From positions 434,001 through 498,000 of the forward strand of contig PADC01000006.1 in assembly GCA_002700385.1 (NCBI GenBank): 64,000 nucleotides of DNA, read 5' to 3'. Shown here piece by piece: positions 1 through 64,000 of this stretch. The translations under genes were made by a program, and so were the position numbers. Every line of letters begins with the position of its first letter. The stretch's first letter is position 1. This DNA is from Cycloclasticus sp. GTDB taxonomy: Bacteria > Pseudomonadota > Gammaproteobacteria > Methylococcales > Cycloclasticaceae. The notes beneath the pieces were generated by a model. That model did no database searches. It saw only the letters and a list, made by a program, of their open reading frames with translations, and was not told the origin of the DNA.

Positions 1-1
1 A

Positions 2-271
2 GAATATGCATGCCCTGCCCCTTTACCGGTGATGGTTTTTCACAACAAAGAGGACAAACATTTTGAAGGCTTTGGTAAACAAGCTGCCGATTGGTGGGCG
101 AAGTGCAACCAATGTGAACAAACACTAGATCAGCCTGATGAAAATGGTTGCCGGCTTTATAAAAAATGTCCAGAATCTTCAAAAACGTATTATTGTGAAA
201 ATTCTGGCTCACATGCAAAGTGGCCAGATAAAAATCAGGCCCTACTGCGTTTCTTTAACAACCGTTACTAA
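2..271 (+). CDS. C-terminal part of a secreted PHB-depolymerase/LpqC-like esterase (partial)
   Basis: The reading frame is open from the left edge to a TAA, giving 89 visible residues; the start lies outside the window. The segment P-V-M-V-F-H-N-K-E-D matches the strand-turn of alpha/beta hydrolases that normally reads HGxxD and carries the catalytic Asp. The later GSHAKWP matches the GxHxWP that carries the catalytic His in the CE1/LpqC esterase family. Six Cys residues (two as CNQC) suggest a disulfide-bonded exported enzyme. The family hydrolyses short polyesters or aryl and carbohydrate esters; the substrate here is unknown. The nucleophile region is not visible, so activity cannot be judged. 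It converges on the methyltransferase gene with 54 bases between. Confidence 0.6.
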   Translation, partial: EYACPAPLPVMVFHNKEDKHFEGFGKQAADWWAKCNQCEQTLDQPDENGCRLYKKCPESSKTYYCENSGSHAKWPDKNQALLRFFNNRY

Positions 272-325
272 AATAACGCTCTCCGCATTCACCCACTCAG
301 CAAATCAAACGGTGTTTTATTCGCT

Positions 326-1225
326 TTATTTTCTAGCTGAAAACATCCCATAACATCCAATACCGTCATGCAAAACGCGATATTGTCCAAAACACGCCTT
401 AAAATTTCCACTTTGTACGGCTGATCTCATGCGCAAGGTACTCATTATTTTTTCCATGGGATACGTTAATAATGCAGTGTAATAAAGCCTTTTTGAAGAC
501 GGTAACGTATTTGTTGTTATATCGTCAAAGGCAATCTCCTTGAACCCGCTTGCTGTCATGTCACTTTCAAACTCGCTTGGAAGAGACAGGTTTGGCATCG
601 CCCAACCATTTAAAACCTGTAAAACAGGTTGCCACTCTTTTTCCGTTAAATTTCGCTTACAGGCAAACCCGTCGGCGATTGCAAAACCACCCCCTTTTTT
701 TAAAATTCGGTAGGCTTCCTTAATAAAATCAGATTTTTTAAGCGCGTAACAGATACTCTCTAAACCCCAAATATGATCGAAAGTTGCCTCTGCAAAGGAT
801 GTTTGTGTGTAATCTTGCAAACTAAAATTCACAAGGTGCTCCACACCGCGTTTTTTTGCATTCTTTCTTGCTTGATCTATTTGTGTAGGCGAGATGGTAA
901 TACCCGTGACCCTGACACCAAAATTTTCAGCTAACCAAATAGAACTGCCCCCAATGCCACAGCCCGCATCTAAAACATGATCTCCTGCCTTCAAGTCAAG
1001 TCGATCTGCCAGCCTTTCATTCATTTCTATTAAAGAATCGCTATGGGATTGCGTGTTATGAGACCAATACCCATAATGAATTGCTAAGTTATGGCTATTT
1101 AGCCAAGAGGTTCGATAGTCCCAATAACTTTGATCATAGTAATCCGCAATATCACTGTTTAAATCCTCACGGACATTTGTTCGATGATCAACATCTCTTT
1201 CGATATATCGTGTTTTTTTAGTCAT
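326..1225 (-). CDS. class I SAM-dependent methyltransferase
   Basis: The protein has 299 residues with a clear Rossmann SAM-binding core. Motif I is VLDAGCGIGGSSIWLAE (about residues 85-101), followed by VTGITISP (motif II) and FDHIWGLESICY (motif IV), then a post-core ILKKGGGFAIADG strand. The fold and the HYGYW-like N-terminus resemble the tocopherol/sterol/small-molecule C- and N-methyltransferase group; I cannot name a substrate. There is no signal peptide, so it is cytoplasmic. It is the last gene of the leftward copper-protein cassette and starts 6 bases after the YqaA-like gene, so it is probably cotranscribed. Whether it belongs functionally to copper handling or is only the operon tail is unknown. 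Confidence 0.8.
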   Translation of the reverse strand: MTKKTRYIERDVDHRTNVREDLNSDIADYYDQSYWDYRTSWLNSHNLAIHYGYWSHNTQSHSDSLIEMNERLADRLDLKAGDHVLDAGCGIGGSSIWLAENFGVRVTGITISPTQIDQARKNAKKRGVEHLVNFSLQDYTQTSFAEATFDHIWGLESICYALKKSDFIKEAYRILKKGGGFAIADGFACKRNLTEKEWQPVLQVLNGWAMPNLSLPSEFESDMTASGFKEIAFDDITTNTLPSSKRLYYTALLTYPMEKIMSTLRMRSAVQSGNFKACFGQYRVLHDGIGCYGMFSARK

Positions 1226-1231
1226 ATAGCA

Positions 1232-1663
1232 CTAGTCCAATAACAACGAGATTATGAAATAACGAGCAAATTTGCCGAGTGTAATGAAACATAGGGACGT
1301 TAAAAAATTGATTCTCAGCCAGCCGGCAACAAGGCACAACACATCACCAATAACTGGCAACCAACTCAACATAAGTGCCACACTGCCGTAGCGCTGAATC
1401 AACCCATTGGCCTTATCAAAATGCATTGGGTCTATGTTCCGTGGCGGGTATTTTGTAGATGCAAAATACCCAATATAAAAAGTGGTTATTGCCCCCAACG
1501 TATTGCCCAGAGTAGCCAACATCACCAAATAAATCGTCGGGTCTTCCCCCTCTATAATTAAATAGGTGAGTACCGCCTCAGAACCACCTGGGGCTAGTGT
1601 AGAGGATATAAATGCACTAATAAAAAGGCCCAAAGCACCGTATTCAATAACGAGCTCTTCCAT
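1232..1663 (-). CDS. YqaA/DedA-like small inner-membrane protein
   Basis: With the ATG at 1663 the protein has 143 residues and four or five hydrophobic segments. It contains LAPGGSEAVLTYLI near the N-terminus and a GxxxG-rich second helix (LGNTLGAITTFYIGY), and ends in hydrophobic residues. The pattern fits the YqaA branch of the SNARE-associated/VTT superfamily, whose relatives are lipid scramblases or transport proteins. A longer frame from 1729 exists, but it overlaps the cupredoxin gene by 47 bases and adds a polar N-terminus that the family lacks, so I chose 1663. It sits between the cupredoxin and methyltransferase genes in the same leftward run. Confidence 0.7.
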   Translation of the reverse strand: MEELVIEYGALGLFISAFISSTLAPGGSEAVLTYLIIEGEDPTIYLVMLATLGNTLGAITTFYIGYFASTKYPPRNIDPMHFDKANGLIQRYGSVALMLSWLPVIGDVLCLVAGWLRINFLTSLCFITLGKFARYFIISLLLD

Positions 1664-1682
1664 TATTGACAGCTGCGATTCA

Positions 1683-2321
1683 TTATTTCTTATTCCAAAT
1701 AAAAAAGAAGATACTTGCTGCAAAGCCAATTAAAAACAAAATAGCAATGAGTGCGAGGTTTTGTATACTGGCATCAAGCGCATAATAATCTTTAATAAGC
1801 TGCCCTGAAATACCTGGAACAGAGGGCAAATTTCCATTGCCTCCACCCACTAAAATCTGCGCCTTCATTCCTTTTTCCATATGTTGTGCAACATCACAAT
1901 GCGCTAAATAGGTTTCTTCTGTGTTCGGGGTAATAAAAACACCCGTCGTTTCACCTCTCCCATACAGTTCAATATGAAACATACTCTGCGAATGGAGATA
2001 CGCGGGTAACCCATGAATCATAAATTGATGACGAATATCATCCTCATTGATAAAGGTTACGTGAACTCGCGTACATTTTGGAAAACTAAATTCATGTTGG
2101 CTATAGCCAAAAATAGTGCCCGGAAATTTTTTGGCATATTCTCGACCCGCTTTAATAATGATCCTTTCTTCACCCGCTATGTTTATACAGCCTTGGGGAA
2201 GCTTTTCTTTGTTCTCATTCATCACCATGCCCCACTCGCCCATGCGCATGGCATATGACGACGGTATGACAAAACCAAGCAACAGCCCTATAAGAATAAC
2301 CCTTCGACTAACCGCACTCAC
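1683..2321 (-). CDS. membrane-anchored cupredoxin (type 1 copper protein)
   Basis: This is a 212-residue protein with an N-terminal signal sequence (residues 1-24, ending SSYA), a cupredoxin domain, and a C-terminal transmembrane helix (about 187-208) followed by NKK. It is therefore likely periplasmic and anchored at its C-terminus. Candidate type 1 copper ligands are His98 or His103 in DIRHQFMIHG and the cluster Cys142, His147 and Met152 in HCDVAQHMEKGM, which is the usual His-Cys-His-Met order. The start is GTG and overlaps the TGA of the multicopper oxidase by four bases, so the two are translationally coupled. It could pass electrons to or from the neighbouring oxidase. That pairing is inference from the adjacency and from the shared anchored architecture. 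Confidence 0.78.
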   Translation of the reverse strand: MSAVSRRVILIGLLLGFVIPSSYAMRMGEWGMVMNENKEKLPQGCINIAGEERIIIKAGREYAKKFPGTIFGYSQHEFSFPKCTRVHVTFINEDDIRHQFMIHGLPAYLHSQSMFHIELYGRGETTGVFITPNTEETYLAHCDVAQHMEKGMKAQILVGGGNGNLPSVPGISGQLIKDYYALDASIQNLALIAILFLIGFAASIFFFIWNKK

Positions 2322-3613
2322 GATTGCTCACCTGTCATTTTATTGATAAGGCCCTGCAAACAGGCATATAAAGCTTTAAGTAATAATAAAACAACGCCAA
2401 ATAACATGCCCAATACGATGATTAGCAATACATCTTTAAGCGTACTGACATCCCTACCCGCCACATCAGCCCAATAACCGTAGGGGTCCGATTCAGTCCA
2501 GGATGGTACCTCACCTTGATAATATTCCGGTGTAAAATACGGCATAAGGCTCACCCCTTCCACCTTGGCCATTGCATTCTTATTTAAATATTTCCGATAA
2601 ACGATTTGAGACACGTTACCACCAGGGTTTATCCCATTGGTCGTTATGGCGCGTTCAGCATGATCATGAACCAACCAAACCCCTTCGCCATAGCTATTTA
2701 AACCGTCATCTTTAGTGTATAAATCCAAATCAATTCGCTGTGCAGATGAAAGGGTGAACACATCTCGTTGAATTCGATTCGCAGGGTTCACCTCCACCCC
2801 ATCGTAGGCAGTAACCGTTGGTTTATGGCCATGAGGATGAAAAGCGATTACGTCTGGCGTCCCATTCAATAAACGCAATTTAGTATGTTGGTTGGGTTCG
2901 ACTGTGATTAATGATTCTCGTAAGGTGTATGGAAACGACCTTCCATTTAGCATGAAGTAATCGTCCGAGCCATCTGTTATATCGTAAATTCGGTGCATTT
3001 TTTTAGCCAGCTGTCGAGGATCGTTCGACGTTTGAATCAGATTATTTAACGAGGTATCAATCCCTTGATAGTGCATGTCGTATTCTTGAACATAGTCTTC
3101 AAGGACACCTTTTGATGGAGCACGCACTTTACCCGCACCAACATTAAAGGTTTGCACCCAGTTATTCGGTTTATTTTCTTCGACAATAAACAGTCCCTGT
3201 AACCCCATCATCATATGCGCCTGAACTTGGACATGACAGTGATACATCATCGTCCCCGCGTGACGGGGTTTCAGTTGATACACATGCTGCTCACCCGGCA
3301 TGGTCATCCTTTCACTGGTTTGAGGGACGCCGTCGTTATTTGAAAATGCGTGATCAACCCCATGTAAATGGATGGTATGTGGGAAATAGTGCGTGTTCTC
3401 TAAAATAAGGGTAATGTTGTCACCCTGTTCAACCCGAATGGGTGCTGAAGGCAAACGAAGCAGTCGATTGGCCGTTAAGTCTTCTCTGTTCACTGTCGCC
3501 ATGCCGCGACTTTTTGGCGCAAATACCCAGGCACCCGGTTTGATACCCGGTGCAATTTCATAAGTCGGTACAAATTCTGCCTCATCAGGGGATCGGCCAT
3601 TTAATTCAGCCAC
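2318..3613 (-). CDS. two-domain multicopper oxidase, C-terminally membrane anchored
   Basis: The frame has 431 residues from a GTG at 3613. Four paired-His motifs are visible: HLHG (82-85), HCHVQVQAH (125-133, with Met136), HPHGH (259-263) and HDH (316-318). The Cys of the type 1 site lies in the first domain, while the second-domain motif has no Cys. This resembles the type C two-domain layout of small laccases rather than a three-domain enzyme. A transmembrane helix is present at about 397-420. No signal peptide precedes the domain in this frame, and the first beta strand reads through upstream of the GTG. The protein may therefore continue from the gene at 3616-4023 through a frameshift (see findings). 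Predicted activity is oxidation of Cu(I) or an organic reductant with O2. Confidence 0.85.
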   Translation of the reverse strand: MAELNGRSPDEAEFVPTYEIAPGIKPGAWVFAPKSRGMATVNREDLTANRLLRLPSAPIRVEQGDNITLILENTHYFPHTIHLHGVDHAFSNNDGVPQTSERMTMPGEQHVYQLKPRHAGTMMYHCHVQVQAHMMMGLQGLFIVEENKPNNWVQTFNVGAGKVRAPSKGVLEDYVQEYDMHYQGIDTSLNNLIQTSNDPRQLAKKMHRIYDITDGSDDYFMLNGRSFPYTLRESLITVEPNQHTKLRLLNGTPDVIAFHPHGHKPTVTAYDGVEVNPANRIQRDVFTLSSAQRIDLDLYTKDDGLNSYGEGVWLVHDHAERAITTNGINPGGNVSQIVYRKYLNKNAMAKVEGVSLMPYFTPEYYQGEVPSWTESDPYGYWADVAGRDVSTLKDVLLIIVLGMLFGVVLLLLKALYACLQGLINKMTGEQS

Positions 3614-3615
3614 TT

Positions 3616-4023
3616 CTACTCTAATGGTATGTTGTCTGGATCACCATCCCCATCCAAATCATCTTTTTTAATCACTGCGTCGTCAGATAATTGTGTACGC
3701 ATGAGTACAGGCATAATGACGTTATTTGTCCCTCTTACAAAAGCCGCTACTTCATAGGGATTATCAGGGTTACATGCATCTGACGCTTGAATATCTATAC
3801 CGCCAATCGTGTATGCTTTGCGCCACTCAGGGTACTGCTCAGCACATACCGTAATCTCTCCCATATCTGGTTTAGGTTTAGCGTTTGGCGGTGCCTGATA
3901 AGCAGGCATACCGGTATAGTCAAAAAACCTCGAATACAATAAGTAAGGGTCATAAAGAAAAAGTGCAATCACACTGAGAGTTACCGCACTTATAAGCAAG
4001 CCAACAACGGAGAATTTTTTCAT
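3616..4023 (-). CDS. membrane-anchored N-terminal segment coupled to the multicopper oxidase
   Basis: The 135-residue product has an N-terminal hydrophobic helix (about 5-25) and a Pro-rich linker. A periplasmic part follows with two Cys and a terminal DDLDGDGDPD calcium-loop-like motif. I do not recognise it as an independent family. The last residues before its TAG look unstructured. The downstream oxidase frame, read a few codons upstream of its GTG, gives TIRVEVAELNG, which would continue the DGDPD loop naturally. A single-base loss between the two would explain the split. If it is instead a separate gene, its stop lies 2 bases from the oxidase start, so the pair is translationally coupled. 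It would supply the membrane anchor and export signal that the oxidase lacks. Confidence 0.65.
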   Translation of the reverse strand: MKKFSVVGLLISAVTLSVIALFLYDPYLLYSRFFDYTGMPAYQAPPNAKPKPDMGEITVCAEQYPEWRKAYTIGGIDIQASDACNPDNPYEVAAFVRGTNNVIMPVLMRTQLSDDAVIKKDDLDGDGDPDNIPLE

Positions 4024-4043
4024 CTTGATTTATTTTCTTATTA

Positions 4044-4151
4044 TTAATCAGTATTTTTATTATGAGCAACCGAAGAATTACGCACAAACCAAATGACAGC
4101 CATAATAATAAGAAGAAATAAAATCAGAAGAATTTGCAAGCTTGAAGGCAT
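4044..4151 (-). CDS. 35-residue single-helix membrane peptide
   Basis: This short frame begins with ATG at 4151, three bases after the TGA that closes the shifted frame of the upstream gene, and ends with TAA at 4044. The product MPSSLQILLILFLLIIMAV... has one strongly hydrophobic helix (residues 5-23) followed by a short polar tail with an RN pair. The tight packing between two cassette genes, and the fact that it ends 20 bases before the next start, support it as real. No strong ribosome binding site is visible, so coupling to upstream translation is likely. Its function is unknown; tiny helices of this kind often stabilise membrane oxidase complexes. Confidence 0.5.
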   Translation of the reverse strand: MPSSLQILLILFLLIIMAVIWFVRNSSVAHNKNTD

Positions 4152-4154
4152 GAT

Positions 4155-4636
4155 TCAAGCAGGATAACCCACTGAAAAAGGGAATCGGGATATAAACTTT
4201 TCGTTCTCCCCCTCTACAATGACATAACCCACAAAGTGGCCTTTTTCCTTAAAATCCTGTGTTATTGTCATTGTTCCAGATGGGTAATGCTTAGCAGGAA
4301 TTTCAAAAACGGGGTCTGCGCCAGTTCTGCCTCGTTCACTATGCCATCCTTCTCATTGCCTAGTGCTGCAACATCAGATTTAAGCACTCTAAAATTTACG
4401 TCCATATCACGTAATTTATTGTCAACGAAATCTAGAACGATAATTGATTTACCAATGCTTGGCATATCATCACAAAATTGTTCAGACACATCATCCAGTG
4501 GTTGGTAGCCTGAAAAATTCATCAAGTACGGGCCCACCGTCAGCTTACACTCGTTCCCCTCATTTGATACACCACCGTGACCCCATGCCAAGGTGCTCAT
4601 CAACATTAGACTCAAAACATAAATGCCTTTAACCAT
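4155..4636 (-). pseudogene. frameshifted gene for a secreted Cys-containing protein of the copper cassette
   Basis: The start is well supported: ATG at 4636 follows a strong AGAGGAGGA site. Residues 1-19 form a signal peptide ending at WG before HGGVS. The mature part contains GPYLMNFSGYQP, a Cys pair around residues 30 and 55, and SIIVLDFVDNKLRDMDVNFR. This frame runs out as TPFLKFLLSITHLEQ. In the -1 frame from about 4325 the sequence continues convincingly for 50-odd codons: DPVFEIPAKHYPSGTMTITQ, then KGHFVGYVIVEGENEKF and PFSVGYP, to a TGA at 4155-4157. One missing base near 4318-4325 restores about 160 residues. I do not have a family name. It may be a true pseudogene, a sequencing indel or, less likely, programmed frameshifting. 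Confidence 0.75.
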
Positions 4637-4675
4637 TAATCCTCCTCTATTTTTTGTCAGTTATATTTCTTGTTC

Positions 4676-4727
4676 TGACGTTATAATTATATGTTAAAAA
4701 CGAATACTCTTTCGCTTTTTAACGTCA
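4676..4727. repeat. nested inverted repeats upstream of the copper cassette, with a leftward -10 element
   Basis: The outer arms TGACGTTA (4676-4683) and TAACGTCA (4720-4727) are a perfect 8-base inverted repeat. Inside them GTTAAAAA (4693-4700) pairs with TTTTTAAC (4716-4723), so the two pairings overlap and are alternatives. On the minus strand TATAAT occupies 4691-4686, about 50 bases before the cassette's first ATG, and could be its -10 box. No good -35 is seen at normal spacing, which would suit an activator-dependent promoter. The remaining 4637-4903 stretch is AT-rich and carries no gene that I can see; it must also hold the mltF promoter. Confidence 0.4.
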
Positions 4728-4903
4728 AGCACCCTCACAAGCTGACTTAACGTCTATTAGCTTAATAGATTCATTCCCTTTAATGCTACATAAAAGCACC
4801 TGTTAACGCATCTAAAAATCACTCCAAACAAAAAAACAACTTTTTCTGGTTAAGCTCTATTATTTTATTAACTTTTTAAAAAAACTCTATTAACCTAAGG
4901 CTT

Positions 4904-6322
4904 ATGTCTAGACCTTTAATCGCTTGCTGTTTTTTACTAGCCCATACATTTGCCTTACCAGGCTGCACACCCCCTCCCTCATCTTTACAAGCTGTTATTG
5001 ATCGTGGGGAGCTGATTGTTCTGACGCGCCTAGATCCAACAACCTATTATTTAAACGACTCAACGCCGCAAGGTTTTGAATACGAATTAAGCACTCTGTT
5101 TGCCGAGAGTCTTGGTGTTAAAACCCGCTTCATCATTGCAGAACAATTCCATGAGCTGGTTCATCTCACGCCTAACGATGAAGCTGACTTGGTTGCAGCA
5201 GGTTTGAGCATTACACCAGAAAGAGAAAAAAAATTGCACTTTACGCCACCCTATCACGAGGTCTCTCAGCAACTGGTTTATCACTATAGAACGCGTCGAC
5301 CTAAATCGGTAACCCAATTAAACAGTCCTTTTTTTGAGGTGATTGCCAATACCAGCCATGCCGAAAACCTAAGGCAACTTAAAAAAAACCATCCCAACCT
5401 ATCATGGATTGAGAATCATAATACCCAAGCCCTTGAGCTTATCTCAATGGTGAATGATCATTTACTAGATTACACGGTTGTTGATTCCAACCAATTTCAA
5501 CTCATTCGTGGCCAGTTTCCCAACCTTAACGTGGCTTTTGATATTGCCAAGCCCGAAAAAATCGCCTGGGCTTTTCCTTTAGGCGAAGATCTTAGTTTAT
5601 ATAATGAAGCCGTCAAATTCCTAAATAACGTTAAAGAAACGGGGGTTCTTAAACAACTTCAAAATAAACACTTTGGTTATTCGAAACAATTAAATTATGT
5701 TGGCATTTGCACCTTTAGGCAGCATGCTCAAAACAGATTAGGTAAACTCAAACCTTTTTTTCACCTGGCTGCTGAGACATATAACTTTGATTGGACATTA
5801 CTAGCGGCTGTGGCTTATCAAGAATCTCACTGGGACCCTAAGGCGACTTCGCCAACCGGTGTGCGCGGTATTATGATGTTAACCAAAGCAACCGCTAAGC
5901 AAATGAAGGTCTCCAATCGGCTCGACCCTGCACAAAGCATTAAGGGCGGTGCTCGTTATTTACGAACTCGTATACAAAAAATTCCTGAGCGTATTCCCGA
6001 CCCCGATCGAACCTGGATGGCCTTGGCCTCTTATAACATAGGCTTTGGGCACCTGGAAGATGCACGAATTCTCACTCAGCAGCAAGGCGGTAATCCAGAC
6101 AGGTGGATTGATGTAAAAAAGCGGCTACCCTTACTCACACAAAAAGAGTGGTTTGAAAAAACAAAGCATGGTTACGCGCGAGGCAATGAACCCGTGACCT
6201 ATGTTGAAAATGTACGACAGTACATTAAAATGCTAAATCAACTTGAAGCAAGTTCTCAAAGCAAAAAACAAGATGCTGGTCATAAAAAGTCAGCACTGGA
6301 TAGAGATTTACCCGCCCTATAA
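4904..6322 (+). CDS. mltF: membrane-bound lytic murein transglycosylase F
   Basis: MltF cleaves the MurNAc-GlcNAc bond of peptidoglycan to form 1,6-anhydro-muropeptides at the outer membrane. The 472-residue product begins with a lipoprotein signal whose lipobox is LPGC (Cys21). A periplasmic solute-binding-like (SBP3) domain spans about residues 30-255, and a C-terminal SLT goose-lysozyme-like domain runs from about 275 to 440. The catalytic Glu is Glu307 in AYQESHWDP, followed by GVRGIMMLT and later ALASYNIGFGH, both typical of the SLT domain. The length matches E. coli MltF (about 518) minus some tail. It ends 43 bases inside the convergent hydrolase gene. AmpD (56496) in this window would act on the products it releases. 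Confidence 0.93.
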   Translation: MSRPLIACCFLLAHTFALPGCTPPPSSLQAVIDRGELIVLTRLDPTTYYLNDSTPQGFEYELSTLFAESLGVKTRFIIAEQFHELVHLTPNDEADLVAAGLSITPEREKKLHFTPPYHEVSQQLVYHYRTRRPKSVTQLNSPFFEVIANTSHAENLRQLKKNHPNLSWIENHNTQALELISMVNDHLLDYTVVDSNQFQLIRGQFPNLNVAFDIAKPEKIAWAFPLGEDLSLYNEAVKFLNNVKETGVLKQLQNKHFGYSKQLNYVGICTFRQHAQNRLGKLKPFFHLAAETYNFDWTLLAAVAYQESHWDPKATSPTGVRGIMMLTKATAKQMKVSNRLDPAQSIKGGARYLRTRIQKIPERIPDPDRTWMALASYNIGFGHLEDARILTQQQGGNPDRWIDVKKRLPLLTQKEWFEKTKHGYARGNEPVTYVENVRQYIKMLNQLEASSQSKKQDAGHKKSALDRDLPAL

Positions 6323-7146
6323 GTTTGTTTCATCCACTTTAAGCAGTAATCAAACACCTCTTCCTGCTCTGGCTCATGATGCAGTTCATGATAAAAGCCC
6401 TCCCATATTTTCAAGCAACAAGATTGGCCCGCATGCTCAGCGAACTGTGTACTTGCTTTGTGGCATGTTATCTCATCAGCATTGCCGTGCATCAATAACA
6501 CCGGAAAATCAACCCGTGACGCTTCACTCAATAATTGCCGACTTTGTTCTAGAAGTTGTATCCCGAACTGGGCAGAAATTCTATTGTGACTCAAAGGGTC
6601 TTGCTGCAAACGATCAAGTTCAGCCACATTTCGAGTTAAGGCTGTCATGTCAACTTCATTAGACAACGACAACGTTGGCCAAATCAGTTGAAGATAGCGT
6701 CCCAACCTTACCTTCCATTGAGGTGGCTCAAAAGCTGGTTTAAACAAGGGCGAACTTAAGATAACCCCATTAAATACACGACGGCGAGACAACGCATACT
6801 GAATAACAAGCGCACCACCCATGCTGTGGCCATAAATAAAAAGTGGCTTATCAACATCATTTGCCAATGCATTGCGGAGAAAGCCGTCTATATCGCCTGT
6901 TAGTTGTTGAAAATTTTCACCGTGCCCCCGTTGGCCCGCAGAGCGACCATGCCCACGCAAATCAATAGCAAACACTTCAGCACCGTGAGCAACATAGTAT
7001 TGCGCCATTTTTTGATACCGACCACTGTGTTCACCGAGCCCGTGAATCAGGCAAATGACCATTGTCGATTTACTATCAGCATGCCATCTGACCGCATGCA
7101 TAGGCGTTCCATCGTCAGCCAGCCATTCAATATCAACGCTTTTCAT
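6280..7146 (-). CDS. alpha/beta hydrolase of the monoacylglycerol lipase/lysophospholipase family
   Basis: The 288-residue cytoplasmic protein carries the oxyanion-loop signature HGLGEHSGRY (residues 35-44), characteristic of the serine aminopeptidase S33/monoglyceride lipase group. The nucleophile elbow GHSMGG places the nucleophile at Ser108. The acid is likely the Asp in HGNADEIT and the base a His in GFYHELHHE near residue 255. It probably hydrolyses mono- or lysolipids; the exact substrate is not readable. The start ATG at 7146 is preceded by AGGA-poor sequence. The 3' end overlaps mltF by 43 bases on the opposite strand, so the two mRNAs would be antisense at their tails. Confidence 0.8.
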   Translation of the reverse strand: MKSVDIEWLADDGTPMHAVRWHADSKSTMVICLIHGLGEHSGRYQKMAQYYVAHGAEVFAIDLRGHGRSAGQRGHGENFQQLTGDIDGFLRNALANDVDKPLFIYGHSMGGALVIQYALSRRRVFNGVILSSPLFKPAFEPPQWKVRLGRYLQLIWPTLSLSNEVDMTALTRNVAELDRLQQDPLSHNRISAQFGIQLLEQSRQLLSEASRVDFPVLLMHGNADEITCHKASTQFAEHAGQSCCLKIWEGFYHELHHEPEQEEVFDYCLKWMKQTYRAGKSLSSADFL

Positions 7147-7292
7147 CTTCCCAAAAAATCTTGATCATCAGCCCTATACTGCTTTTTTATCGCCACTGCT
7201 AAACCCATAAAACAGCCTCGCATCACGTTAAACAGATTACTACCCAATATAATAGCGTCCAATAAAAGACCACTGGCTGAGTCATTGACAAC

Positions 7293-7739
7293 CTAACGCC
7301 TTTTTTTAAAAAAGGCTGTTAGTAACTGCGAACACTCCGCTGCCAAGACTTCGCCCGTCCATTCAATGTGATGATTGGCATACTCTGCCTTTGTTAAAGA
7401 TAACGCACTACAGACAGCACCACGTTTTTCATCTAGAGCACCAAACACAACGCGTTTTATTCTAGCGTGTTGGATGGCCCCCATGCACATAACACACGGT
7501 TCTAGCGTGACATATAACACCGTATCAACTAAGCGGTAATTATTAACAAATTGACTCGCTTCACGAATAGCGACTATTTCCGCGTGCGCAGTAGGGTCAC
7601 TGTTTTTTATAGGAAGATTATAACCTTCGGCAATACATTCATTGTTTTTAACAATGAGCGCACCAACGGGCACTTCACCGGCTGCCTCTGCTTTATGCGC
7701 TAAATTGATCGCTCGGCGCATCCAGGCTTCATCATCCAT
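7293..7739 (-). CDS. tadA: tRNA-specific adenosine deaminase
   Basis: TadA converts the wobble adenosine 34 of tRNA-Arg(ACG) to inosine. The 148-residue protein has the complete zinc-deaminase signature: His52 and Glu54 in HAEIVAI (ligand and proton shuttle), then Cys82 and Cys85 in PCVMCMGA. VPVGALIV and the basic C-terminal helix ending KKRR are typical of TadA. The gene lies 9 bases downstream of guaA and is probably cotranscribed with guaB-guaA. The last codons form a T-rich hairpin (about 7291-7315, AGCC/GGC arms) that might reduce read-through. That is only a suggestion, because the hairpin is inside coding sequence. Confidence 0.95.
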   Translation of the reverse strand: MDDEAWMRRAINLAHKAEAAGEVPVGALIVKNNECIAEGYNLPIKNSDPTAHAEIVAIREASQFVNNYRLVDTVLYVTLEPCVMCMGAIQHARIKRVVFGALDEKRGAVCSALSLTKAEYANHHIEWTGEVLAAECSQLLTAFFKKRR

Positions 7740-7748
7740 TAAAGCGGA

Positions 7749-9338
7749 TTATTCCCACTCAATAGTGGCCGGTGGCTTTCCAGAAATATCATACGTAACG
7801 CGAGAAATACCTGATATTTCATTAATAATACGGTTCGACACATGTCCTAAAAAGTCATAAGGAAGTTGCGCCCAACGGGCTGTCATAAAATCGATTGTTT
7901 CAACAGCACGAAGCGCAATAACATATTCATAGCGACGGCCATCGCCCGTAACACCGACTGATTTAATGGGTAGAAAAACTGCAAATGCCTGACTTGTTTT
8001 ATGGTACAGGTCGTGTTTATACAACTCACTGATAAAGATATCGTCTGCAAGACGCAGTAAATCTGCGTATTCTTTTTTTACTTCGCCCAATATCCTTACA
8101 CCGAGGCCAGGGCCTGGAAATGGGTGTCGATAGACCATATCTGAAGGCAGGCCCAGTTCCACACCAATAGTTCTCACTTCGTCTTTAAATAGCTCTCGCA
8201 GCGGCTCAACAAGCTTGAGCTTCATATCTTTTGGTAAACCACCCACATTATGGTGCGATTTAATTAAATGTGCCTTGCCTGTTTTTGCGCCTGCCGATTC
8301 AATAACATCTGGGTAAATTGTCCCTTGAGCTAACCACTTTGCACGAGTCAATTTGGCTGATTCTTCATCAAAAATTTCAACAAATAAATTGCCGATGATA
8401 ATGCGCTTTTCCTCAGGATCAGCCACATTTTTCAACTTCTCAAGATAACGCTGTTCGGCATCAACACGAATAACATTGACCCCCATATGTTCAGCAAACA
8501 TCGCCATCACCTGGTCGCCTTCGTTTAAGCGGAGCAAGCCCGTATCGACAAAAACACAGGTGAGCTGAGCGCCGATGGCTTTATGTAATAAAGCCGCTAC
8601 AACCGAGGAATCCACACCGCCTGACAAGCCTAAGATAACCTCATCTTCACCCACTTGCTGTCGAATAGATTCAATACTGGTCTCGATAATATTTTGTGAT
8701 GTCCACAAAGCTTCACACTGACAAATCTCTAAAACAAAACGACTCAGAATACGACCGCCCTGCTTTGTATGTGTCACTTCTGGATGAAATTGTAGGCCAT
8801 ACAAATTCTTTTCTTCATTCGCCATACCAGCAATGGGGGCACTGTCTGTACTGGCCATCAATTTGAACCCAGCAGGCAATTCAACGACCTTGTCGCCGTG
8901 ACTCATCCAAACATCCAACATGCCATAACCTTCTGGCGTCATATGGTCTTCAATGTCTTTTAGCAATTTGGTATGACCGCGTGCACGAATACTCGCATAA
9001 CCAAACTCTTTATGTTCGGATGCCTCTACTCGACCCCCCATTTGAGCTGCCATGGTTTGCATGCCATAACAAATACCCAATACAGGTACACCTAATTCGA
9101 AAACAATTTGCGGCGCAGCAGGCGCGTCACCTTCTGTGACCGTTTCGGGGCCACCAGATAAAATAATGCCGTTTGCCTTAAAATCACTGATGGCTTGCGA
9201 CTCAATGTCATAGGGATAGATCTCACAATAAACGCCTATTTCTCGCACACGACGAGCAATCAGTTGGGTGTATTGTGAACCAAAATCTAAAATCAGAATT
9301 TTATGAGAATGAATATCCTCATGCTGCTGTGTCTTCAA
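7749..9338 (-). CDS. guaA: GMP synthase (glutamine-hydrolysing)
   Basis: GuaA converts XMP to GMP with ATP and glutamine-derived ammonia, the last step of guanine nucleotide synthesis. The 529-residue protein has an N-terminal class I glutamine amidotransferase domain with nucleophile Cys90 in GICYGMQ and the His/Glu pair in QFHPEVTHT. An ATP pyrophosphatase domain follows with the P-loop LSGGVDSSV, and the dimerisation domain ends in PPATIEWE, a near-invariant C-terminus. Its length equals that of E. coli GuaA within a few residues. It lies 15 bases downstream of guaB, forming the classical guaBA operon. Confidence 0.97.
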
Positions 9339-9353
9339 ACTAATCCTCTTTAT

Positions 9354-10871
<1,518 letters not shown>

Positions 10872-10909
10872 CTAATTATCATCTAATAGATCGTTTCCCG
10901 GCATAAGAT

Positions 10910-12250
10910 ATGACAACACACATTTATAGCGTTTCCGAACTGTGCCGAGAGACACGGCTTTTGCTTGAAGGAAATTTTCTAACCCTGACGATTGAGGGAG
11001 AATTATCGAACCTTTCTCGCCCGACTTCTGGCCATATTTATTTCACGTTGAAAGACGATAAAGCCCAAGTTCAATGCGCTATGTTTCGTTCACAACTTCG
11101 CACAGCGGGCTTTAAGCCAGACAACGGCATGCGAGTCATTTTAAAAGCACGCGTCAGCCTTTATGAAGCGCGAGGTAGCTTCCAGCTCATTGCAGAACAC
11201 ATGGAAGCGGCTGGTGAAGGTGCTCTACGACAACAATATGAAGCACTCAAACAAAAATTATCTCTTGAAGGGCTGTTTGAACAATCTAACAAAAAGCCTT
11301 TGCCTGCGCTGGCAAAAAAAATAGGGCTTATTACGTCCTCAAGTGGGGCTGCTGTTCATGATATTTTAACCGTGTTAAAAAAACGTTTCCCTGCCTTGCC
11401 CGTCCTTATTTATCCTGTCGCTGTTCAAGGTGAAAATGCAAAAAATGACCTTGTTACGGCTATTGAACTCGCCAATAATCGTAAAGACTGCGATGTACTG
11501 ATCCTTGCCCGTGGTGGCGGCTCTTTGGAAGATTTATGGGCTTTTAACGAAGAAATTGTTGCCCGAGCCATTTTCCTGTCATCGATACCCATTATGAGCG
11601 CCGTTGGCCACGAAGTTGATTTTACGATAGCCGATTTTGTTGCTGACTATCGCGCACCAACACCCTCTGCTGCAGCTGAAACCATCAGCCCCGACCAAGA
11701 TCAATGGCTGAGCCATTTTAATTATTTAGCCGCTGAATTAACACGCCTTTTAACACATCAGCTATCAGACAAAAACCAGCGCTTAACCCAACTTCACCAC
11801 CGTCTAAAGCGTTCTCACCCCGGCGCACAAATGGAAAGGCAGGCTCAGCGTTTGGATGATTGCCAAGCCCGTTTTCTACAAGCACCTCGACGTATGTTAC
11901 AACACCGAAAATGGCAACTTTCTGAGCTCACCGCACGCCTGATCAACAATAACCCCAGTCAACAGATCCAACAATTACAGCACCAATTGACTTCATACCA
12001 TCACCGTCTAACCCGTCCTATACAAAACCGATTGCAACAAGCGCGTATTCGCTTTACAGATTGCAACAAAGGGCTGGAAACACTCAGCCCTCTAGCAACA
12101 TTAGCCAGAGGCTACAGTATTACCAAACGTGACAGCGATGGTACAATCATTAACAGCATTCAACAGCTTAAATTGAATGAAAAAGTTAATATTCAATTAG
12201 TTGATGGGTCTGTGAAAACAAGCATAGAGAGTCTCCATGAAACGTCTTAG
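10910..12250 (+). CDS. xseA: exodeoxyribonuclease VII large subunit
   Basis: XseA with XseB forms the single-strand-specific bidirectional exonuclease VII. The 446-residue protein has the N-terminal OB-fold (IYSVSELCRETRLLLEG, then GELSNLSRPTSGHIYFTLKD) and the catalytic domain with IGLITSSSGAAVHD, ILARGGGSLEDLWAFN and SAVGHEVDFTIADF. A long helical, Gln/His-rich coiled-coil region (about 290-390) precedes the conserved LARGYSI end. xseB is not next door. The start fits the family length. The end overlaps the M23 peptidase gene by 14 bases. The divergent position opposite guaB is a known gammaproteobacterial arrangement. Confidence 0.96.
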   Translation: MTTHIYSVSELCRETRLLLEGNFLTLTIEGELSNLSRPTSGHIYFTLKDDKAQVQCAMFRSQLRTAGFKPDNGMRVILKARVSLYEARGSFQLIAEHMEAAGEGALRQQYEALKQKLSLEGLFEQSNKKPLPALAKKIGLITSSSGAAVHDILTVLKKRFPALPVLIYPVAVQGENAKNDLVTAIELANNRKDCDVLILARGGGSLEDLWAFNEEIVARAIFLSSIPIMSAVGHEVDFTIADFVADYRAPTPSAAAETISPDQDQWLSHFNYLAAELTRLLTHQLSDKNQRLTQLHHRLKRSHPGAQMERQAQRLDDCQARFLQAPRRMLQHRKWQLSELTARLINNNPSQQIQQLQHQLTSYHHRLTRPIQNRLQQARIRFTDCNKGLETLSPLATLARGYSITKRDSDGTIINSIQQLKLNEKVNIQLVDGSVKTSIESLHETS

Positions 12251-13082
12251 CATCTTTACATTACTGATCTGTCTCTTTGCCACTCAAGTCGTGTCCGCCT
12301 TCCCTCAACATCAACCTGTTCCGGGCGGAGTTGCGCTTGTTCCACTGGATAACGCACCTACACCTGAGCTTTATTACAAAGGCAAAAAAGTCTTAACCAC
12401 CATCAAAGATAAACAACGATTGGCCGTTGTTGGCATCCCCCTGTCTGCAAAACCCGGCCTGCACTTAGTGACCAATAACGACGAGTCCTTTTCAGTCTCT
12501 TTTACTGTCATTGATAAAGATTATCCTGCACAACATATCACCTTAAAAAAAACCCCTAAGAATAAGCGCATGATCAATCCTAATAAAATGGATATGGAAC
12601 GGGTTACCCGTGAAAGAAAAACGCTGTCAACCGCTTTATCCACCTGGACCAACACACCCGCCAATGTAAACTTTACCTTACCGGCACACGGTCGGCTAAG
12701 CAGCCCTTTTGGACTCAAGCGCTTTTTCAACCAGCAGGCACGAAAACCCCACAGTGGCCTCGATATTGCCGCACCTACAGGTGCCGCGGTTAACGCCCCT
12801 GCCAATGGTACAATCATTGATGTTGGAAACTATTTTTTTAATGGTAACACCGTTCTTATTGATCATGGTCAGGGGCTTATTAGCGGCTATTTCCACTTAA
12901 GTAAAACACTGGTTAAAACGGGTGACCCGGTTAAGCAAGGTCAAAAAATTGCTGAAATTGGTGCAACCGGTCGTGTAACAGGCCCACACTTACATTGGAA
13001 CGTTTATCTGAATGAAACCAAGGTTGACCCCGCGTTTTTTATTAGCGACCATATACACAAACTCGCTAAAAATAAACCCTAA
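12237..13082 (+). CDS. M23 family zinc metallopeptidase, secreted
   Basis: The 281-residue protein has a signal peptide (residues 1-21, ending VVSA) and an N-terminal beta domain with two predicted strands per repeat. The C-terminal LytM domain has HSGLDIAAPTG (zinc His and Asp), HGQGLISGYFHL and the GPHLHWNVYLN motif with the HxH zinc and catalytic His residues. All canonical metal ligands are present, so it is likely an active endopeptidase on peptidoglycan cross-links, unlike the degenerate EnvC and NlpD activators. The ATG overlaps the xseA end, which suggests cotranscription. Peptidoglycan is the expected substrate; bond specificity cannot be read. Confidence 0.88.
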   Translation: MKRLSIFTLLICLFATQVVSAFPQHQPVPGGVALVPLDNAPTPELYYKGKKVLTTIKDKQRLAVVGIPLSAKPGLHLVTNNDESFSVSFTVIDKDYPAQHITLKKTPKNKRMINPNKMDMERVTRERKTLSTALSTWTNTPANVNFTLPAHGRLSSPFGLKRFFNQQARKPHSGLDIAAPTGAAVNAPANGTIIDVGNYFFNGNTVLIDHGQGLISGYFHLSKTLVKTGDPVKQGQKIAEIGATGRVTGPHLHWNVYLNETKVDPAFFISDHIHKLAKNKP

Positions 13083-13087
13083 TCAAG

Positions 13088-13369
13088 ATGCACATTAAAG
13101 ACCTTTGCACTCAGTGTGATCACTGGACTATCACCACGATTACCCATGATGGTAAAATTGCTACGTTTACCTGTACACATTGTAAAAATGAATTTGACCT
13201 ACCTTGGAATACGGAGACCCGGTACCTAATACGATCAATACGCCATAGTTTGAAAAAACGCACCAAGACCTACCCAGAACTGTTAGAGCTTAAGCGCGAA
13301 GGTGACGGCATAAAAATTAAAGAGCGCTCTGAAAAACCTAAAACTTCAAAGGGCGTTGAGAAACATTAG
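13088..13369 (+). CDS. small zinc-ribbon-like protein of unknown function
   Basis: The 93-residue protein starts with two CxxC pairs, CTQC (residues 7-10) and CTHC (about 29-32), spaced like a zinc ribbon. A basic, Lys-rich tail with charged runs (KREGDGIKIKERSEK) follows. There is no signal peptide, so it is cytoplasmic. I do not recognise a named family. The start is 5 bases after the M23 gene, so it may be the third gene of an xseA operon. The end abuts the convergent der gene with no base between. A nucleic-acid or protein adaptor role is possible but not shown. Confidence 0.6.
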   Translation: MHIKDLCTQCDHWTITTITHDGKIATFTCTHCKNEFDLPWNTETRYLIRSIRHSLKKRTKTYPELLELKREGDGIKIKERSEKPKTSKGVEKH

Positions 13370-14776
13370 TTATTGATGCTTAGGCTTGTTTTTGCGTTTC
13401 TTTTTTAACTGACTCGCCTTACCCTTTTCTATATTGGTGGCGGATCTTCTGGTTTTTTTTACATAAGGGTTATCAGGCGATTTAAACTCAATTCTTACCG
13501 GCGTACCCACCAAACCCAGCTTATCTCGGTAGGCATTCATTAAATAGCGTTTATAACTGCCAGGCACTGCTGACGTTTGATTTCCATGAATGATGATGAC
13601 TGGCGGATTTTGCCCACCTTGATGCGCAAACTTCAGCTTGATGCGACGCCCACCCACTAAAGGAGGTTGATGCGCTTTGATCGCATGATCAAGAATTTCT
13701 GTTAATTTTGGTGTTGACATATCGACCATCGCAGAGCGGTACAAAGCAACGATGGACTCAAACATTTTACCCACACCACTGCCATGCAAGGCGGATATAA
13801 AATAGCGCTCTGCATAGTCAAGAAAACTTAACTTTACATCAATCTGTCGTTTTACTTTTTCACGCTGTTCATCTGTTAAGCCGTCCCATTTATTTAATCC
13901 AATCACCAGCGCTCGGCCTGATTCAAGGACCATCCCAAGCAAACTGGCATCTTGGTCTGTCACGCCTTCGCTGGCATCGATTAAATAAATGACAACATGT
14001 GTCTCATCGATGGCACGTAGCGTTTGAACAATACTAAACTTCTCAACGGCCTCCGATACTTTTGAACGCCGACGAACACCCGCCGTATCAATTAACGTAT
14101 ATTGTTTACCGTCTCGCTCAAAAGGAATAAAAACACTGTCACGAGTCGTCCCCGGTTGATCAAACACAACAACTCGTTCTTCACCCAACAACCGGTTAAT
14201 TAACGTTGACTTGCCAACATTAGGTCGCCCAATAACGGCTACCCGAATACCTTCACCGGCCAAAGTATCATCAAATGACTGAATTTTTGGCAACCGTGTT
14301 GAAACATGTTTTAAAAGCTCAAGAACACCTCGCCCATGTGTTGCTGCGATTGGCCAAGGTTTTTCAAAACCCATTTTATGAAATTCTGCAATATGGGTAT
14401 TCGCATCCAAGCCATCAATTTTGTTAGCCACAAGAACGACTTGTTTATCAAGTTTTCGTAGTGTTTGACTGATCTCTTCATCAATAGGGTGAATACCATG
14501 CCGGGTATCCACTAGGAAAAGCACAATATCGGCTTCCTCTAATGCGCGCTCAACTTGCTCTACAGCGACACCGTCAATGCCTTCGGATTCAGCTGTAATA
14601 CCTCCAGTATCCACAACAAGTGACTTAAGGTCGGCACGTTTGACCAAACCATACTGCCGATCACGGGTAAGCCCAGGATAATCGGCGACAAGAGCATCCC
14701 GTGTACGTGTCAAATAGTTAAATAGAGTCGATTTACCGACATTCGGTCGGCCAACAAGCGCAATAACAGGTAACAT
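13370..14776 (-). CDS. der: ribosome assembly GTPase Der (EngA)
   Basis: Der is an essential tandem GTPase that binds the 50S subunit during maturation. The 468-residue protein has two G domains, each with its own [10 protein letters not shown]-loop (near residues 8 and 182), DTGG/DTAG switch II motifs, and NKID/NKWD guanine-specificity motifs. A KH-like C-terminal domain contains [18 protein letters not shown]. The tail is strongly basic (KKTRRS...[11 protein letters not shown]). It starts one base after bamB ends, as the last gene of the run beginning at iscA or ndk, an order common in gammaproteobacteria. Confidence 0.97.
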
Positions 14777-16003
14777 TTATTCTTCCGAATTCGACGAGAT
14801 AACCATGCGAAGTGCTGTTATCTCACCGTCTATATCCTGCACGTATATTAACTCATCATCCACAACAGGAGCCGATGAAATAGCCTCATCGCTGACTTTA
14901 AATCGTCCTGCTAAACTCCCATCAGAAGCATTTAACACATGAAGATAGCCTTCAAAATCCCCCGTTAACAAAAACTCCCCCATCTGTGTTACTGATGTTA
15001 GCTGGCGATTTTCCAATCTATCCTGAAGCCAATTAACACTTCCATCATCTTGATCTACCGACCAAACATGATTATTAACATCGACAACAAAAATGGATAC
15101 CCAATCCGCAATCATCTTTTTGTACGATGACATTTCAGAACGACGCCAGACGATTTCCCCGGATCTTACGTCCACAGCCACAACCCCGCCATTGAAGGTA
15201 GCCGCATAAATGAACCTTTCACCTGCCAATGGGTCAGAATCAACATCGACCATCCGTGACAAGGCACCTCGCCCCCTCGGCACGGCAACACTGGTTTCCC
15301 AAATTTGAAGGCCATCTTTCAAACGAATCACCACCAATTTTCCATTAGCATAACCACTGATCACTCCACCGCTTTTAATAATGGGCGAACTGGTACCACG
15401 CAAACTCAAGGCGGGTACATCTCGAACATAAGACCACCGTTCAGCTCCATCTGAAGCTTCTAGCGTACTAACAGAACCATCCACACTACGAACAACGAGA
15501 AATCCATCCGAAAACCTCGGTGTTGAAAGCACTTCACTCGACACTTGTGTCGTCCAGGCCGTCTCGCCATCGATCAGCTTTAAAGCAACAACCTCAGCAT
15601 CTGTCGTTCCAAAAAAGACATGCTCAAAACCGACTTCTAACCCCCCTGATATAGGAAGTTCCGTTTGCACTTCCCACAGTGCCTCACCTGTTTGTTGATC
15701 TAACGCAAAAACATGGCCTTTTTTATCCGCAACAAACAATTTGCCATCAGAGACGACCATCTCTAGCTTCAAAAAATCTGACCCCTTCCCTTCCGTTACT
15801 TTTTGCTGCCATACCGGTGTCAGAAAAACTTGCTCAACAATATCTTCAAGCGCTCGTGGGGGCGATGATTCGTCCTCGCCATCACTGCTCATCATCTCAA
15901 TAATGCTTGCTTCCAAACTTTTGCCGGCTGATTTAGTGGTCTCAACCATTCCCGCACAACCGGTTAATAAAACGGTCAGCAGCACTAAGATTAATTGACT
16001 CAT
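14777..16003 (-). CDS. bamB: outer membrane assembly lipoprotein BamB
   Basis: BamB is the beta-propeller lipoprotein of the BAM complex that inserts outer-membrane beta-barrels. The 408-residue protein has a lipobox LTGC (Cys16) after a short hydrophobic signal. Repeated PQQ-like blades follow, each with a GxxxWxxx pattern (GEALWEVQ, GETAWTTQ, GAERWSYV, GLQIWETS, GEIVWRR, GSVNWLQD). Eight blades are expected and at least six are obvious. The gene starts inside the yfgM stop (ATGA overlap) and ends against der, so yfgM-bamB-der are one transcription unit. Confidence 0.95.
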   Translation of the reverse strand: MSQLILVLLTVLLTGCAGMVETTKSAGKSLEASIIEMMSSDGEDESSPPRALEDIVEQVFLTPVWQQKVTEGKGSDFLKLEMVVSDGKLFVADKKGHVFALDQQTGEALWEVQTELPISGGLEVGFEHVFFGTTDAEVVALKLIDGETAWTTQVSSEVLSTPRFSDGFLVVRSVDGSVSTLEASDGAERWSYVRDVPALSLRGTSSPIIKSGGVISGYANGKLVVIRLKDGLQIWETSVAVPRGRGALSRMVDVDSDPLAGERFIYAATFNGGVVAVDVRSGEIVWRRSEMSSYKKMIADWVSIFVVDVNNHVWSVDQDDGSVNWLQDRLENRQLTSVTQMGEFLLTGDFEGYLHVLNASDGSLAGRFKVSDEAISSAPVVDDELIYVQDIDGEITALRMVISSNSEE

Positions 16004-16695
16004 TTTTCTATCCCAGGAACCTGCTCGGTACTCTCACCTGAAAAACCCGCTGGCGGGGGGCCTAAATCATCAAGTTTTAACTGAATTATTCGGCGATCTA
16101 AAGTCGCATTTCTTAGGGCAGCTATATAGCCGTGTCTGGCTTTTTCAATATCCCCTAACAATCGGTATGCATCGCCTTTTAAGGCTTCATATTGACCGAT
16201 AAACTCGCCGGGATTAACCCCTTTTTCTTCTGCCATCACCGAATCAATGTCAGCGATTACGCCGTTCAAATCCCCATCACCAATCCGAATCCTAAATGCT
16301 CGAACGCGTGCCACATGTTGAATAGAAGGATTGTTATCGCTTGCAGCGACTTTCTCTAATGAGTCAAGCGCAGCTTTTCTATCCCCGGTTTCAAGTTGAG
16401 CTTTCGCTTTTTGTAAGCCCGCCAAAGCGGCATAAGGTGTGTTGCTATAGGCCGAATCAATTTCATCGGCTAATAAAATCGCTGCCTCAAACTTTGATTC
16501 TTTCATTGATTGCGACAGCTGTTGATACATATCAGAGGCTTCTATTGCCTGCGAACGTTGGTTTTCCTGCCAGCTTTGCCAGCCAAAAAAACTGATCAAT
16601 GCTAAACCAACACCAAAGATAATTGAACGTGAATTTTCTGCCCACCATTTTTTTAAACTTTCAACCTGTTCTTCTTCTGTTTGATAAACGTCCAT
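16000..16695 (-). CDS. yfgM: inner-membrane TPR protein YfgM (ancillary SecYEG translocon subunit)
   Basis: The 231-residue protein has a short cytoplasmic N-terminus (YQTEEEQVESLKKWW), one transmembrane helix (about residues 24-44, SIIFGVGLALISFFGWQSW) and a periplasmic TPR-like helical domain with alternating Ala-rich helices. This is the YfgM layout; in E. coli it works with PpiD at the SecYEG exit and affects RcsB stability. The length (E. coli 206) is slightly longer, with a Pro-rich tail. It sits between hisS (14 bases away) and bamB, the conserved position. Confidence 0.9.
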   Translation of the reverse strand: MDVYQTEEEQVESLKKWWAENSRSIIFGVGLALISFFGWQSWQENQRSQAIEASDMYQQLSQSMKESKFEAAILLADEIDSAYSNTPYAALAGLQKAKAQLETGDRKAALDSLEKVAASDNNPSIQHVARVRAFRIRIGDGDLNGVIADIDSVMAEEKGVNPGEFIGQYEALKGDAYRLLGDIEKARHGYIAALRNATLDRRIIQLKLDDLGPPPAGFSGESTEQVPGIEK

Positions 16696-16709
16696 TATTT
16701 TTTCCGTTT

Positions 16710-17975
16710 TTAACTGTAATTTCTCAAAAATTTTTCTAATTCGCTCTGCGGCACCAGCGTTTGCTCTGATCGTTCTCGTAAAAACTTAATGCTGACCGCC
16801 TCATTTTCTATTTCCTGCTCGCCTAAAATCAGCGCTATGCTTGCCCCTGCTTTGTCCGCCTTTTTAAATTGGCTTTTTAAACTACCCCCGCCACAATGCA
16901 AAATAATGCTTTGTTCCGGTAACTCGTTCCTCAAGCGTTCGGCTAACTTTAATGCCTGTTTAGAGGCCTGCTCACCTTGATAGACAATATAGGCTAAGGG
17001 CGTTATAGCGGTCTGTTCAAGTTGCTCGAGTAACAACACCAACCTTTCGACACCCATTGCCAAACCAACCGCTGGGGTTTGTTTACCGCCTAGTTGATCT
17101 ATGAGTCCGTCATATCGGCCACCTGCGCATACCGTTCCTTGAGCACCGAGTGACTTAGTTGTCCACTCAAATACGGTATGGGAATAATAATCCAAACCAC
17201 GCACTAAACGCGGATTGTGTACAAAATGAATGCCTGCCTCTTTCAAATAACCCTGCAATGTTGAAAAGTGTCGAGTCGAATCTTCACCAAGCGAATCCAT
17301 CATACGTGGCGCACCCTCAATTAATCCTTGCAATGCGAGGTTCTTACTATCAAGAATACGCAAGGGATTTGATGTTAAACGGCGTGTGCTGTCTTCATCT
17401 AATTGCTCAACATGTTGCTCAAAATAATCTACCAATACATGTTTGTAGGCGGCTCTCTCTTCACTGGTGCCCAATGTGTTAATTTCCAACGTTAATTCTT
17501 CAGCCAGCCCCAGCTTTTTCCACAACCGGTACGACATGAGGATCACCTCGGCTTCAATTTCTGCACCAGACAGACCAAAGCATTCGATACCCATCTGATG
17601 AAATTGCCTATAACGTCCTTTTTGCGGGCGCTCATGCCGAAACATCGGGCCTTGGTACCATAATCGCTGAACTTGGTTATAAAACAGGCCGTGTTCTAAG
17701 CCCGCTCTCACACAACTCGCTGTCCCTTCAGGTCGCAAACTGAGCGAATCACCATTTCGATCTTCAAACGTGTACATTTCTTTTTCGACAATGTCTGTTA
17801 CTTCACCGATAGAACGGCAAAATAAATCAGTACTTTCTACAATGGGCATGCGGATTTCAGCGTAGCCGTATTGGTGGCATACCGCTGCCATCGCTTTCTC
17901 CAACCTCTGCCATAATGGTGTTTTGTCGGGCAAGATATCGTGCATACCACGAATAGCTTGTAACTTTTTACTCAT
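16710..17975 (-). CDS. hisS: histidyl-tRNA synthetase
   Basis: HisS charges tRNA-His. The 421-residue protein contains class II motif 1 ([24 protein letters not shown] region), motif 2 ([17 protein letters not shown]), the HisA motif [15 protein letters not shown] with the catalytic Arg, and motif 3 (GLAMGVERL). The C-terminal anticodon-binding domain has the glycine-rich [15 protein letters not shown]. Its length is as in E. coli (424). The upstream neighbour pilF ends 13 bases before its start. In many gammaproteobacteria rodZ and ispG lie between pilF and hisS; both are absent here. Confidence 0.97.
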
Positions 17976-17988
17976 AAATTTTGTACGG

Positions 17989-18771
17989 CTATAGACGATT
18001 AAACTTACTTTTTTCTAACAACCCCATTTCATGCGAATCGGGGTACAGTTGCCTCAATTGAAGAACATAGCTGGCTACACTATTTTTGTCGCCGAGTATA
18101 TCTTCTGCTTGAATACCTAACCATAATGAAGCTGGCGTGTGCTGATTAACGTCTTTAAAACGTTGCAGATATGCCCGTACTGACAAATAATTTTTCATTT
18201 CAAATTTTAATTTAGCCATTTGTAATAACGTGATTGCAGACTGCTTATTACGCTGTAAAGCCGTACGATAATAGGTTTCAGCTTTTTCTAAATTTCCCGC
18301 GTTCCAGGCGCAAGTCCCTGCATTTGTTAATGCAACGACGGCTGATCTATACAGCGGGTTTTTTAGTGCTTTGTTAAAATGTTCATCCGCTAAATCATAT
18401 TCTTTAATGCTGCACAAATAACGCGCATAATTATTCTGTGCACTTGAATTCTTGGGACTTAAGCTAATAGCCTTCTGATAATGCTCTCCTGCTAAGGGCT
18501 TTTCCCCTAAGCGGTCATAAAGTACCGCAAGAACGTTATGTGCGTTGCTGGAAAAAGGATCGACAACAATGGCTTTTTTTAACTTTTCCAGGGCTACTTC
18601 ATTCATCCTTCTGTTCATATATTCAACGCCAAGTGAAACGTAAACATCTGCTGCGCTTTTTTCAGAACCTTGAATCGAAGAAGTCTCATCATTCTTTATT
18701 TGTTGTGATTGGCAAGCAACCAGCATCATCACTAGCCATACCGCCAGTAACCTTAGCGTCCATTTTTTCAT
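17989..18771 (-). CDS. pilF: type IV pilus biogenesis lipoprotein PilF/PilW (TPR)
   Basis: PilF is the TPR lipoprotein pilotin that brings PilQ to the outer membrane. The 260-residue protein has a lipobox LVAC (Cys20) after a hydrophobic signal. At least four TPR repeats follow (for example [53 protein letters not shown] and [19 protein letters not shown]). The length fits PilF (about 250). It begins inside the stop of rlmN (4-base overlap). The rlmN-pilF-hisS order supports the assignment. No other pilus genes are in the window. Confidence 0.9.
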
Positions 18772-19847
18772 ACTGTTGTCACCTGTTGATTGATTAACTG
18801 CCTTTTTGTTTTATCCTTAACCTTGCCGACCAATTGTCCACAAGCAGCGTCAATGTCATCACCGCGTGTTTTTCGAGTAGTCGTCACTAAACCGGCTTCT
18901 TTTAACACATGGGTAAATCGATGTATGGCATTATTACTTGAGCGCTTATACTGTGTGTTCGGAAATGGGTTGAAAGGAATTAAATTCACCTTAGAAGGAA
19001 CGTCCGCGAGCAAACGTTTTAATTCATGTGCCTGTTCTACCGAGTCATTGATACCGCTTAACATCACATATTCGAATGTAATTTTTCGCCGCTTCTCGCC
19101 TTTAATATAATTTTTGCAAGCTTCCAACAGCTCGGCAATGGGGTATTTTTTATTAATCGGCACCAGCTCATCACGTAACTTATCGTTCGGCGCATGAAGG
19201 GAAACAGCTAAACTTGCCTCACTGACTTCAGCCAAACGGTACATGGCAGGGATAACACCCGACGTACTGACCGTGACTCGACGCTTAGCCAAACCATAGG
19301 CAAAATCATCCATCATTAGATTTAAGGCGGCAACTGTATTATTGAAATTAAGCAGCGGCTCACCCATTCCCATCATGACAATGTTAGTTAACGTCGCTTG
19401 ACCTTTTAACGCATTGGAAGCGACCCAAACTTGACCGATAATTTCAGCAACCGACAAATTGCGGTTAAAGCCTTGTTGAGCAGTTGAACAAAATGAGCAT
19501 TCAAGTGCACAACCGACTTGCGAAGAAACACACAACGTTCCTCGACCTTCTTCAGGAATAAAAACCGTCTCAATACGATTCTGCCCATCCAATTCTAAAA
19601 CCCATTTATAGGTTCCATCATCCGATTTTTGCTCAACAACAATGTCGGGGACGCGCACTTCGGCTATATCAGCAAGGCGTGCTCTCAACGCCTTACTGAT
19701 ATTCGTCATTTTCTCAAAGTCGGACACACCTTCTTGATGAATCCATTTTAAAACCTGCGTTGCACGAAACGGCTTTTCACCCATTTCGGTAAAAAAGTCT
19801 TCAAGACCTTTTCGATCAAGATTCAGCAGGTTTTGCTTTGAAGTCAT
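18768..19847 (-). CDS. rlmN: dual-specificity rRNA/tRNA (adenine-C2) methyltransferase RlmN
   Basis: RlmN is a radical-SAM enzyme that methylates A2503 of 23S rRNA and A37 of some tRNAs. The 359-residue protein has the radical-SAM cluster CALECSFC (three Cys in CxxxCxxC) and GMGEPLLN. It also has the [21 protein letters not shown] region and [16 protein letters not shown]. The C-terminal Cys in [10 protein letters not shown] is the second catalytic Cys; the first methyl-carrying Cys is expected around residue 355 in E. coli numbering. It lies between ndk (6 bases) and pilF. Confidence 0.96.
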
Positions 19848-19853
19848 CGCTGA

Positions 19854-20285
19854 TTAGCGTAAACGCTCACAAATTTCGTCGTCGTTGAAGAAAAACTTTA
19901 TTTCTTCCGCAGCCGTTTCTGGTGCATCAGAGCCATGAACTGCATTTTCATCGATGCTACTAGCGAAATCTTTACGGATCGTTCCTTCATCCGCCTCAGC
20001 AGGGTTAGTTGCACCCATGACTTCACGATTTTTTAGGATTGCATTTTCACCTTCAAGCACTTGAACCATCACCGGCCCAGAAATCATAAATTCCACCAAA
20101 TCATTATAAAAAGGACGTTCTTTATGAACAGCATAGAAACCTTCAGCTTGCTCGCGTGAAAGTTGCAACATTTTAGATGCGACAATTTTTAAACCCGCTT
20201 CTTCAAAACGTGCATAAATTTGTCCAATTACATTTTTTGCAACTGCATCAGGTTTCACAATAGAAAAGGTACGCTCAAGCGCCAT
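19854..20285 (-). CDS. ndk: nucleoside diphosphate kinase
   Basis: Ndk moves the gamma phosphate between nucleoside tri- and diphosphates. The 143-residue protein starts [15 protein letters not shown]. It carries the Kpn-loop region, [23 protein letters not shown], and the active-site His in [21 protein letters not shown] second ATG lies two codons upstream (20291), but it is only one base from the GGAG. The ATG at 20285 has a proper 7-base spacing and gives the family start, so I use it. The 169-base gap to iscA is enough for an ndk promoter of its own. Confidence 0.97.
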
Positions 20286-20454
20286 AGTCATACTCCAACA
20301 ATCAATTAATTTTAGAAAAACCGTGTAAATTCACAGCATTAGGCCATCAGACAGCGAACTGCCATAAAGCGGGTAGTTTACAGATTACAGCGCTGACTAG
20401 CAATCAAGTCATCCAGTGTATCCGTGGCCCTTTATAGACGATTAACCTGTTGTT

Positions 20455-20784
20455 TTACGACTCAACCGTGAAGCTCTCACCACAGCCACAGGCATCTTGA
20501 ACATTTGGGTTATTAAATTTAAATGCCGAATTAATCCCTTCTCTTGCAAAATCCAGCTCCATACCATCTAAAAAACTCATGGAGTCGTCATTAACAATCA
20601 CTTTAACACCATGGGCTTCAATAACAGCATCACCAGGCTCCACCTCATCAGCAAAATCAATAACATAAGAGTAACCAGAGCAACCAGACTCACGAACGCC
20701 TAGACGAAGACCCAAGCCTTTGCCGCGTTTATCTAATTGATCTCTCACTTGCTTTGCAGCACTTTCAGTTAACGTAATAGACAT
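20455..20784 (-). CDS. iscA: iron-sulfur cluster assembly A-type carrier, IscA-like
   Basis: A-type carriers bind Fe or [2Fe-2S]/[4Fe-4S] clusters and pass them to apoproteins. The 109-residue protein starts [13 protein letters not shown] and has all three ligands: Cys35 (RESGCSGY), Cys99 and Cys101 in CGCGESF. The frame extends 39 codons upstream, but the start at 20784 has GAGGAT at good spacing and matches family length. The CGCGESF ending favours IscA over ErpA. In Pseudomonas and relatives the isc operon sits upstream of ndk. Here only this gene remains, with no iscS, iscU or hscA in the window. Confidence 0.88.
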
Positions 20785-21078
20785 ACTATCCTCAATACAT
20801 TTCATACTTTCAAATAATTTGAACCCAATTAACTTAATAGGTTCCATTTTACCCTTAAACACCAACGCAAAAGGGTAACCCTGCTTAATCCACCGATTCA
20901 CCTTGATTCATCGGTTAATCCTTCAACATAGATTCAAGCTTTCAAACGGGGTCTAGTTTACACGATCATCCTATTAATAAGGCTCGTCCTTATAGATTAC
21001 CTTTTATGGCTTGGTGAGCGCCAGTGATTTATCTTATACTTTATCTGAATACACACCCCGTCCTGGTAATTTAAATTT

Positions 21079-21420
21079 ATGTTTGATATCGGTTTTTTTG
21101 AAATTTGTTTAATCGGCGTCATCGCTCTACTGGTCATTGGGCCTGAAAAGCTCCCACGCGTAGCCCGTACAACTGGGCTTTGGCTTGGTAAAGCACGTGG
21201 CATGGTCAAAACAGTGAAGTATGAAATTGATGAACAAATTCGCGTCGAAGAATTAAAGCAATCGATGGAGCAAGCCAAAACCACACTGCAAAGTAGTGCA
21301 AAAGAGTCCTTAAATGAAGTGGGATCGTCGTTTGACGATTTAAAAAACCAAGTTCTAGAGCCTACAGATCAAATAAAAAAAACAAACCTTAAACAATCAA
21401 CAACCAAATCGGCAGAGTGA
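21079..21420 (+). CDS. tatB: twin-arginine translocase subunit TatB
   Basis: TatB is part of the TatBC receptor for folded twin-arginine proteins. The 113-residue protein begins MFDIGFFEICLIGVIALLV, with the TatB-type FDIGFxE start and one membrane helix. A GPEKLP hinge, an amphipathic helix (RVARTTGLWLGKARGM) and a long charged tail follow. TatA usually lacks the Glu at that position. tatA and tatC are not adjacent, which is unusual for this family. The 3' end overlaps the convergent AEC-transporter gene by 32 bases. Confidence 0.85.
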   Translation: MFDIGFFEICLIGVIALLVIGPEKLPRVARTTGLWLGKARGMVKTVKYEIDEQIRVEELKQSMEQAKTTLQSSAKESLNEVGSSFDDLKNQVLEPTDQIKKTNLKQSTTKSAE

Positions 21421-22339
21421 CAAAAAACAACGCCGTACTCATCACTAAAACCGTAGATAATAACTCTGTATTCAACCCATAACGCTCACTTAAAATCATC
21501 GTCGCCATCATTGAGGGCGTCGAGGCTAACAACACGGTTGCTTGTATTGTTTTAGCATCCGTCATTGTTGCACCCGCAGTAAAATAAACAACCGCTGGGA
21601 CAAGAAGCAATTTTACTGCCGAGGCTAAAAACGCAATACCTTTGTGTTTTCTTATACTGCCAAAAGATAATGACATCCCCACCACCAGCAACATACCCGA
21701 CATCGTTACATTACCCAGCATCGTCGTCCCTTTTTGTAAAAAAAGCGGTAAACTCAAGCCATAAATGTTCATCAAAATCGCTATAATAAATGCCCATATA
21801 GGCGGCAAACTCATTAATGACTTAAAAAACCTGAGCGGGGTTTGCCTTTTCTCATTATTGTCTCCCCATTCGATGGCTATCCATAGCCCAAGAACCCATA
21901 GCATGGGGGTAATGGCCATAATATCTACATAAATAGCAAATTTAGCGGCGTTCTCACCTTGCATCGCTTGAAGTAACGGCACACCAAGTGAAATAATATT
22001 GCCTAATCCGCACACCAACATTAACGCGCCCAGTTCAGGTTTCCCCCAACCGCGACGTTTCAGCCAAGGATAAAATAGCCAACACGCCACCATGCCCGCC
22101 AGAATACCAACATTTGACACCATCGGCGCACTGAAAATATCACCCGATAACGCCACTTTAGGGATCACTGAAAAGATAAGCGCTGGGTAAAAGAGGTTGA
22201 TCACCAGTGTACTAATAACACGCCGAGTTTCCTGCAAAGTCAGCCCTGCCGGTTGCCAATACCTCAATAATGCACCCATCAAAATAATAAATGCGCTGGG
22301 CAATAAAGCCGCATTTATTTGATCAATTATCTCAGTCAT
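21389..22339 (-). CDS. AEC family membrane transporter
   Basis: The 316-residue protein has about ten hydrophobic segments arranged as two five-helix halves, as in the auxin efflux carrier family. Useful marks are the NLFYPALIFSVIP half-site, the LGNIISLGVPLLQAMQG crossover and the C-terminal STPSMMATMILSERYGLN stretch. These proteins export small organic anions; the substrate is unknown. The start ATG at 22339 is followed 64 bases away by the cspA-side terminator at 22404. It converges with tatB and ends inside that gene's last codons. Confidence 0.85.
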   Translation of the reverse strand: MTEIIDQINAALLPSAFIILMGALLRYWQPAGLTLQETRRVISTLVINLFYPALIFSVIPKVALSGDIFSAPMVSNVGILAGMVACWLFYPWLKRRGWGKPELGALMLVCGLGNIISLGVPLLQAMQGENAAKFAIYVDIMAITPMLWVLGLWIAIEWGDNNEKRQTPLRFFKSLMSLPPIWAFIIAILMNIYGLSLPLFLQKGTTMLGNVTMSGMLLVVGMSLSFGSIRKHKGIAFLASAVKLLLVPAVVYFTAGATMTDAKTIQATVLLASTPSMMATMILSERYGLNTELLSTVLVMSTALFFVTLPIWLLIV

Positions 22340-22403
22340 TCTTTTTTAGCCATTCGTTTTTTGCCCATCATACATCAGAAGAGTCGTTATCCATTTAGCA
22401 GGC

Positions 22404-22436
22404 AAAAAAAAGCCTCGCATCAAGCGAGGCTTTTTT
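22404..22436. terminator. intrinsic terminator of cspA (usable on both strands)
   Basis: An 8-base-pair stem AGCCTCGC/GCGAGGCT with a 5-base loop spans 22411-22431 and is flanked by an A-run on the left and a T-run on the right. On the minus strand it lies just after the cspA stop (22449) and has a good T tract. It separates cspA from the leftward AEC gene. Confidence 0.85.
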
Positions 22437-22448
22437 AAAAATAGAAGA

Positions 22449-22649
22449 TTAAGCTGTTACGTTGACAGCTTGTGGGCCTTTAGGGCCGTTTTCTACGTCA
22501 AAGCTCACTTGTTGACCTTCATTCAGCGTGCGGAAACCTTCGCTCGCAATAGCTGAAAAATGAACAAAGACATCTTTGCTACCATCTTCTGGAGTGATAA
22601 AGCCGAAGCCTTTAGATTCGTTAAACCACTTAACTGTTCCTGTTACCAT
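22449..22649 (-). CDS. cspA: cold-shock domain protein, CspA family
   Basis: The 66-residue protein is a single cold-shock OB-fold. It has RNP1 KGFGFITPE and RNP2 DVFVHFSAI, starting [15 protein letters not shown] and ending GPQAVNVTA. These proteins bind single-stranded RNA/DNA and act as RNA chaperones and antiterminators. The sequence alone does not tell whether this copy is cold-induced or constitutive. Upstream (22650-22780, on the minus strand) is AT-rich and could hold a leader, but I find no clear cold-box. A strong terminator follows. Confidence 0.95.
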
Positions 22650-22832
22650 GATAATACCTCAATAAAATTAAAATTAAAAAATGATACAAATCTTACAAGG
22701 AAATTAACAAGAGCAGATCTTAAAAAAACCAGTAGAGAATGTAGCAAGTCAAATTCTAACGCACTTTCGGCATAAAAAAAGGTTTTTCTATCGTTTTACT
22801 GACTTAAATCACAACCTATCCTATCGATCAGT

Positions 22833-22838
22833 TATAAT
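22833..22838 (+). promoter_or_regulatory. -10 element for the DEAD-box helicase transcript
   Basis: A perfect TATAAT lies at 22833-22838, 149 bases before the helicase ATG. The position 17 bases upstream (22810-22815) reads CACAAC, a poor -35, so the -10 alone is the evidence. Transcription would start near 22845 and give a leader of about 140 bases. Within 22650-22986 (337 bases without a gene) I otherwise see only the AT-rich stretch upstream of cspA. Confidence 0.45.
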
Positions 22839-22844
22839 GAGGGC

Positions 22845-22986
22845 CTCAAAATGGTTGTGCTGATCGGTCTGCACCCTCCTCAATAATGCGGCACTATCAA
22901 CGTTAGTACCTCTAAATTAAATGTTGTTTCCACCTCGACCGTGCCATCTCACTTAATGGCGGCTGGACTCATGGAGAAAAAAATAT
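22845..22986 (+). ncRNA. structured 5' leader of the DEAD-box helicase mRNA (candidate cis-regulatory RNA)
   Basis: Two nested stems are visible. GGCAC (22890-22894) pairs with GTGCC (22941-22945). Inside it CAACGTT (22898-22904) pairs with AATGTTG (22920-22926) as RNA, with one G-U pair. The apical loop holds a CU-rich stretch and the outer interior loop a pyrimidine-rich one. GGAG lies 8 bases before the ATG region, outside the fold. Long structured leaders are known before cold-shock and helicase genes, which often autoregulate. No family name is claimed here. Confidence 0.4.
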
Positions 22987-24288
22987 ATGTTATTTGATTC
23001 ACTCGGCCTCAGAGCCGAATTAATCACGGCTGTCTCTAAAAAAGGCTATGCCACACCCACCTCTATTCAAGCAGAATCTATCCCACTTATTTTACAAGGG
23101 CGTGATTTGATGGGCGGCGCACAAACGGGAACTGGAAAAACAGCCAGCTTCACCTTACCGGTTCTGCAACGTTTAATGGAGTCAGGCGATGCTAAAACAA
23201 AAGCGGGAACAGTTCGCGCTTTAATTTTAACCCCTACACGTGAACTGGCCGCGCAAGTTGCAGAAAGTGTTAGCGATTACGGTCAACATGTACCGTTATC
23301 ATCTTTTGTTATTTTTGGTGGTGTTAACATCAATCCGCAAAAACAAACACTTCGCAAAGGCGTTGATATATTAGTTGCCACGCCCGGTCGATTACTTGAC
23401 CACGTTAGCCAAAATACCGTTGATTTATCTTCAGTGGAAATTCTTGTTCTTGATGAAGCAGATCGCATGCTCGACATGGGGTTTATTCGAGATATTAAAA
23501 AAGTGTTGGCTGTATTACCTAAACAAAAACAAACGCTGTTATTTTCTGCCACGTTTTCACCCGACATAAAAAAACTGGCCAATGGTTTATTAAAAACCCC
23601 CGCGCTAGTTGAAGTTGCAAAAGAAAATTCGGCATCTGAATTGGTTTCACAAGTTATTCATCCAGTGGATAAAAAAAGAAAGCACACCTTACTGTCCTTT
23701 CTCATTGGTTCAAATAATTGGAAACAGGTTCTTGTTTTTACACGGACGAAACATAGCGCCAATAAGTTAACCGAACGACTCAATAAAGACGGCATTACTG
23801 CTGCAGCGATTCACGGTAATAAAAGCCAAGGGGCGCGTACCAAAGCGTTAGCAAATTTCAAATCTAACGATATCCGCGTATTGGTGGCAACCGATATAGC
23901 TGCACGAGGGTTGGACATTGATCAACTTCCCCATGTGGTGAATTTTGAACTCCCTAATGTTCCCGAAGACTATGTTCATCGAATTGGCCGAACCGGTCGC
24001 GCTGGAACCGAGGGTGAAGCCATATCGCTCGTTTGCGTTGATGAATTAAAACTATTAAAAGGGATTGAACGACTCATTAAAAGTGATTTAAAAAAAGTAA
24101 CCCTCGACGGTTATGAACCCGACCCGACCATTAAACCCGAACCCATTCAAAATGGCCGCCATAAACAACACTCTAAAAAACCGGCGGCGAAGGCAGCGCC
24201 TCACTCTAAACCAAAATCAGCGCGTCCAAAACGGCGCAATAATCAAAACAACTCTGCCCATCGCCCCGATAACTTCGGCAACCGATAA
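22987..24288 (+). CDS. rhlE: DEAD-box ATP-dependent RNA helicase, RhlE type
   Basis: The 433-residue protein has the full DEAD-box set: a Q motif in [16 protein letters not shown], then [38 protein letters not shown] and SATF. The C-terminal RecA domain follows with [27 protein letters not shown] and [11 protein letters not shown] basic Lys/Arg/Asn-rich tail (about 375-433) is typical of RhlE-like enzymes and binds RNA. RhlE is the closest label; related types (DbpA, SrmB) have other tails. The gene has a long structured leader. The next gene starts 39 bases after its stop. Confidence 0.9.
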
Positions 24289-24327
24289 CCACGTATTTCA
24301 TCAATAGAATTCTGACGAGTAAACACT

Positions 24328-25941
24328 ATGTTAATTAGCGCAAACATCACCATGCAATTTGGCTCCAAGCCACTTTTTGAAAATGTTTCAGCCAAGTTTG
24401 GCAACGGCAACCGATATGGCCTAATTGGCGCCAATGGTTGTGGCAAATCTACTTATATGAAAATTTTAGGCGGCGATTTAGAACCCACGTCAGGAAATGT
24501 CTCTAAAGACCCTGGCGAACGTATTGGTAAATTGGGTCAAGACCAATTCGCTTTTGAAGAGCATACCGTTGTAGATACTGTCATCATGGGGCATGCAGAA
24601 CTATGGGCCGTTAAACAAGAACGTGAACGACTGTACTCTTTAGCGGAAATGACCGAAGAAGAAGGCATGAAAGTGGCTGAATTAGAAGTTGAATTTGCCG
24701 AAATGGATGGTTATAGCGCAGAAAGCCGTGCCGAAGAATTACTCATGAGCGCAGGTATTGAACAAGAACTCCACTATGGCCTAATGAGCAATGTGGCCCC
24801 AGGCTGGAAACTTCGTGTATTACTAGCTCAAGCGCTGTTTTCAGAACCCGATGTTTTACTATTAGACGAGCCAACCAACAACTTAGACATCAACACTATC
24901 CGTTGGCTTGAAGGCGTCATTAACCAATCCAAAAGCACCATGATCATCATCTCACACGATCGGCATTTCTTAAATGCCGTTTGCACCCACATGGCTGATA
25001 TTGATTATGGTGAACTGCGTATTTACCCGGGCAACTATGATGACTTCATGACGGCGTCGACACAAGCACGTGAGCTATTGCAATCAGAAAATGCCAAAAA
25101 GAAAACCCAAATGGCTGAACTTCAACAATTTGTTAGCCGTTTCTCTGCGAATGCTTCTAAAGCAAAGCAGGCAACGTCGCGTGCTAAGAAATTAGAAAAA
25201 ATTGAACTGGCTGATATTAAACCATCTTCACGCGTTAGCCCCTTTATTCGCTTCAACCAGACTAAGAAACTCCATCGCGAAGCGGTGACACTGGAAGGCG
25301 TGGGTCATGGTTTTGATGAAGGCCCATTATTTGAAAATTCATCCATGATTATAGAAGCTGGCACCAAACTCGCCGTCATTGGCGAAAACGGCGCAGGAAA
25401 AACAACATTTTTGCGCTGCTTAATGGACGAAATATCGCCGAACGAAGGAACCATCAAATGGGCTGAAAATGCAACATTAGGCTACTGCCCTCAGGACGCA
25501 TCAACAGATTTTGACGTGGACATGACCTTGTTTGACTGGATGAGCCAATGGCGCAAACCTAATCACGACGATCAAGTTGTTCGCATGACGCTGGGTCGCA
25601 TGTTGTTTTCAACAGAAGATTTTAATAAAAAAGTAGCTGTCTGTTCTGGCGGTGAAAAAAACCGCCTTTTGTTCGGCAAATTAACCTTAGGTGAAACCAA
25701 TGTTTTAGTAATGGATGAACCAACAAACCACCTTGATATGGAGTCAATTGAATCGTTGAATTTAGCGCTGGAAAATTATGATGGCACGCTGATCTTTGTT
25801 AGTCACGACCGTGAGTTTGTCTCTTCGCTCGCTGACCGCATTGTTGAAATTACGCCTAACGGCATTGTGGATTTCCACGGCAGCTACGATGAGTACCTTA
25901 AAAGTCAGGATATTGAAGACTTCAAAACAGCTGCACAATAA
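24328..25941 (+). CDS. ybiT: ABC-F ATPase, YbiT-like
   Basis: The 537-residue protein has two ABC domains and no membrane helices, as in the ribosome-associated ABC-F family. The first Walker A is GANGCGKST (residues 34-42) and the first Walker [12 protein letters not shown]. The second pair is GENGAGKTT and [10 protein letters not shown], with signature motifs near [13 protein letters not shown]. Between them is the charged linker helix typical of ABC-F. Start and length agree with YbiT (530). It is downstream of the helicase gene by 39 bases and ends before a strong terminator. Confidence 0.9.
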
Positions 25942-25960
25942 CAAAACGTGTAATAAATTT

Positions 25961-25996
25961 AAAAAACCCGCCTTCGTTCATTAGGCGGGTTTTTTA
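25961..25996. terminator. bidirectional intrinsic terminator between the ABC-F and DUF1415 genes
   Basis: The stem CCCGCCT/AGGCGGG (25967-25973 with 25983-25989) has a 9-base loop and is flanked by A6 on the left and T6 on the right. It ends both converging transcripts. The right part overlaps the last codons of the DUF1415 gene. Confidence 0.9.
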
Positions 25997-26551
25997 ATCA
26001 TGCGGCTGACAACTCTGAAGCAAATGCTCCATTTCTTTCCGCCCTTTTGACCTCGCAAGATGAATATTTCTGGCCGGTATTTTTTCGGGGTTCGCCACAT
26101 TTTCCAAGACGGCCTCAATCGTCGCTTCCCGAATTAAATGCAACATAGGATAAGGAGATCGGTTTGTGTAATTTGATGGATCATCTTGTTTTTGCCCTTC
26201 AAAACAATAATCCGGGTGAAAAGTCGCTAACTGAAAAACGCCTTCATAGCCTTCCTCTATCAATAACGCCTCTGCTAAAGCGGCTAACTCAAGATAATCG
26301 TCAAATGATTCAAAGCCTTGAGGGTAAATTAAGAGTTTTGTTTCTATGCCTTCGCTTGCATCAAGGTCCTTGAGCTCATCACAGAAAATTTTTAAACAGC
26401 GAGCAATATCTCGCTCATCAATAACCGTGTAAGCCAGCCCCTTTGCTTCAATGACCGATTTTGCAAAGGGACAAAAATTTAAACCAACAACCACCGTCGA
26501 CACCCATTGTTGGCAACTTTCTATCACGCTTTGTTCGGAAACCATCACCAC
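25994..26551 (-). CDS. DUF1415 family protein
   Basis: The 185-residue cytoplasmic protein begins with a Trp-containing helix (ESCQQWVSTVVVGLNFCPFAK) and continues with LLIYPQGFESFDDYLEL and VFQLATFHPDYCFEGQ. It ends SPYPMLHLIREATIEAV and a basic RSKGRKEMEHLL segment. These are the characteristic blocks of DUF1415, a family without an assigned function. Conserved Cys (CPFAK, DYCFEG) and His (FHPDY) suggest a metal or catalytic site, but this is only suggestive. It overlaps the DUF2058 gene start side by 7 bases. Confidence 0.85.
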   Translation of the reverse strand: MVMVSEQSVIESCQQWVSTVVVGLNFCPFAKSVIEAKGLAYTVIDERDIARCLKIFCDELKDLDASEGIETKLLIYPQGFESFDDYLELAALAEALLIEEGYEGVFQLATFHPDYCFEGQKQDDPSNYTNRSPYPMLHLIREATIEAVLENVANPEKIPARNIHLARSKGRKEMEHLLQSCQPHD

Positions 26552-27084
26552 ATCAGGTCATCTGGTACTTCGTAATCAGCGTAGTACTCATCTTCTTGCC
26601 GAGTGGCAACAGCATTGATAAGAACAACACGGTCTTTATCTCGCATCGCAATTTTCTCTGCAACATCAGCCGGCACCACCTCATAGGCCTTGCCAGCATC
26701 AACAATAACTGCCGACCCTGCCACAAGACGCTGCCTCAACGTGTCATCAACATAAAGGCTTTTCACCTTATGATGATGTATGAAATTAAAAGCCTGACCG
26801 TCGTCCCCTTTGGGGATTTTATTCTGAGCAATCAGTTGATTAACCTGTCCGGCTAATTGTTTTTTCTCAGCTTGCTGATTCTGTTGAGCATTCAGTAAAC
26901 GGTTTTTTTCTTGTTGCTTTATTCTTGATTGTTCGGCCAATAAGGCAGCCTCATTAGCCACGTCGAGTTTATTTTTATGTTTCTGTTTAACCTGTTTATT
27001 TTTTTGTTTTTTCACTTTATGGGCTTTCGATTTACTGGTTAAACCCGCTTTTAATAATTGATCTTGTAATGAATTATTTTTCAT
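26545..27084 (-). CDS. DUF2058 family protein (YaiL-like)
   Basis: The 179-residue protein starts with LQDQLLKAGLTSKSKAHKV and has a very basic Lys/Gln coiled-coil N-terminal half (KKQKNKQVKQKHKNK...). A compact C-terminal domain follows (FNFIHHHKVKSLYVDDTLRQRLVAG ... YEVVPADVAEKIAMRD). This is the DUF2058 layout, known as nucleoprotein/polynucleotide-associated proteins such as YaiL. The stop overlaps the DUF1415 start by 7 bases, so the two are cotranscribed. Confidence 0.85.
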   Translation of the reverse strand: MKNNSLQDQLLKAGLTSKSKAHKVKKQKNKQVKQKHKNKLDVANEAALLAEQSRIKQQEKNRLLNAQQNQQAEKKQLAGQVNQLIAQNKIPKGDDGQAFNFIHHHKVKSLYVDDTLRQRLVAGSAVIVDAGKAYEVVPADVAEKIAMRDKDRVVLINAVATRQEDEYYADYEVPDDLMW

Positions 27085-27129
27085 ATTCTTTGTTCTAAAA
27101 TAAACCAGTTGACAGGCATCAGCGTTTGG

Positions 27130-27834
27130 TTAATTTTCACAGAGCTCAGTTAAACGTGTCTTATCTATCAACGCTCGGTGAGTCGATACCACATTGATAA
27201 TCCCTTCGCGTTTAAGCGCGGCAACGATACGACTCGCAGTCTCTGTTGTGATCGCTAACATCGCACCCATATCATCTCGCGATGGCAAATAAACCGCCTG
27301 ATCGCCACCGTCTTCAGCCAAATAAAGTAACAAGTAAGCCACACGTTGTTTGGCAAAACCACTCGATAATTTTGATAACCATAGATCAGCATCAGAAATG
27401 ACACGTTGCCAACGGCTCGTCAATTGTTTGGCTAGATGGGGTGAGTGTTCGTTTAAGGTTTCAATTTGGCTAACCGGAATGCGGCAAAATGATGCGTCTT
27501 CAAGCACAATAGCATGATGAAAATAATTCTTACCATCTAACGCTTCTAAGCCAACGACATCACCTTTTTTAATGATACGAACAACCCTAACGGTTCCATC
27601 AACAAGATAAGTCACTAACTTCACCAAGCCTTCTCTTAAGGTATAAATACTTTCAGAACGATCGCCTGGGTGATAAAGGGTGGCGCCTACCGGTAAATTA
27701 AATTCATTAATCGGGCGGTGGATCAATTCAAAATCGCTTTTTTTCAAATCTGCAAATAAAACCAAATGCCGTATCGCACATTGCTCGCATTTCTCACCTG
27801 CGTTCCAAACTTTACTTATTTGATGCTGTTTCAT
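27130..27834 (-). CDS. Crp/Fnr family regulator with FNR-type DNA recognition helix
   Basis: The 234-residue protein has an N-terminal cupin-like sensor domain (YHPGDRSESIYTLREGLVKLV) and a C-terminal winged helix. The recognition helix reads TTETASRIVAALKREG. The E-x-x-S-R of E. coli FNR (E209, S212, R213), which reads TTGAT half-sites, is preserved. For the [4Fe-4S] cluster, Cys16 and Cys19 (CEQC) and Cys117 (FCRIP) match FNR C20, C23 and C122. The position of C29 is Val25, with His23 nearby. The cluster may therefore use another ligand or be missing. It faces the DsrE-like gene across a perfect FNR box. Confidence 0.85.
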   Translation of the reverse strand: MKQHQISKVWNAGEKCEQCAIRHLVLFADLKKSDFELIHRPINEFNLPVGATLYHPGDRSESIYTLREGLVKLVTYLVDGTVRVVRIIKKGDVVGLEALDGKNYFHHAIVLEDASFCRIPVSQIETLNEHSPHLAKQLTSRWQRVISDADLWLSKLSSGFAKQRVAYLLLYLAEDGGDQAVYLPSRDDMGAMLAITTETASRIVAALKREGIINVVSTHRALIDKTRLTELCEN

Positions 27835-27894
27835 TGAACTCTAGTCCTTAAAGCAGAGCTTAATTAATAAGGAGAAAATTTAAAAACGACTCGA

Positions 27895-27936
27895 TTGATA
27901 ATTATCAACGGTTTGAAAGTTTATCGATCATACACT
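27895..27936 (+). promoter_or_regulatory. FNR/ANR box and class II promoter of the DsrE-like gene
   Basis: A perfect palindrome TTGAT-AATT-ATCAA lies at 27895-27908, the FNR consensus. From its centre, TACACT at 27931-27936 lies 30 bases downstream, exactly where a -10 box sits when an FNR dimer binds at -41.5. Start would then be near 27943, with AGGAG before the ATG at 27969. The site is also 61 bases from the regulator's own start on the other strand. Confidence 0.75.
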
Positions 27937-27968
27937 AACTCATTCATGAACCCAAAGGAGACTCAATA

Positions 27969-28400
27969 ATGAAAAAAACAAACCTTATTCTCATCATTCT
28001 CATGTTCTGTTTAACCGTTTTTTCCGGAATGGCCACAGCGTCAAAATCGACAGGTGTTTTTATTGATCTTTCAAGCCCCGATATTTTTAAAATTCACCGT
28101 GCCTTTGCTGTTGGCACCATGCTGAGGACCACTCAAGATGTTGATGTTACCGTCTATATCAGTCTTGCCGTCACTCCTTATGTTAATAAGGATTACCCTG
28201 TCGCAAAAATGCTATCGCTTAGAGGCCAGAATGTACATCAACATATGGAAGACTTTATGAAAGTCGGCGGTAAAATTATGGTCTGTTCAATGTGTCTTGC
28301 AGGGCATGGCATTGACCCGGACAATATGCTGCCAGGGCTAACAACGGGCATGCCGGGGAAACTGATGATGGCTGAGGGTGTTAAATTATTGAGTTATTAA
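27969..28400 (+). CDS. exported DsrE/TusD-like sulfur-carrier-type protein
   Basis: The 143-residue protein has a signal-like hydrophobic N-terminus (residues 5-22, FSGMATA). A DsrE-like alpha/beta domain follows with AFAVGTMLRTTQDVDVTVYIS and a C-terminal VCSMCLAGHGI (Cys106 and Cys109) that resembles the redox Cys of DsrE/TusD/YchN proteins. Most members of this family are cytoplasmic, so a secreted version is notable. A function in periplasmic sulfur or metal trafficking under low oxygen is inferred from the FNR box. AGGAG lies 8 bases before the ATG. Confidence 0.75.
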   Translation: MKKTNLILIILMFCLTVFSGMATASKSTGVFIDLSSPDIFKIHRAFAVGTMLRTTQDVDVTVYISLAVTPYVNKDYPVAKMLSLRGQNVHQHMEDFMKVGGKIMVCSMCLAGHGIDPDNMLPGLTTGMPGKLMMAEGVKLLSY

Positions 28401-28425
28401 TCACCCTGTAATCCCTCGCGTAAAC

Positions 28426-28456
28426 AAGGCGATTCCTCCCTATGAGGTGTCGCCTT
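28426..28456. terminator. hairpin between the DsrE-like and ybbP genes
   Basis: AAGGCGA (28426-28432) pairs with TCGCCTT (28450-28456), and CCTC/GAGG extend the stem inside. A short AT-rich tail follows. It lies between two convergent genes (28400 and 28464), where a shared terminator is expected. Confidence 0.65.
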
Positions 28457-28463
28457 ATTTATA

Positions 28464-30947
28464 TCAAACGTCTCGTAACACGTACATCGGAGGCTTGTTC
28501 ACTACTTCCCTTACACCCCAAAAGCCCGCAACAACAATACAAATTGCGCTAAAAAGCGGTACTAAAATAATCAGTTTTACATTAAAGTAAAAATCCAAAT
28601 TCAACACGTAGGTATACAAACCAAACAAAACCAGTTGGAACATCAACACAGCAATGAGCCCCGACATGAGGCCAATAATAGAAAACTCAACTAAGTGCGC
28701 TTTTCTTAATAATTCTCGATTTGCGCCTAATGTTCTCATCAATGCGCCTTCAGAAATTCGGTGATCCAATGTCGAATAAATAGACGCCAACAATACTGTT
28801 AATCCAGCCAATAAGGCAAAATACAACAAATAATTAATAGCGGCGGTTAACTGCCCCAAAATAGTTTTTATTTGCTGAAGCATTGCTTCTACTTCCAAGA
28901 CGGACATCGTCGGAAATTTTTTCACCAAAGCATTCAACCGTTTTTTATTTTTTTCTGATAAATAAAAACTGGTGATGTATGTGGTTGGGAAATCTTTTAA
29001 TGTTTTTTCAGATATAACCATGTAAAAGTTCGGTTTCATTGTATCCCACTGCACGCTACGTATATGCGTTACGCTCACATCAATTTGCTCACTACCAATA
29101 CTGAAGGTAAGGCGATCACCCAAGCTAACCCCCAGACTGTCGGCTAATTTACTTTCTATGGAGACGTCATCTTTTCCAGTCGCCTCCCATTGACCGGCGA
29201 TTGTTTTATTATCTTGCGGTAACTCATCAGCCCATGTAAGGCTTAAATCACGATGTGTTGCTCGTTCACCTTGCGAATCCTTACTCACAATCTGCTGTAC
29301 AGGCACATCATTAATACCAACCAAGCGGCCTCGAACAACCGGATGAAAAGTTGCCAGAGGCACACCGTGCTGATTCAATTCGTGTTCAAACGATTCTAAT
29401 TGGTGTGGGAAGATGTTAATCGCAAAATAATTGGGCGCTTCTTCAGGAATTTGCTGCTGCCAATCAGCTAATAAATCGTTTCTTACCGTGAAGCTAATCA
29501 ACATTGCTAATAGGGTAATGCTGAACGCCAACACTTGGGCCACGCTAGCCTTTGGTTCCCTCAATACACCTTGCAAACCGAGGCGCCAACTTAAACCAAC
29601 ACGAGGTAACAGTGTCTTGGATTTCAATAAGATAGCGTAAAGCAGCCAAGATGAAATAACCACTGCAACCAGCCCCCCACCCATAATGGATAGCATCAGT
29701 TTTAAGTCATTCGTGTATTGAAAAATAAGGCCTGAAATTAAGGCGATGGCTAAACCATAAACCAACCAACCGCTGCTGTTTACAGGCTCCAGTTCTCTGC
29801 GTAACACACGAAGTGGTGAGACGCGTTTCAGTCGAAGTAAGGGCGGTAATGAAAAGCCCACCAAGATAGCAATGCCCGTCATAAACCCCAACATCACGGC
29901 AATAAAACTAGGTGCTGAGACTTTAGCAGGCAGCAAACTACGTAACAAATGAAACAACGCTTCTTGCGTCAACCAACCAAACAGCAAACCAAGGGAGCAA
30001 GCCACTAGACCTAAAATAAAAAACTGATACAAAAAAATCAGCAAAATATCATTCTGCTGGCACCCTAAACAGCGCAATATGGCGGTTGAATTAAAATGCC
30101 TCTCACTGTATCGACGACTCGACATCGCGATGGCCACGCCAGCAATTAAAATAACCAAGATGCTCGATAAGCCTAAATAACGCTCCGCTCGTGACAACGC
30201 ATTACCCAGCTCTGGTCGATCCTCATGGACGTCCATTAGCCGTTGCGATGGTAACAATAGAGGCTTCACCCATTCATTGAACCGATTAATCGCATCAGCC
30301 TCTCCACTAAATTGGAAAAAATAACGAACTCGACTCCCGGGTTGCAATATCTTCGTGGCTTTTAAATCCACATCGCTCATCATCACCCGTGGTGATAAAC
30401 TGTAGACATCGCCGCGTTTATCTGGCTCATAACTAATGATCTGGCTGATCTTAAAGGCCTTCTCACCGACTGTTAACGAATCACCTATCGCTAACGTTAA
30501 GGCCGATAAAACACGTCTATCAACCCAAACCTTTCCGGCTTTAGGGCCTTCCTGTTGAACCACTTCTAACTCACCACCGATCTGCTCTTTTGTTTTTAGC
30601 TGGCCACGTAAGGGATACCCCGTACTAACGGCTTTTACACTGGCTAAGAGCAGGTCATCCTTGTTAATCAGCACCGTTGAAAATTCCACCGTTCTAGCTT
30701 GTTCCAAACCCAGCTGCTCAGCTTTCTCAATCCAATCTTCTGGCAGCAAATCCGAACTGGTTACGACCAAATCAGCTGCTAAAAATTCTGCCGCTTGAGC
30801 ATTCATTGTTCGATGCATTCGATCAGCAAACAAACTAATAGCAGTTGAGCTTGTAACAGCAATAATTAATGCCAAACCTAAAAGCGTTAGCTCACCACTG
30901 TAAGCATCACGTTTTAACAAGCGTAACGCCAACTTGAATCTATTCAT
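28464..30947 (-). CDS. ybbP: ABC transporter permease, YbbP (FtsX/MacB-type)
   Basis: The 827-residue protein has an N-terminal helix (about 18-38, GLALIIAVTSSTAISLFAD) followed by a large periplasmic domain. Three helices in the middle, a second periplasmic domain (from about 505) and a final group of helices (from about 690) complete it. This is the ten-helix, double FtsX-domain layout of YbbP. FGWLTQEALFHLLRSLLP and LRVLRRELEP lie in the middle block. It overlaps ybbA by 4 bases. Its role is unclear; lipid or lipoprotein-related functions are suggested for the family. Confidence 0.92.
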   Translation of the reverse strand: MNRFKLALRLLKRDAYSGELTLLGLALIIAVTSSTAISLFADRMHRTMNAQAAEFLAADLVVTSSDLLPEDWIEKAEQLGLEQARTVEFSTVLINKDDLLLASVKAVSTGYPLRGQLKTKEQIGGELEVVQQEGPKAGKVWVDRRVLSALTLAIGDSLTVGEKAFKISQIISYEPDKRGDVYSLSPRVMMSDVDLKATKILQPGSRVRYFFQFSGEADAINRFNEWVKPLLLPSQRLMDVHEDRPELGNALSRAERYLGLSSILVILIAGVAIAMSSRRYSERHFNSTAILRCLGCQQNDILLIFLYQFFILGLVACSLGLLFGWLTQEALFHLLRSLLPAKVSAPSFIAVMLGFMTGIAILVGFSLPPLLRLKRVSPLRVLRRELEPVNSSGWLVYGLAIALISGLIFQYTNDLKLMLSIMGGGLVAVVISSWLLYAILLKSKTLLPRVGLSWRLGLQGVLREPKASVAQVLAFSITLLAMLISFTVRNDLLADWQQQIPEEAPNYFAINIFPHQLESFEHELNQHGVPLATFHPVVRGRLVGINDVPVQQIVSKDSQGERATHRDLSLTWADELPQDNKTIAGQWEATGKDDVSIESKLADSLGVSLGDRLTFSIGSEQIDVSVTHIRSVQWDTMKPNFYMVISEKTLKDFPTTYITSFYLSEKNKKRLNALVKKFPTMSVLEVEAMLQQIKTILGQLTAAINYLLYFALLAGLTVLLASIYSTLDHRISEGALMRTLGANRELLRKAHLVEFSIIGLMSGLIAVLMFQLVLFGLYTYVLNLDFYFNVKLIILVPLFSAICIVVAGFWGVREVVNKPPMYVLRDV

Positions 30948-31621
30948 ACTAATTGCCCAGCCTCAATCTGCACACTGCGTTGGCATCGTGAAGCCAACAC
31001 CTTATCGTGTGTCACCAGCACCAGTGTTGTGTTTTTTTCTTGGTTTAATTCAAACAGTAACTCAATGATTTGCTCACCGGTTTTACTATCCAAATTGCCC
31101 GTGGGTTCATCTGCAAACAAAATGGCCGGTTGGGTTACGAAAGCGCGAGCAAGAGCGACTCGTTGCTGCTCACCCCCTGACAATTTCATGGGCGTGTGAC
31201 CTAAACGATGCCCAAGACCGACTCTGTTCAACAAGTCCGTGGCTGTTTTTTTTGCCTGCTGATCACCACGTAATTCCAGCGGTAACATCACATTTTCCAA
31301 GGCACTCAAACGCTGCATTAATTGGAACGATTGAAAAACAAAGCCAACTAGTTTATTGCGAATATCCGCGCGGCCATCTTCATCCAAAGCCGTTAAGTCT
31401 ACCCCGTCTAATTTAATGATGCCTTCCGACGGGCTGTCCAATCCAGCCAACAATCCCAGCAAGGTGGATTTACCCGAGCCAGAAGCGCCAACAATCGCTA
31501 TACTTTCTCCTTTGTTAATTGTTAAATCAACAGAAGATAAAATACTTAAATCGCCATCAGCGACAGATACTTTTTTTCCCAGACTTTTTGTTTCAATAAT
31601 TGGACGGCTAGTTTTAGACAT
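30944..31621 (-). CDS. ybbA: ABC transporter ATPase, YbbA
   Basis: The 225-residue ATPase begins MSKTSRPIIETKSLGKKV and has the Walker A GASGSGKST, Q-loop VFQSFQLMQRL, signature LSGGEQQRVALARA, Walker B ILFADEPTGNLD and H-loop VTHD, of the LolD/MacB type. A longer frame from 31684 exists, but it would run deep into tesA, so I use 31621. Its ATG overlaps the ATG of tesA on the opposite strand (the four bases CATG). E. coli has a similar tight tesA/ybbA head-to-head layout. Confidence 0.93.
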   Translation of the reverse strand: MSKTSRPIIETKSLGKKVSVADGDLSILSSVDLTINKGESIAIVGASGSGKSTLLGLLAGLDSPSEGIIKLDGVDLTALDEDGRADIRNKLVGFVFQSFQLMQRLSALENVMLPLELRGDQQAKKTATDLLNRVGLGHRLGHTPMKLSGGEQQRVALARAFVTQPAILFADEPTGNLDSKTGEQIIELLFELNQEKNTTLVLVTHDKVLASRCQRSVQIEAGQLV

Positions 31622-32219
31622 GATTAGAATTTTTTTACTGTTAATATTAACGTTATTTTCATCCACACTTTTTGCCAAATCCATCGTTGTGCTTGGCGAT
31701 AGTATCAGTGCTGGTTATGGTATGCCCATTGAAAAAGGATGGGTTCACCTATTACAACAAACACTGAATGAACAACACAACACTTACACACTAATTAATC
31801 AAAGTATTAGTGGAGATACGACCGCGGGTGGACTGGCTCGGATTGACAAAATCTTAGAACAACACAAGCCCAAAATAGTTCTATTAGAATTGGGGGCAAA
31901 TGATGGTTTGCGCGGCATGCCACCTACACTGATCAAAAACAATCTGCGCGAACTCATTAAACGAATACAAAAAACCAACGCCAAGGTGTTATTACTCAGT
32001 ATGCGCATTCCTTCAAATTACGGAAAACGTTACACCGATATGTTTTACAACAACTACCCGGATCTCGCTGAGGAAATGGGCATCCCTTTTGTCCCCTTTA
32101 TTTTGGAAGACGTTGCACTCGTGCAGGGCATGATGCAACAAGATGGTTTACATCCCAATGAAAAGGCGCAACCCATTATTGCTGAACGAGTTAGAGAATA
32201 TTTAGCGCCTTTGTTATAA
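31620..32219 (+). CDS. tesA: periplasmic thioesterase I/lysophospholipase L1
   Basis: TesA hydrolyses acyl-CoA, lysophospholipids and peptide esters in the periplasm. The 199-residue SGNH hydrolase has a signal peptide (residues 1-19, ending LFA) and block I GDSISAGYG (Ser28). Block II is SGDTTAGGLARID, block III GANDGLRG, and block V DGLHPNEKAQ (Asp/His). All four SGNH blocks are intact. The frame is open far upstream (31356), but that part is antisense to ybbA. The ATG at 31620 makes the correct signal-peptide protein. Confidence 0.94.
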   Translation: MIRIFLLLILTLFSSTLFAKSIVVLGDSISAGYGMPIEKGWVHLLQQTLNEQHNTYTLINQSISGDTTAGGLARIDKILEQHKPKIVLLELGANDGLRGMPPTLIKNNLRELIKRIQKTNAKVLLLSMRIPSNYGKRYTDMFYNNYPDLAEEMGIPFVPFILEDVALVQGMMQQDGLHPNEKAQPIIAERVREYLAPLL

Positions 32220-32250
32220 GCAGTGTGCTGTTAAAGTAGACTAGAAACCG

Positions 32251-32625
32251 TCATGATGTTTTACAACTTAACCGTTTATCGACAGATTTTCGGTATAAAT
32301 AACTCAGCACCGGCTTGATGACCGGTAAACAAATAACCGTGCCCAATACCCAAAGTAACGGAATGTCTTTCATCAAAAGGCTATACGCGTCCATTTCCGA
32401 ATGGATAACACCCTGACCATCTTTGATATGCAATTCTCGCAGTGCATTAATAGGTTCAATACCTTGCCTGCGTAAGGCGTCTTCTTGGCCGGTAATATCA
32501 AACCAAATAAATCGCGACGCTCTTTTACCCGCAAACCATTCAAAGGCCTTTCTGTCTTTAACACAACCTGGGCACGACCCATCGTAATAAACAGTAATAG
32601 TATTATTGTTTCCCACGACCAACAT
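32251..32625 (-). CDS. DCC-family (DUF393) thiol-disulfide oxidoreductase-like protein
   Basis: The 124-residue protein has VYYDGSCPGC (Cys18 and Cys21), a variant of the DGxCPxC motif that names the DCC family. FIWFDITGQED and the C-terminal hydrophobic LLWVLGTVICLPVIKPVLSYLYRK stretch follow. Function in the family is mostly unknown; a thioredoxin-like redox role is presumed. It is followed on the left by tesA's convergent end. The dodecin remnant lies just upstream, so the three leftward genes may form one unit under the FNR box. Confidence 0.8.
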   Translation of the reverse strand: MLVVGNNNTITVYYDGSCPGCVKDRKAFEWFAGKRASRFIWFDITGQEDALRRQGIEPINALRELHIKDGQGVIHSEMDAYSLLMKDIPLLWVLGTVICLPVIKPVLSYLYRKSVDKRLSCKTS

Positions 32626-32662
32626 TTCTCACTGTATGACTCGGTTACTCGCAAATCAGCCG

Positions 32663-32872
32663 TTAGTTTTCTATTCTAAACCCAATTTTTAGCGTCACTT
32701 GCCAATGCTTGATACGATTATTAGAAATATGCCCACGAGTCTCAATAACCTCAAACCAATCCATGTTTTTAACTGTTTTTGAGGCCGCTTCAATGGCATT
32801 ATTAATAGCGTCATCTGTCCCTACTTCTGAACTGCCCGTCAACTCAATATGCTTCTAGGTATGATGAGTCAT
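32663..32872 (-). pseudogene. dodecin gene with an amber stop at codon 6
   Basis: Dodecins are 65-75-residue dodecameric flavin-binding proteins. The reading frame from ATG at 32872 to TAA at 32663 spells a complete 69-residue dodecin. It has HIELTGSSEVGTDDAINNAI, then ASKTVKNMDWFEVIETRGHI and IKHWQVTLKIGFRIEN, including the Trp of the flavin site (NMDWFEV). Codon 6 is TAG at 32855-32857, where a Tyr (TAC/TAT) is expected (HVYKVIEL in relatives). No good start lies soon after it. The rest has no lesion, so the break is recent, suppressed or a sequencing error. Confidence 0.85.
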
Positions 32873-33029
32873 AAAAATCTCCTGTTGTTGCTTTTGAGTC
32901 TTCAGCATATACCTTGAATCTGATTCCAGCAACAACTGGCAAACCTGAGTTTTTGAGACAAGTGTTTAACCATATGTAAATAAACACCTGATTAAAAAGG
33001 TCTACTAATAAAAAATTCAGCGAATTCGA

Positions 33030-33146
33030 TTAACCTCTGCTTTTTAAAAACCAGCCAATAAACCCCGCCATACCGACCATAAAAAGAATAACAAGTAAGG
33101 ATAAAATACCACCCCAGCTGCCCAATAATTCGTTCCATAGTTCCAT
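33030..33146 (-). CDS. DUF3149-type small membrane protein (38 residues)
   Basis: The frame from ATG at 33146 gives MELWNELLGSWGGILSLLVI, then FMVGMAGFIGWFLKSRG, with one membrane helix and a basic end. DUF3149 proteins have the same start MELWKELFGTW and length. AGAGG lies 7 bases before the ATG, a good ribosome binding site. An FNR box lies 77 bases upstream with a fitting -10. The function of the family is unknown. Confidence 0.75.
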   Translation of the reverse strand: MELWNELLGSWGGILSLLVILFMVGMAGFIGWFLKSRG

Positions 33147-33193
33147 AATAAAACCTCTAATTAACAGAAAATTTAATATTTAATGCTGTGTTT

Positions 33194-33236
33194 AAGATAC
33201 TCTCTCGCGGATCTTTTACGCATTGATCTTGATCAA
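33194..33236 (-). promoter_or_regulatory. FNR/ANR box and class II promoter of the DUF3149 gene
   Basis: TTGAT-CTTG-ATCAA at 33223-33236 is a second perfect FNR half-site pair. On the minus strand a -10-like TATCTT (33199-33194) begins 31 bases after the centre, as in class II FNR promoters. The leader to the DUF3149 ATG would be about 40 bases. The carbonic anhydrase gene starts 200 bases away on the other side, so control of it is less likely. The 33147-33436 gap otherwise shows nothing. Confidence 0.7.
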
Positions 33237-33436
33237 TCAATGGGGCATTTTCGATAAAAACTTTAATTTAAAGACCTGATTATTATTTTATAGTCGCCCT
33301 TCTACTGTCGATGTCTTAATTATTCTGCTGATTTTTGAGTTTTTTTGCACTCATCTACCCGTGAGCTTACTTTTTCATTCTGGTAGAATTTAATCCCTGA
33401 CTGAGGCCTCTAATAAATAAATACCCGTTACCGACT

Positions 33437-34039
33437 ATGGAAAACTTAGAACATCTTTTTAAAAACAATAAAGAGTGGGCAGAATCAATTACAAAAGAAG
33501 ACCCAGATTTCTTTACCAACTTATCCAAATTACAGTCACCTGAATACCTTTGGATTGGCTGTTCTGACAGCCGGGTTCCTTCTAATCAACTCCTTAATCT
33601 TGCGCCTGGTGAGGTCTTTGTCCACCGTAATATTGCCAATATGGTTATCCACAGTGATTTAAACTGCCTTTCTGTTATTCAATATGCCGTTGAAGTTCTT
33701 AAAGTAAAACACATTATTGTTTGCGGCCATTATGGCTGCGGTGGCATCAAGGCATCAATGGAAAATAGTGACCACGGGCTAATTGATAACTGGCTGGGCC
33801 ATATCAAAGATGTACACCGCCTTCACGCCGATGAATTAAAAAAAATCAGTGATGCGACTGACAAACTCCACCGATTGTGCGAACTGAATGTCATTGAACA
33901 AGTGAGTAATATTTGTAACACCACCATCGTAAAAAACGCTTGGAAAAACGGTGCAAGCTTATCCGTTCACGGCTGGATTTATAATATTGAAAATGGCATT
34001 TTGAAAGATATTATTGAAACGCCTATCACCCAAGCATAA
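33437..34039 (+). CDS. can: beta-class carbonic anhydrase
   Basis: The enzyme interconverts CO2 and bicarbonate. The 200-residue protein has all four zinc-site residues at the E. coli Can positions: Cys42 and Asp44 in WIGCSDSRVP, His98 and Cys101 in VCGHYGCGGIKA. HRNIANMV and the C-terminal VHGWIYNIENGIL complete the fold. The start is at the usual place, MENLEHLFKNNKEWAE. It has its own region of 290 bases upstream and stands opposite DUF2721. Confidence 0.96.
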   Translation: MENLEHLFKNNKEWAESITKEDPDFFTNLSKLQSPEYLWIGCSDSRVPSNQLLNLAPGEVFVHRNIANMVIHSDLNCLSVIQYAVEVLKVKHIIVCGHYGCGGIKASMENSDHGLIDNWLGHIKDVHRLHADELKKISDATDKLHRLCELNVIEQVSNICNTTIVKNAWKNGASLSVHGWIYNIENGILKDIIETPITQA

Positions 34040-34056
34040 GCTGATTGTAGATTTCT

Positions 34057-34440
34057 CTAACAGTCAATATCCTCAAGTTCGATATTCAGTGCCTGGCCAG
34101 AAATGATTAATTCGTATAAAGAAACAACAAGTGACGACATCATTAACACCAAGCTGATAATAAAAGCCTGTTGACCAAATTCGTTTGCAGCCAAAAATAA
34201 TAAAAACATCGCCGCCACACAAAAACTGATACTCAATACGCCTAGGACCTGCATCAGAATAATCAACCTGATGCGCAACCTTAAACTAATAATTTGACGC
34301 GCGATCAGCTCTTTGTTCGTCTCATTAATTTGTTGATGTAAGCCCCTTATAACACTGGCCAAACCCATAAAACGGTTTGTATAAGCCAACAGCAAAAGTG
34401 AAATGGCCGGAAACAATAAGGCAGGGGTTGATAGCTCCAT
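34057..34440 (-). CDS. DUF2721 membrane protein
   Basis: With ATG at 34440 the protein has 127 residues and three hydrophobic segments (about 5-20, 60-82 and 92-112). It starts MELSTPALLFPAISLLLLAYTNRF and continues LRLRIRLIILMQVLGVLSISF, the DUF2721 pattern. The frame is open to a GTG at 34488, inside tolC, but those extra residues are not hydrophobic and are not family-like. It is the last gene of the TetR-RND operon; the function is unknown. Confidence 0.75.
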   Translation of the reverse strand: MELSTPALLFPAISLLLLAYTNRFMGLASVIRGLHQQINETNKELIARQIISLRLRIRLIILMQVLGVLSISFCVAAMFLLFLAANEFGQQAFIISLVLMMSSLVVSLYELIISGQALNIELEDIDC

Positions 34441-34477
34441 ATTCAATAATCGATGGTTATCCAAATAATATTGAACA

Positions 34478-35764
34478 TTATAGGTCACTCACTGCTCTTC
34501 GCAGTCTGATATTTGCCAAAACGGCATCATAAATCGCATTTGCATGATTATTGTGGCTGCCTGTGCGAAGCGCTTCGGCACTGAGCACATCTGTATTGGT
34601 TGATAAGCCATGCTCATAACGATCACGATTCACCCTTAAATTCTCTTCCGCTTGACTAATCGATTGTTCTGTCACAACAAGTCGTTTGCGTGTTTCTTGA
34701 ACAGCTAACCAATATTGTCTTACTTGAAGCTTTACTAAACTGAGCATCTCATCGTATTGTTGTTCGATTGACCGAGCTTGTCGTGCTGTCGCTGAAGCTT
34801 GATGTTGTATCGACCCACCATCGAATAATGTCCATTTTAAACCCACCCCAACGAGCCACTGACCTTCATGTACTTGATATTTATTTTCTTTATAACTATA
34901 GCCACCACTCAAGGCAAGCTGAGGAGCATTTTTTGCCCGGATGGCATCGGCCTTAGAATCTAATGCTGCCATTTGTTGTTTTAAAACGCGTAATTCATAA
35001 CGCGCCTTAATGGCTTGAACCATCAAGTCATCCAATGAACCCTCCACAGTAACAGGTGCTACCTCCTCCAATTCAACCACTGTTTGAAAGGCTCGACCTA
35101 ACAATCGATTGTATGCAGAACGACTGATATCCAGCATATTTTTAACCTGAAGCGCCTGTTGGGTTGCATCGGCCAAAGCCACTCGAGCCGCCAATAAATC
35201 ATTACGTGACACCATCCCCTGCTCAAATAAATTTTCCACGTCCTTCTGGTGAGACTCAAGGCTCGCCACATGGCTGTTTGCGACCTCAAATGCCTTTGTC
35301 GACCTTAAAACTCCAATATAGGCTTCCGCCACCCTCAATTTGAGGTCCAGCACTTTACCGACTTGAAGATGTTTTGACGCTTTTAAAGAGGCTGAGGCTG
35401 CATCAATACCGCCACTAATTTGCCCGCCCGTATACAGAGGCAACACGGTCATCGCTTGGTATGAATAACTGTCTTTTTCAGCTAATGGAAACTGTGTTGC
35501 CAAGCCACCAAAGTTAACCTTTGCTTCCGGGTCATTTTCAAGAGCAGTAAAGCCCCCGTCTACTGTCAAATTTGGTAACCGTGCTGCTTTTGCAGCCTTT
35601 AACTGATACTCACTCGCTTGGGTATTTTCACGCACTGCTTGCAAACCATGATCATACTCAATCGCTATACTCCATGCTTGCTGTAGTGTTTCCGCCTGAA
35701 TCAATGTCGGTAATAACAATCCCAGGCATATTAAAAAATGACCACCATACTTTTTAGTCACCAT
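34478..35764 (-). CDS. TolC-family outer membrane efflux channel protein
   Basis: The 428-residue protein has a signal peptide (about 1-24) and the two OEP repeats of the TolC fold. Each repeat has long helices rich in Ala/Gln (IEYDHGLQAVRENTQASEY ... ALADATQQALQVKNMLDISRSAYN) and conserved GxxP-type turns. The start ATG overlaps the RND stop by one base (TAATG), so it is translated with that pump. It forms the outer-membrane tunnel for the RND pump. Confidence 0.9.
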   Translation of the reverse strand: MVTKKYGGHFLICLGLLLPTLIQAETLQQAWSIAIEYDHGLQAVRENTQASEYQLKAAKAARLPNLTVDGGFTALENDPEAKVNFGGLATQFPLAEKDSYSYQAMTVLPLYTGGQISGGIDAASASLKASKHLQVGKVLDLKLRVAEAYIGVLRSTKAFEVANSHVASLESHQKDVENLFEQGMVSRNDLLAARVALADATQQALQVKNMLDISRSAYNRLLGRAFQTVVELEEVAPVTVEGSLDDLMVQAIKARYELRVLKQQMAALDSKADAIRAKNAPQLALSGGYSYKENKYQVHEGQWLVGVGLKWTLFDGGSIQHQASATARQARSIEQQYDEMLSLVKLQVRQYWLAVQETRKRLVVTEQSISQAEENLRVNRDRYEHGLSTNTDVLSAEALRTGSHNNHANAIYDAVLANIRLRRAVSDL

Positions 35765-38700
35765 TAGTGTTCCCCTCTACCGCTATTCGATAGGGCTTGA
35801 CGGCATAGCATTGAATACAAAAACATGGGAATAACAACCATCGTTAATACAGTCGATACAATTGTTCCAAATATCAATGAGATGGCCAAACCGCCAAATA
35901 CTGGGTCAGACAACATCACGGCTGAGCCCAATACAATCGCTAAGGCCGTCAATAAAATAGGTCGTAGTCGGACAGCTCCTGCCTCTTTAACAGCTTCGTG
36001 TGCAGACAGGCCTTGCTTCATATAATCTTGGACAAAGTCGATAATTAACAATGAATTACGAACCACCACACCTGCCAAGGCAATCACACCAATCATTGAT
36101 GTTGATGTAAATGGCTCACCCATAACCCAATGCCCAGGAAAAACGCCTATAAGCCCTAAGGGAATAGCCACCATTGCAATTAAAGGAATGCTGAATGAAG
36201 CATAGTAGCCCACCAACAGCAAATAAATAAAGATCAGGGCGATGCCCAAGGCCCCCAACATATCGCGAAAAGCATCCAACGTTAAACGAATCTCCCCATC
36301 CCATAACAGCTGATAACCGTCGATGGTATCCGGTGTAATAGATTTTAAGCGTAAATTGCCTGTCGTTAATTTTTCACCATCACCTATCGACAGACCATCT
36401 AATCGCTGATCAATATCCATCACGGCATTCACTGGCGTTGTATCGGTTAATTCAGCCCCTACATAGGTGACTCGCTCAAAATCTTTATGCAAAATGGGCC
36501 TATCTTGCGCATCGTTAACAACTTGAGTTAATTCAGATAATGGTATCTTCTTCCCTTCTCGATTCGTTATAAAAATCGTTGATAAAAGCATCGGATCCAC
36601 TTGGTATTGATAGGGAATGTGTAATCTGATGGGCACAATCTTTTTCTCTTCAGCGATATGTAATCGTCCCATTTCACCACCGTCAATCAGACGCCTTAAC
36701 GCTTGAGCAACCTGCGCAACAGAAACGCCCGATAAGGCCGCTTTTTCTTTATCGACGATGACTCTAAATTGCGGCACATCTGCGAATTCAGAATCATGTA
36801 CCTCAATAACACCATGGGTGTTTTTAAAGACATCACTGACTTTGGCTGAGATCTCTCGGAGTTTTTCTGGGTCTTTACCATAAATTTCGGCCAGTACTGT
36901 TGCACGCAGCGGTGGGCCTGGTAAATCTTCTACCACTTGGATGACACTCCCCGGGTATCGCTGTTGAATGCTTTCCATTGTTGGGCGTAGCTGACGCGCA
37001 ATATCGATCGAGCTGATCTCTCTTGTTTTTTTATCGGTTAAATTAACTCGAACTTCCGCCACAAAAGAGCCTTTCTTATTACTCGCTCCTTTTAACAAGC
37101 CATTAAAATCAATCACCCCTGTTTGCCCAACCCAGCTCTGATAATTCAATATCTCCGGCGTTTCTCGCAAAACGTCGCCCACTTCCCGTACCACACGATC
37201 AGTCACCTCAACGGGGGTATACTCAGGCATATCAATCGTCACATTAAAGGTATTTTTATTATCTTTTGGCATCATCACCAACGCCACACCGCCCGCTGAC
37301 AGTGGCCCGCCCACACCTTCTGCACGGATAAACTGCCACGCCGGTTGAAGCATAGATAACACAATGGCTATGATAATAATCATTATAGATAGATAACGAT
37401 AACGCCGATTATCCAACAAAGGCGTGATGATGTTGTAATACCATTGATGGAGTTTATCACCGCCATCATGTGTTTCTAAGTCCTCTCCCTCTCCCGGTTT
37501 AAGCCACCGATTAGCTGCCCAAGGAGTCACAATATAGGCCACCAGTAAAGAAGCCAACATGGCAATGGGGACGTTAAACGCAATGGGATAAAAATATTGA
37601 CCTGACATTTCAGTGATCACCATTAACGAACCAAAAACAACCATCACAGCAAAAGTAGCAAGATTGGTTGGATTACCAATTTCATTGGTCGCGGTCACCG
37701 TGACATCAACTTTATCCTTTAGCCATAAATTTTTATAGTGCCGGTGGATATTCTCAATGACCACAATCGCGGAATCAACCAGCAAGCCTAAAGATAAAAT
37801 AAGCGCAAACAGAGTCACCCTGTTAATCGTTAGACCAAAAAGGTAATCAGCACCCAGGGTCAAGGCCAAAATAAAAGGCACAGTAATACCGACTATTAAT
37901 GCCTCTTTAAAACCAAGAAAAAGGACAATAACAATAAATACAGAAAGAATCGCAATCCCCATGTGTTCTATTAGATTATTCACCGCGGCATCCGCCTTTT
38001 CGCCATCATTGCGCGTGGTGATAATCTCTACACCAGCGGGGATAAAATTTTTCTTCATCCGTTCAATTCTTTCTAGAATATCATCCGCCACAAACACAGC
38101 ATTGGTTCCTGCTTTTTTTGCCACTGCAATTGTCACCGCAGGCATTTCCGTTGAAGCCGTTGTACCAAAGCGTGGATCCGCAGGCCCGTAGGCAAACCGA
38201 GATAACTTATCCCGCTCTTGGCGAGGGCCATCGATAATTTCTGCAACATCCTCCATATAAATCACTTGCTGCTTAAAATGGCCAACGATTAATTTTTTTA
38301 CTTGCTCTGCTGACGTTAAAAACCCATCTAAATAGATACGGCTAACCTTTCCATTGATGGCTTGTGAACCGACTGGCGCCGCAAGATTTCCTGCTTGTAA
38401 CGTTGCTTGCATCTGATCCAAGGTAATACCAAACCCAAGCAATCTTTCAGGATCCAATTCAACACGTACCTCACGATCCCTTCCCCCTTTAACATAAGCA
38501 ACCGATACATCATTTAAACTACGCAAACGGTCCACCAGATGATCGGCTAAACGTTTTAAAGCGTAATCATCATACTGTTCTGATGCCAGGGTAACGGCAA
38601 GAATAGGCACATCATCCACATCCACACTTTTAATCAACGGGACAGACGCATCCGCGGGCAGCTGGTCTTGCTTGCCCAGCACCCGATCATAAAGTTTAAG

Positions 38701-39039
38701 TAACGATCTTTCCTTATCGAGCCCCACTTCAAATTGGACACTGACAACACCCATTGAATTGAGTGCAGTTGCGTAGGTGTGATCTACCCCTGAAATTTCA
38801 CGGATAATGCCTTCAAGGGGATTAATAACCAATTCCTCTATTTCTTCCGGCGTTGCACCGGGCATACTGACAAAAATCTCAGCTCCAGGAACGATAATTT
38901 GGGGGTTTTCTTCTCGTGGTGTTAAAAAAATTGCTATCACGCCCAACAAAACACAGCTGATCATGAATAACACTGTTAGCTTTGAAGTGACAAAAGCATG
39001 CGCCAACCAACCGGCCGGGTTTAATCGTTTTTTATTCAC
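35764..39039 (-). CDS. RND efflux transporter (inner-membrane pump)
   Basis: The 1091-residue protein has the 12-helix RND layout with two large periplasmic loops. Helix 4 reads GLLVDSAIVVIENIH: the proton-relay Asp pair of AcrB (VDDA) is reduced to one Asp, VDSA, as in some metal/other RND classes (CusA has VDAA). Loop marks include GATPEEIEELVINPLE at the N-terminus. The pump sits in a MFP-RND-OMF operon with the TetR gene before it. The substrate is not readable. Confidence 0.9.
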   Translation of the reverse strand: MNKKRLNPAGWLAHAFVTSKLTVLFMISCVLLGVIAIFLTPREENPQIIVPGAEIFVSMPGATPEEIEELVINPLEGIIREISGVDHTYATALNSMGVVSVQFEVGLDKERSLLKLYDRVLGKQDQLPADASVPLIKSVDVDDVPILAVTLASEQYDDYALKRLADHLVDRLRSLNDVSVAYVKGGRDREVRVELDPERLLGFGITLDQMQATLQAGNLAAPVGSQAINGKVSRIYLDGFLTSAEQVKKLIVGHFKQQVIYMEDVAEIIDGPRQERDKLSRFAYGPADPRFGTTASTEMPAVTIAVAKKAGTNAVFVADDILERIERMKKNFIPAGVEIITTRNDGEKADAAVNNLIEHMGIAILSVFIVIVLFLGFKEALIVGITVPFILALTLGADYLFGLTINRVTLFALILSLGLLVDSAIVVIENIHRHYKNLWLKDKVDVTVTATNEIGNPTNLATFAVMVVFGSLMVITEMSGQYFYPIAFNVPIAMLASLLVAYIVTPWAANRWLKPGEGEDLETHDGGDKLHQWYYNIITPLLDNRRYRYLSIMIIIIAIVLSMLQPAWQFIRAEGVGGPLSAGGVALVMMPKDNKNTFNVTIDMPEYTPVEVTDRVVREVGDVLRETPEILNYQSWVGQTGVIDFNGLLKGASNKKGSFVAEVRVNLTDKKTREISSIDIARQLRPTMESIQQRYPGSVIQVVEDLPGPPLRATVLAEIYGKDPEKLREISAKVSDVFKNTHGVIEVHDSEFADVPQFRVIVDKEKAALSGVSVAQVAQALRRLIDGGEMGRLHIAEEKKIVPIRLHIPYQYQVDPMLLSTIFITNREGKKIPLSELTQVVNDAQDRPILHKDFERVTYVGAELTDTTPVNAVMDIDQRLDGLSIGDGEKLTTGNLRLKSITPDTIDGYQLLWDGEIRLTLDAFRDMLGALGIALIFIYLLLVGYYASFSIPLIAMVAIPLGLIGVFPGHWVMGEPFTSTSMIGVIALAGVVVRNSLLIIDFVQDYMKQGLSAHEAVKEAGAVRLRPILLTALAIVLGSAVMLSDPVFGGLAISLIFGTIVSTVLTMVVIPMFLYSMLCRQALSNSGRGEH

Positions 39040-40126
39040 TCGGCTGCCCCTTTAACCGAATAAAATCACCATCACGCAGCCGCCCATCCGGCAAAGCCAC
39101 GATATGTTCGCCACCTGTTAAACCAGCCAATACTTCTATCTTCCCGTCCGTTTCTTTACCGAGCCTTAACCAACGGAAATGTATGCGCTGCTGTTCATCT
39201 ACGAAAAAAACCCCCGTTAACCCTGCTCGCTTAACAAGTGACTCAACATTAATAACAGGTAAACGCTTACTGCCAATTTCAAAATGAGTACGGCCAAACA
39301 TACCGGGCAATAACGTATCATTATCAGGCAATGAGACCTTAACTTGAGATTTACGAGTTAATGGATCTGCGGATTGAACGATACGTGCAACCAACCCTTT
39401 GACAGGTTGATCAAGCGCATCAATAGTGACCCTAACAGTTGCACCGTGCTTGATATGCTTAATCTGCCCTTCGGCCACAAAGGTTTCGAACAACAGGCCT
39501 TCGCTTGACTCAACCGTCAGCAAAGGCAAAGCCGGAGCGGCCAAATCCCCCTCACGCTTATGACGCGCCACGACAATGCCTGTTACGGGGCTACTAATTT
39601 GAGTGTATTGGCGCTGCGACTGTGTTGCTTCAAGTGCCGCGGTTGCCTCACGCAGCGTATCCTTGGCAATATCGCGTTGTAACTTGGTTTTTCTTAATGT
39701 ATTTTCTGAAACACTACCGCGTTCAAAAAGCGCTTGAAAATTATCAACATCTCTTTGCGCATCTTTCAAGGCCGATTTGGCTTTATCAACCGATGCAGTC
39801 ACTTGCCTGATCGCCCCTTCCACATTGGCACCATCCAAGATAATCAGCGTTTGACCTTTCTTTATTCGATCCCCTTCGTGGACTCGTATTTTTTTTATGT
39901 AACCGGTCACTCTAGAAGCTACATCCACCCTATGATCCGAAACAATCGTGCCCGTTGTCCGGTAATTAATGGGTACCTTTTTCACCACAACCGGTGTTGT
40001 TTGATACGCCAACCGTTCTTTTTCAGCAGTCTTGCTCTGTTTGCTAGATGAATCTGTGCAGCCCAACGGGGTCGTTAACAAACTCAATAAAATGATTGTT
40101 TTTAGTTGTTTCTTAAAAAAACTCAT
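39032..40126 (-). CDS. RND membrane-fusion protein (HlyD/AcrA family)
   Basis: The 364-residue protein has a lipoprotein-like signal ending LGCTDSS (LTTPLGC). A lipoyl half (VASRVTGYIKKIRVHEGDRIKKGQTL), an alpha-hairpin with Ala/Lys heptads (about 110-165), the second lipoyl half (YTQISSPVTGIVVARHKREGD) and a beta-barrel follow. It connects the RND pump to the OMF. It starts 24 bases after the TetR gene and ends inside the RND start (8-base overlap). Confidence 0.92.
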   Translation of the reverse strand: MSFFKKQLKTIILLSLLTTPLGCTDSSSKQSKTAEKERLAYQTTPVVVKKVPINYRTTGTIVSDHRVDVASRVTGYIKKIRVHEGDRIKKGQTLIILDGANVEGAIRQVTASVDKAKSALKDAQRDVDNFQALFERGSVSENTLRKTKLQRDIAKDTLREATAALEATQSQRQYTQISSPVTGIVVARHKREGDLAAPALPLLTVESSEGLLFETFVAEGQIKHIKHGATVRVTIDALDQPVKGLVARIVQSADPLTRKSQVKVSLPDNDTLLPGMFGRTHFEIGSKRLPVINVESLVKRAGLTGVFFVDEQQRIHFRWLRLGKETDGKIEVLAGLTGGEHIVALPDGRLRDGDFIRLKGQPSE

Positions 40127-40150
40127 GTTCAGGCGCCCTCATTTCGCCAA

Positions 40151-40747
40151 TTAAACGCCCTTGTGTACGCCTTGTCCCAGTAATTGAATAGCATGTTTAG
40201 AAATAACATCTGGCGCGCTGTATGAATCATTCCAGCCCGGTAAAAATTGACACATGGGTGCTGCCGCAGAGTGTGAAAGGACCAACCAGATGCAAGACAG
40301 AGAGTGCATATAATGATCGACATCCGGCGCCATTTCTTTAATTAAGGCATACACACATTTGAAGGGTTCTAACAAGACCTCTTCGGCAACCAGCTTTAAT
40401 CTGGCTTCATCACCATCCAGCAATTCCCACATGACTAAAGCCCTAAAAATTTGATCTTCTGTCACCACTTGAGTCAACCGTTTGATAAAGGCTTCAAACC
40501 GTTCGACAGGCTCGCTCGCTTCATCTCCCGAGCGCATAATGTCGTGTGCTTTGTCCACAAAGGAATGTTTCATCACCTCTAAGTACAGCGTGTGCTTGTC
40601 TGGAAAATGGTGATAGAGTGCTGCCGAACTTAAGTTCACCGCCCTCGCCAAGTGACGCATCGAAACGCCGTTATAACCTTTTGCAGCAAAGAGCGGCATC
40701 GCTTCTTCTAAAATATGGATACGGGTATCCGTTTCTGTGTGACCCAT
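40151..40747 (-). CDS. TetR/AcrR-family transcriptional repressor
   Basis: The 198-residue protein has a TetR helix-turn-helix at residues 10-60 (IHILEEAMPLFAAKGYNGVS then MRHLARAVNLSSAALYHHFP). A ligand domain follows with no clear family. The start ATG at 40747 lies directly behind a palindrome (40754-40777). It stands in front of the MFP, RND and TolC genes and is likely their local repressor and its own repressor. Inducer unknown. Confidence 0.9.
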   Translation of the reverse strand: MGHTETDTRIHILEEAMPLFAAKGYNGVSMRHLARAVNLSSAALYHHFPDKHTLYLEVMKHSFVDKAHDIMRSGDEASEPVERFEAFIKRLTQVVTEDQIFRALVMWELLDGDEARLKLVAEEVLLEPFKCVYALIKEMAPDVDHYMHSLSCIWLVLSHSAAAPMCQFLPGWNDSYSAPDVISKHAIQLLGQGVHKGV

Positions 40748-40753
40748 GATAAC

Positions 40754-40777
40754 CTTACTTAACGTTCGTTAAGCAAG
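40754..40777. promoter_or_regulatory. palindromic TetR operator
   Basis: The arms CTTACTTAACG (40754-40764) and CGTTAAGCAAG (40767-40777) form an 11-base inverted repeat with one mismatch and a TT spacer. The site sits 7 bases from the TetR ATG, where bound repressor would block the tetR-mfp-rnd-tolC transcript. No other repeat of this kind is seen before the first RND operon. Confidence 0.7.
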
Positions 40778-40861
40778 ATAATACATCAACAACTTGTGCA
40801 GCGCAAGATTTTCTCCTCTGGCCTTACGATGCCTCCTAGCTGCACAATAACTCGCGAAATA

Positions 40862-43800
40862 TTATTTTGTTGGTGCCTGTACTTTGAACCAAGCGACATA
40901 CATCGCAGGAAAAACAAACAAGGTGAGCAAGGTAGCCACCCATAGTCCATTCATCATCGTAATCGCCATTGGCCCCCAAAAATAATCATCTAGCAACGGT
41001 AACATCGCAAAAATAGCCGCCAAGGCTGTCAGAATAATCGGCCTGGCGCGTCTCACGGTTGATTCCAGCACTGCATCCCAAGGCGACAGCCCCGAAGCCA
41101 AGTCCTGCTCTATTTGGTCTATCAAAATAATGGTATTACGGATAATAATGCCGGTGAGTGCCAACATGCCTAAACGCGCCACTAAGCCAAACGATAAATC
41201 CATCAAAAGTAAAATAGAAACAACCCCAATCAAACCCAGAGGTACCGTCATCAGAACCAGTGTCATTTTTCGTATGCTATTAAGCTCAAACATAAGCAAC
41301 GTTAAAATAGCGACTAACATAAACGGCAGTGTTTTTGCTAGTTGAACATCCACTTCTTGCGAAATATCAATTTCACCAAACACCTCTATTCTATAACCAC
41401 TGGGTAAGCTATTTCTTAATTCATTAACGTCGTTTTCTAACTTCTTCACAATATCAAAGTTTAAAACACCATCGGCCAATAGCGACTGGACAATAATGGA
41501 GCGATAGCCGTTGTATCGCCAAACAATGCCTTCTTCAAAACGAAAGTTAATGTCAGCTAATTCAGATAACGCCACGGTCTTGCCATTAGCAACGGGCACT
41601 TGCAACAACCTGATACGATCAAGTTGATGACGATTTTCAGGCTTATTTCGTAACTCTACGTTGATCAGATCGTTTCCTTCTCTATATTGCGTAACAGGCA
41701 AGCCATCAAGCATTGCCCGTAAGGTTTTACTTAGTTGAGCGGGGGCTGTACCACTGGCAGCAACTCGGGGAAGGTCAAGCGTGATGTCAACAACTAAACG
41801 TTTTTCACGACGGTTATCATGTACATCTCGCGTTGACGTATCATTCTGTAAGATTTGTTGCAATTGATCAGAAATAGTTACCAAGACTTCTGGATCATCT
41901 CCTGTAATCAAATATTGCAAGGGATAATTAAATGGCAAGCCATAAGTCAGGCTGTAAACTCGTGTACGTAAATTTGCATGGTGAGTTGAAAAATAGTCCC
42001 TGAGCATGCTTTTAATATTTTCACGTGCTTGCAACGTATCCGCAATCACAACTATCTTGCTGTAATTAGCATTAGGTTGTTCAATGTACATATCGTTTTG
42101 AACACGCAAAGAATCGCCGCCGATATAGGCAATAATGTTTTCTATATGCTGTTGCTCACTGAGCTTTTGCTCAATCTCCGCTATTTGGCGCTCCATCTGC
42201 TGATAACTGGTTCCCTCTGGAAACCAGACATCAACGAGCGCTTCCGGCCGGTCATTCCCTGGAAAAAACTCCATTTTCACGTGTTGCACACCAGCAATGG
42301 TCAAAGCGAAAAGGAATACGGTAACGCCAATGACACTTTTTTCATGCTCCATACTCCAAGCAATTAATTGACGAAATTTTTTATAAAAAGGCGTTTGATA
42401 CATATCAACTACAACAGTGCCATCCTGCTGCTTTAGTGTATGATCACTAGGATTAACCTTGAGCAATTTAAAGGATAAGTAAGGCGTTAATAACACCGCC
42501 ACGACCCAAGATGTTACCAAAGCGGCGCTGATAACGACAAAAAGCTCACCCAATATTTCTTGTGGCGACGCATTAACAAGAAAAACAGGAAGAAAACCAA
42601 CAGCCGCTATCAGCGTTCCACTCAACATCGGTTTTGATGTCGCTGTATAAGTAAAGGTTGCTGCCTTTAATCGATCCCAACCTTGTTCAAGTTTCACGTG
42701 CACTAATTCCACCACAATCATCGCATCGTCCACCAACAAACCGAGAGAAATCACCAAGGCTCCTAGTGACACCCTGTTCAAACCAATACCCCATACGTAC
42801 ATCAATACAAAAACAACGCCTAGTACAATGGGAATAGCCAAAGCCACTACGATGCCCGTTCGCAAGCCTAATGAGAAATAACAGACAATCAAAACAATAA
42901 GAATGGCTAGCGTAAGCTTGTTAAGAAAACGATTGATTTGTGCCGCAACTGATTTGGGCTGATCCGCAACCAGCGCTATTTTCATTCCTACGGGCAATTG
43001 TTGTTTAAACTCCGCCATGACTGCTTTGACTTGATCAGACATTGATAATAACTGAGAACCTTCACGCATCGTAATACCTAAACCGATAGATGCTTCACCA
43101 TTGACACGCATTCTAAACGACGGTGGATCCTCATAACCTCTATAAACATGGGCCACACTGTCAAGGTAAATAACACGGCCATCGCTTAAACTTATTGGCA
43201 TTTTTTGGATATCTTCTATCGACCGAAAACGATCATTTAAACGCAAACGGTAATGATTTTGTTGCCCATCAACACGTCCACTACTTTGAACTTGATTATG
43301 CTGATTCAATAACAAACCAATTTGTAACGGGTCTAAACCCAGTGCGGCAACCCGTTTGTCATCTAATTCGACGAATACTTTTTCATTTTGTACGCCATAC
43401 AAAATAGCCTTTTCAACAGACGCTATGCGGACAACGGCATTTCGAGCTTTCTCCGCATAATTTTTGATTTGCGCAAAGGAATAATCCTCGCTGTTAAAGC
43501 TGTAGACCATGGCAAATATATCGCCAAACTCATCGTTAAAAAAAGGGCCTTGAATATTTGCAGGTAATCGATGAGCAATATCAGCAATTTTTTTTCGCAC
43601 ATCATAAAAGCGGTCTTTCATTCTTGACGACGCATCCGGCATAAAGCCTTCCGTGTTAACGATCAACCAGGCTTCACCGGGTTTACTAAAAGAAACCACG
43701 TCTTTAAGCCAAGGCACTTCAAGTAATTTTGTTTCTATTGGGTCTGCAACAAATTGGGACACTTCTTCAGCAGAAGCACCAGGCCATTGAACACTAACAA

Positions 43801-43951
43801 CCATTGTCTTAATAGCAAACTGGGGTAAATCTCTTTGTCCCAGTTGAAAAAAAGCAACCGTACCGGTTATTAAAATAACGATCATAAAATAGATCAGAAT
43901 TTGCGAGTGTTCTATACCCCACCTAGCCAGATTAAAACGCTGATTACTCAT
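40862..43951 (-). CDS. RND efflux transporter (HAE-type)
   Basis: The 1029-residue pump has the 12-helix RND plan. Helix 4 reads GLLVDDAMIVVELVH, with the intact AcrB-type Asp pair. The first periplasmic loop starts PGASAEEVSQFVADPIETKL. The family (HAE-1/related) exports hydrophobic drugs, bile salts or solvents. It begins 8 bases inside the stop of its MFP. There is no OMF in this operon; the TolC of the neighbouring operon could serve both. Confidence 0.92.
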   Translation of the reverse strand: MSNQRFNLARWGIEHSQILIYFMIVILITGTVAFFQLGQRDLPQFAIKTMVVSVQWPGASAEEVSQFVADPIETKLLEVPWLKDVVSFSKPGEAWLIVNTEGFMPDASSRMKDRFYDVRKKIADIAHRLPANIQGPFFNDEFGDIFAMVYSFNSEDYSFAQIKNYAEKARNAVVRIASVEKAILYGVQNEKVFVELDDKRVAALGLDPLQIGLLLNQHNQVQSSGRVDGQQNHYRLRLNDRFRSIEDIQKMPISLSDGRVIYLDSVAHVYRGYEDPPSFRMRVNGEASIGLGITMREGSQLLSMSDQVKAVMAEFKQQLPVGMKIALVADQPKSVAAQINRFLNKLTLAILIVLIVCYFSLGLRTGIVVALAIPIVLGVVFVLMYVWGIGLNRVSLGALVISLGLLVDDAMIVVELVHVKLEQGWDRLKAATFTYTATSKPMLSGTLIAAVGFLPVFLVNASPQEILGELFVVISAALVTSWVVAVLLTPYLSFKLLKVNPSDHTLKQQDGTVVVDMYQTPFYKKFRQLIAWSMEHEKSVIGVTVFLFALTIAGVQHVKMEFFPGNDRPEALVDVWFPEGTSYQQMERQIAEIEQKLSEQQHIENIIAYIGGDSLRVQNDMYIEQPNANYSKIVVIADTLQARENIKSMLRDYFSTHHANLRTRVYSLTYGLPFNYPLQYLITGDDPEVLVTISDQLQQILQNDTSTRDVHDNRREKRLVVDITLDLPRVAASGTAPAQLSKTLRAMLDGLPVTQYREGNDLINVELRNKPENRHQLDRIRLLQVPVANGKTVALSELADINFRFEEGIVWRYNGYRSIIVQSLLADGVLNFDIVKKLENDVNELRNSLPSGYRIEVFGEIDISQEVDVQLAKTLPFMLVAILTLLMFELNSIRKMTLVLMTVPLGLIGVVSILLLMDLSFGLVARLGMLALTGIIIRNTIILIDQIEQDLASGLSPWDAVLESTVRRARPIILTALAAIFAMLPLLDDYFWGPMAITMMNGLWVATLLTLFVFPAMYVAWFKVQAPTK

Positions 43952-45020
43952 TATTCAGCAGCAACCTGACTTTATTACCGTCTGCAATCAAATGAGCGCC
44001 GGCTACCACAACCAGCTGTCCCTCCGTTAATCCATCATCAACCATCATTTGGTTACCTACAGCCTGACGATAAGTGACAGCCTGCAAATGAGCCGTATGA
44101 GCCTCTGGGTCAACCACAAAAACATAACTTGCCTGATCTTTTTGTATTAATGATGTAGTTGGTAGCAAGCCTACTTTATCAGTGACGGTTGAAAATAATA
44201 CATGGCCAGTCATGCCCAACTTCAACGAATCGGGTTTATCAATTAACGATAACTTAACGCGATAGCTTGGAGAAGCTGTACTAGAGATGGGTTTAATTTC
44301 ACGAACCAGCGCGGCATATGTTTTATCCCCATAAGCCCAAAACTTAAGTTGCGCTTGTTGCCCAATAGAAATTTGATTAATATCCGTTTCAGCCAAAGCC
44401 GTCACAAATTCCCAATCGGTACTCCATGCCATCTCTGCAATCACTTCACCCGCTTGCACAACGCCACCAACCTCTACAAACCAGTCGGTCACAACGCCAT
44501 CAGCCACCGCCAGAAGTTCAGTATATCCTCGACGGTTAATACTTTGAGCATGCTCAGCCTTTAACGCTTTAAGCCCTGCTCTCGCTGCCTTTTCAATATT
44601 AAGGGCCTTATCTAATTCTGCATCCCCGATGAAGTTCTTTTTCCGTAACGTTTCTGCACGTAACAAATCGTTCTCTGCTCGTTTCAAATCAGCCTCTGCC
44701 GACTTTATCTGATTTAAAAAACGTTCACTATTGAGCACATAATCCTTCGCATCGAGTCTAGCGATGGGCTGGCCTTTTTTCACAAAGTCCCCCACATCAA
44801 CTAAACGGTTAAAGAGTTGGCCTTCCACTTGAAAAGCGAGTTCCGTTTGATAACGCGCTTGGACATGACCTGGGTAATCTATCACCTGACTAACTGACTG
44901 ATACGAAAACTTCTGCACTTCAACCAAACGATCCACTGACTTTTCAGGGCCCTGTTCACTACAAGCGCTCAATACAGCCACTGATAGAGCCATCAGGAAA
45001 TATCTTTGTAATCGTGTCAT
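43944..45020 (-). CDS. RND membrane-fusion lipoprotein (HlyD/AcrA family)
   Basis: Taking the ATG at 45020 gives 358 residues with signal MTRLQRYFLMALSVAVLSAC (Cys20 as lipobox). The lipoyl half VDVGDFVKKGQPIARLDAKDYVL, a helical hairpin (about 85-150) and beta-barrel follow. The frame is open upstream to 45104, but this would run into rnpB and add 28 non-signal residues, so that start is rejected. It precedes its RND pump in the operon. Confidence 0.9.
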   Translation of the reverse strand: MTRLQRYFLMALSVAVLSACSEQGPEKSVDRLVEVQKFSYQSVSQVIDYPGHVQARYQTELAFQVEGQLFNRLVDVGDFVKKGQPIARLDAKDYVLNSERFLNQIKSAEADLKRAENDLLRAETLRKKNFIGDAELDKALNIEKAARAGLKALKAEHAQSINRRGYTELLAVADGVVTDWFVEVGGVVQAGEVIAEMAWSTDWEFVTALAETDINQISIGQQAQLKFWAYGDKTYAALVREIKPISSTASPSYRVKLSLIDKPDSLKLGMTGHVLFSTVTDKVGLLPTTSLIQKDQASYVFVVDPEAHTAHLQAVTYRQAVGNQMMVDDGLTEGQLVVVAGAHLIADGNKVRLLLNNE

Positions 45021-45060
45021 AACATTTATTTGCAGAATCTTTGCAGATATTAAAAAAAAG

Positions 45061-45418
<358 letters not shown>

Positions 45419-45422
45419 GGGC

Positions 45423-45451
45423 AGTATACAAATTTATGGTCGTTAGTTCAA
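45423..45451 (-). promoter_or_regulatory. sigma70-type promoter of rnpB
   Basis: On the minus strand TTGAAC (45451-45446) and TATACT (45428-45423) are separated by 17 bases, and the RNA start predicted from its 5' helix lies 5-7 bases further, near 45418. The spacing and hexamers are typical. The rest of 45452-45628 carries only the region upstream of the DUF1329 gene, in which I see no further feature. Confidence 0.75.
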
Positions 45452-45628
45452 TTAAATCCGTTTGCCTCTCAGTTCAAACCGGTTTTTAAGTTATTAACTT
45501 CTTTAGTTTTCATTGATTAATCCATAAAAATTGACTAATGTAAATGATGTTCTCGGTATTAACTTTTAAAAAAACAAAAACACTCTTTAGACGATTGATT
45601 CTATTGAGCGCTAAAAAGAAGGTTAAAA

Positions 45629-46858
45629 ATGAAGAAAATTATAGCAATATCGATCATCACCTTAGCTCTTACCGTAAATGCCGATTCATTCCCTATCCAA
45701 GGGACTCTCATTGACCAACAAAATGCCGAGGAATTTTCAACGTATCTTGATGGCCCTATTTTTGACTTAATATCTAAGGGTTTTCTATCCATTACGGTTG
45801 GCAAACAATTCGATATCACACCCAATACCCGCTTCGAAGAGCTAACAAGAGCTAACAAAGGTACTGTAAATATTGATGCGCAAACTGGGCAATTACTCAA
45901 CTATCAAGACGGTTTGCCGTTTCCTGAAGAGCCGAACATAAATGACCCTCTTGCGGGACTCAAACTAGCTTGGAATATGCGTTATTCATATGGTGGTGAT
46001 TCCTCATTAGTAGACCCTTTCATTTGGGATTACATCAACATGAAATCCGGGAAGGTTGAAAGAACACTGGTCTTTGTGGGCAAAATTTTAAGGTACAAAC
46101 ATCGTCTTTTGATGAAACCTACCCCCAATCTACCCAAAAACCCTGCCAATATATTCAATGGCATCTACCTTCAAGCAAAAGAACCTTTTGATTTAAAAAA
46201 TACGCAATTACTTGTTCACCGCTTAGAAGATGATAGTGCTCGTGAAAGAACGTGGTTATACCTTTCTGTTCAACGCCGAGTTCGCCGATTGCCGGCTGGG
46301 CAAACGACTGATGCCTTTTTAGGTAGTGATATTATGATAGAAGATTTTCTTGGCTACAACGGTCGAATTAATGATATGAAATGGAGCTATTTAGGCACTC
46401 AACAATTATTAGCACCCGTTTACAAACATAACACGACCGTCAAAAATAATAGCGATAAGAACTACCAATTTGGCGACTTTCATGGCCAAGGCAACTGTTT
46501 CCCCAAGGTGCCATGGCAATTGAGAGAATTGCATATTTTGGAAGCAAAACCCAAAACAACCAATCACCCGTTATCAAAACGCATTTTTTATGTAGATGCA
46601 CAAACAAATACCCCTATCGCGGGCCGTCATTATGATAGGAATAACACCATTTGGCGAATAGGCATCAGTGGTTTTTCTCACCCCGATCATCACCTCGAAA
46701 AAAACAAAGGGACCGGGGTCGCCATACCAACACTGATTTCAATGGTTGACGTGGCAGCCAGTCATTGCACCACGTTAAAAATGAAAACAACAATCAACGA
46801 CCGTTCTGTGAAACAAAAAGATTTCACCGTTCAGTCTCTAAGAAGCCGAGGAAGGTAA
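45629..46858 (+). CDS. DUF1329 family outer-membrane lipid-associated protein
   Basis: The 409-residue protein has a signal peptide (1-18, LTVNA) and the family blocks GKLTP-like PNTRFEEL, KLAWNMRYSYGGDS and ARERTWLYLSVQRRVRRLP. The later IMIEDFLGYNGRINDMKW and VYYD-like RIFYVDAQTN also fit. DUF1329 proteins have a LolB-like beta-barrel fold and are often near RND pumps for hydrophobic compounds. AGGTT-type RBS before ATG is weak. It is alone, opposite rsmI, which begins 864 bases beyond its end on the minus strand. Confidence 0.85.
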   Translation: MKKIIAISIITLALTVNADSFPIQGTLIDQQNAEEFSTYLDGPIFDLISKGFLSITVGKQFDITPNTRFEELTRANKGTVNIDAQTGQLLNYQDGLPFPEEPNINDPLAGLKLAWNMRYSYGGDSSLVDPFIWDYINMKSGKVERTLVFVGKILRYKHRLLMKPTPNLPKNPANIFNGIYLQAKEPFDLKNTQLLVHRLEDDSARERTWLYLSVQRRVRRLPAGQTTDAFLGSDIMIEDFLGYNGRINDMKWSYLGTQQLLAPVYKHNTTVKNNSDKNYQFGDFHGQGNCFPKVPWQLRELHILEAKPKTTNHPLSKRIFYVDAQTNTPIAGRHYDRNNTIWRIGISGFSHPDHHLEKNKGTGVAIPTLISMVDVAASHCTTLKMKTTINDRSVKQKDFTVQSLRSRGR

Positions 46859-46864
46859 TCATAA

Positions 46865-47722
46865 TTAACGTTCGCTATTAAGCTCCAACGCGGCCTTATA
46901 TAGCGCTTTTTTCGCTTGTCCGGTTAATTGTACCGCCAGCTTGACGGCTGTTTTTAAGGAACATTCTGCTAATAAGATATTCAAAGTCTCCATATCTTCA
47001 TCGGACAAACCGTCGCGTTTTTGCTGCTTCTTATCAACACCTTCTATCAACACAACAAATTCACCACGTTGCATGTTTTTATCGGCAGTAACCCGTTGAT
47101 GCGTTTCTAAAACCGTTCCCGTTACAATGGTCTCGTAGGTTTTGGTTAGCTCACGCGCTATAGACACCTTATGATCGGCACCATAAATCGCTAACACATC
47201 GTCCATACACTTCACTATCCGATGACTCGATTCATAAAATATAAGCGTTCCTTGACGGCTTTTATACGCTTCAAATATCGCTGTCCTTGCATGAGATGTT
47301 CTTGGTAAAAACCCCTCAAACATAAAGCGATCTGCTGCTAACCCCGAAGCACTCAGTGCCGCAATAAGGGCACACGCACCCGGAATGGGTACAACCTCAA
47401 ACCCTGCCTGTTTGGCAGACTCAACCAAGGTATACCCGGGATCATTAATCAATGGCGTACCCGCATCTGATATCAGTGCAACTGACTCTCCAGACGCTAA
47501 TTTTTTCAATAAAGCGGCTTGTTTACTTTGTTCATTATGTTCGTGGTAAGCCAACATTGGCGTTTGTATTGAATAATGATTCATTAATACTTTGCTGTTT
47601 CGCGTATCCTCAGCAGCAATCAGGTTAACCCTTTTTAACACGTCCAGGGCACGTAAGCTAATATCGGCCAAGTTTCCAATAGGCGTAGCAACGATATAAA
47701 GTGTGCCTTTATCGTTTGACAT
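46865..47722 (-). CDS. rsmI: 16S rRNA (cytidine-2'-O) methyltransferase RsmI
   Basis: RsmI methylates the 2'-O of C1402 in 16S rRNA. The 285-residue protein has the N-terminal GTLYIVATPIGNLADISLRA, then LIAAEDTRNSKVL, ALISDAGTPLINDPGY and the C-terminal RGEFVVLIEG. These are the RsmI/TP-methylase blocks. It is divergent from lpoA with 71 bases between, the same gene arrangement as in E. coli (yraL/yraM). Confidence 0.97.
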   Translation of the reverse strand: MSNDKGTLYIVATPIGNLADISLRALDVLKRVNLIAAEDTRNSKVLMNHYSIQTPMLAYHEHNEQSKQAALLKKLASGESVALISDAGTPLINDPGYTLVESAKQAGFEVVPIPGACALIAALSASGLAADRFMFEGFLPRTSHARTAIFEAYKSRQGTLIFYESSHRIVKCMDDVLAIYGADHKVSIARELTKTYETIVTGTVLETHQRVTADKNMQRGEFVVLIEGVDKKQQKRDGLSDEDMETLNILLAECSLKTAVKLAVQLTGQAKKALYKAALELNSER

Positions 47723-47793
47723 CGTTACCCTCGAAAAAGATACTAAACACTGATTTGATCATTTTTTAATTTTGCCGTCATAGCCGTTCATTT

Positions 47794-49736
47794 ATGAGTC
47801 ATTACAAAAAGTATTTAGCTTCACCTGTACAGCTCGCCATTATAGCTTTTAGTACATTATTTTTAATCAATTGCACCAGTATTCAACGCATCGATACCGC
47901 AGTGGATGAACAGTCTAACTCATTGGCAATACAAGCCCAAGAAGCTTTATCGGCGCAACAGTTTTCTTTAGCCGCACAACTTTATGTACAACTCGCTGAT
48001 AGTCATCACGCTCCACTGAAAGATCAATACACTATTTCAGCTATCCAGGCTTTTTTAAAAGCTAACGATTTATCGAACGCCAACACGCTGATCAATTCGT
48101 TAAAAAATCGATCGTCGCAGTTATCAACGGAAATTAAATTAACGCTCGCTGACATATTGCTTACACAGGGCAAAGCTGAACGTGCTATTGAATTGATCAT
48201 GAGCATTAACGAAAGTAACTTACCCTCCCAACAACGTATCAATTTACATACTTTGGCCAGCTCCGCTTTTTCCCAAGCGGGCAACTTAATTGAAAGCGCT
48301 CGTGAGCGTATTATATTAAACACACTCATCAATCAACCCAGTGAAAAACTTAAAAATCAAACAAAACTGCTTGATACGCTCTCTCTCATTCCAGAGCATG
48401 CATTAACGTTTTTAAAACCAACCGCTGATAGAGAGCTGGCCGGTTGGATCGATTTAGCCCTCTTAGCGAAACGACAATCCGTCTTCAATCCACACAGCCC
48501 CGAGGTGGATTTATGGAAACAACAATACCCCCAGCACGCGGCCAACAGTTCGTTTCTTTCCATGATGGCCACACAAGCACAACAACACTTTAAAACAGCC
48601 CATAAAGTAGGTGTTTTCCTGCCTACTCAAGGGCCTTTTGCTCAAGCTGCTTTCAGTATTAGGAAAGGCATCACGGCAGCAGCCTACTCATTAGCCCATA
48701 GATGGCCCATGAATATTGTTTTTTATGACACCTCTGCCTCATCCATCGACAGCTTATACCAGCAAGCACTTAACGATGGGGTTAATGTCATTATTGGCCC
48801 TTTAGAAAAAGCCAACATCGCCTCGATTACGAACTTGGTTGACCTGCCCATCCCAATTATTGGACTCAACAAAAACGGCTATCATCGCAATGAGCACTAT
48901 TATGAGTTTTCATTATCACCGGAAGAAGATGTCACTCAAATACTAAACCTCGCTTGGTTAAAAGGGCATGAAAAAGCCCTTATCCTGACGCCTCAATCGA
49001 ACAGCGGTGAACGCTTAGCTCGACATTTTTCAACTATTTGGCAACAACTTGGTGGAGAAGTTCTTGGCGTTCAAACATACCCCGTTAAACAAGCGGATTA
49101 CTCATCGCCTATCAAGAGTCTTTTACAAATTGATGATAGTATCCATCGGTTTAAACAACTCCGACAACGTCTTAATTTAAACATTAAATTTGAAGAAAGA
49201 CGTCGTCACGATGCCGACTTTATTTTCTTAGTGGCAGATCCGCGTGAAGGTCGATTAATCAAACCTCAGTTACGCTTTCATCGAGCATCGAAACTTGCTG
49301 TTTTCAGCACCTCTAAAATTTATGAAGGTGAGCTCAACAAAGTGGCCAATCGTGATTTAGACGGTATCTTCTTCTGCGATATGCCCTGGCTTATTGATAC
49401 CCATCAAGCCCAAAACGACCCATTGACCGAGGCTCTATCATTGTGGAAAAACACGCGAGGACTGCATCGACGTTTAACCGCTTTTGGCTATGATGCGTAC
49501 CAACTTATTCCTCGATTAACGTATTTAAAAACCAGCCGCCATGCTCGCTACGATGGTAAAACGGGTATTCTTTCAATGAAAAATAATGTGATTAATCGAC
49601 AATTAAATTGTGGCCAATTCAAGGCTGGCAACATCAAGCCTCTTGGTCTTGCCCCTCATCTTGAAAAAACAATAAACCTGTTGCCAACAGAACCCACCCG
49701 TCAAGACAATCTAAATACAAATACTTCGCCTCTCTA

Positions 49737-49737
<1 letters not shown>
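47794..49737 (+). CDS. lpoA: LpoA, outer-membrane lipoprotein activator of PBP1A
   Basis: LpoA activates the peptidoglycan synthase PBP1A from the outer membrane. The 647-residue protein has a lipobox LINC (Cys27) and an N-terminal TPR-like helical domain (to about 250). A C-terminal periplasmic-binding-fold domain follows (VGVFLPTQGPFAQAAFSIRKG; the last part has FGYDAYQLIPRL). The order lpoA-yraN-diaA-dolP is conserved in gammaproteobacteria. The ends overlap yraN by 1 base (TAATG). Confidence 0.94.
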
Positions 49738-50688
<951 letters not shown>

Positions 50689-50693
50689 ACCAC

Positions 50694-51281
50694 ATGTTTC
50701 CTAATAAAACTTTTATTTTAACAACTTTATTATCAATTTTTTTGTTATCCGGTTGCGCTGCCGTTGCTGTTGGTACTGCTGCCACAGGTGTTGCTGTTGT
50801 TCACGACAGACGAAGCACCGGCACCATCATTGATGACCAGACTATCGAGCTCAAAGCGTTGAAAATTCTATACTCTGTCGATAACATCCGTATTAACTCA
50901 CACGTGAATGCCACTAGTTATAACGGTATTTTACTGCTCACAGGTGAGGCGCCCACCGACAGCCTTCGAAGTGATATAACGAACCGACTCCGTAAAATTC
51001 CTAACGTTCGCAAAGTGCACAACGAGATTCTAATTGCTGCACCTAGCTCCCTCATGTCACGCAGTAGTGATGCGCTCATAACAAGTAAAGCCAAAGTTGC
51101 TCTATTTGAATTGAACAAAATAAAAGGTTTTGACCCAACCCGCGTCAAAATCACCTCTGAAAATGGTGTTGTTTACCTGTTGGGTTTATTAAAACAACAT
51201 GAAGTAACGCCTGTTGTTGAAACAATTAGACGAGTGGGTGGCGTTCAACGCGTTGTAAAGTTATTTGAGATAATCAACTAA
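50694..51281 (+). CDS. dolP: BON-domain outer-membrane lipoprotein DolP (YraP)
   Basis: The 195-residue lipoprotein has a lipobox LSGC (Cys21) and two BON domains (about 46-113 and 120-192), each with a VNGILLLTGE/VVYLLGL-like strand. DolP binds anionic phospholipids at division sites and supports BAM. It starts 5 bases after diaA and ends one base over the next ATG. Confidence 0.92.
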   Translation: MFPNKTFILTTLLSIFLLSGCAAVAVGTAATGVAVVHDRRSTGTIIDDQTIELKALKILYSVDNIRINSHVNATSYNGILLLTGEAPTDSLRSDITNRLRKIPNVRKVHNEILIAAPSSLMSRSSDALITSKAKVALFELNKIKGFDPTRVKITSENGVVYLLGLLKQHEVTPVVETIRRVGGVQRVVKLFEIIN

Positions 51282-52687
51282 TGCCAGATAACCTTGACGA
51301 TTTCATACAACAACTCAAACGGCTGTATAACGATAAATCGTTATTCTTAGATCCTGCTGACTGCTGGACTTATGGCTATGATAATAGTCGTCGACACAAA
51401 GAACCCCTTGCCGTTGTGTTTCCTGTATCCCACCAGCAAATCGTTGAAACAGTCCAGCTGTGTAACACGTATCAAATCGCCATCACTGCTCGAGGTAGCG
51501 GCACAGGCACTACAGGGGCCAGCGTTCCGTCTCATCATGCCATTATTTTATCCACCCAGAAAATGGATAAAATCATTAACATAGACCCAGATAATCGCAC
51601 CATGGTCGTTGAACCTGGCGTCACTAACCAGGCCATTCAACAAGCCGCTGGTGATGTTGGTTTTTTCTGGCCTCCGGACCCAACCAGTTCAAGCATCTGC
51701 ACACTGGGTGGCAACCTGGCCTATAATTCTGCTGGGCCACGAGCCGTTAAGTATGGTACGCCGCGTGAAAACACCCTCGGGCTGACCTGCATCATGGGGG
51801 ATGGAAAAACGCTCAAAACGGGTACGTATACTACCAAAAGCGTTGTCGGTTATGACTTAACCCGACTGATCATTGGATCAGAAGGCACTTTGGCAATTAT
51901 TAGTCAAGCTACCTTAAAATTAACCCCCTTAGCAGAAGCAAAACGCACCCTGCAAGCAACTTACCAATCGATACAAGCTGCGGCCAATGCCATTGCACGC
52001 ATTATGGCTCAGCCTATCACACCTTGCGCCCTGGAGTTTATGGATGGTACAGCCATTTCGCTGGTTAAAGACCAGGCAAAACTTGATTTACCGGATCAAG
52101 CGCAAGCTTTACTGATGATTGAAGTAGATGGCGATCAGTCTGGACTCGATAACATAGCAAATAAAATTGCTACCAGCGCCTCTGTTGACGGCCTCATTAG
52201 TATTCATCTTGCAGAGACTGACGAACAGGTTAAACAACTTTGGGCTGCGCGAAAAGCGCTTTCTCCTTCCCTTCGAAAAGTGGCGCCAAAAAAAATTAAT
52301 GAAGACGTTGTTGTTCCGGTTAGCAATATTCCTCAATTGATTGATGGGCTTCAGGCTTTATCTAAACAATACCAAATCCCGATTATTAATTTTGGTCATG
52401 CGGGTAATGGTAATATCCATGTTAACCTCTTGGTACAACTTGATCAGCTGGATATCGCTAACAGCTGCTTAGCCGATGTTTTTCAATTAGTTATAAAACT
52501 CAACGGCAGTTTATCAGGTGAACATGGGATAGGGCTTGAAAAACGTGACTATATCAACCTAGAGTTGGACAATACAGCCATAGATATAATGAAAAAAATT
52601 AAACAGCAGTTTGATCCTCTGGGTATATTAAACCCCGACAAAGTCTTTCCACTCACTGAAAAAAACGCTTGTCAAACAGGGTCATAA
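51281..52687 (+). CDS. FAD-binding 2-hydroxyacid oxidase/dehydrogenase (GlcD/D-LDH-like)
   Basis: The 468-residue flavoprotein has the PCMH FAD-binding domain (ITARGSGTGTTGASVP, VEPGVTNQAIQQAA, TLGGNLAYNSAG and IGSEGTLAIIS). The C-terminal FAD-oxidase domain shows FGHAGNGNIHVNLL and LSGEHGIGLEKRDYI. The family oxidises D-lactate, glycolate or D-2-hydroxyglutarate and passes electrons to cytochrome or quinone; the exact substrate is not readable. It is coupled to dolP by TAATG, unusual as a neighbour. Confidence 0.88.
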   Translation: MPDNLDDFIQQLKRLYNDKSLFLDPADCWTYGYDNSRRHKEPLAVVFPVSHQQIVETVQLCNTYQIAITARGSGTGTTGASVPSHHAIILSTQKMDKIINIDPDNRTMVVEPGVTNQAIQQAAGDVGFFWPPDPTSSSICTLGGNLAYNSAGPRAVKYGTPRENTLGLTCIMGDGKTLKTGTYTTKSVVGYDLTRLIIGSEGTLAIISQATLKLTPLAEAKRTLQATYQSIQAAANAIARIMAQPITPCALEFMDGTAISLVKDQAKLDLPDQAQALLMIEVDGDQSGLDNIANKIATSASVDGLISIHLAETDEQVKQLWAARKALSPSLRKVAPKKINEDVVVPVSNIPQLIDGLQALSKQYQIPIINFGHAGNGNIHVNLLVQLDQLDIANSCLADVFQLVIKLNGSLSGEHGIGLEKRDYINLELDNTAIDIMKKIKQQFDPLGILNPDKVFPLTEKNACQTGS

Positions 52688-52732
52688 CACCGTACTCTTC
52701 GTTTTAACTCACTGACATGTTAGAGGTTCTGT

Positions 52733-53179
52733 ATGACAACGTATCAACATATTCTTGTCGCTCTTGATCTTGGCAATTCATCCTCACTCGTTTTAGAAAA
52801 AGCACACCAACTAGCCCAACAAAATCAGGCCAAATTGACGGCTATCCATGTGATAGAACCTCTTATCGAATCTTCATATTTAGCCTTTGATGGCACTATT
52901 TCAACTGATTTATTGCCTATCCAAGAAGAAGTAGAAGCCAACGCCAAGGCTAAATTAAAAAAAATAACGCGTACTATTGAGCTGCCTGAAGAAAACCAAT
53001 TAATTGAGTTAGGACGTCCCGCTGAAACCATTCACCACATTAGCAAGCAACTCCCTGCCGATCTCGTTGTCATTGGCAGTCATGGGCGCCACGGACTTGG
53101 CTTATTGTTAGGGTCAACCGCTAATGCTGTGCTGCATGGAGCAAACTGTAATGTCTTGGCTGTCAGAGTAGAAGACTAA
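52733..53179 (+). CDS. universal stress protein A family
   Basis: The 148-residue protein has an N-terminal HILVALDLGNSS and the C-terminal ATP-binding signature IGSHGRHGLGLLLGSTANAVLHG then CNVLAVR. The G-2x-G-9x-G(S/T) spacing supports ATP binding, as in UspFG/MJ0577. It lies 45 bases after the FAD oxidase and may share its transcript. It ends one base from the convergent nadC. Confidence 0.93.
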   Translation: MTTYQHILVALDLGNSSSLVLEKAHQLAQQNQAKLTAIHVIEPLIESSYLAFDGTISTDLLPIQEEVEANAKAKLKKITRTIELPEENQLIELGRPAETIHHISKQLPADLVVIGSHGRHGLGLLLGSTANAVLHGANCNVLAVRVED

Positions 53180-53180
53180 A

Positions 53181-54017
53181 TCAGGCCTCTAAATTAACAC
53201 GCATAGACAAGTCTACGGCCTGAATATTTTTTGTTAATGCGCCAACAGAAATAAAATCTACACCTGTTTTCGCAATATCTCGAATTGTTGATAGACTGAC
53301 GTTTCCTGAAGCCTCAAGTTTTGCCACGCCTCTGTTCAACTCAACGGCTTCTTTTAATTGTTCCAAAGTGAAATTATCCAGTAATAAGATATCCGCTTGT
53401 GCATCAAGAGCTTGCTTTACTTCATCTAGGTTTTCAACTTCCACTTCAACCTCAACCGTTGTGCTAATCTGACGAGCAGCAGCCACAGCTTTTGCAATCG
53501 AACCTGATGCCATAATATGGTTTTCTTTTATTAAAATACCATCATACAGTCCGACTCGATGATTGGTACCACCACCGCATCGAACCGCATACTTTTGCGC
53601 TAAGCGCAGCCCAGGGATTGTCTTACGTGTATCTAAGACCACGGAGTCTGTCCCTTCTAACGCTTTAGCATATTGATTCGCTAACGAGGCCGTGGCCGAT
53701 AAGGTTTGTAACATATTTAACGCCGCTCTTTCGCCCGTTAATAATGCACGAGCAGAACCGGATAAATAACATAGCACATCGCCTGAAAAAGCTTGCTCAC
53801 CCTCTTCAAATTGCCAATCAATTACAATATCAGCATCTAATTTTTTAAAAACGGCATTTACCCATGCTTGGCCACAAACCAAAGTCGCTTCTCGCGTAAC
53901 AATGGTCGCCTTCGCTAATTTTTCTTCGGGAATAACAAGTGCTGTTAAGTCACCTTGTCCAACATCTTCTGCCAAAAAGCGACGAACATCTTCATCTATT
54001 ATGTTTGTATCAAGCAT
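53181..54017 (-). CDS. nadC: nicotinate-nucleotide pyrophosphorylase (quinolinate phosphoribosyltransferase)
   Basis: NadC makes nicotinate mononucleotide from quinolinate and PRPP in NAD synthesis. The 278-residue protein has the N-terminal helical/beta half, DTRKTIPGLRLAQKYAVRCGGGTNHRVGLYDGILIKENHI (split here across the conserved RCGGG.NHR block) and the barrel end GNVSLSTIRDIAKTGVDFISVGALTK. The length is normal. It is alone on its strand, between uspA and the DUF1631 terminator. Confidence 0.97.
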   Translation of the reverse strand: MLDTNIIDEDVRRFLAEDVGQGDLTALVIPEEKLAKATIVTREATLVCGQAWVNAVFKKLDADIVIDWQFEEGEQAFSGDVLCYLSGSARALLTGERAALNMLQTLSATASLANQYAKALEGTDSVVLDTRKTIPGLRLAQKYAVRCGGGTNHRVGLYDGILIKENHIMASGSIAKAVAAARQISTTVEVEVEVENLDEVKQALDAQADILLLDNFTLEQLKEAVELNRGVAKLEASGNVSLSTIRDIAKTGVDFISVGALTKNIQAVDLSMRVNLEA

Positions 54018-54065
54018 GAATTATTTTTTACCTTCCGATTCAATGGATCCTTCACCCAAGGGGCA

Positions 54066-54087
54066 TAAAAAAACCTCCTTTCGGAGG
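54066..54087 (-). terminator. intrinsic terminator of the DUF1631 gene
   Basis: The stem CCTCC/GGAGG (54074-54078 with 54083-54087) with a TTTC loop (GAAA on the transcript) is followed on the minus strand by a run of seven or eight U. It is 38 bases after the DUF1631 stop and separates it from nadC. Confidence 0.85.
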
Positions 54088-54124
54088 CTCCTTATTATCA
54101 CATAAATCAAAGGGGATAAAAATA

Positions 54125-56407
54125 TTATGCTAAACTTGTCTCCGCATTCGCTGGGGCCATCATTTTTTTCATGCCCTCTAACACTCTTTCTACTAACGGT
54201 GTTTTTTCCTGCCCGATAACGCTCATTCTTTTTTGCCTTAGTTCTTCCGCTAAATCACCAAGACTAATATCTAACGCTTTACCACCAAAATTATTGACAA
54301 ACAAACAGCGCATCGTGACAGAGCTTTTCCATGACAATTTAGCACGTAACGAATCGCCCTCCTCATTTGTATACTCCACCCAATCACCTACACCCATGTT
54401 ATTAGCACGCTCACTGTATTTGTCCTTGGGCATTTGAGCGACTTCATTTTCAACCTCGTTTAATAAATCCACTTCTAAACTATCTGACAATTCTTCATCA
54501 AATTCCACTAAGATAACTTCTTCAGCAACGGGGATCTCTTCATTTTCATCCGTTCCCATTGCCAATATTCGCCTGTGCCAAGCTTCCAATTCTTTAAAAA
54601 AAGGCGCGAATTGGTGAAAGTCGTACGAAATATTCTCCAACCCAATTTTGATATCTTTCAATAACCTGGATAAATCCTCAATCGTTTCAAGTCTTGCTGT
54701 TTCATCTATCGGAGCCACAACACTTGTTATCAAACGTTCCATCGCGCCTATACACACCCGTGTTTCTTCAGGCTCCTTCTCGCGCCTTAATAGAGCTAAA
54801 ACTAAAACATCCTTCCAAGCATCATCTAAAAAAAACTGAACAAATTCAGGTATGGCTTTACCTTTCAACCTTAATGCAATTTCATAGGCCGCTTGACGTT
54901 TTGTTAATTCTAATTGTTCCGTACTTTTTGTTACCTTACGAGACCGTTCTTCGATCACATCAATTTGGTGTTGCTGCTGTTCCATGAACAGATTAAATTC
55001 TTCTAACAACTCTGCAAAAAAGTCAATATCATTGTCAAATTCCAATAAAACTCGTGCCACCAATTCTTCCATTTTGTCAAAAACAGCACTTTTAATTTGA
55101 TAATTTGTCTCACTGACACCTAAACCAGCCTGCGACAACGCATTTAGAAATTGCCTAGCCGGATGGCTTTTTCTTGCAAAAAATTCCTTATCTAACATGG
55201 CCACTTTCAAGATAGGTATTTGCAATTGAGCAATCATCGCTCGAACAACATCTGGTAAATGTCGATCTTGCAAAATAACATCAAAAAACATCGCAACCAC
55301 ATCAATCAGCGTATCGTCTTGTTCTGAATACGGCTGGCGTTGGCCATTTACTTGAACTTTTGAGCCCATTTGTAAACGCACACTTTCTTTGGTATCAACA
55401 CCCTGATCTGCCCCCTCTTTTTGCAGGTCTGTCAGCGTATTAATCAATTCTATTGTTGGTAATTGCTCTCCAGCAACAGTCAAACCTTCTGAGCTTACCT
55501 TATCCCCACCTTGGGAACGATATACCTTTGCCATTTCAAGCAGACCTGTGTATACCGTCTGATCAATCTCACCCATTGACATCATAGGACGTTGCGCATA
55601 ATGCCCAACGGCCGCTGTATTTGTAGTCGCATTCGGATTCTGAGTCGCCATGGAATCATGCGTTGGATACGGCTCCTCTGAGCCAGAGACTACATTCTCC
55701 TTTTTAACTTTAGGTTTAGGTAGTTTTGGCACAATTTTAGCTTGAACGAACAACTTGTTAATTTCTTCAAGCTGATCACCAAGATTTTCTAAAATTTCTT
55801 GCGCAAATGAGTCAATTAAGACTTTTCGGGCACCTGTTGAAAAGGCTTCTTCTTCAACTAAGTTAATATAAATATGAAGTAACGCACTTGGACTAAATGG
55901 GTTTTCTCTTGCCGGTAAATACTGACCGCCGGAAATAAATTCAACTCTACATTGCAAAGCATATAAAACATCTTCCAACCGACTTTCACAATCCGCGACA
56001 TATTCATCGAGTTCCAATTGGTTTTCAATTTCTTCGAGTTCTAATAATTCTAAATTTGACCAATCCTTATCATCATTTGCTTTCAGTCTTTTTTTATTTT
56101 CACCCAGACTCGAAATATTTTTAATGGCCTTATCCAGATACGCCGATGAAATAGACTGGGGTGTATTGTTTTTGAGTAATTTTATATCACTTGTTACACT
56201 CTCTATTAACTTCTGATCGGCGGCATCAAACATTTGCTGTTCAATTTTTTCAAAATGGCTTGCAAGCGCTTTTTGCAAATAGTTTTTCAATAAACTGGCC
56301 GCTGAATTTAAAACTCTACGTTTATCTGTTGACATAGTATTCCTCGACGCTTGGTCGTTACCTTGTCGAATGGGAACAACTTTTGTTTGTGCACTGTTCA
56401 TCATCAA
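54125..56407 (-). CDS. DUF1631 family protein
   Basis: The 760-residue cytoplasmic protein is mostly charged helices. It contains the DUF1631 blocks DVVAMFFDVILQDRHLPDVVRAMIAQLQIPILKVAMLD (split), FFARKSHPARQFLNALSQAG and FNLFMEQQQHQIDVIEERS. A PilZ-like C-terminal segment (about 670-740, GDWVEYTNEEGDSLRAKLSW then MRCLFVNNFGGKALDI) may bind c-di-GMP or be degenerate; the RxxxR motif is not clear. The function is unknown. It is divergent from ampD. Confidence 0.85.
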   Translation of the reverse strand: MMMNSAQTKVVPIRQGNDQASRNTMSTDKRRVLNSAASLLKNYLQKALASHFEKIEQQMFDAADQKLIESVTSDIKLLKNNTPQSISSAYLDKAIKNISSLGENKKRLKANDDKDWSNLELLELEEIENQLELDEYVADCESRLEDVLYALQCRVEFISGGQYLPARENPFSPSALLHIYINLVEEEAFSTGARKVLIDSFAQEILENLGDQLEEINKLFVQAKIVPKLPKPKVKKENVVSGSEEPYPTHDSMATQNPNATTNTAAVGHYAQRPMMSMGEIDQTVYTGLLEMAKVYRSQGGDKVSSEGLTVAGEQLPTIELINTLTDLQKEGADQGVDTKESVRLQMGSKVQVNGQRQPYSEQDDTLIDVVAMFFDVILQDRHLPDVVRAMIAQLQIPILKVAMLDKEFFARKSHPARQFLNALSQAGLGVSETNYQIKSAVFDKMEELVARVLLEFDNDIDFFAELLEEFNLFMEQQQHQIDVIEERSRKVTKSTEQLELTKRQAAYEIALRLKGKAIPEFVQFFLDDAWKDVLVLALLRREKEPEETRVCIGAMERLITSVVAPIDETARLETIEDLSRLLKDIKIGLENISYDFHQFAPFFKELEAWHRRILAMGTDENEEIPVAEEVILVEFDEELSDSLEVDLLNEVENEVAQMPKDKYSERANNMGVGDWVEYTNEEGDSLRAKLSWKSSVTMRCLFVNNFGGKALDISLGDLAEELRQKRMSVIGQEKTPLVERVLEGMKKMMAPANAETSLA

Positions 56408-56495
56408 AGATTCGTTTTATCTACTTGTTGTATAGAGTATAGTCAGGTGATAAATAAAGTTGTGCGCTAGAGCACACATTTACCTACTACTCAAA

Positions 56496-57059
56496 ATGAC
56501 CAATCCATCGATAACAATTCAACAAGGCTTGCTGTCAAACGCCACCTTTAAAGCATCCCCTAATAAAAACTCGCGCCCAAACTCTGATGATATCCGGCTC
56601 ATTATCCTTCATGGAATTAGTCTGCCCCCTGATCAATTTGGCGGGTCCTGGATTGACGATTTTTTCCTGAACAATTTAGATCCAGATCAGCACCCTTATT
56701 TTCAAGAAATCTATCAATTGAAAGTTTCATCCCACTTATTAATTCGGCGTGACGGAAGCCTGATTCAATACGTCCCCTTCCACGAACGGGCTTGGCATGC
56801 GGGATTATCAACCTATAAAAACGAAGAGAACTGTAACGATTTTTCTATTGGTATAGAACTGGAAGGGGCCGATCAGATTCCCTATACCGATGAGCAATAT
56901 CAACAACTCATGGTATGTTGCACATCTCTTATCGAGCACTACCCCGGTCTTTCTAAAAACACCATAGTGGGACATTGCGATGTGTCCCCGGGTCGAAAAA
57001 CCGACCCAGGTAAAAGTTTTGACTGGTTAAGGTTTAGAGCTTCGTTGAGTGCCTTTTGA
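56496..57059 (+). CDS. ampD: 1,6-anhydro-N-acetylmuramyl-L-alanine amidase AmpD
   Basis: AmpD cuts the peptide from anhydro-muropeptides in the cytoplasm for recycling. With ATG at 56496 the protein has 187 residues. It contains LIILHGISLPP (zinc His), IGIELEGAD (catalytic Glu) and IVGHCDVSPGRKTDPG (zinc His and Asp). All AmpD catalytic residues are present. An upstream in-frame TTG (56460) would add 12 residues without family support. It overlaps lspA by 33 bases at the 3' end. Confidence 0.95.
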   Translation: MTNPSITIQQGLLSNATFKASPNKNSRPNSDDIRLIILHGISLPPDQFGGSWIDDFFLNNLDPDQHPYFQEIYQLKVSSHLLIRRDGSLIQYVPFHERAWHAGLSTYKNEENCNDFSIGIELEGADQIPYTDEQYQQLMVCCTSLIEHYPGLSKNTIVGHCDVSPGRKTDPGKSFDWLRFRASLSAF

Positions 57060-57515
57060 ATCTTCTTCTCGGCACATGTCAATCAACATCATCACGACGC
57101 CAATTGTAATGGCTGAATCGGCAATGTTGAACACTGGCCAATGAAAAGAATTATAATAAACATCAATAAAATCAACAACATAACCATATGCTATGCGATC
57201 ATATAAATTACCGATCGCCCCGCCTAAAATAAGTGATAGTGTTATTGCCATCCACTTTTCATGCACCTTCAAACGGCTTAACCAGATCAATAAAACGCAC
57301 GTTGCTATTAGGGCGATACCCACAAAAAACCAGCGTTGCCAACCACCTGCCGAGCTTAAAAAACTAAATGCAGCGCCGGTATTGTGGACATACGTTAAAT
57401 TTAATGACGGCATTAATTGGAGCGATTCATATAACTCAAAATAATGCACCACCCACTGTTTCGTTGCTTGGTCCAGCACGATGACGACCACAGAAAGCCA
57501 TAGCCACTTCAACAT
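57027..57515 (-). CDS. lspA: lipoprotein signal peptidase LspA
   Basis: LspA removes signal peptides of prolipoproteins. With ATG at 57515 the protein has 162 residues and four membrane segments. The catalytic Asp residues are in GNLYDRIAYGYVVDFI and FNIADSAITIGV, with VHNTGAAFSFL also typical. A longer frame overlaps the ileS stop; GAG at 7 bases favours 57515. The many lipoproteins in this window (BamB, LpoA, MltF, PilF, DolP) are substrates. Confidence 0.96.
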   Translation of the reverse strand: MLKWLWLSVVVIVLDQATKQWVVHYFELYESLQLMPSLNLTYVHNTGAAFSFLSSAGGWQRWFFVGIALIATCVLLIWLSRLKVHEKWMAITLSLILGGAIGNLYDRIAYGYVVDFIDVYYNSFHWPVFNIADSAITIGVVMMLIDMCREEDSKGTQRSSKP

Positions 57516-57522
57516 AAAAAAC

Positions 57523-60336
57523 TCAGGCAAATAGCCTGATTTCTCCAGCGCCATCTATATTTTCAACACAGCGCCCACAGAGTTCTGGATGCGCTTCTGA
57601 TTGCCCTACATCATGACGATGGTGCCAACAACGGATACATTTTTCATCTTCACTTGCCAACACATCAATGAATAGATGATCGTTATCGGTAGCGTTAGCC
57701 TGCTCAGTTTTCTCTCCCAACGGTTTCACTTGGGCATACGAAGTAATTAAGATAAACCGAAGTTCATCGCCCACTTTAGAGAGTGCATCATAAAGCTCGC
57801 CATCACAGTACAGAGTGACATTCGCATCTAACGCAGAACCAATACCGCCTTCTGCTCTAACACGTTCAAGCTCTTTGCTGACCAATTCACGCACATCAAT
57901 AATGGGCTGCCAAAAATCAGCTTCTGTCGCAGTAACAGCGTCTGATATTGGAAAACCATCGTAAGCGGTTGCTAAAAACACTGACTCTTCACGCTCGCCC
58001 GGCATTGCCAGCCAGATTTCTTCGGCTGTGTAACTCAATATGGGCGCAATCCAACGGACAAAAGCTTCAGCAATATGGTACATCGCTGTTTGAGATGAAC
58101 GCCTTGCCACACTATTTTGTTGCAATGTGTATTGTCGATCCTTAATCACATCCAAGTAAAAGCTCCCCATATCCACAGAACAAAAATGGTGAATTTTTTG
58201 GTGTACTTGCAAAAATTGGTACTGATCATAATGCCTTAACACGTCGTTTTGAACAGCATATGCTTTCTCAACGGCCCAACGATCAAGCGGCAGCATTTTA
58301 TCGAAGGCCACACTGTCTGTTGCAGGGTTAAAGTCATTTAAATTTGATAATAAATAACGCGCTGTATTTCTTAATCGACGATACACATCGGAGGCCCGTT
58401 TTAAAATCTCATCGGACACGGTCATTTCACCGGTGTAGTCATTCGCAGAGACCCAAAGGCGCAGCACATCAGCGCCCAACGATTTAATAACTTTTTGAGG
58501 AGCAATAACATTCCCTTTGGACTTAGACATTTTCATGCCTTTTGCATCAACTGTGAAACCGTGCGTCAACACTGATTTAAAGGGTGCTTGATCATTCATT
58601 GCTACCGATGTTAGTAACGATGATTGAAACCAGCCACGGTGTTGGTCAGAGCCTTCAAGGTACATATCAGCGGGAAAAGGCAAGGTTTTTCTTCTATCCA
58701 ACACACATGAATGCGTTACGCCCGAGTCGAACCAAACATCTAAAATATCATTAATTTTCGTATACTGGTCTGCCTCATCGCCTAATAACTCCGACGGCTC
58801 CAGCTCAAACCAGGCTTCAATACCCGCTTGTTCAATTTTCACCGCAATCTGTTCAATCAACTGACTGGTTTGAGGGTGCAAATCCCCCGTTTCTTTATGA
58901 ACAAACAAGGCGATTGGCACACCCCAATTCCGTTGCCGAGAGATACACCAATCAGGTCGCCCCTCAACCATGCTGGTAATACGAGCTTCGCCCCATTCTG
59001 GTACCCACGATACGCGTTTAATTTCCGCCAACGCTTTTTCACGTAAATTATTGTTATCCATTGAGATAAACCATTGAGGCGTCGCTCTAAAAATAATCGG
59101 TGTTTTATGTCGCCAGCAATGAGGGTAGCTATGATGCAAAACTTCTTCATGCACCAACTTACCACGCTCTTTCAGTACGTCTATGACATCATTATTAGCA
59201 CTGAATACGTGCTGACCTGCAAACAAGGGTGTGCTTGCTAAGAACACGCCATTATCACCCACAGGGTTATCAACAGGTAAATCATATTGCTGGCCAATAA
59301 TGTAATCATCCTGACCATGTCCTGGTGCCGTGTGCACGGCCCCTGTTCCTGCCTCGGCGGTAACGTGATGCCCAACAATAATGGGAACTTTTCGATCATA
59401 GAACGGATGCCTTAACACCATGTGTTCTAAATCGTTACCTTTGCAGTAAGCAACTACACGATAATCCTCAAGGCCATAACGTAACATCACATCTTTCATT
59501 AATTGTTCTGCTATAACCAAACGTTCTTCACCACTTTGTAGCATGACGTAATCAAACTCAGGGTTTAGTGAAACCGCTTGATTTGCTGGTAACGTCCAAG
59601 GTGTTGTTGTCCAGATAACAACTGAAATAGGGCCGCGACCGGGCGAACCCTCACTACTATGAAATTGCTCAACAAATGCAGACTCATTGTCTACCTCAAA
59701 GCGTACATCAATAGCGGGCGAGCGCTTATCTTCATACTCCACCTCCGCCTCAGCTAAAGCCGAGCCACAATCTGTGCACCAATGCACTGGTTTTGAGCCT
59801 TTATGCAGATGGCCCTTATCAATGATGCGGCCTAATGAACGGACAATGTCTGCTTCAAATTGAAAATCCATACTCAAGTAAGGTTGTTCCCAATCGGCAA
59901 AAACACCAAGGCGTACAAACTCTTCTTTTTGCATCGCCACTTGCTTACTTGCATACGTACGACACGCTTGACGAAATTCAGCAGCCGACACTTTAACACC
60001 GGCCTTACCAATTTTCTTCTCCACCATTAATTCAATGGGCAAGCCATGACAATCCCAACCTGGCACATAGGGTGAGTCAAAACCTTGCAAGGTTTTGCTT
60101 TTTATAATGATATCTTTAAGCACTTTATTAACCGCATGGCCTATATGAATAGGGCCATTCGCATAAGGCGGGCCATCGTGTAAGACAAACTGAGGGCGGC
60201 CTGTAAACTTGTCGCGAATTTTTTGGTACAGATCTATCTCTTGCCAACGTTTCAATGCGCTAGGCTCACGATTGGCAAGATTCGCCTTCATTGGAAAGCT
60301 CGTTTTAGGTAGATTCAGTGTGGTTTTGTAATCCAT
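57523..60336 (-). CDS. ileS: isoleucyl-tRNA synthetase
   Basis: IleS charges tRNA-Ile. The 937-residue protein from ATG 60336 ([20 protein letters not shown]) has HIGH in [11 protein letters not shown] and the editing domain with [15 protein letters not shown] is present in [10 protein letters not shown], and the C-terminal zinc finger [13 protein letters not shown] then CGRCVENI. The length equals E. coli (938). A further upstream start exists in ribF but has no support. It sits in ribF-ileS-lspA, the common order. Confidence 0.97.
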
Positions 60337-60343
60337 GAGATTC

Positions 60344-61282
60344 TTAGGATGTTGGTAATTGGTTAAAGTATGTTTTAGCGTGTGAGGCATCCAACGATAT
60401 TTGCTGGGTCAGCTGTTCCAAATTGTCAAACTTTTTCTCTTCGCGAAGTTTCTTTTTGAATTCAACGGTAACGCGTTGGCCGTATAAATCACCAGAAAAA
60501 TCAAACAAATGGGCTTCTAATAAAACAGCCGCTTTATCTTCAATCGAAGGGCGCGTTCCAAGGTTTGCAACGCCCTGATACAACAAACCAGCCTCGAGTG
60601 TTATTGTAACGGCAAAAACGCCCTTAAGCGGAGTTTTTCTATTTTTGACGCGAATGTTCGCCGTGGGAAATCCAAGCTCTCGGCCCCTTTTATGTCCATG
60701 CATAACACGACCCGACATACTGAAGGATCTATTTAAATAAACAGCGACTTTGTCTAATTGCCCTTTTTCAAGGGCCTGGCGAATTATTGTGCTGCTGACT
60801 CTTTTATTATCAAGTTTAAATGAAGCAGAGCGCTGAACAGAGAAGCCATATGTTTTCCCCGCCGATAACAAATAATCAAAATCTCCTTGGCGGTTTTTAC
60901 CAAAACAAAAATCATCGCCCACAATCAATAACTTGATATTCAACTGCTCAACAAGCATTTTCACAAATTGCTCTGCGGTCATATTAGCCAACACGTCATT
61001 GAAAGAAACAAGATACGTTGCATCAACGCCCGTTTGCCTTAGTTGTTCTATTTTATCTCGTGCGGTCGAAATTCTTGCTGGTGCCGCTTGCGCACGAAAA
61101 TACTCAATGGGCTGCGGCTCAAAACACATCACAACCGACTGCAAGTTAGACGATTTCGCTTGCTTGATCAATGAATTGAGGACCATGCGATGACCCGCAT
61201 GCACCCCGTCGAAATTGCCTATGGTTAAAACACAGCCTTGTGGAAAAGCCGGCTCTTTCGGCAGGTACCTAATTAGTCTCAT
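60344..61282 (-). CDS. ribF: bifunctional riboflavin kinase/FMN adenylyltransferase
   Basis: RibF makes FMN and FAD from riboflavin. The 312-residue protein has the adenylyltransferase part ([32 protein letters not shown] and [14 protein letters not shown]) and the kinase part ([32 protein letters not shown] and [14 protein letters not shown]). All key motifs are intact. It begins 6 bases after murJ and precedes ileS by 7 bases. Confidence 0.97.
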
Positions 61283-61288
61283 AACGCT

Positions 61289-62824
61289 TCAACCTTTAAA
61301 CAGTAAATGCCGTGGGCGAATACCCAGCAAATAAATCGTCACTACATACAGTATAAAAACAGCTAATATTTCCGCCATTAGATGTACAACACGATCAAAA
61401 ATATTCCATTCCGTCCATTGGGTTAAGGAATAATCATTCAAATAAATAAGACCCACGGCTATGTTTGCCAATAGCACTTTCACAAGAAAACTGGCCCAAC
61501 CTTTTTGAGGCTTAAACACCTTTGATTTAAACAACGTTCTAAGCAATAAACCGGCGTTGACAAAGGCCGCTAACGCGGTTGCCAGTGCCAAACCAGCATG
61601 CTGTAAAAAGTACACCAGCACGACACTCATTACCATATTCGAGGCAACCGCTATCATCCCGATTTTGACCGGTGTTCTCATGTCTTGTCTGGAAGTAAAG
61701 GCGGGGACCAAAACCTTAACTAAAATAAAGGCAGGCAGGCCTATTGAATAAGCCATCAGACTAAGTGAGGCGTTCTCCACATCGTTCACCGTAAAGGCGT
61801 CATATTGGAACAAGGTTGTTAACATTGCTTGCGCCAGAAAAAACAACCCCGCCGCTGCCGGTAACCCCAATAAAACCACCCAGCGTAAGCCTGAATCTAA
61901 ACTCACTGAAAAATCTTCCATTTTTCCTGCCGAGTAGCTTTTAGATAAATTGGGTAAAATAACGGTTGCCAAGGCAATACCAAAAATACCAAGCGGAAAC
62001 TCGACCAACCTATCTGAAAAATAGAGCCATGACACACTACCGGCCACTAGAAAAGAAGCCAGCAAGGTATCCACTAATAAATTAATTTGTGTCACCGACA
62101 CGCCAAACAAGGCCGGCAACATTAAATTCATTATTTTTTTTACACCCTCATAATGCCGATCAAATGATAAGGCTGGCATCAAGCCTAGCTTTTTTAAGTA
62201 GGGAAATTGAAAAGCCAGTTGAGCAACACCTGCCAATAACACAGCCCAGGCCAGCGCCATAACAGGTCGCTCTAATAACGGCGACAACCAAAAAATGGCC
62301 GCTAAAAATGATAAATTCAGTAACACCGGTGTTATGGCAGGGATCGCAAATTTACCAAAGGTGTTCAATACTCCGCCTGCCATCGCGGTTAACGAGATAA
62401 AAAATAAATAAGGAAACGTCAGCCGCAGCATTTCTACAGCCAAATCGTGCCTCGTCCCTTGCGAATCAAACCCCGGTGCAAACATGTAAATTAGAACAGG
62501 TGCGCCAATAACACCCAGCAAAGTAATAAAAAACAAGGTTGTCGCCAGCGTACCGGCCGTCTTGCCAATCAATTCTTTTAACGCTTCTGTCGATTTTGTC
62601 TCTTTGTATTCTGACAATACGGGCACAAAGGCTTGAGAAAAAGCGCCTTCAGCAAATAATCGCCGCATAAAATTAGGAATTTTGAAGGCCACAAAGAAAG
62701 CATCCGTGGCTTCACTGGCTCCAAAAAACCGTGCAATAACGATATCGCGAATAAACCCTAAGACACGCGAAATCATCGTCATGCTACCTACCATAGCTGT
62801 CGATTTTATTAACGTTTTACTCAG
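61289..62824 (-). CDS. murJ: lipid II flippase MurJ, likely CTG start
   Basis: MurJ flips lipid II to the periplasm. The 511-residue form has 14 hydrophobic helices with family marks GSMTMISRVLGFIRDIVIARFFGAS, FVPVLSEYK and LALATALAAFVNAGLL. The first ATG (62794) would cut off the typical N-terminal SKTLIKSTAMVGS. A CTG at 62824 is 6 bases after GAGGAG and gives the family N-terminus (relatives read MSKSLLKSTAVVG). I therefore extend to CTG. Translation from ATG at 62794 cannot be excluded. Confidence 0.9.
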   Translation of the reverse strand: MSKTLIKSTAMVGSMTMISRVLGFIRDIVIARFFGASEATDAFFVAFKIPNFMRRLFAEGAFSQAFVPVLSEYKETKSTEALKELIGKTAGTLATTLFFITLLGVIGAPVLIYMFAPGFDSQGTRHDLAVEMLRLTFPYLFFISLTAMAGGVLNTFGKFAIPAITPVLLNLSFLAAIFWLSPLLERPVMALAWAVLLAGVAQLAFQFPYLKKLGLMPALSFDRHYEGVKKIMNLMLPALFGVSVTQINLLVDTLLASFLVAGSVSWLYFSDRLVEFPLGIFGIALATVILPNLSKSYSAGKMEDFSVSLDSGLRWVVLLGLPAAAGLFFLAQAMLTTLFQYDAFTVNDVENASLSLMAYSIGLPAFILVKVLVPAFTSRQDMRTPVKIGMIAVASNMVMSVVLVYFLQHAGLALATALAAFVNAGLLLRTLFKSKVFKPQKGWASFLVKVLLANIAVGLIYLNDYSLTQWTEWNIFDRVVHLMAEILAVFILYVVTIYLLGIRPRHLLFKG

Positions 62825-63016
62825 AGCCTTCTCCTCTATTTTTTTAGCGTCTTACCCCTAAAAAAGCAGGGCAAGCTGGATGTCAGCTACAGACAGGTAG
62901 CGTTTATTATATCTATTATAAGGGGACGACAGAATCACGCACACCCTTGTCTACACTTAAGATTGTTTGATGAGCGCAATACGATTAGAATCAGACTGAT
63001 CATAAGGAGGTTTATT

Positions 63017-64000
63017 CTGTCTCAGCCAAATAAAAACACGCTGTCAAAATACGTACTTACCATTTCGCTCGCCTTTATTGCGGTCATTATTGTCTTGCCC
63101 TATGGTATTAAATTTGGCCTTATAAAAGGACTGGCACAGTCAGGTGCAAAACAAGTCACTATTGATGATGTAGACTTCAACCTCTTTACGGGTAAATTAT
63201 TCATCAGCCATTTGCGCGCTAAAAAACAACAACATACTGAGTTATCCGTTGATTCGCTCATGTTACAAGTGGATTGGCTGCCTCTGTTTAAAAAACGCTT
63301 ACATATTGCTTCAGCCTCCATTAAGAACTCTTCTCTACTCATTGAAAACGTTGATGAGGAAACGCTCTACATTGGTGGAATCCGCATTCCCTTAGGCACA
63401 AAAGATAAAAACAAAAAAGAGGACAAACCACCCAGATGGGGTATTGGCCTAGATAAATTACGTTTGGTAAACAGCTCTTTTACTTATCAATCGCCCATAA
63501 TTTCAGACGATTTCACTATCAATGACTTAATAATCAATCAAGCACTCAGTTGGAAACCTGAGCAGTCATCTGACTTTTCTTTTAAGACCCAGTTAAATCA
63601 GGGTTTCATCAGTGGCGATATCAGTGTGTCGATGTTTTCTGATAACCCTTTGATGACAGGACAATTACGTATTCAAAAACTCAATCTGCATGATTTCCAA
63701 CCTTTAGTTAAAGAACACCTTCAAGAGCTTAAAGGGCACCTTAACAGTGACATTGAATTTACCCTGTCTATCGACAAAAACGTCATTGATTATAAACACG
63801 CTGGTTCCCTTTCTATCAGTCAAGCCACCATAGTTACCCCTTCGTTAAAAAATACCTTGGCTTTCGCTAATTGGAACGGCACTGCACGCTATATAACCAC
63901 CCCAGACATCCCAACATTGTCTTTGAAGGGTCAGTTAGAACTTGATGAGTTCTCTAGCATAAACCCTCAAACAAACATGCGTGTCGCTACCGCAAATAAA
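63017..64000 (+). CDS. DUF748/AsmA-like membrane protein (partial at right edge), likely CTG start
   Basis: The frame stays open from 63017 to the edge, 328 codons. The first ATG is about 80 codons inside, but the signal-anchor helix (residues about 12-32, KYVLTISLAFIAVIIVLPYG) lies before it. A perfect AAGGAGG is 6 bases before CTG at 63017-63019, so the CTG is the probable start. The beta-rich mature part with FNLFTGKLFISHLRA and repeated IQNSSLLIEN-like segments fits DUF748/AsmA-type proteins that span the periplasm. It is divergent from murJ. Confidence 0.75.
   Translation, partial: MSQPNKNTLSKYVLTISLAFIAVIIVLPYGIKFGLIKGLAQSGAKQVTIDDVDFNLFTGKLFISHLRAKKQQHTELSVDSLMLQVDWLPLFKKRLHIASASIKNSSLLIENVDEETLYIGGIRIPLGTKDKNKKEDKPPRWGIGLDKLRLVNSSFTYQSPIISDDFTINDLIINQALSWKPEQSSDFSFKTQLNQGFISGDISVSMFSDNPLMTGQLRIQKLNLHDFQPLVKEHLQELKGHLNSDIEFTLSIDKNVIDYKHAGSLSISQATIVTPSLKNTLAFANWNGTARYITTPDIPTLSLKGQLELDEFSSINPQTNMRVATANK

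Follow-up and report, generated by a model that had tools for sequence, protein, structure and literature searches.

Divergent Gene Pair and Intergenic Region

The locus lies in a stretch of 64,000 nucleotides from Cycloclasticus sp. (contig PADC01000006.1, positions 434,001 to 498,000), hereafter called the window. On the minus strand, an ORF at 27130–27834 encodes a 234-aa regulator assigned to the Crp/Fnr family by Pfam matches and alignment, and an ORF at 27969–28400 on the plus strand encodes a 143-aa protein with an N-terminal hydrophobic leader and a predicted DsrE fold. The two genes are divergent, with the coordinates already given in the initial annotation of this DNA, and a pattern search returns the previously described perfect TTGAT-N4-ATCAA palindrome between them, that is, the FNR-type box TTGATAATTATCAA at 27895–27908 (plus strand). 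Further downstream on the same strand are a predicted −10 element, TACACT, at 27931–27936, with a predicted transcription start at about 27943, and a Shine-Dalgarno-like AAGGAGA at 27955–27961, where AAAGGAGA is kept in all four aligned sequences.

In class II promoters, the activator site is centered at −41.5. The distance of 29 bases between the box center and the first T of TACACT agrees with the class II spacing that had been claimed, as the box center comes to lie at −41.5 from the predicted dsrE start if the −10 element spans positions −12 to −7. The assignment of the predicted dsrE-like promoter to the class II FNR type is thus supported. On the regulator side of the box, reading of the sequence revealed no TAnnnT at the 29-base register.

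The head-to-head pair of regulator and DsrE-like gene, together with box and −10 register, recurs in four of the five close dsrE genomes. Alignment of these four intergenic regions gives ATTGATAATT(A/C)TCAA and TACACT as common to all, the right half-site reading CTCAA in three relatives. The AATT spacer of the window box is also present in boxes at orthologous loci. In the fifth genome, Gammaproteobacteria bacterium 50_400_T64 (L019), the orthologous regulator is located on another contig, away from dsrE, and dsrE is associated with TGGACAATTGTCAA and TATACT in the same 29-base register. In two further genomes of the genus, G001 and G017, the regulator is present with its other neighbors, and both dsrE and the box are absent. 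Because the two have gone together while the regulator stays, the box appears to serve the divergent gene.

Regulator Family With Three Conserved Cysteines

The regulator matches PF00027 and PF13545 above cut-off (54.7 and 46.4 bits, respectively). Its recognition helix reads E198-T-A-S201-R202, and this residue assignment as well as those of Cys16, Cys19, His23, Val25, and Cys117 are as initially annotated. For the detection of orthologs, a four-sequence model (E ≤ 1e-35) matched in 25 of the 301 order genomes and a 15-sequence model in 41 of the 369 class genomes. Besides the window, the comparison drew on 24 order loci, on L118 (genome G666), and on 32 of the 51 class places outside the own genome. 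After leaving out L063, L170, L175, and L176 as truncated or misframed, an alignment of 54 rows was obtained, comprising the window, 23 order loci, L118, and 29 class loci. Throughout this set the FNR-type helix is kept (E198 in 54, S201 in 52, and R202 in 53 rows), which corroborates the FNR-type DNA recognition ascribed to the protein.

In FNR, Cys20, Cys23, Cys29, and Cys122 are the ligands of the Fe-S cluster. Alignment with PDB 5cvr places Cys16, Cys19, and Cys117 opposite FNR cysteines and Val25 at the site of the third N-terminal one. The three cysteines are kept in all 54 full-length orthologs and are the sole invariant Cys positions, and position 25 is never Cys (35 Val, 8 Ala, 5 Ser, 5 Met, 1 Leu), so that the three-cysteine arrangement is a family trait. 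In a phylogenetic tree, the 54 regulators form one side of a 100/100 branch, opposite four four-Cys FNR paralogs; as the rows had been picked by similarity, this shows separation but not that all three-Cys proteins belong to the group. What had been proposed for the window protein, a modified sensor retaining three of four FNR cysteines, is accordingly a trait of the whole group.

Compared with FNR of E. coli/Aliivibrio fischeri (PDB 5cvr, NF008365), the Crp/Fnr architecture, the E-x-x-S-R helix, the TTGAT-N4-ATCAA site, the class II geometry, and the alignment of three cysteines are shared. In contrast, the fourth Cys is replaced throughout by V, A, S, M, or L, the window protein reaches only 75.4 bits against the NF008365 cut-off of 228 bits, and the group stands apart from four-Cys paralogs in the tree.

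Among candidates for a fourth ligand, His23 had been suggested as a substitute; with conservation in just 10 of the 54 rows it is ruled out. Asp29 was likewise discarded, as it is found in merely 30 rows. Arg22 is present in 50 rows. According to PMC3520743, Fnr of Bacillus subtilis employs three cysteines and Asp141 as cluster ligands, which offers a precedent if the present group, too, completes its three cysteines with a non-Cys ligand. However, the Bacillus cysteines are located in a C-terminal extension, whereas two are N-terminal and one is central in the present group, and with invariant cysteines only at 16, 19, and 117 a Bacillus-type C-terminal cluster is not found. Acidic residues of the present group are the partially conserved Asp29 near the CxxC and Glu97, which is invariant (54 of 54). 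An AlphaFold model computed from an alignment of four rows has a mean pLDDT of 50.3, with the sensor domain poorly modeled. In the open-access literature, nothing was recognized on a three-Cys branch of FNR-like regulators, the searches leading instead to papers on Fnr of B. cereus and B. subtilis and on OprC.

The genome encodes six PF13545 matches, among them the four-Cys FNR-type proteins L001, L002, and L003. The gene of L001 (C6:347089) adjoins that of a Rieske ring-hydroxylating dioxygenase, and a similar-looking dioxygenase gene, identified by eye, adjoins L003 (C12:165088). L001 and L003 are possibly related to DPR-1 and DPR-2 of Cycloclasticus P1. For strain P1, PMC8547461 describes c-di-GMP binding by two other CRP/FNR regulators, a reminder that the signal of the present regulator may be of another sort.

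Exported DsrE-Like Protein

The protein encoded at 27969–28400 is predicted to adopt the DsrE fold, its structure model (pLDDT 69.9) giving YchN as top Foldseek match (E 6.4e-06, TMq 0.59) and matching other DsrE structures. It differs from the known DsrE/DsrF-like proteins (YchN, Swol_2425, DsrEFH) in its predicted export, in a CxMC motif, and in a PF02635 score of 19.2 bits, below the gathering cut-off of 22.7. The CxMC cysteines (C106, C109) as well as H90, H92, M93, H113, and M128 are invariant in all five close orthologs. Such close relatives are rare, being found in four of 61 relatives when counting the genome itself, and a search of a species collection with two peptide patterns gave four dsrE loci, three of them in relatives already counted. 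In the class, eight of 369 genomes have a DsrE match at E ≤ 1e-6, of which only the own one is close. By eye, all seven distant homologs start with a hydrophobic leader and show CxxC at a corresponding position, and none of their loci (3.3–3.4 kb) contains a Crp/Fnr gene. Hence, exported DsrE proteins look ordinary, and the notion that a secreted one is unusual does not hold.

Cytochrome c'-Like Gene as Second Putative Target

The next-best site in the genome, at C3:147462 and with one mismatch, precedes the gene of an exported protein whose start is rich in Met and His. This in-register site is missing from the earlier account of the DNA. The gene, L108:1498-1974 (C3:146935-147402), encodes a cytochrome c'-like protein scoring 27.6 bits with PF01322 (cut-off 26.5). 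In a search of 29 genomes, a close ortholog (E < 1e-30) turned up in all five dsrE genomes and in G009. Of the 23 remaining genomes, 17 gave no match and six matched just weakly (E 1e-13 to 1e-7). An in-register site precedes the gene in five of the six orthologs, the exception being that of G666. These five have TAnnnT exactly at 29 together with boxes of the TTGAT or CTGAT type, the right half being poor in two.

Occurrence of the Box and Its Register

The window holds four perfect boxes and, allowing one mismatch, 10 boxes versus 4.8 expected, a number reached in three of 100 shuffles. The perfect copies outside the intergenic region are at 33223–33236, 42395–42408, and 49394–49407, the first of them about 200 bases ahead of an ORF at 33437 that by eye is carbonic anhydrase-like. 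Across the 2.5-Mb genome, the perfect box is found at 23 places and the reversed pattern at one. The bare box is therefore not rare and on its own proves little.

The combination of box and −10 element is more telling. With a box of at most one mismatch in eight positions and TAnnnT at 29 as register criterion, 18 of 20 putative target promoters (5 dsrE, 6 cytochrome, 7 receptor, and 2 oxidase genes) are in register versus 0.08 expected from first-order Markov resamples; this figure is generous and overstates independence, as some of the promoters share ancestry, the set was assembled after the boxes had been seen, and two members (L108 and L111 of G009) were found via the box and are hence circular. 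The remaining two promoters, those of the G666 cytochrome gene and of the L060 receptor, are not in register; at L060, a box is present 58 bases ahead of the corrected start, but no TAnnnT at 29. At the L059 receptor, nothing is in register within 200 bases, and TTGATATTTATCAT with TAAAGT at 29 is found 231 bases ahead.

Of the 301 genomes of the order, 11 contain the exact 16-mer ATTGATAATTATCAAT, at 13 places in all. Seven of these places are just before a three-Cys regulator, one precedes the cytochrome c'-like gene in G009, and five are within or between genes with no evident link. A site with at most two mismatches from ATTGATAATTATCAAT lies within 400 bases 5' of the start codon for 14 of the 25 other regulators, and the upstream site of the window regulator differs from it at one position. 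As a class-wide signature the exact AATT box was rejected, since none of the 21 class loci (of 29) that could be read has a site with at most two mismatches before the regulator. In L162 and L167, near-matches TTGATAATTATCAT are located at the end of the regulator gene. Counting sites that precede either the regulator gene or one in its vicinity, in-register sites (spacing of 29 or 30, the latter putting the box center at −42.5) are found in 12 of 32 class loci, compared with zero to four at eight other spacing pairs, and the remaining 20 loci are without.

Genes Adjacent to Orthologous Regulators

Within the order, 26 loci were compared (the window, 24 others, and L118). An OprC-like TonB-dependent receptor is encoded divergently from the regulator in eight of them (L051, L052, L053, L056, L059, L060, L061, and L062), dsrE followed by such a receptor in two (L067 and L068), dsrE alone in two (window and L069), and a CueO-like multicopper oxidase beside the regulator in another two (L057 and L058). 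Neither receptor, multicopper oxidase, nor dsrE was found in the DNA fetched for 12 loci, two of which (L050 and L054) had fewer than 170 bases upstream. In several methanotroph relatives a similar box precedes OprC-type copper receptors or CueO-like oxidases. A protein with HMA-DsbD_2 is encoded near the receptor in L052 and L061. The neighbors also include putative FtsX and DUF2058 genes.

For the four receptors scanned, the best NCBIfam model is TonB-copper (TIGR01778), with scores far under the cut-off of 472.45 bits (three full receptors scored 192.3, 208.6, and 215.9, and L060, cut by its contig end, 174.3), placing them in a distant branch of the OprC/NosA copper receptors. When two receptors were searched against the PDB, OprC gave the only matches at E ≤ 1e-8. 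The CxxxM-HxM copper site of OprC, as defined in PMC8610252, is retained, CxxxM in all 10 receptors and HxM in all nine that reach it (L051 ends at the contig end). The genome's own OprC-like receptor (L105:3939-6011, C6) has neither a box nor a Cys at the CxxxM position and was discarded as a target; in the window genome the link to copper is accordingly indirect.

In G478, the receptor gene facing the regulator (L053:3324-5043) is broken into two frames, with box and regulator intact. In several methanotroph genomes, the gene after that of the regulator encodes an exported protein of some 170 aa (L053:6081-6593, L051:1709-2224), for which Pfam gives no match at E ≤ 0.001 (L051) or E ≤ 0.01 (L053).

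In the wider class, the genes behind in-register sites encode, among others, CcoG (TIGR02745, above cut-off), bd oxidase, TehA/SLAC1, DUF6858, Tll0287-like, and multiheme cytochrome proteins. Recurring near three-Cys regulators are also DUF6858 (L161, L163, L164, L165, and L173), a SLAC1 channel (L163, L165, and L172), and a NifX-like protein (L161 and L163). At L158:7874-10375, a Tat-exported molybdopterin oxidoreductase, by eye resembling periplasmic nitrate reductase, is encoded divergently from the regulator.

Proposed Function and Alternative Explanations

Sequence comparison shows the family assignment, the three-cysteine trait, box and −10 register, their conservation, and the recurring neighbors. 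Taken together, we consider it somewhat probable that the regulator is a three-Cys FNR-like class II activator of periplasmic copper and respiration genes that acts at the dsrE box. It would bind TTGATAATTATCAA at 27895–27908 and, as a class II activator, recruit RNA polymerase to the divergent promoter of the exported DsrE-like protein, with the Met/His-rich exported cytochrome c'-like gene as a further putative target in this genome. Cys16, Cys19, and Cys117 would hold an Fe-S cluster that is labile to oxygen or redox changes, the fourth site being non-Cys or open, although without the fourth Cys the cluster may not form. At low oxygen, the regulator would then switch on periplasmic copper and electron-transfer functions, and the exported DsrE may serve copper or thiol chemistry via its CxMC motif. 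A role as local low-oxygen or redox activator tied to copper and electron transfer is suggested by the persistence of regulator and class II box while the neighbor changes, and by the joint disappearance of box and dsrE from G001 and G017. Of the initial interpretation, FNR-type recognition, the class II dsrE promoter, and the three-Cys sensor are retained, and the His23 ligand and the peculiarity of an exported DsrE are abandoned; the neighbors in related genomes, which point to copper and respiration, had escaped it.

That the three-Cys protein acts at the box is itself an inference, as the canonical four-Cys FNR (L002) might serve it, with the adjacent regulator either uninvolved or exerting a modulating effect there. 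Canonical paralogs are present, the recognition helix is of the same type, and perfect boxes are found at 23 places genome-wide, the three four-Cys proteins L001, L002, and L003 being expected to have similar-looking sites. We nevertheless regard this as unlikely, though deserving serious consideration, because a like box stays beside the three-Cys regulator while the divergent gene changes between DsrE, OprC-type receptor, and CueO-like oxidase, because the AATT spacer found in most boxes at orthologous loci is absent from all 22 other perfect boxes of the genome, and because G001 and G017 lost box and dsrE together but retained the regulator. Even less can be said for control by iron. The sequence TGATAATTATCA resembles the inverted hexamers of Fur sites, so that the palindrome might be a Fur-like box through which iron, and not the regulator, controls dsrE. 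The Fur box consensus, however, is a 6-1-6 or 7-1-7 inverted repeat, whereas the window repeat is 6-0-6; it is broken by the CTCAA right half in three relatives, all four sequences share the activator register of the −10 element, and the majority of sites at the second target have retained TTGAT without a Fur-like core. A Fur box was therefore rejected as highly improbable.

Other alternatives concern the signal. Cys16, Cys19, and Cys117 might constitute a Cu(I) or other thiol site instead of binding an Fe-S cluster, with the protein sensing copper or thiol redox state and adjusting copper uptake. We deem this rather unlikely. The FNR cysteines with which the three residues align act as cluster ligands, and the bd oxidase, TehA/SLAC1, Tll0287-like, and DUF6858 neighbors have no evident role in copper metabolism. 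Nonetheless, no conserved Cys or His accompanies the three invariant cysteines as fourth ligand, and OprC-type copper receptor, HMA-DsbD_2 protein, CueO-like oxidase, and CcoG are all among the neighbors. PMC8610252, which describes NosA and OprC as expressed under anaerobic conditions and NosA as subject to repression by copper at micromolar levels, points in the same direction. Nitric oxide might also be the signal, the DsrE-like and cytochrome c'-like proteins then handling NO or nitrosothiols in the periplasm. This would be compatible with the conserved site before the cytochrome gene, with the occurrence of its close ortholog in every dsrE genome, and with the molybdopterin oxidoreductase of L158. 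It appears improbable, since copper and oxygen-respiration genes predominate beside the regulator in other lineages and no NO or nitrite reductase was recognized among the two flanking genes per side, part of whose proteins were scanned.

Beyond the preferred reading of a low-oxygen or redox activator, a broader and quite speculative view, to which we attach little probability, would be that the group joins oxygen and copper signals, either via an exposed copper- and oxygen-labile cluster or via a direct Cu(I) site. It would thereby control OprC-type import and exported partners including the DsrE-like and cytochrome c'-like proteins, with DsrE acting as a new periplasmic copper or thiol carrier. 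As the regulator of related bacteria often faces copper-import genes, the switch at the window locus may belong to the control of copper and respiration. The comparison outlines a widespread FNR-like branch with a uniform three-Cys sensor and with a DNA site and putative targets that can be tested, and it would tie this branch to OprC-type copper import and give the exported DsrE protein a functional context.
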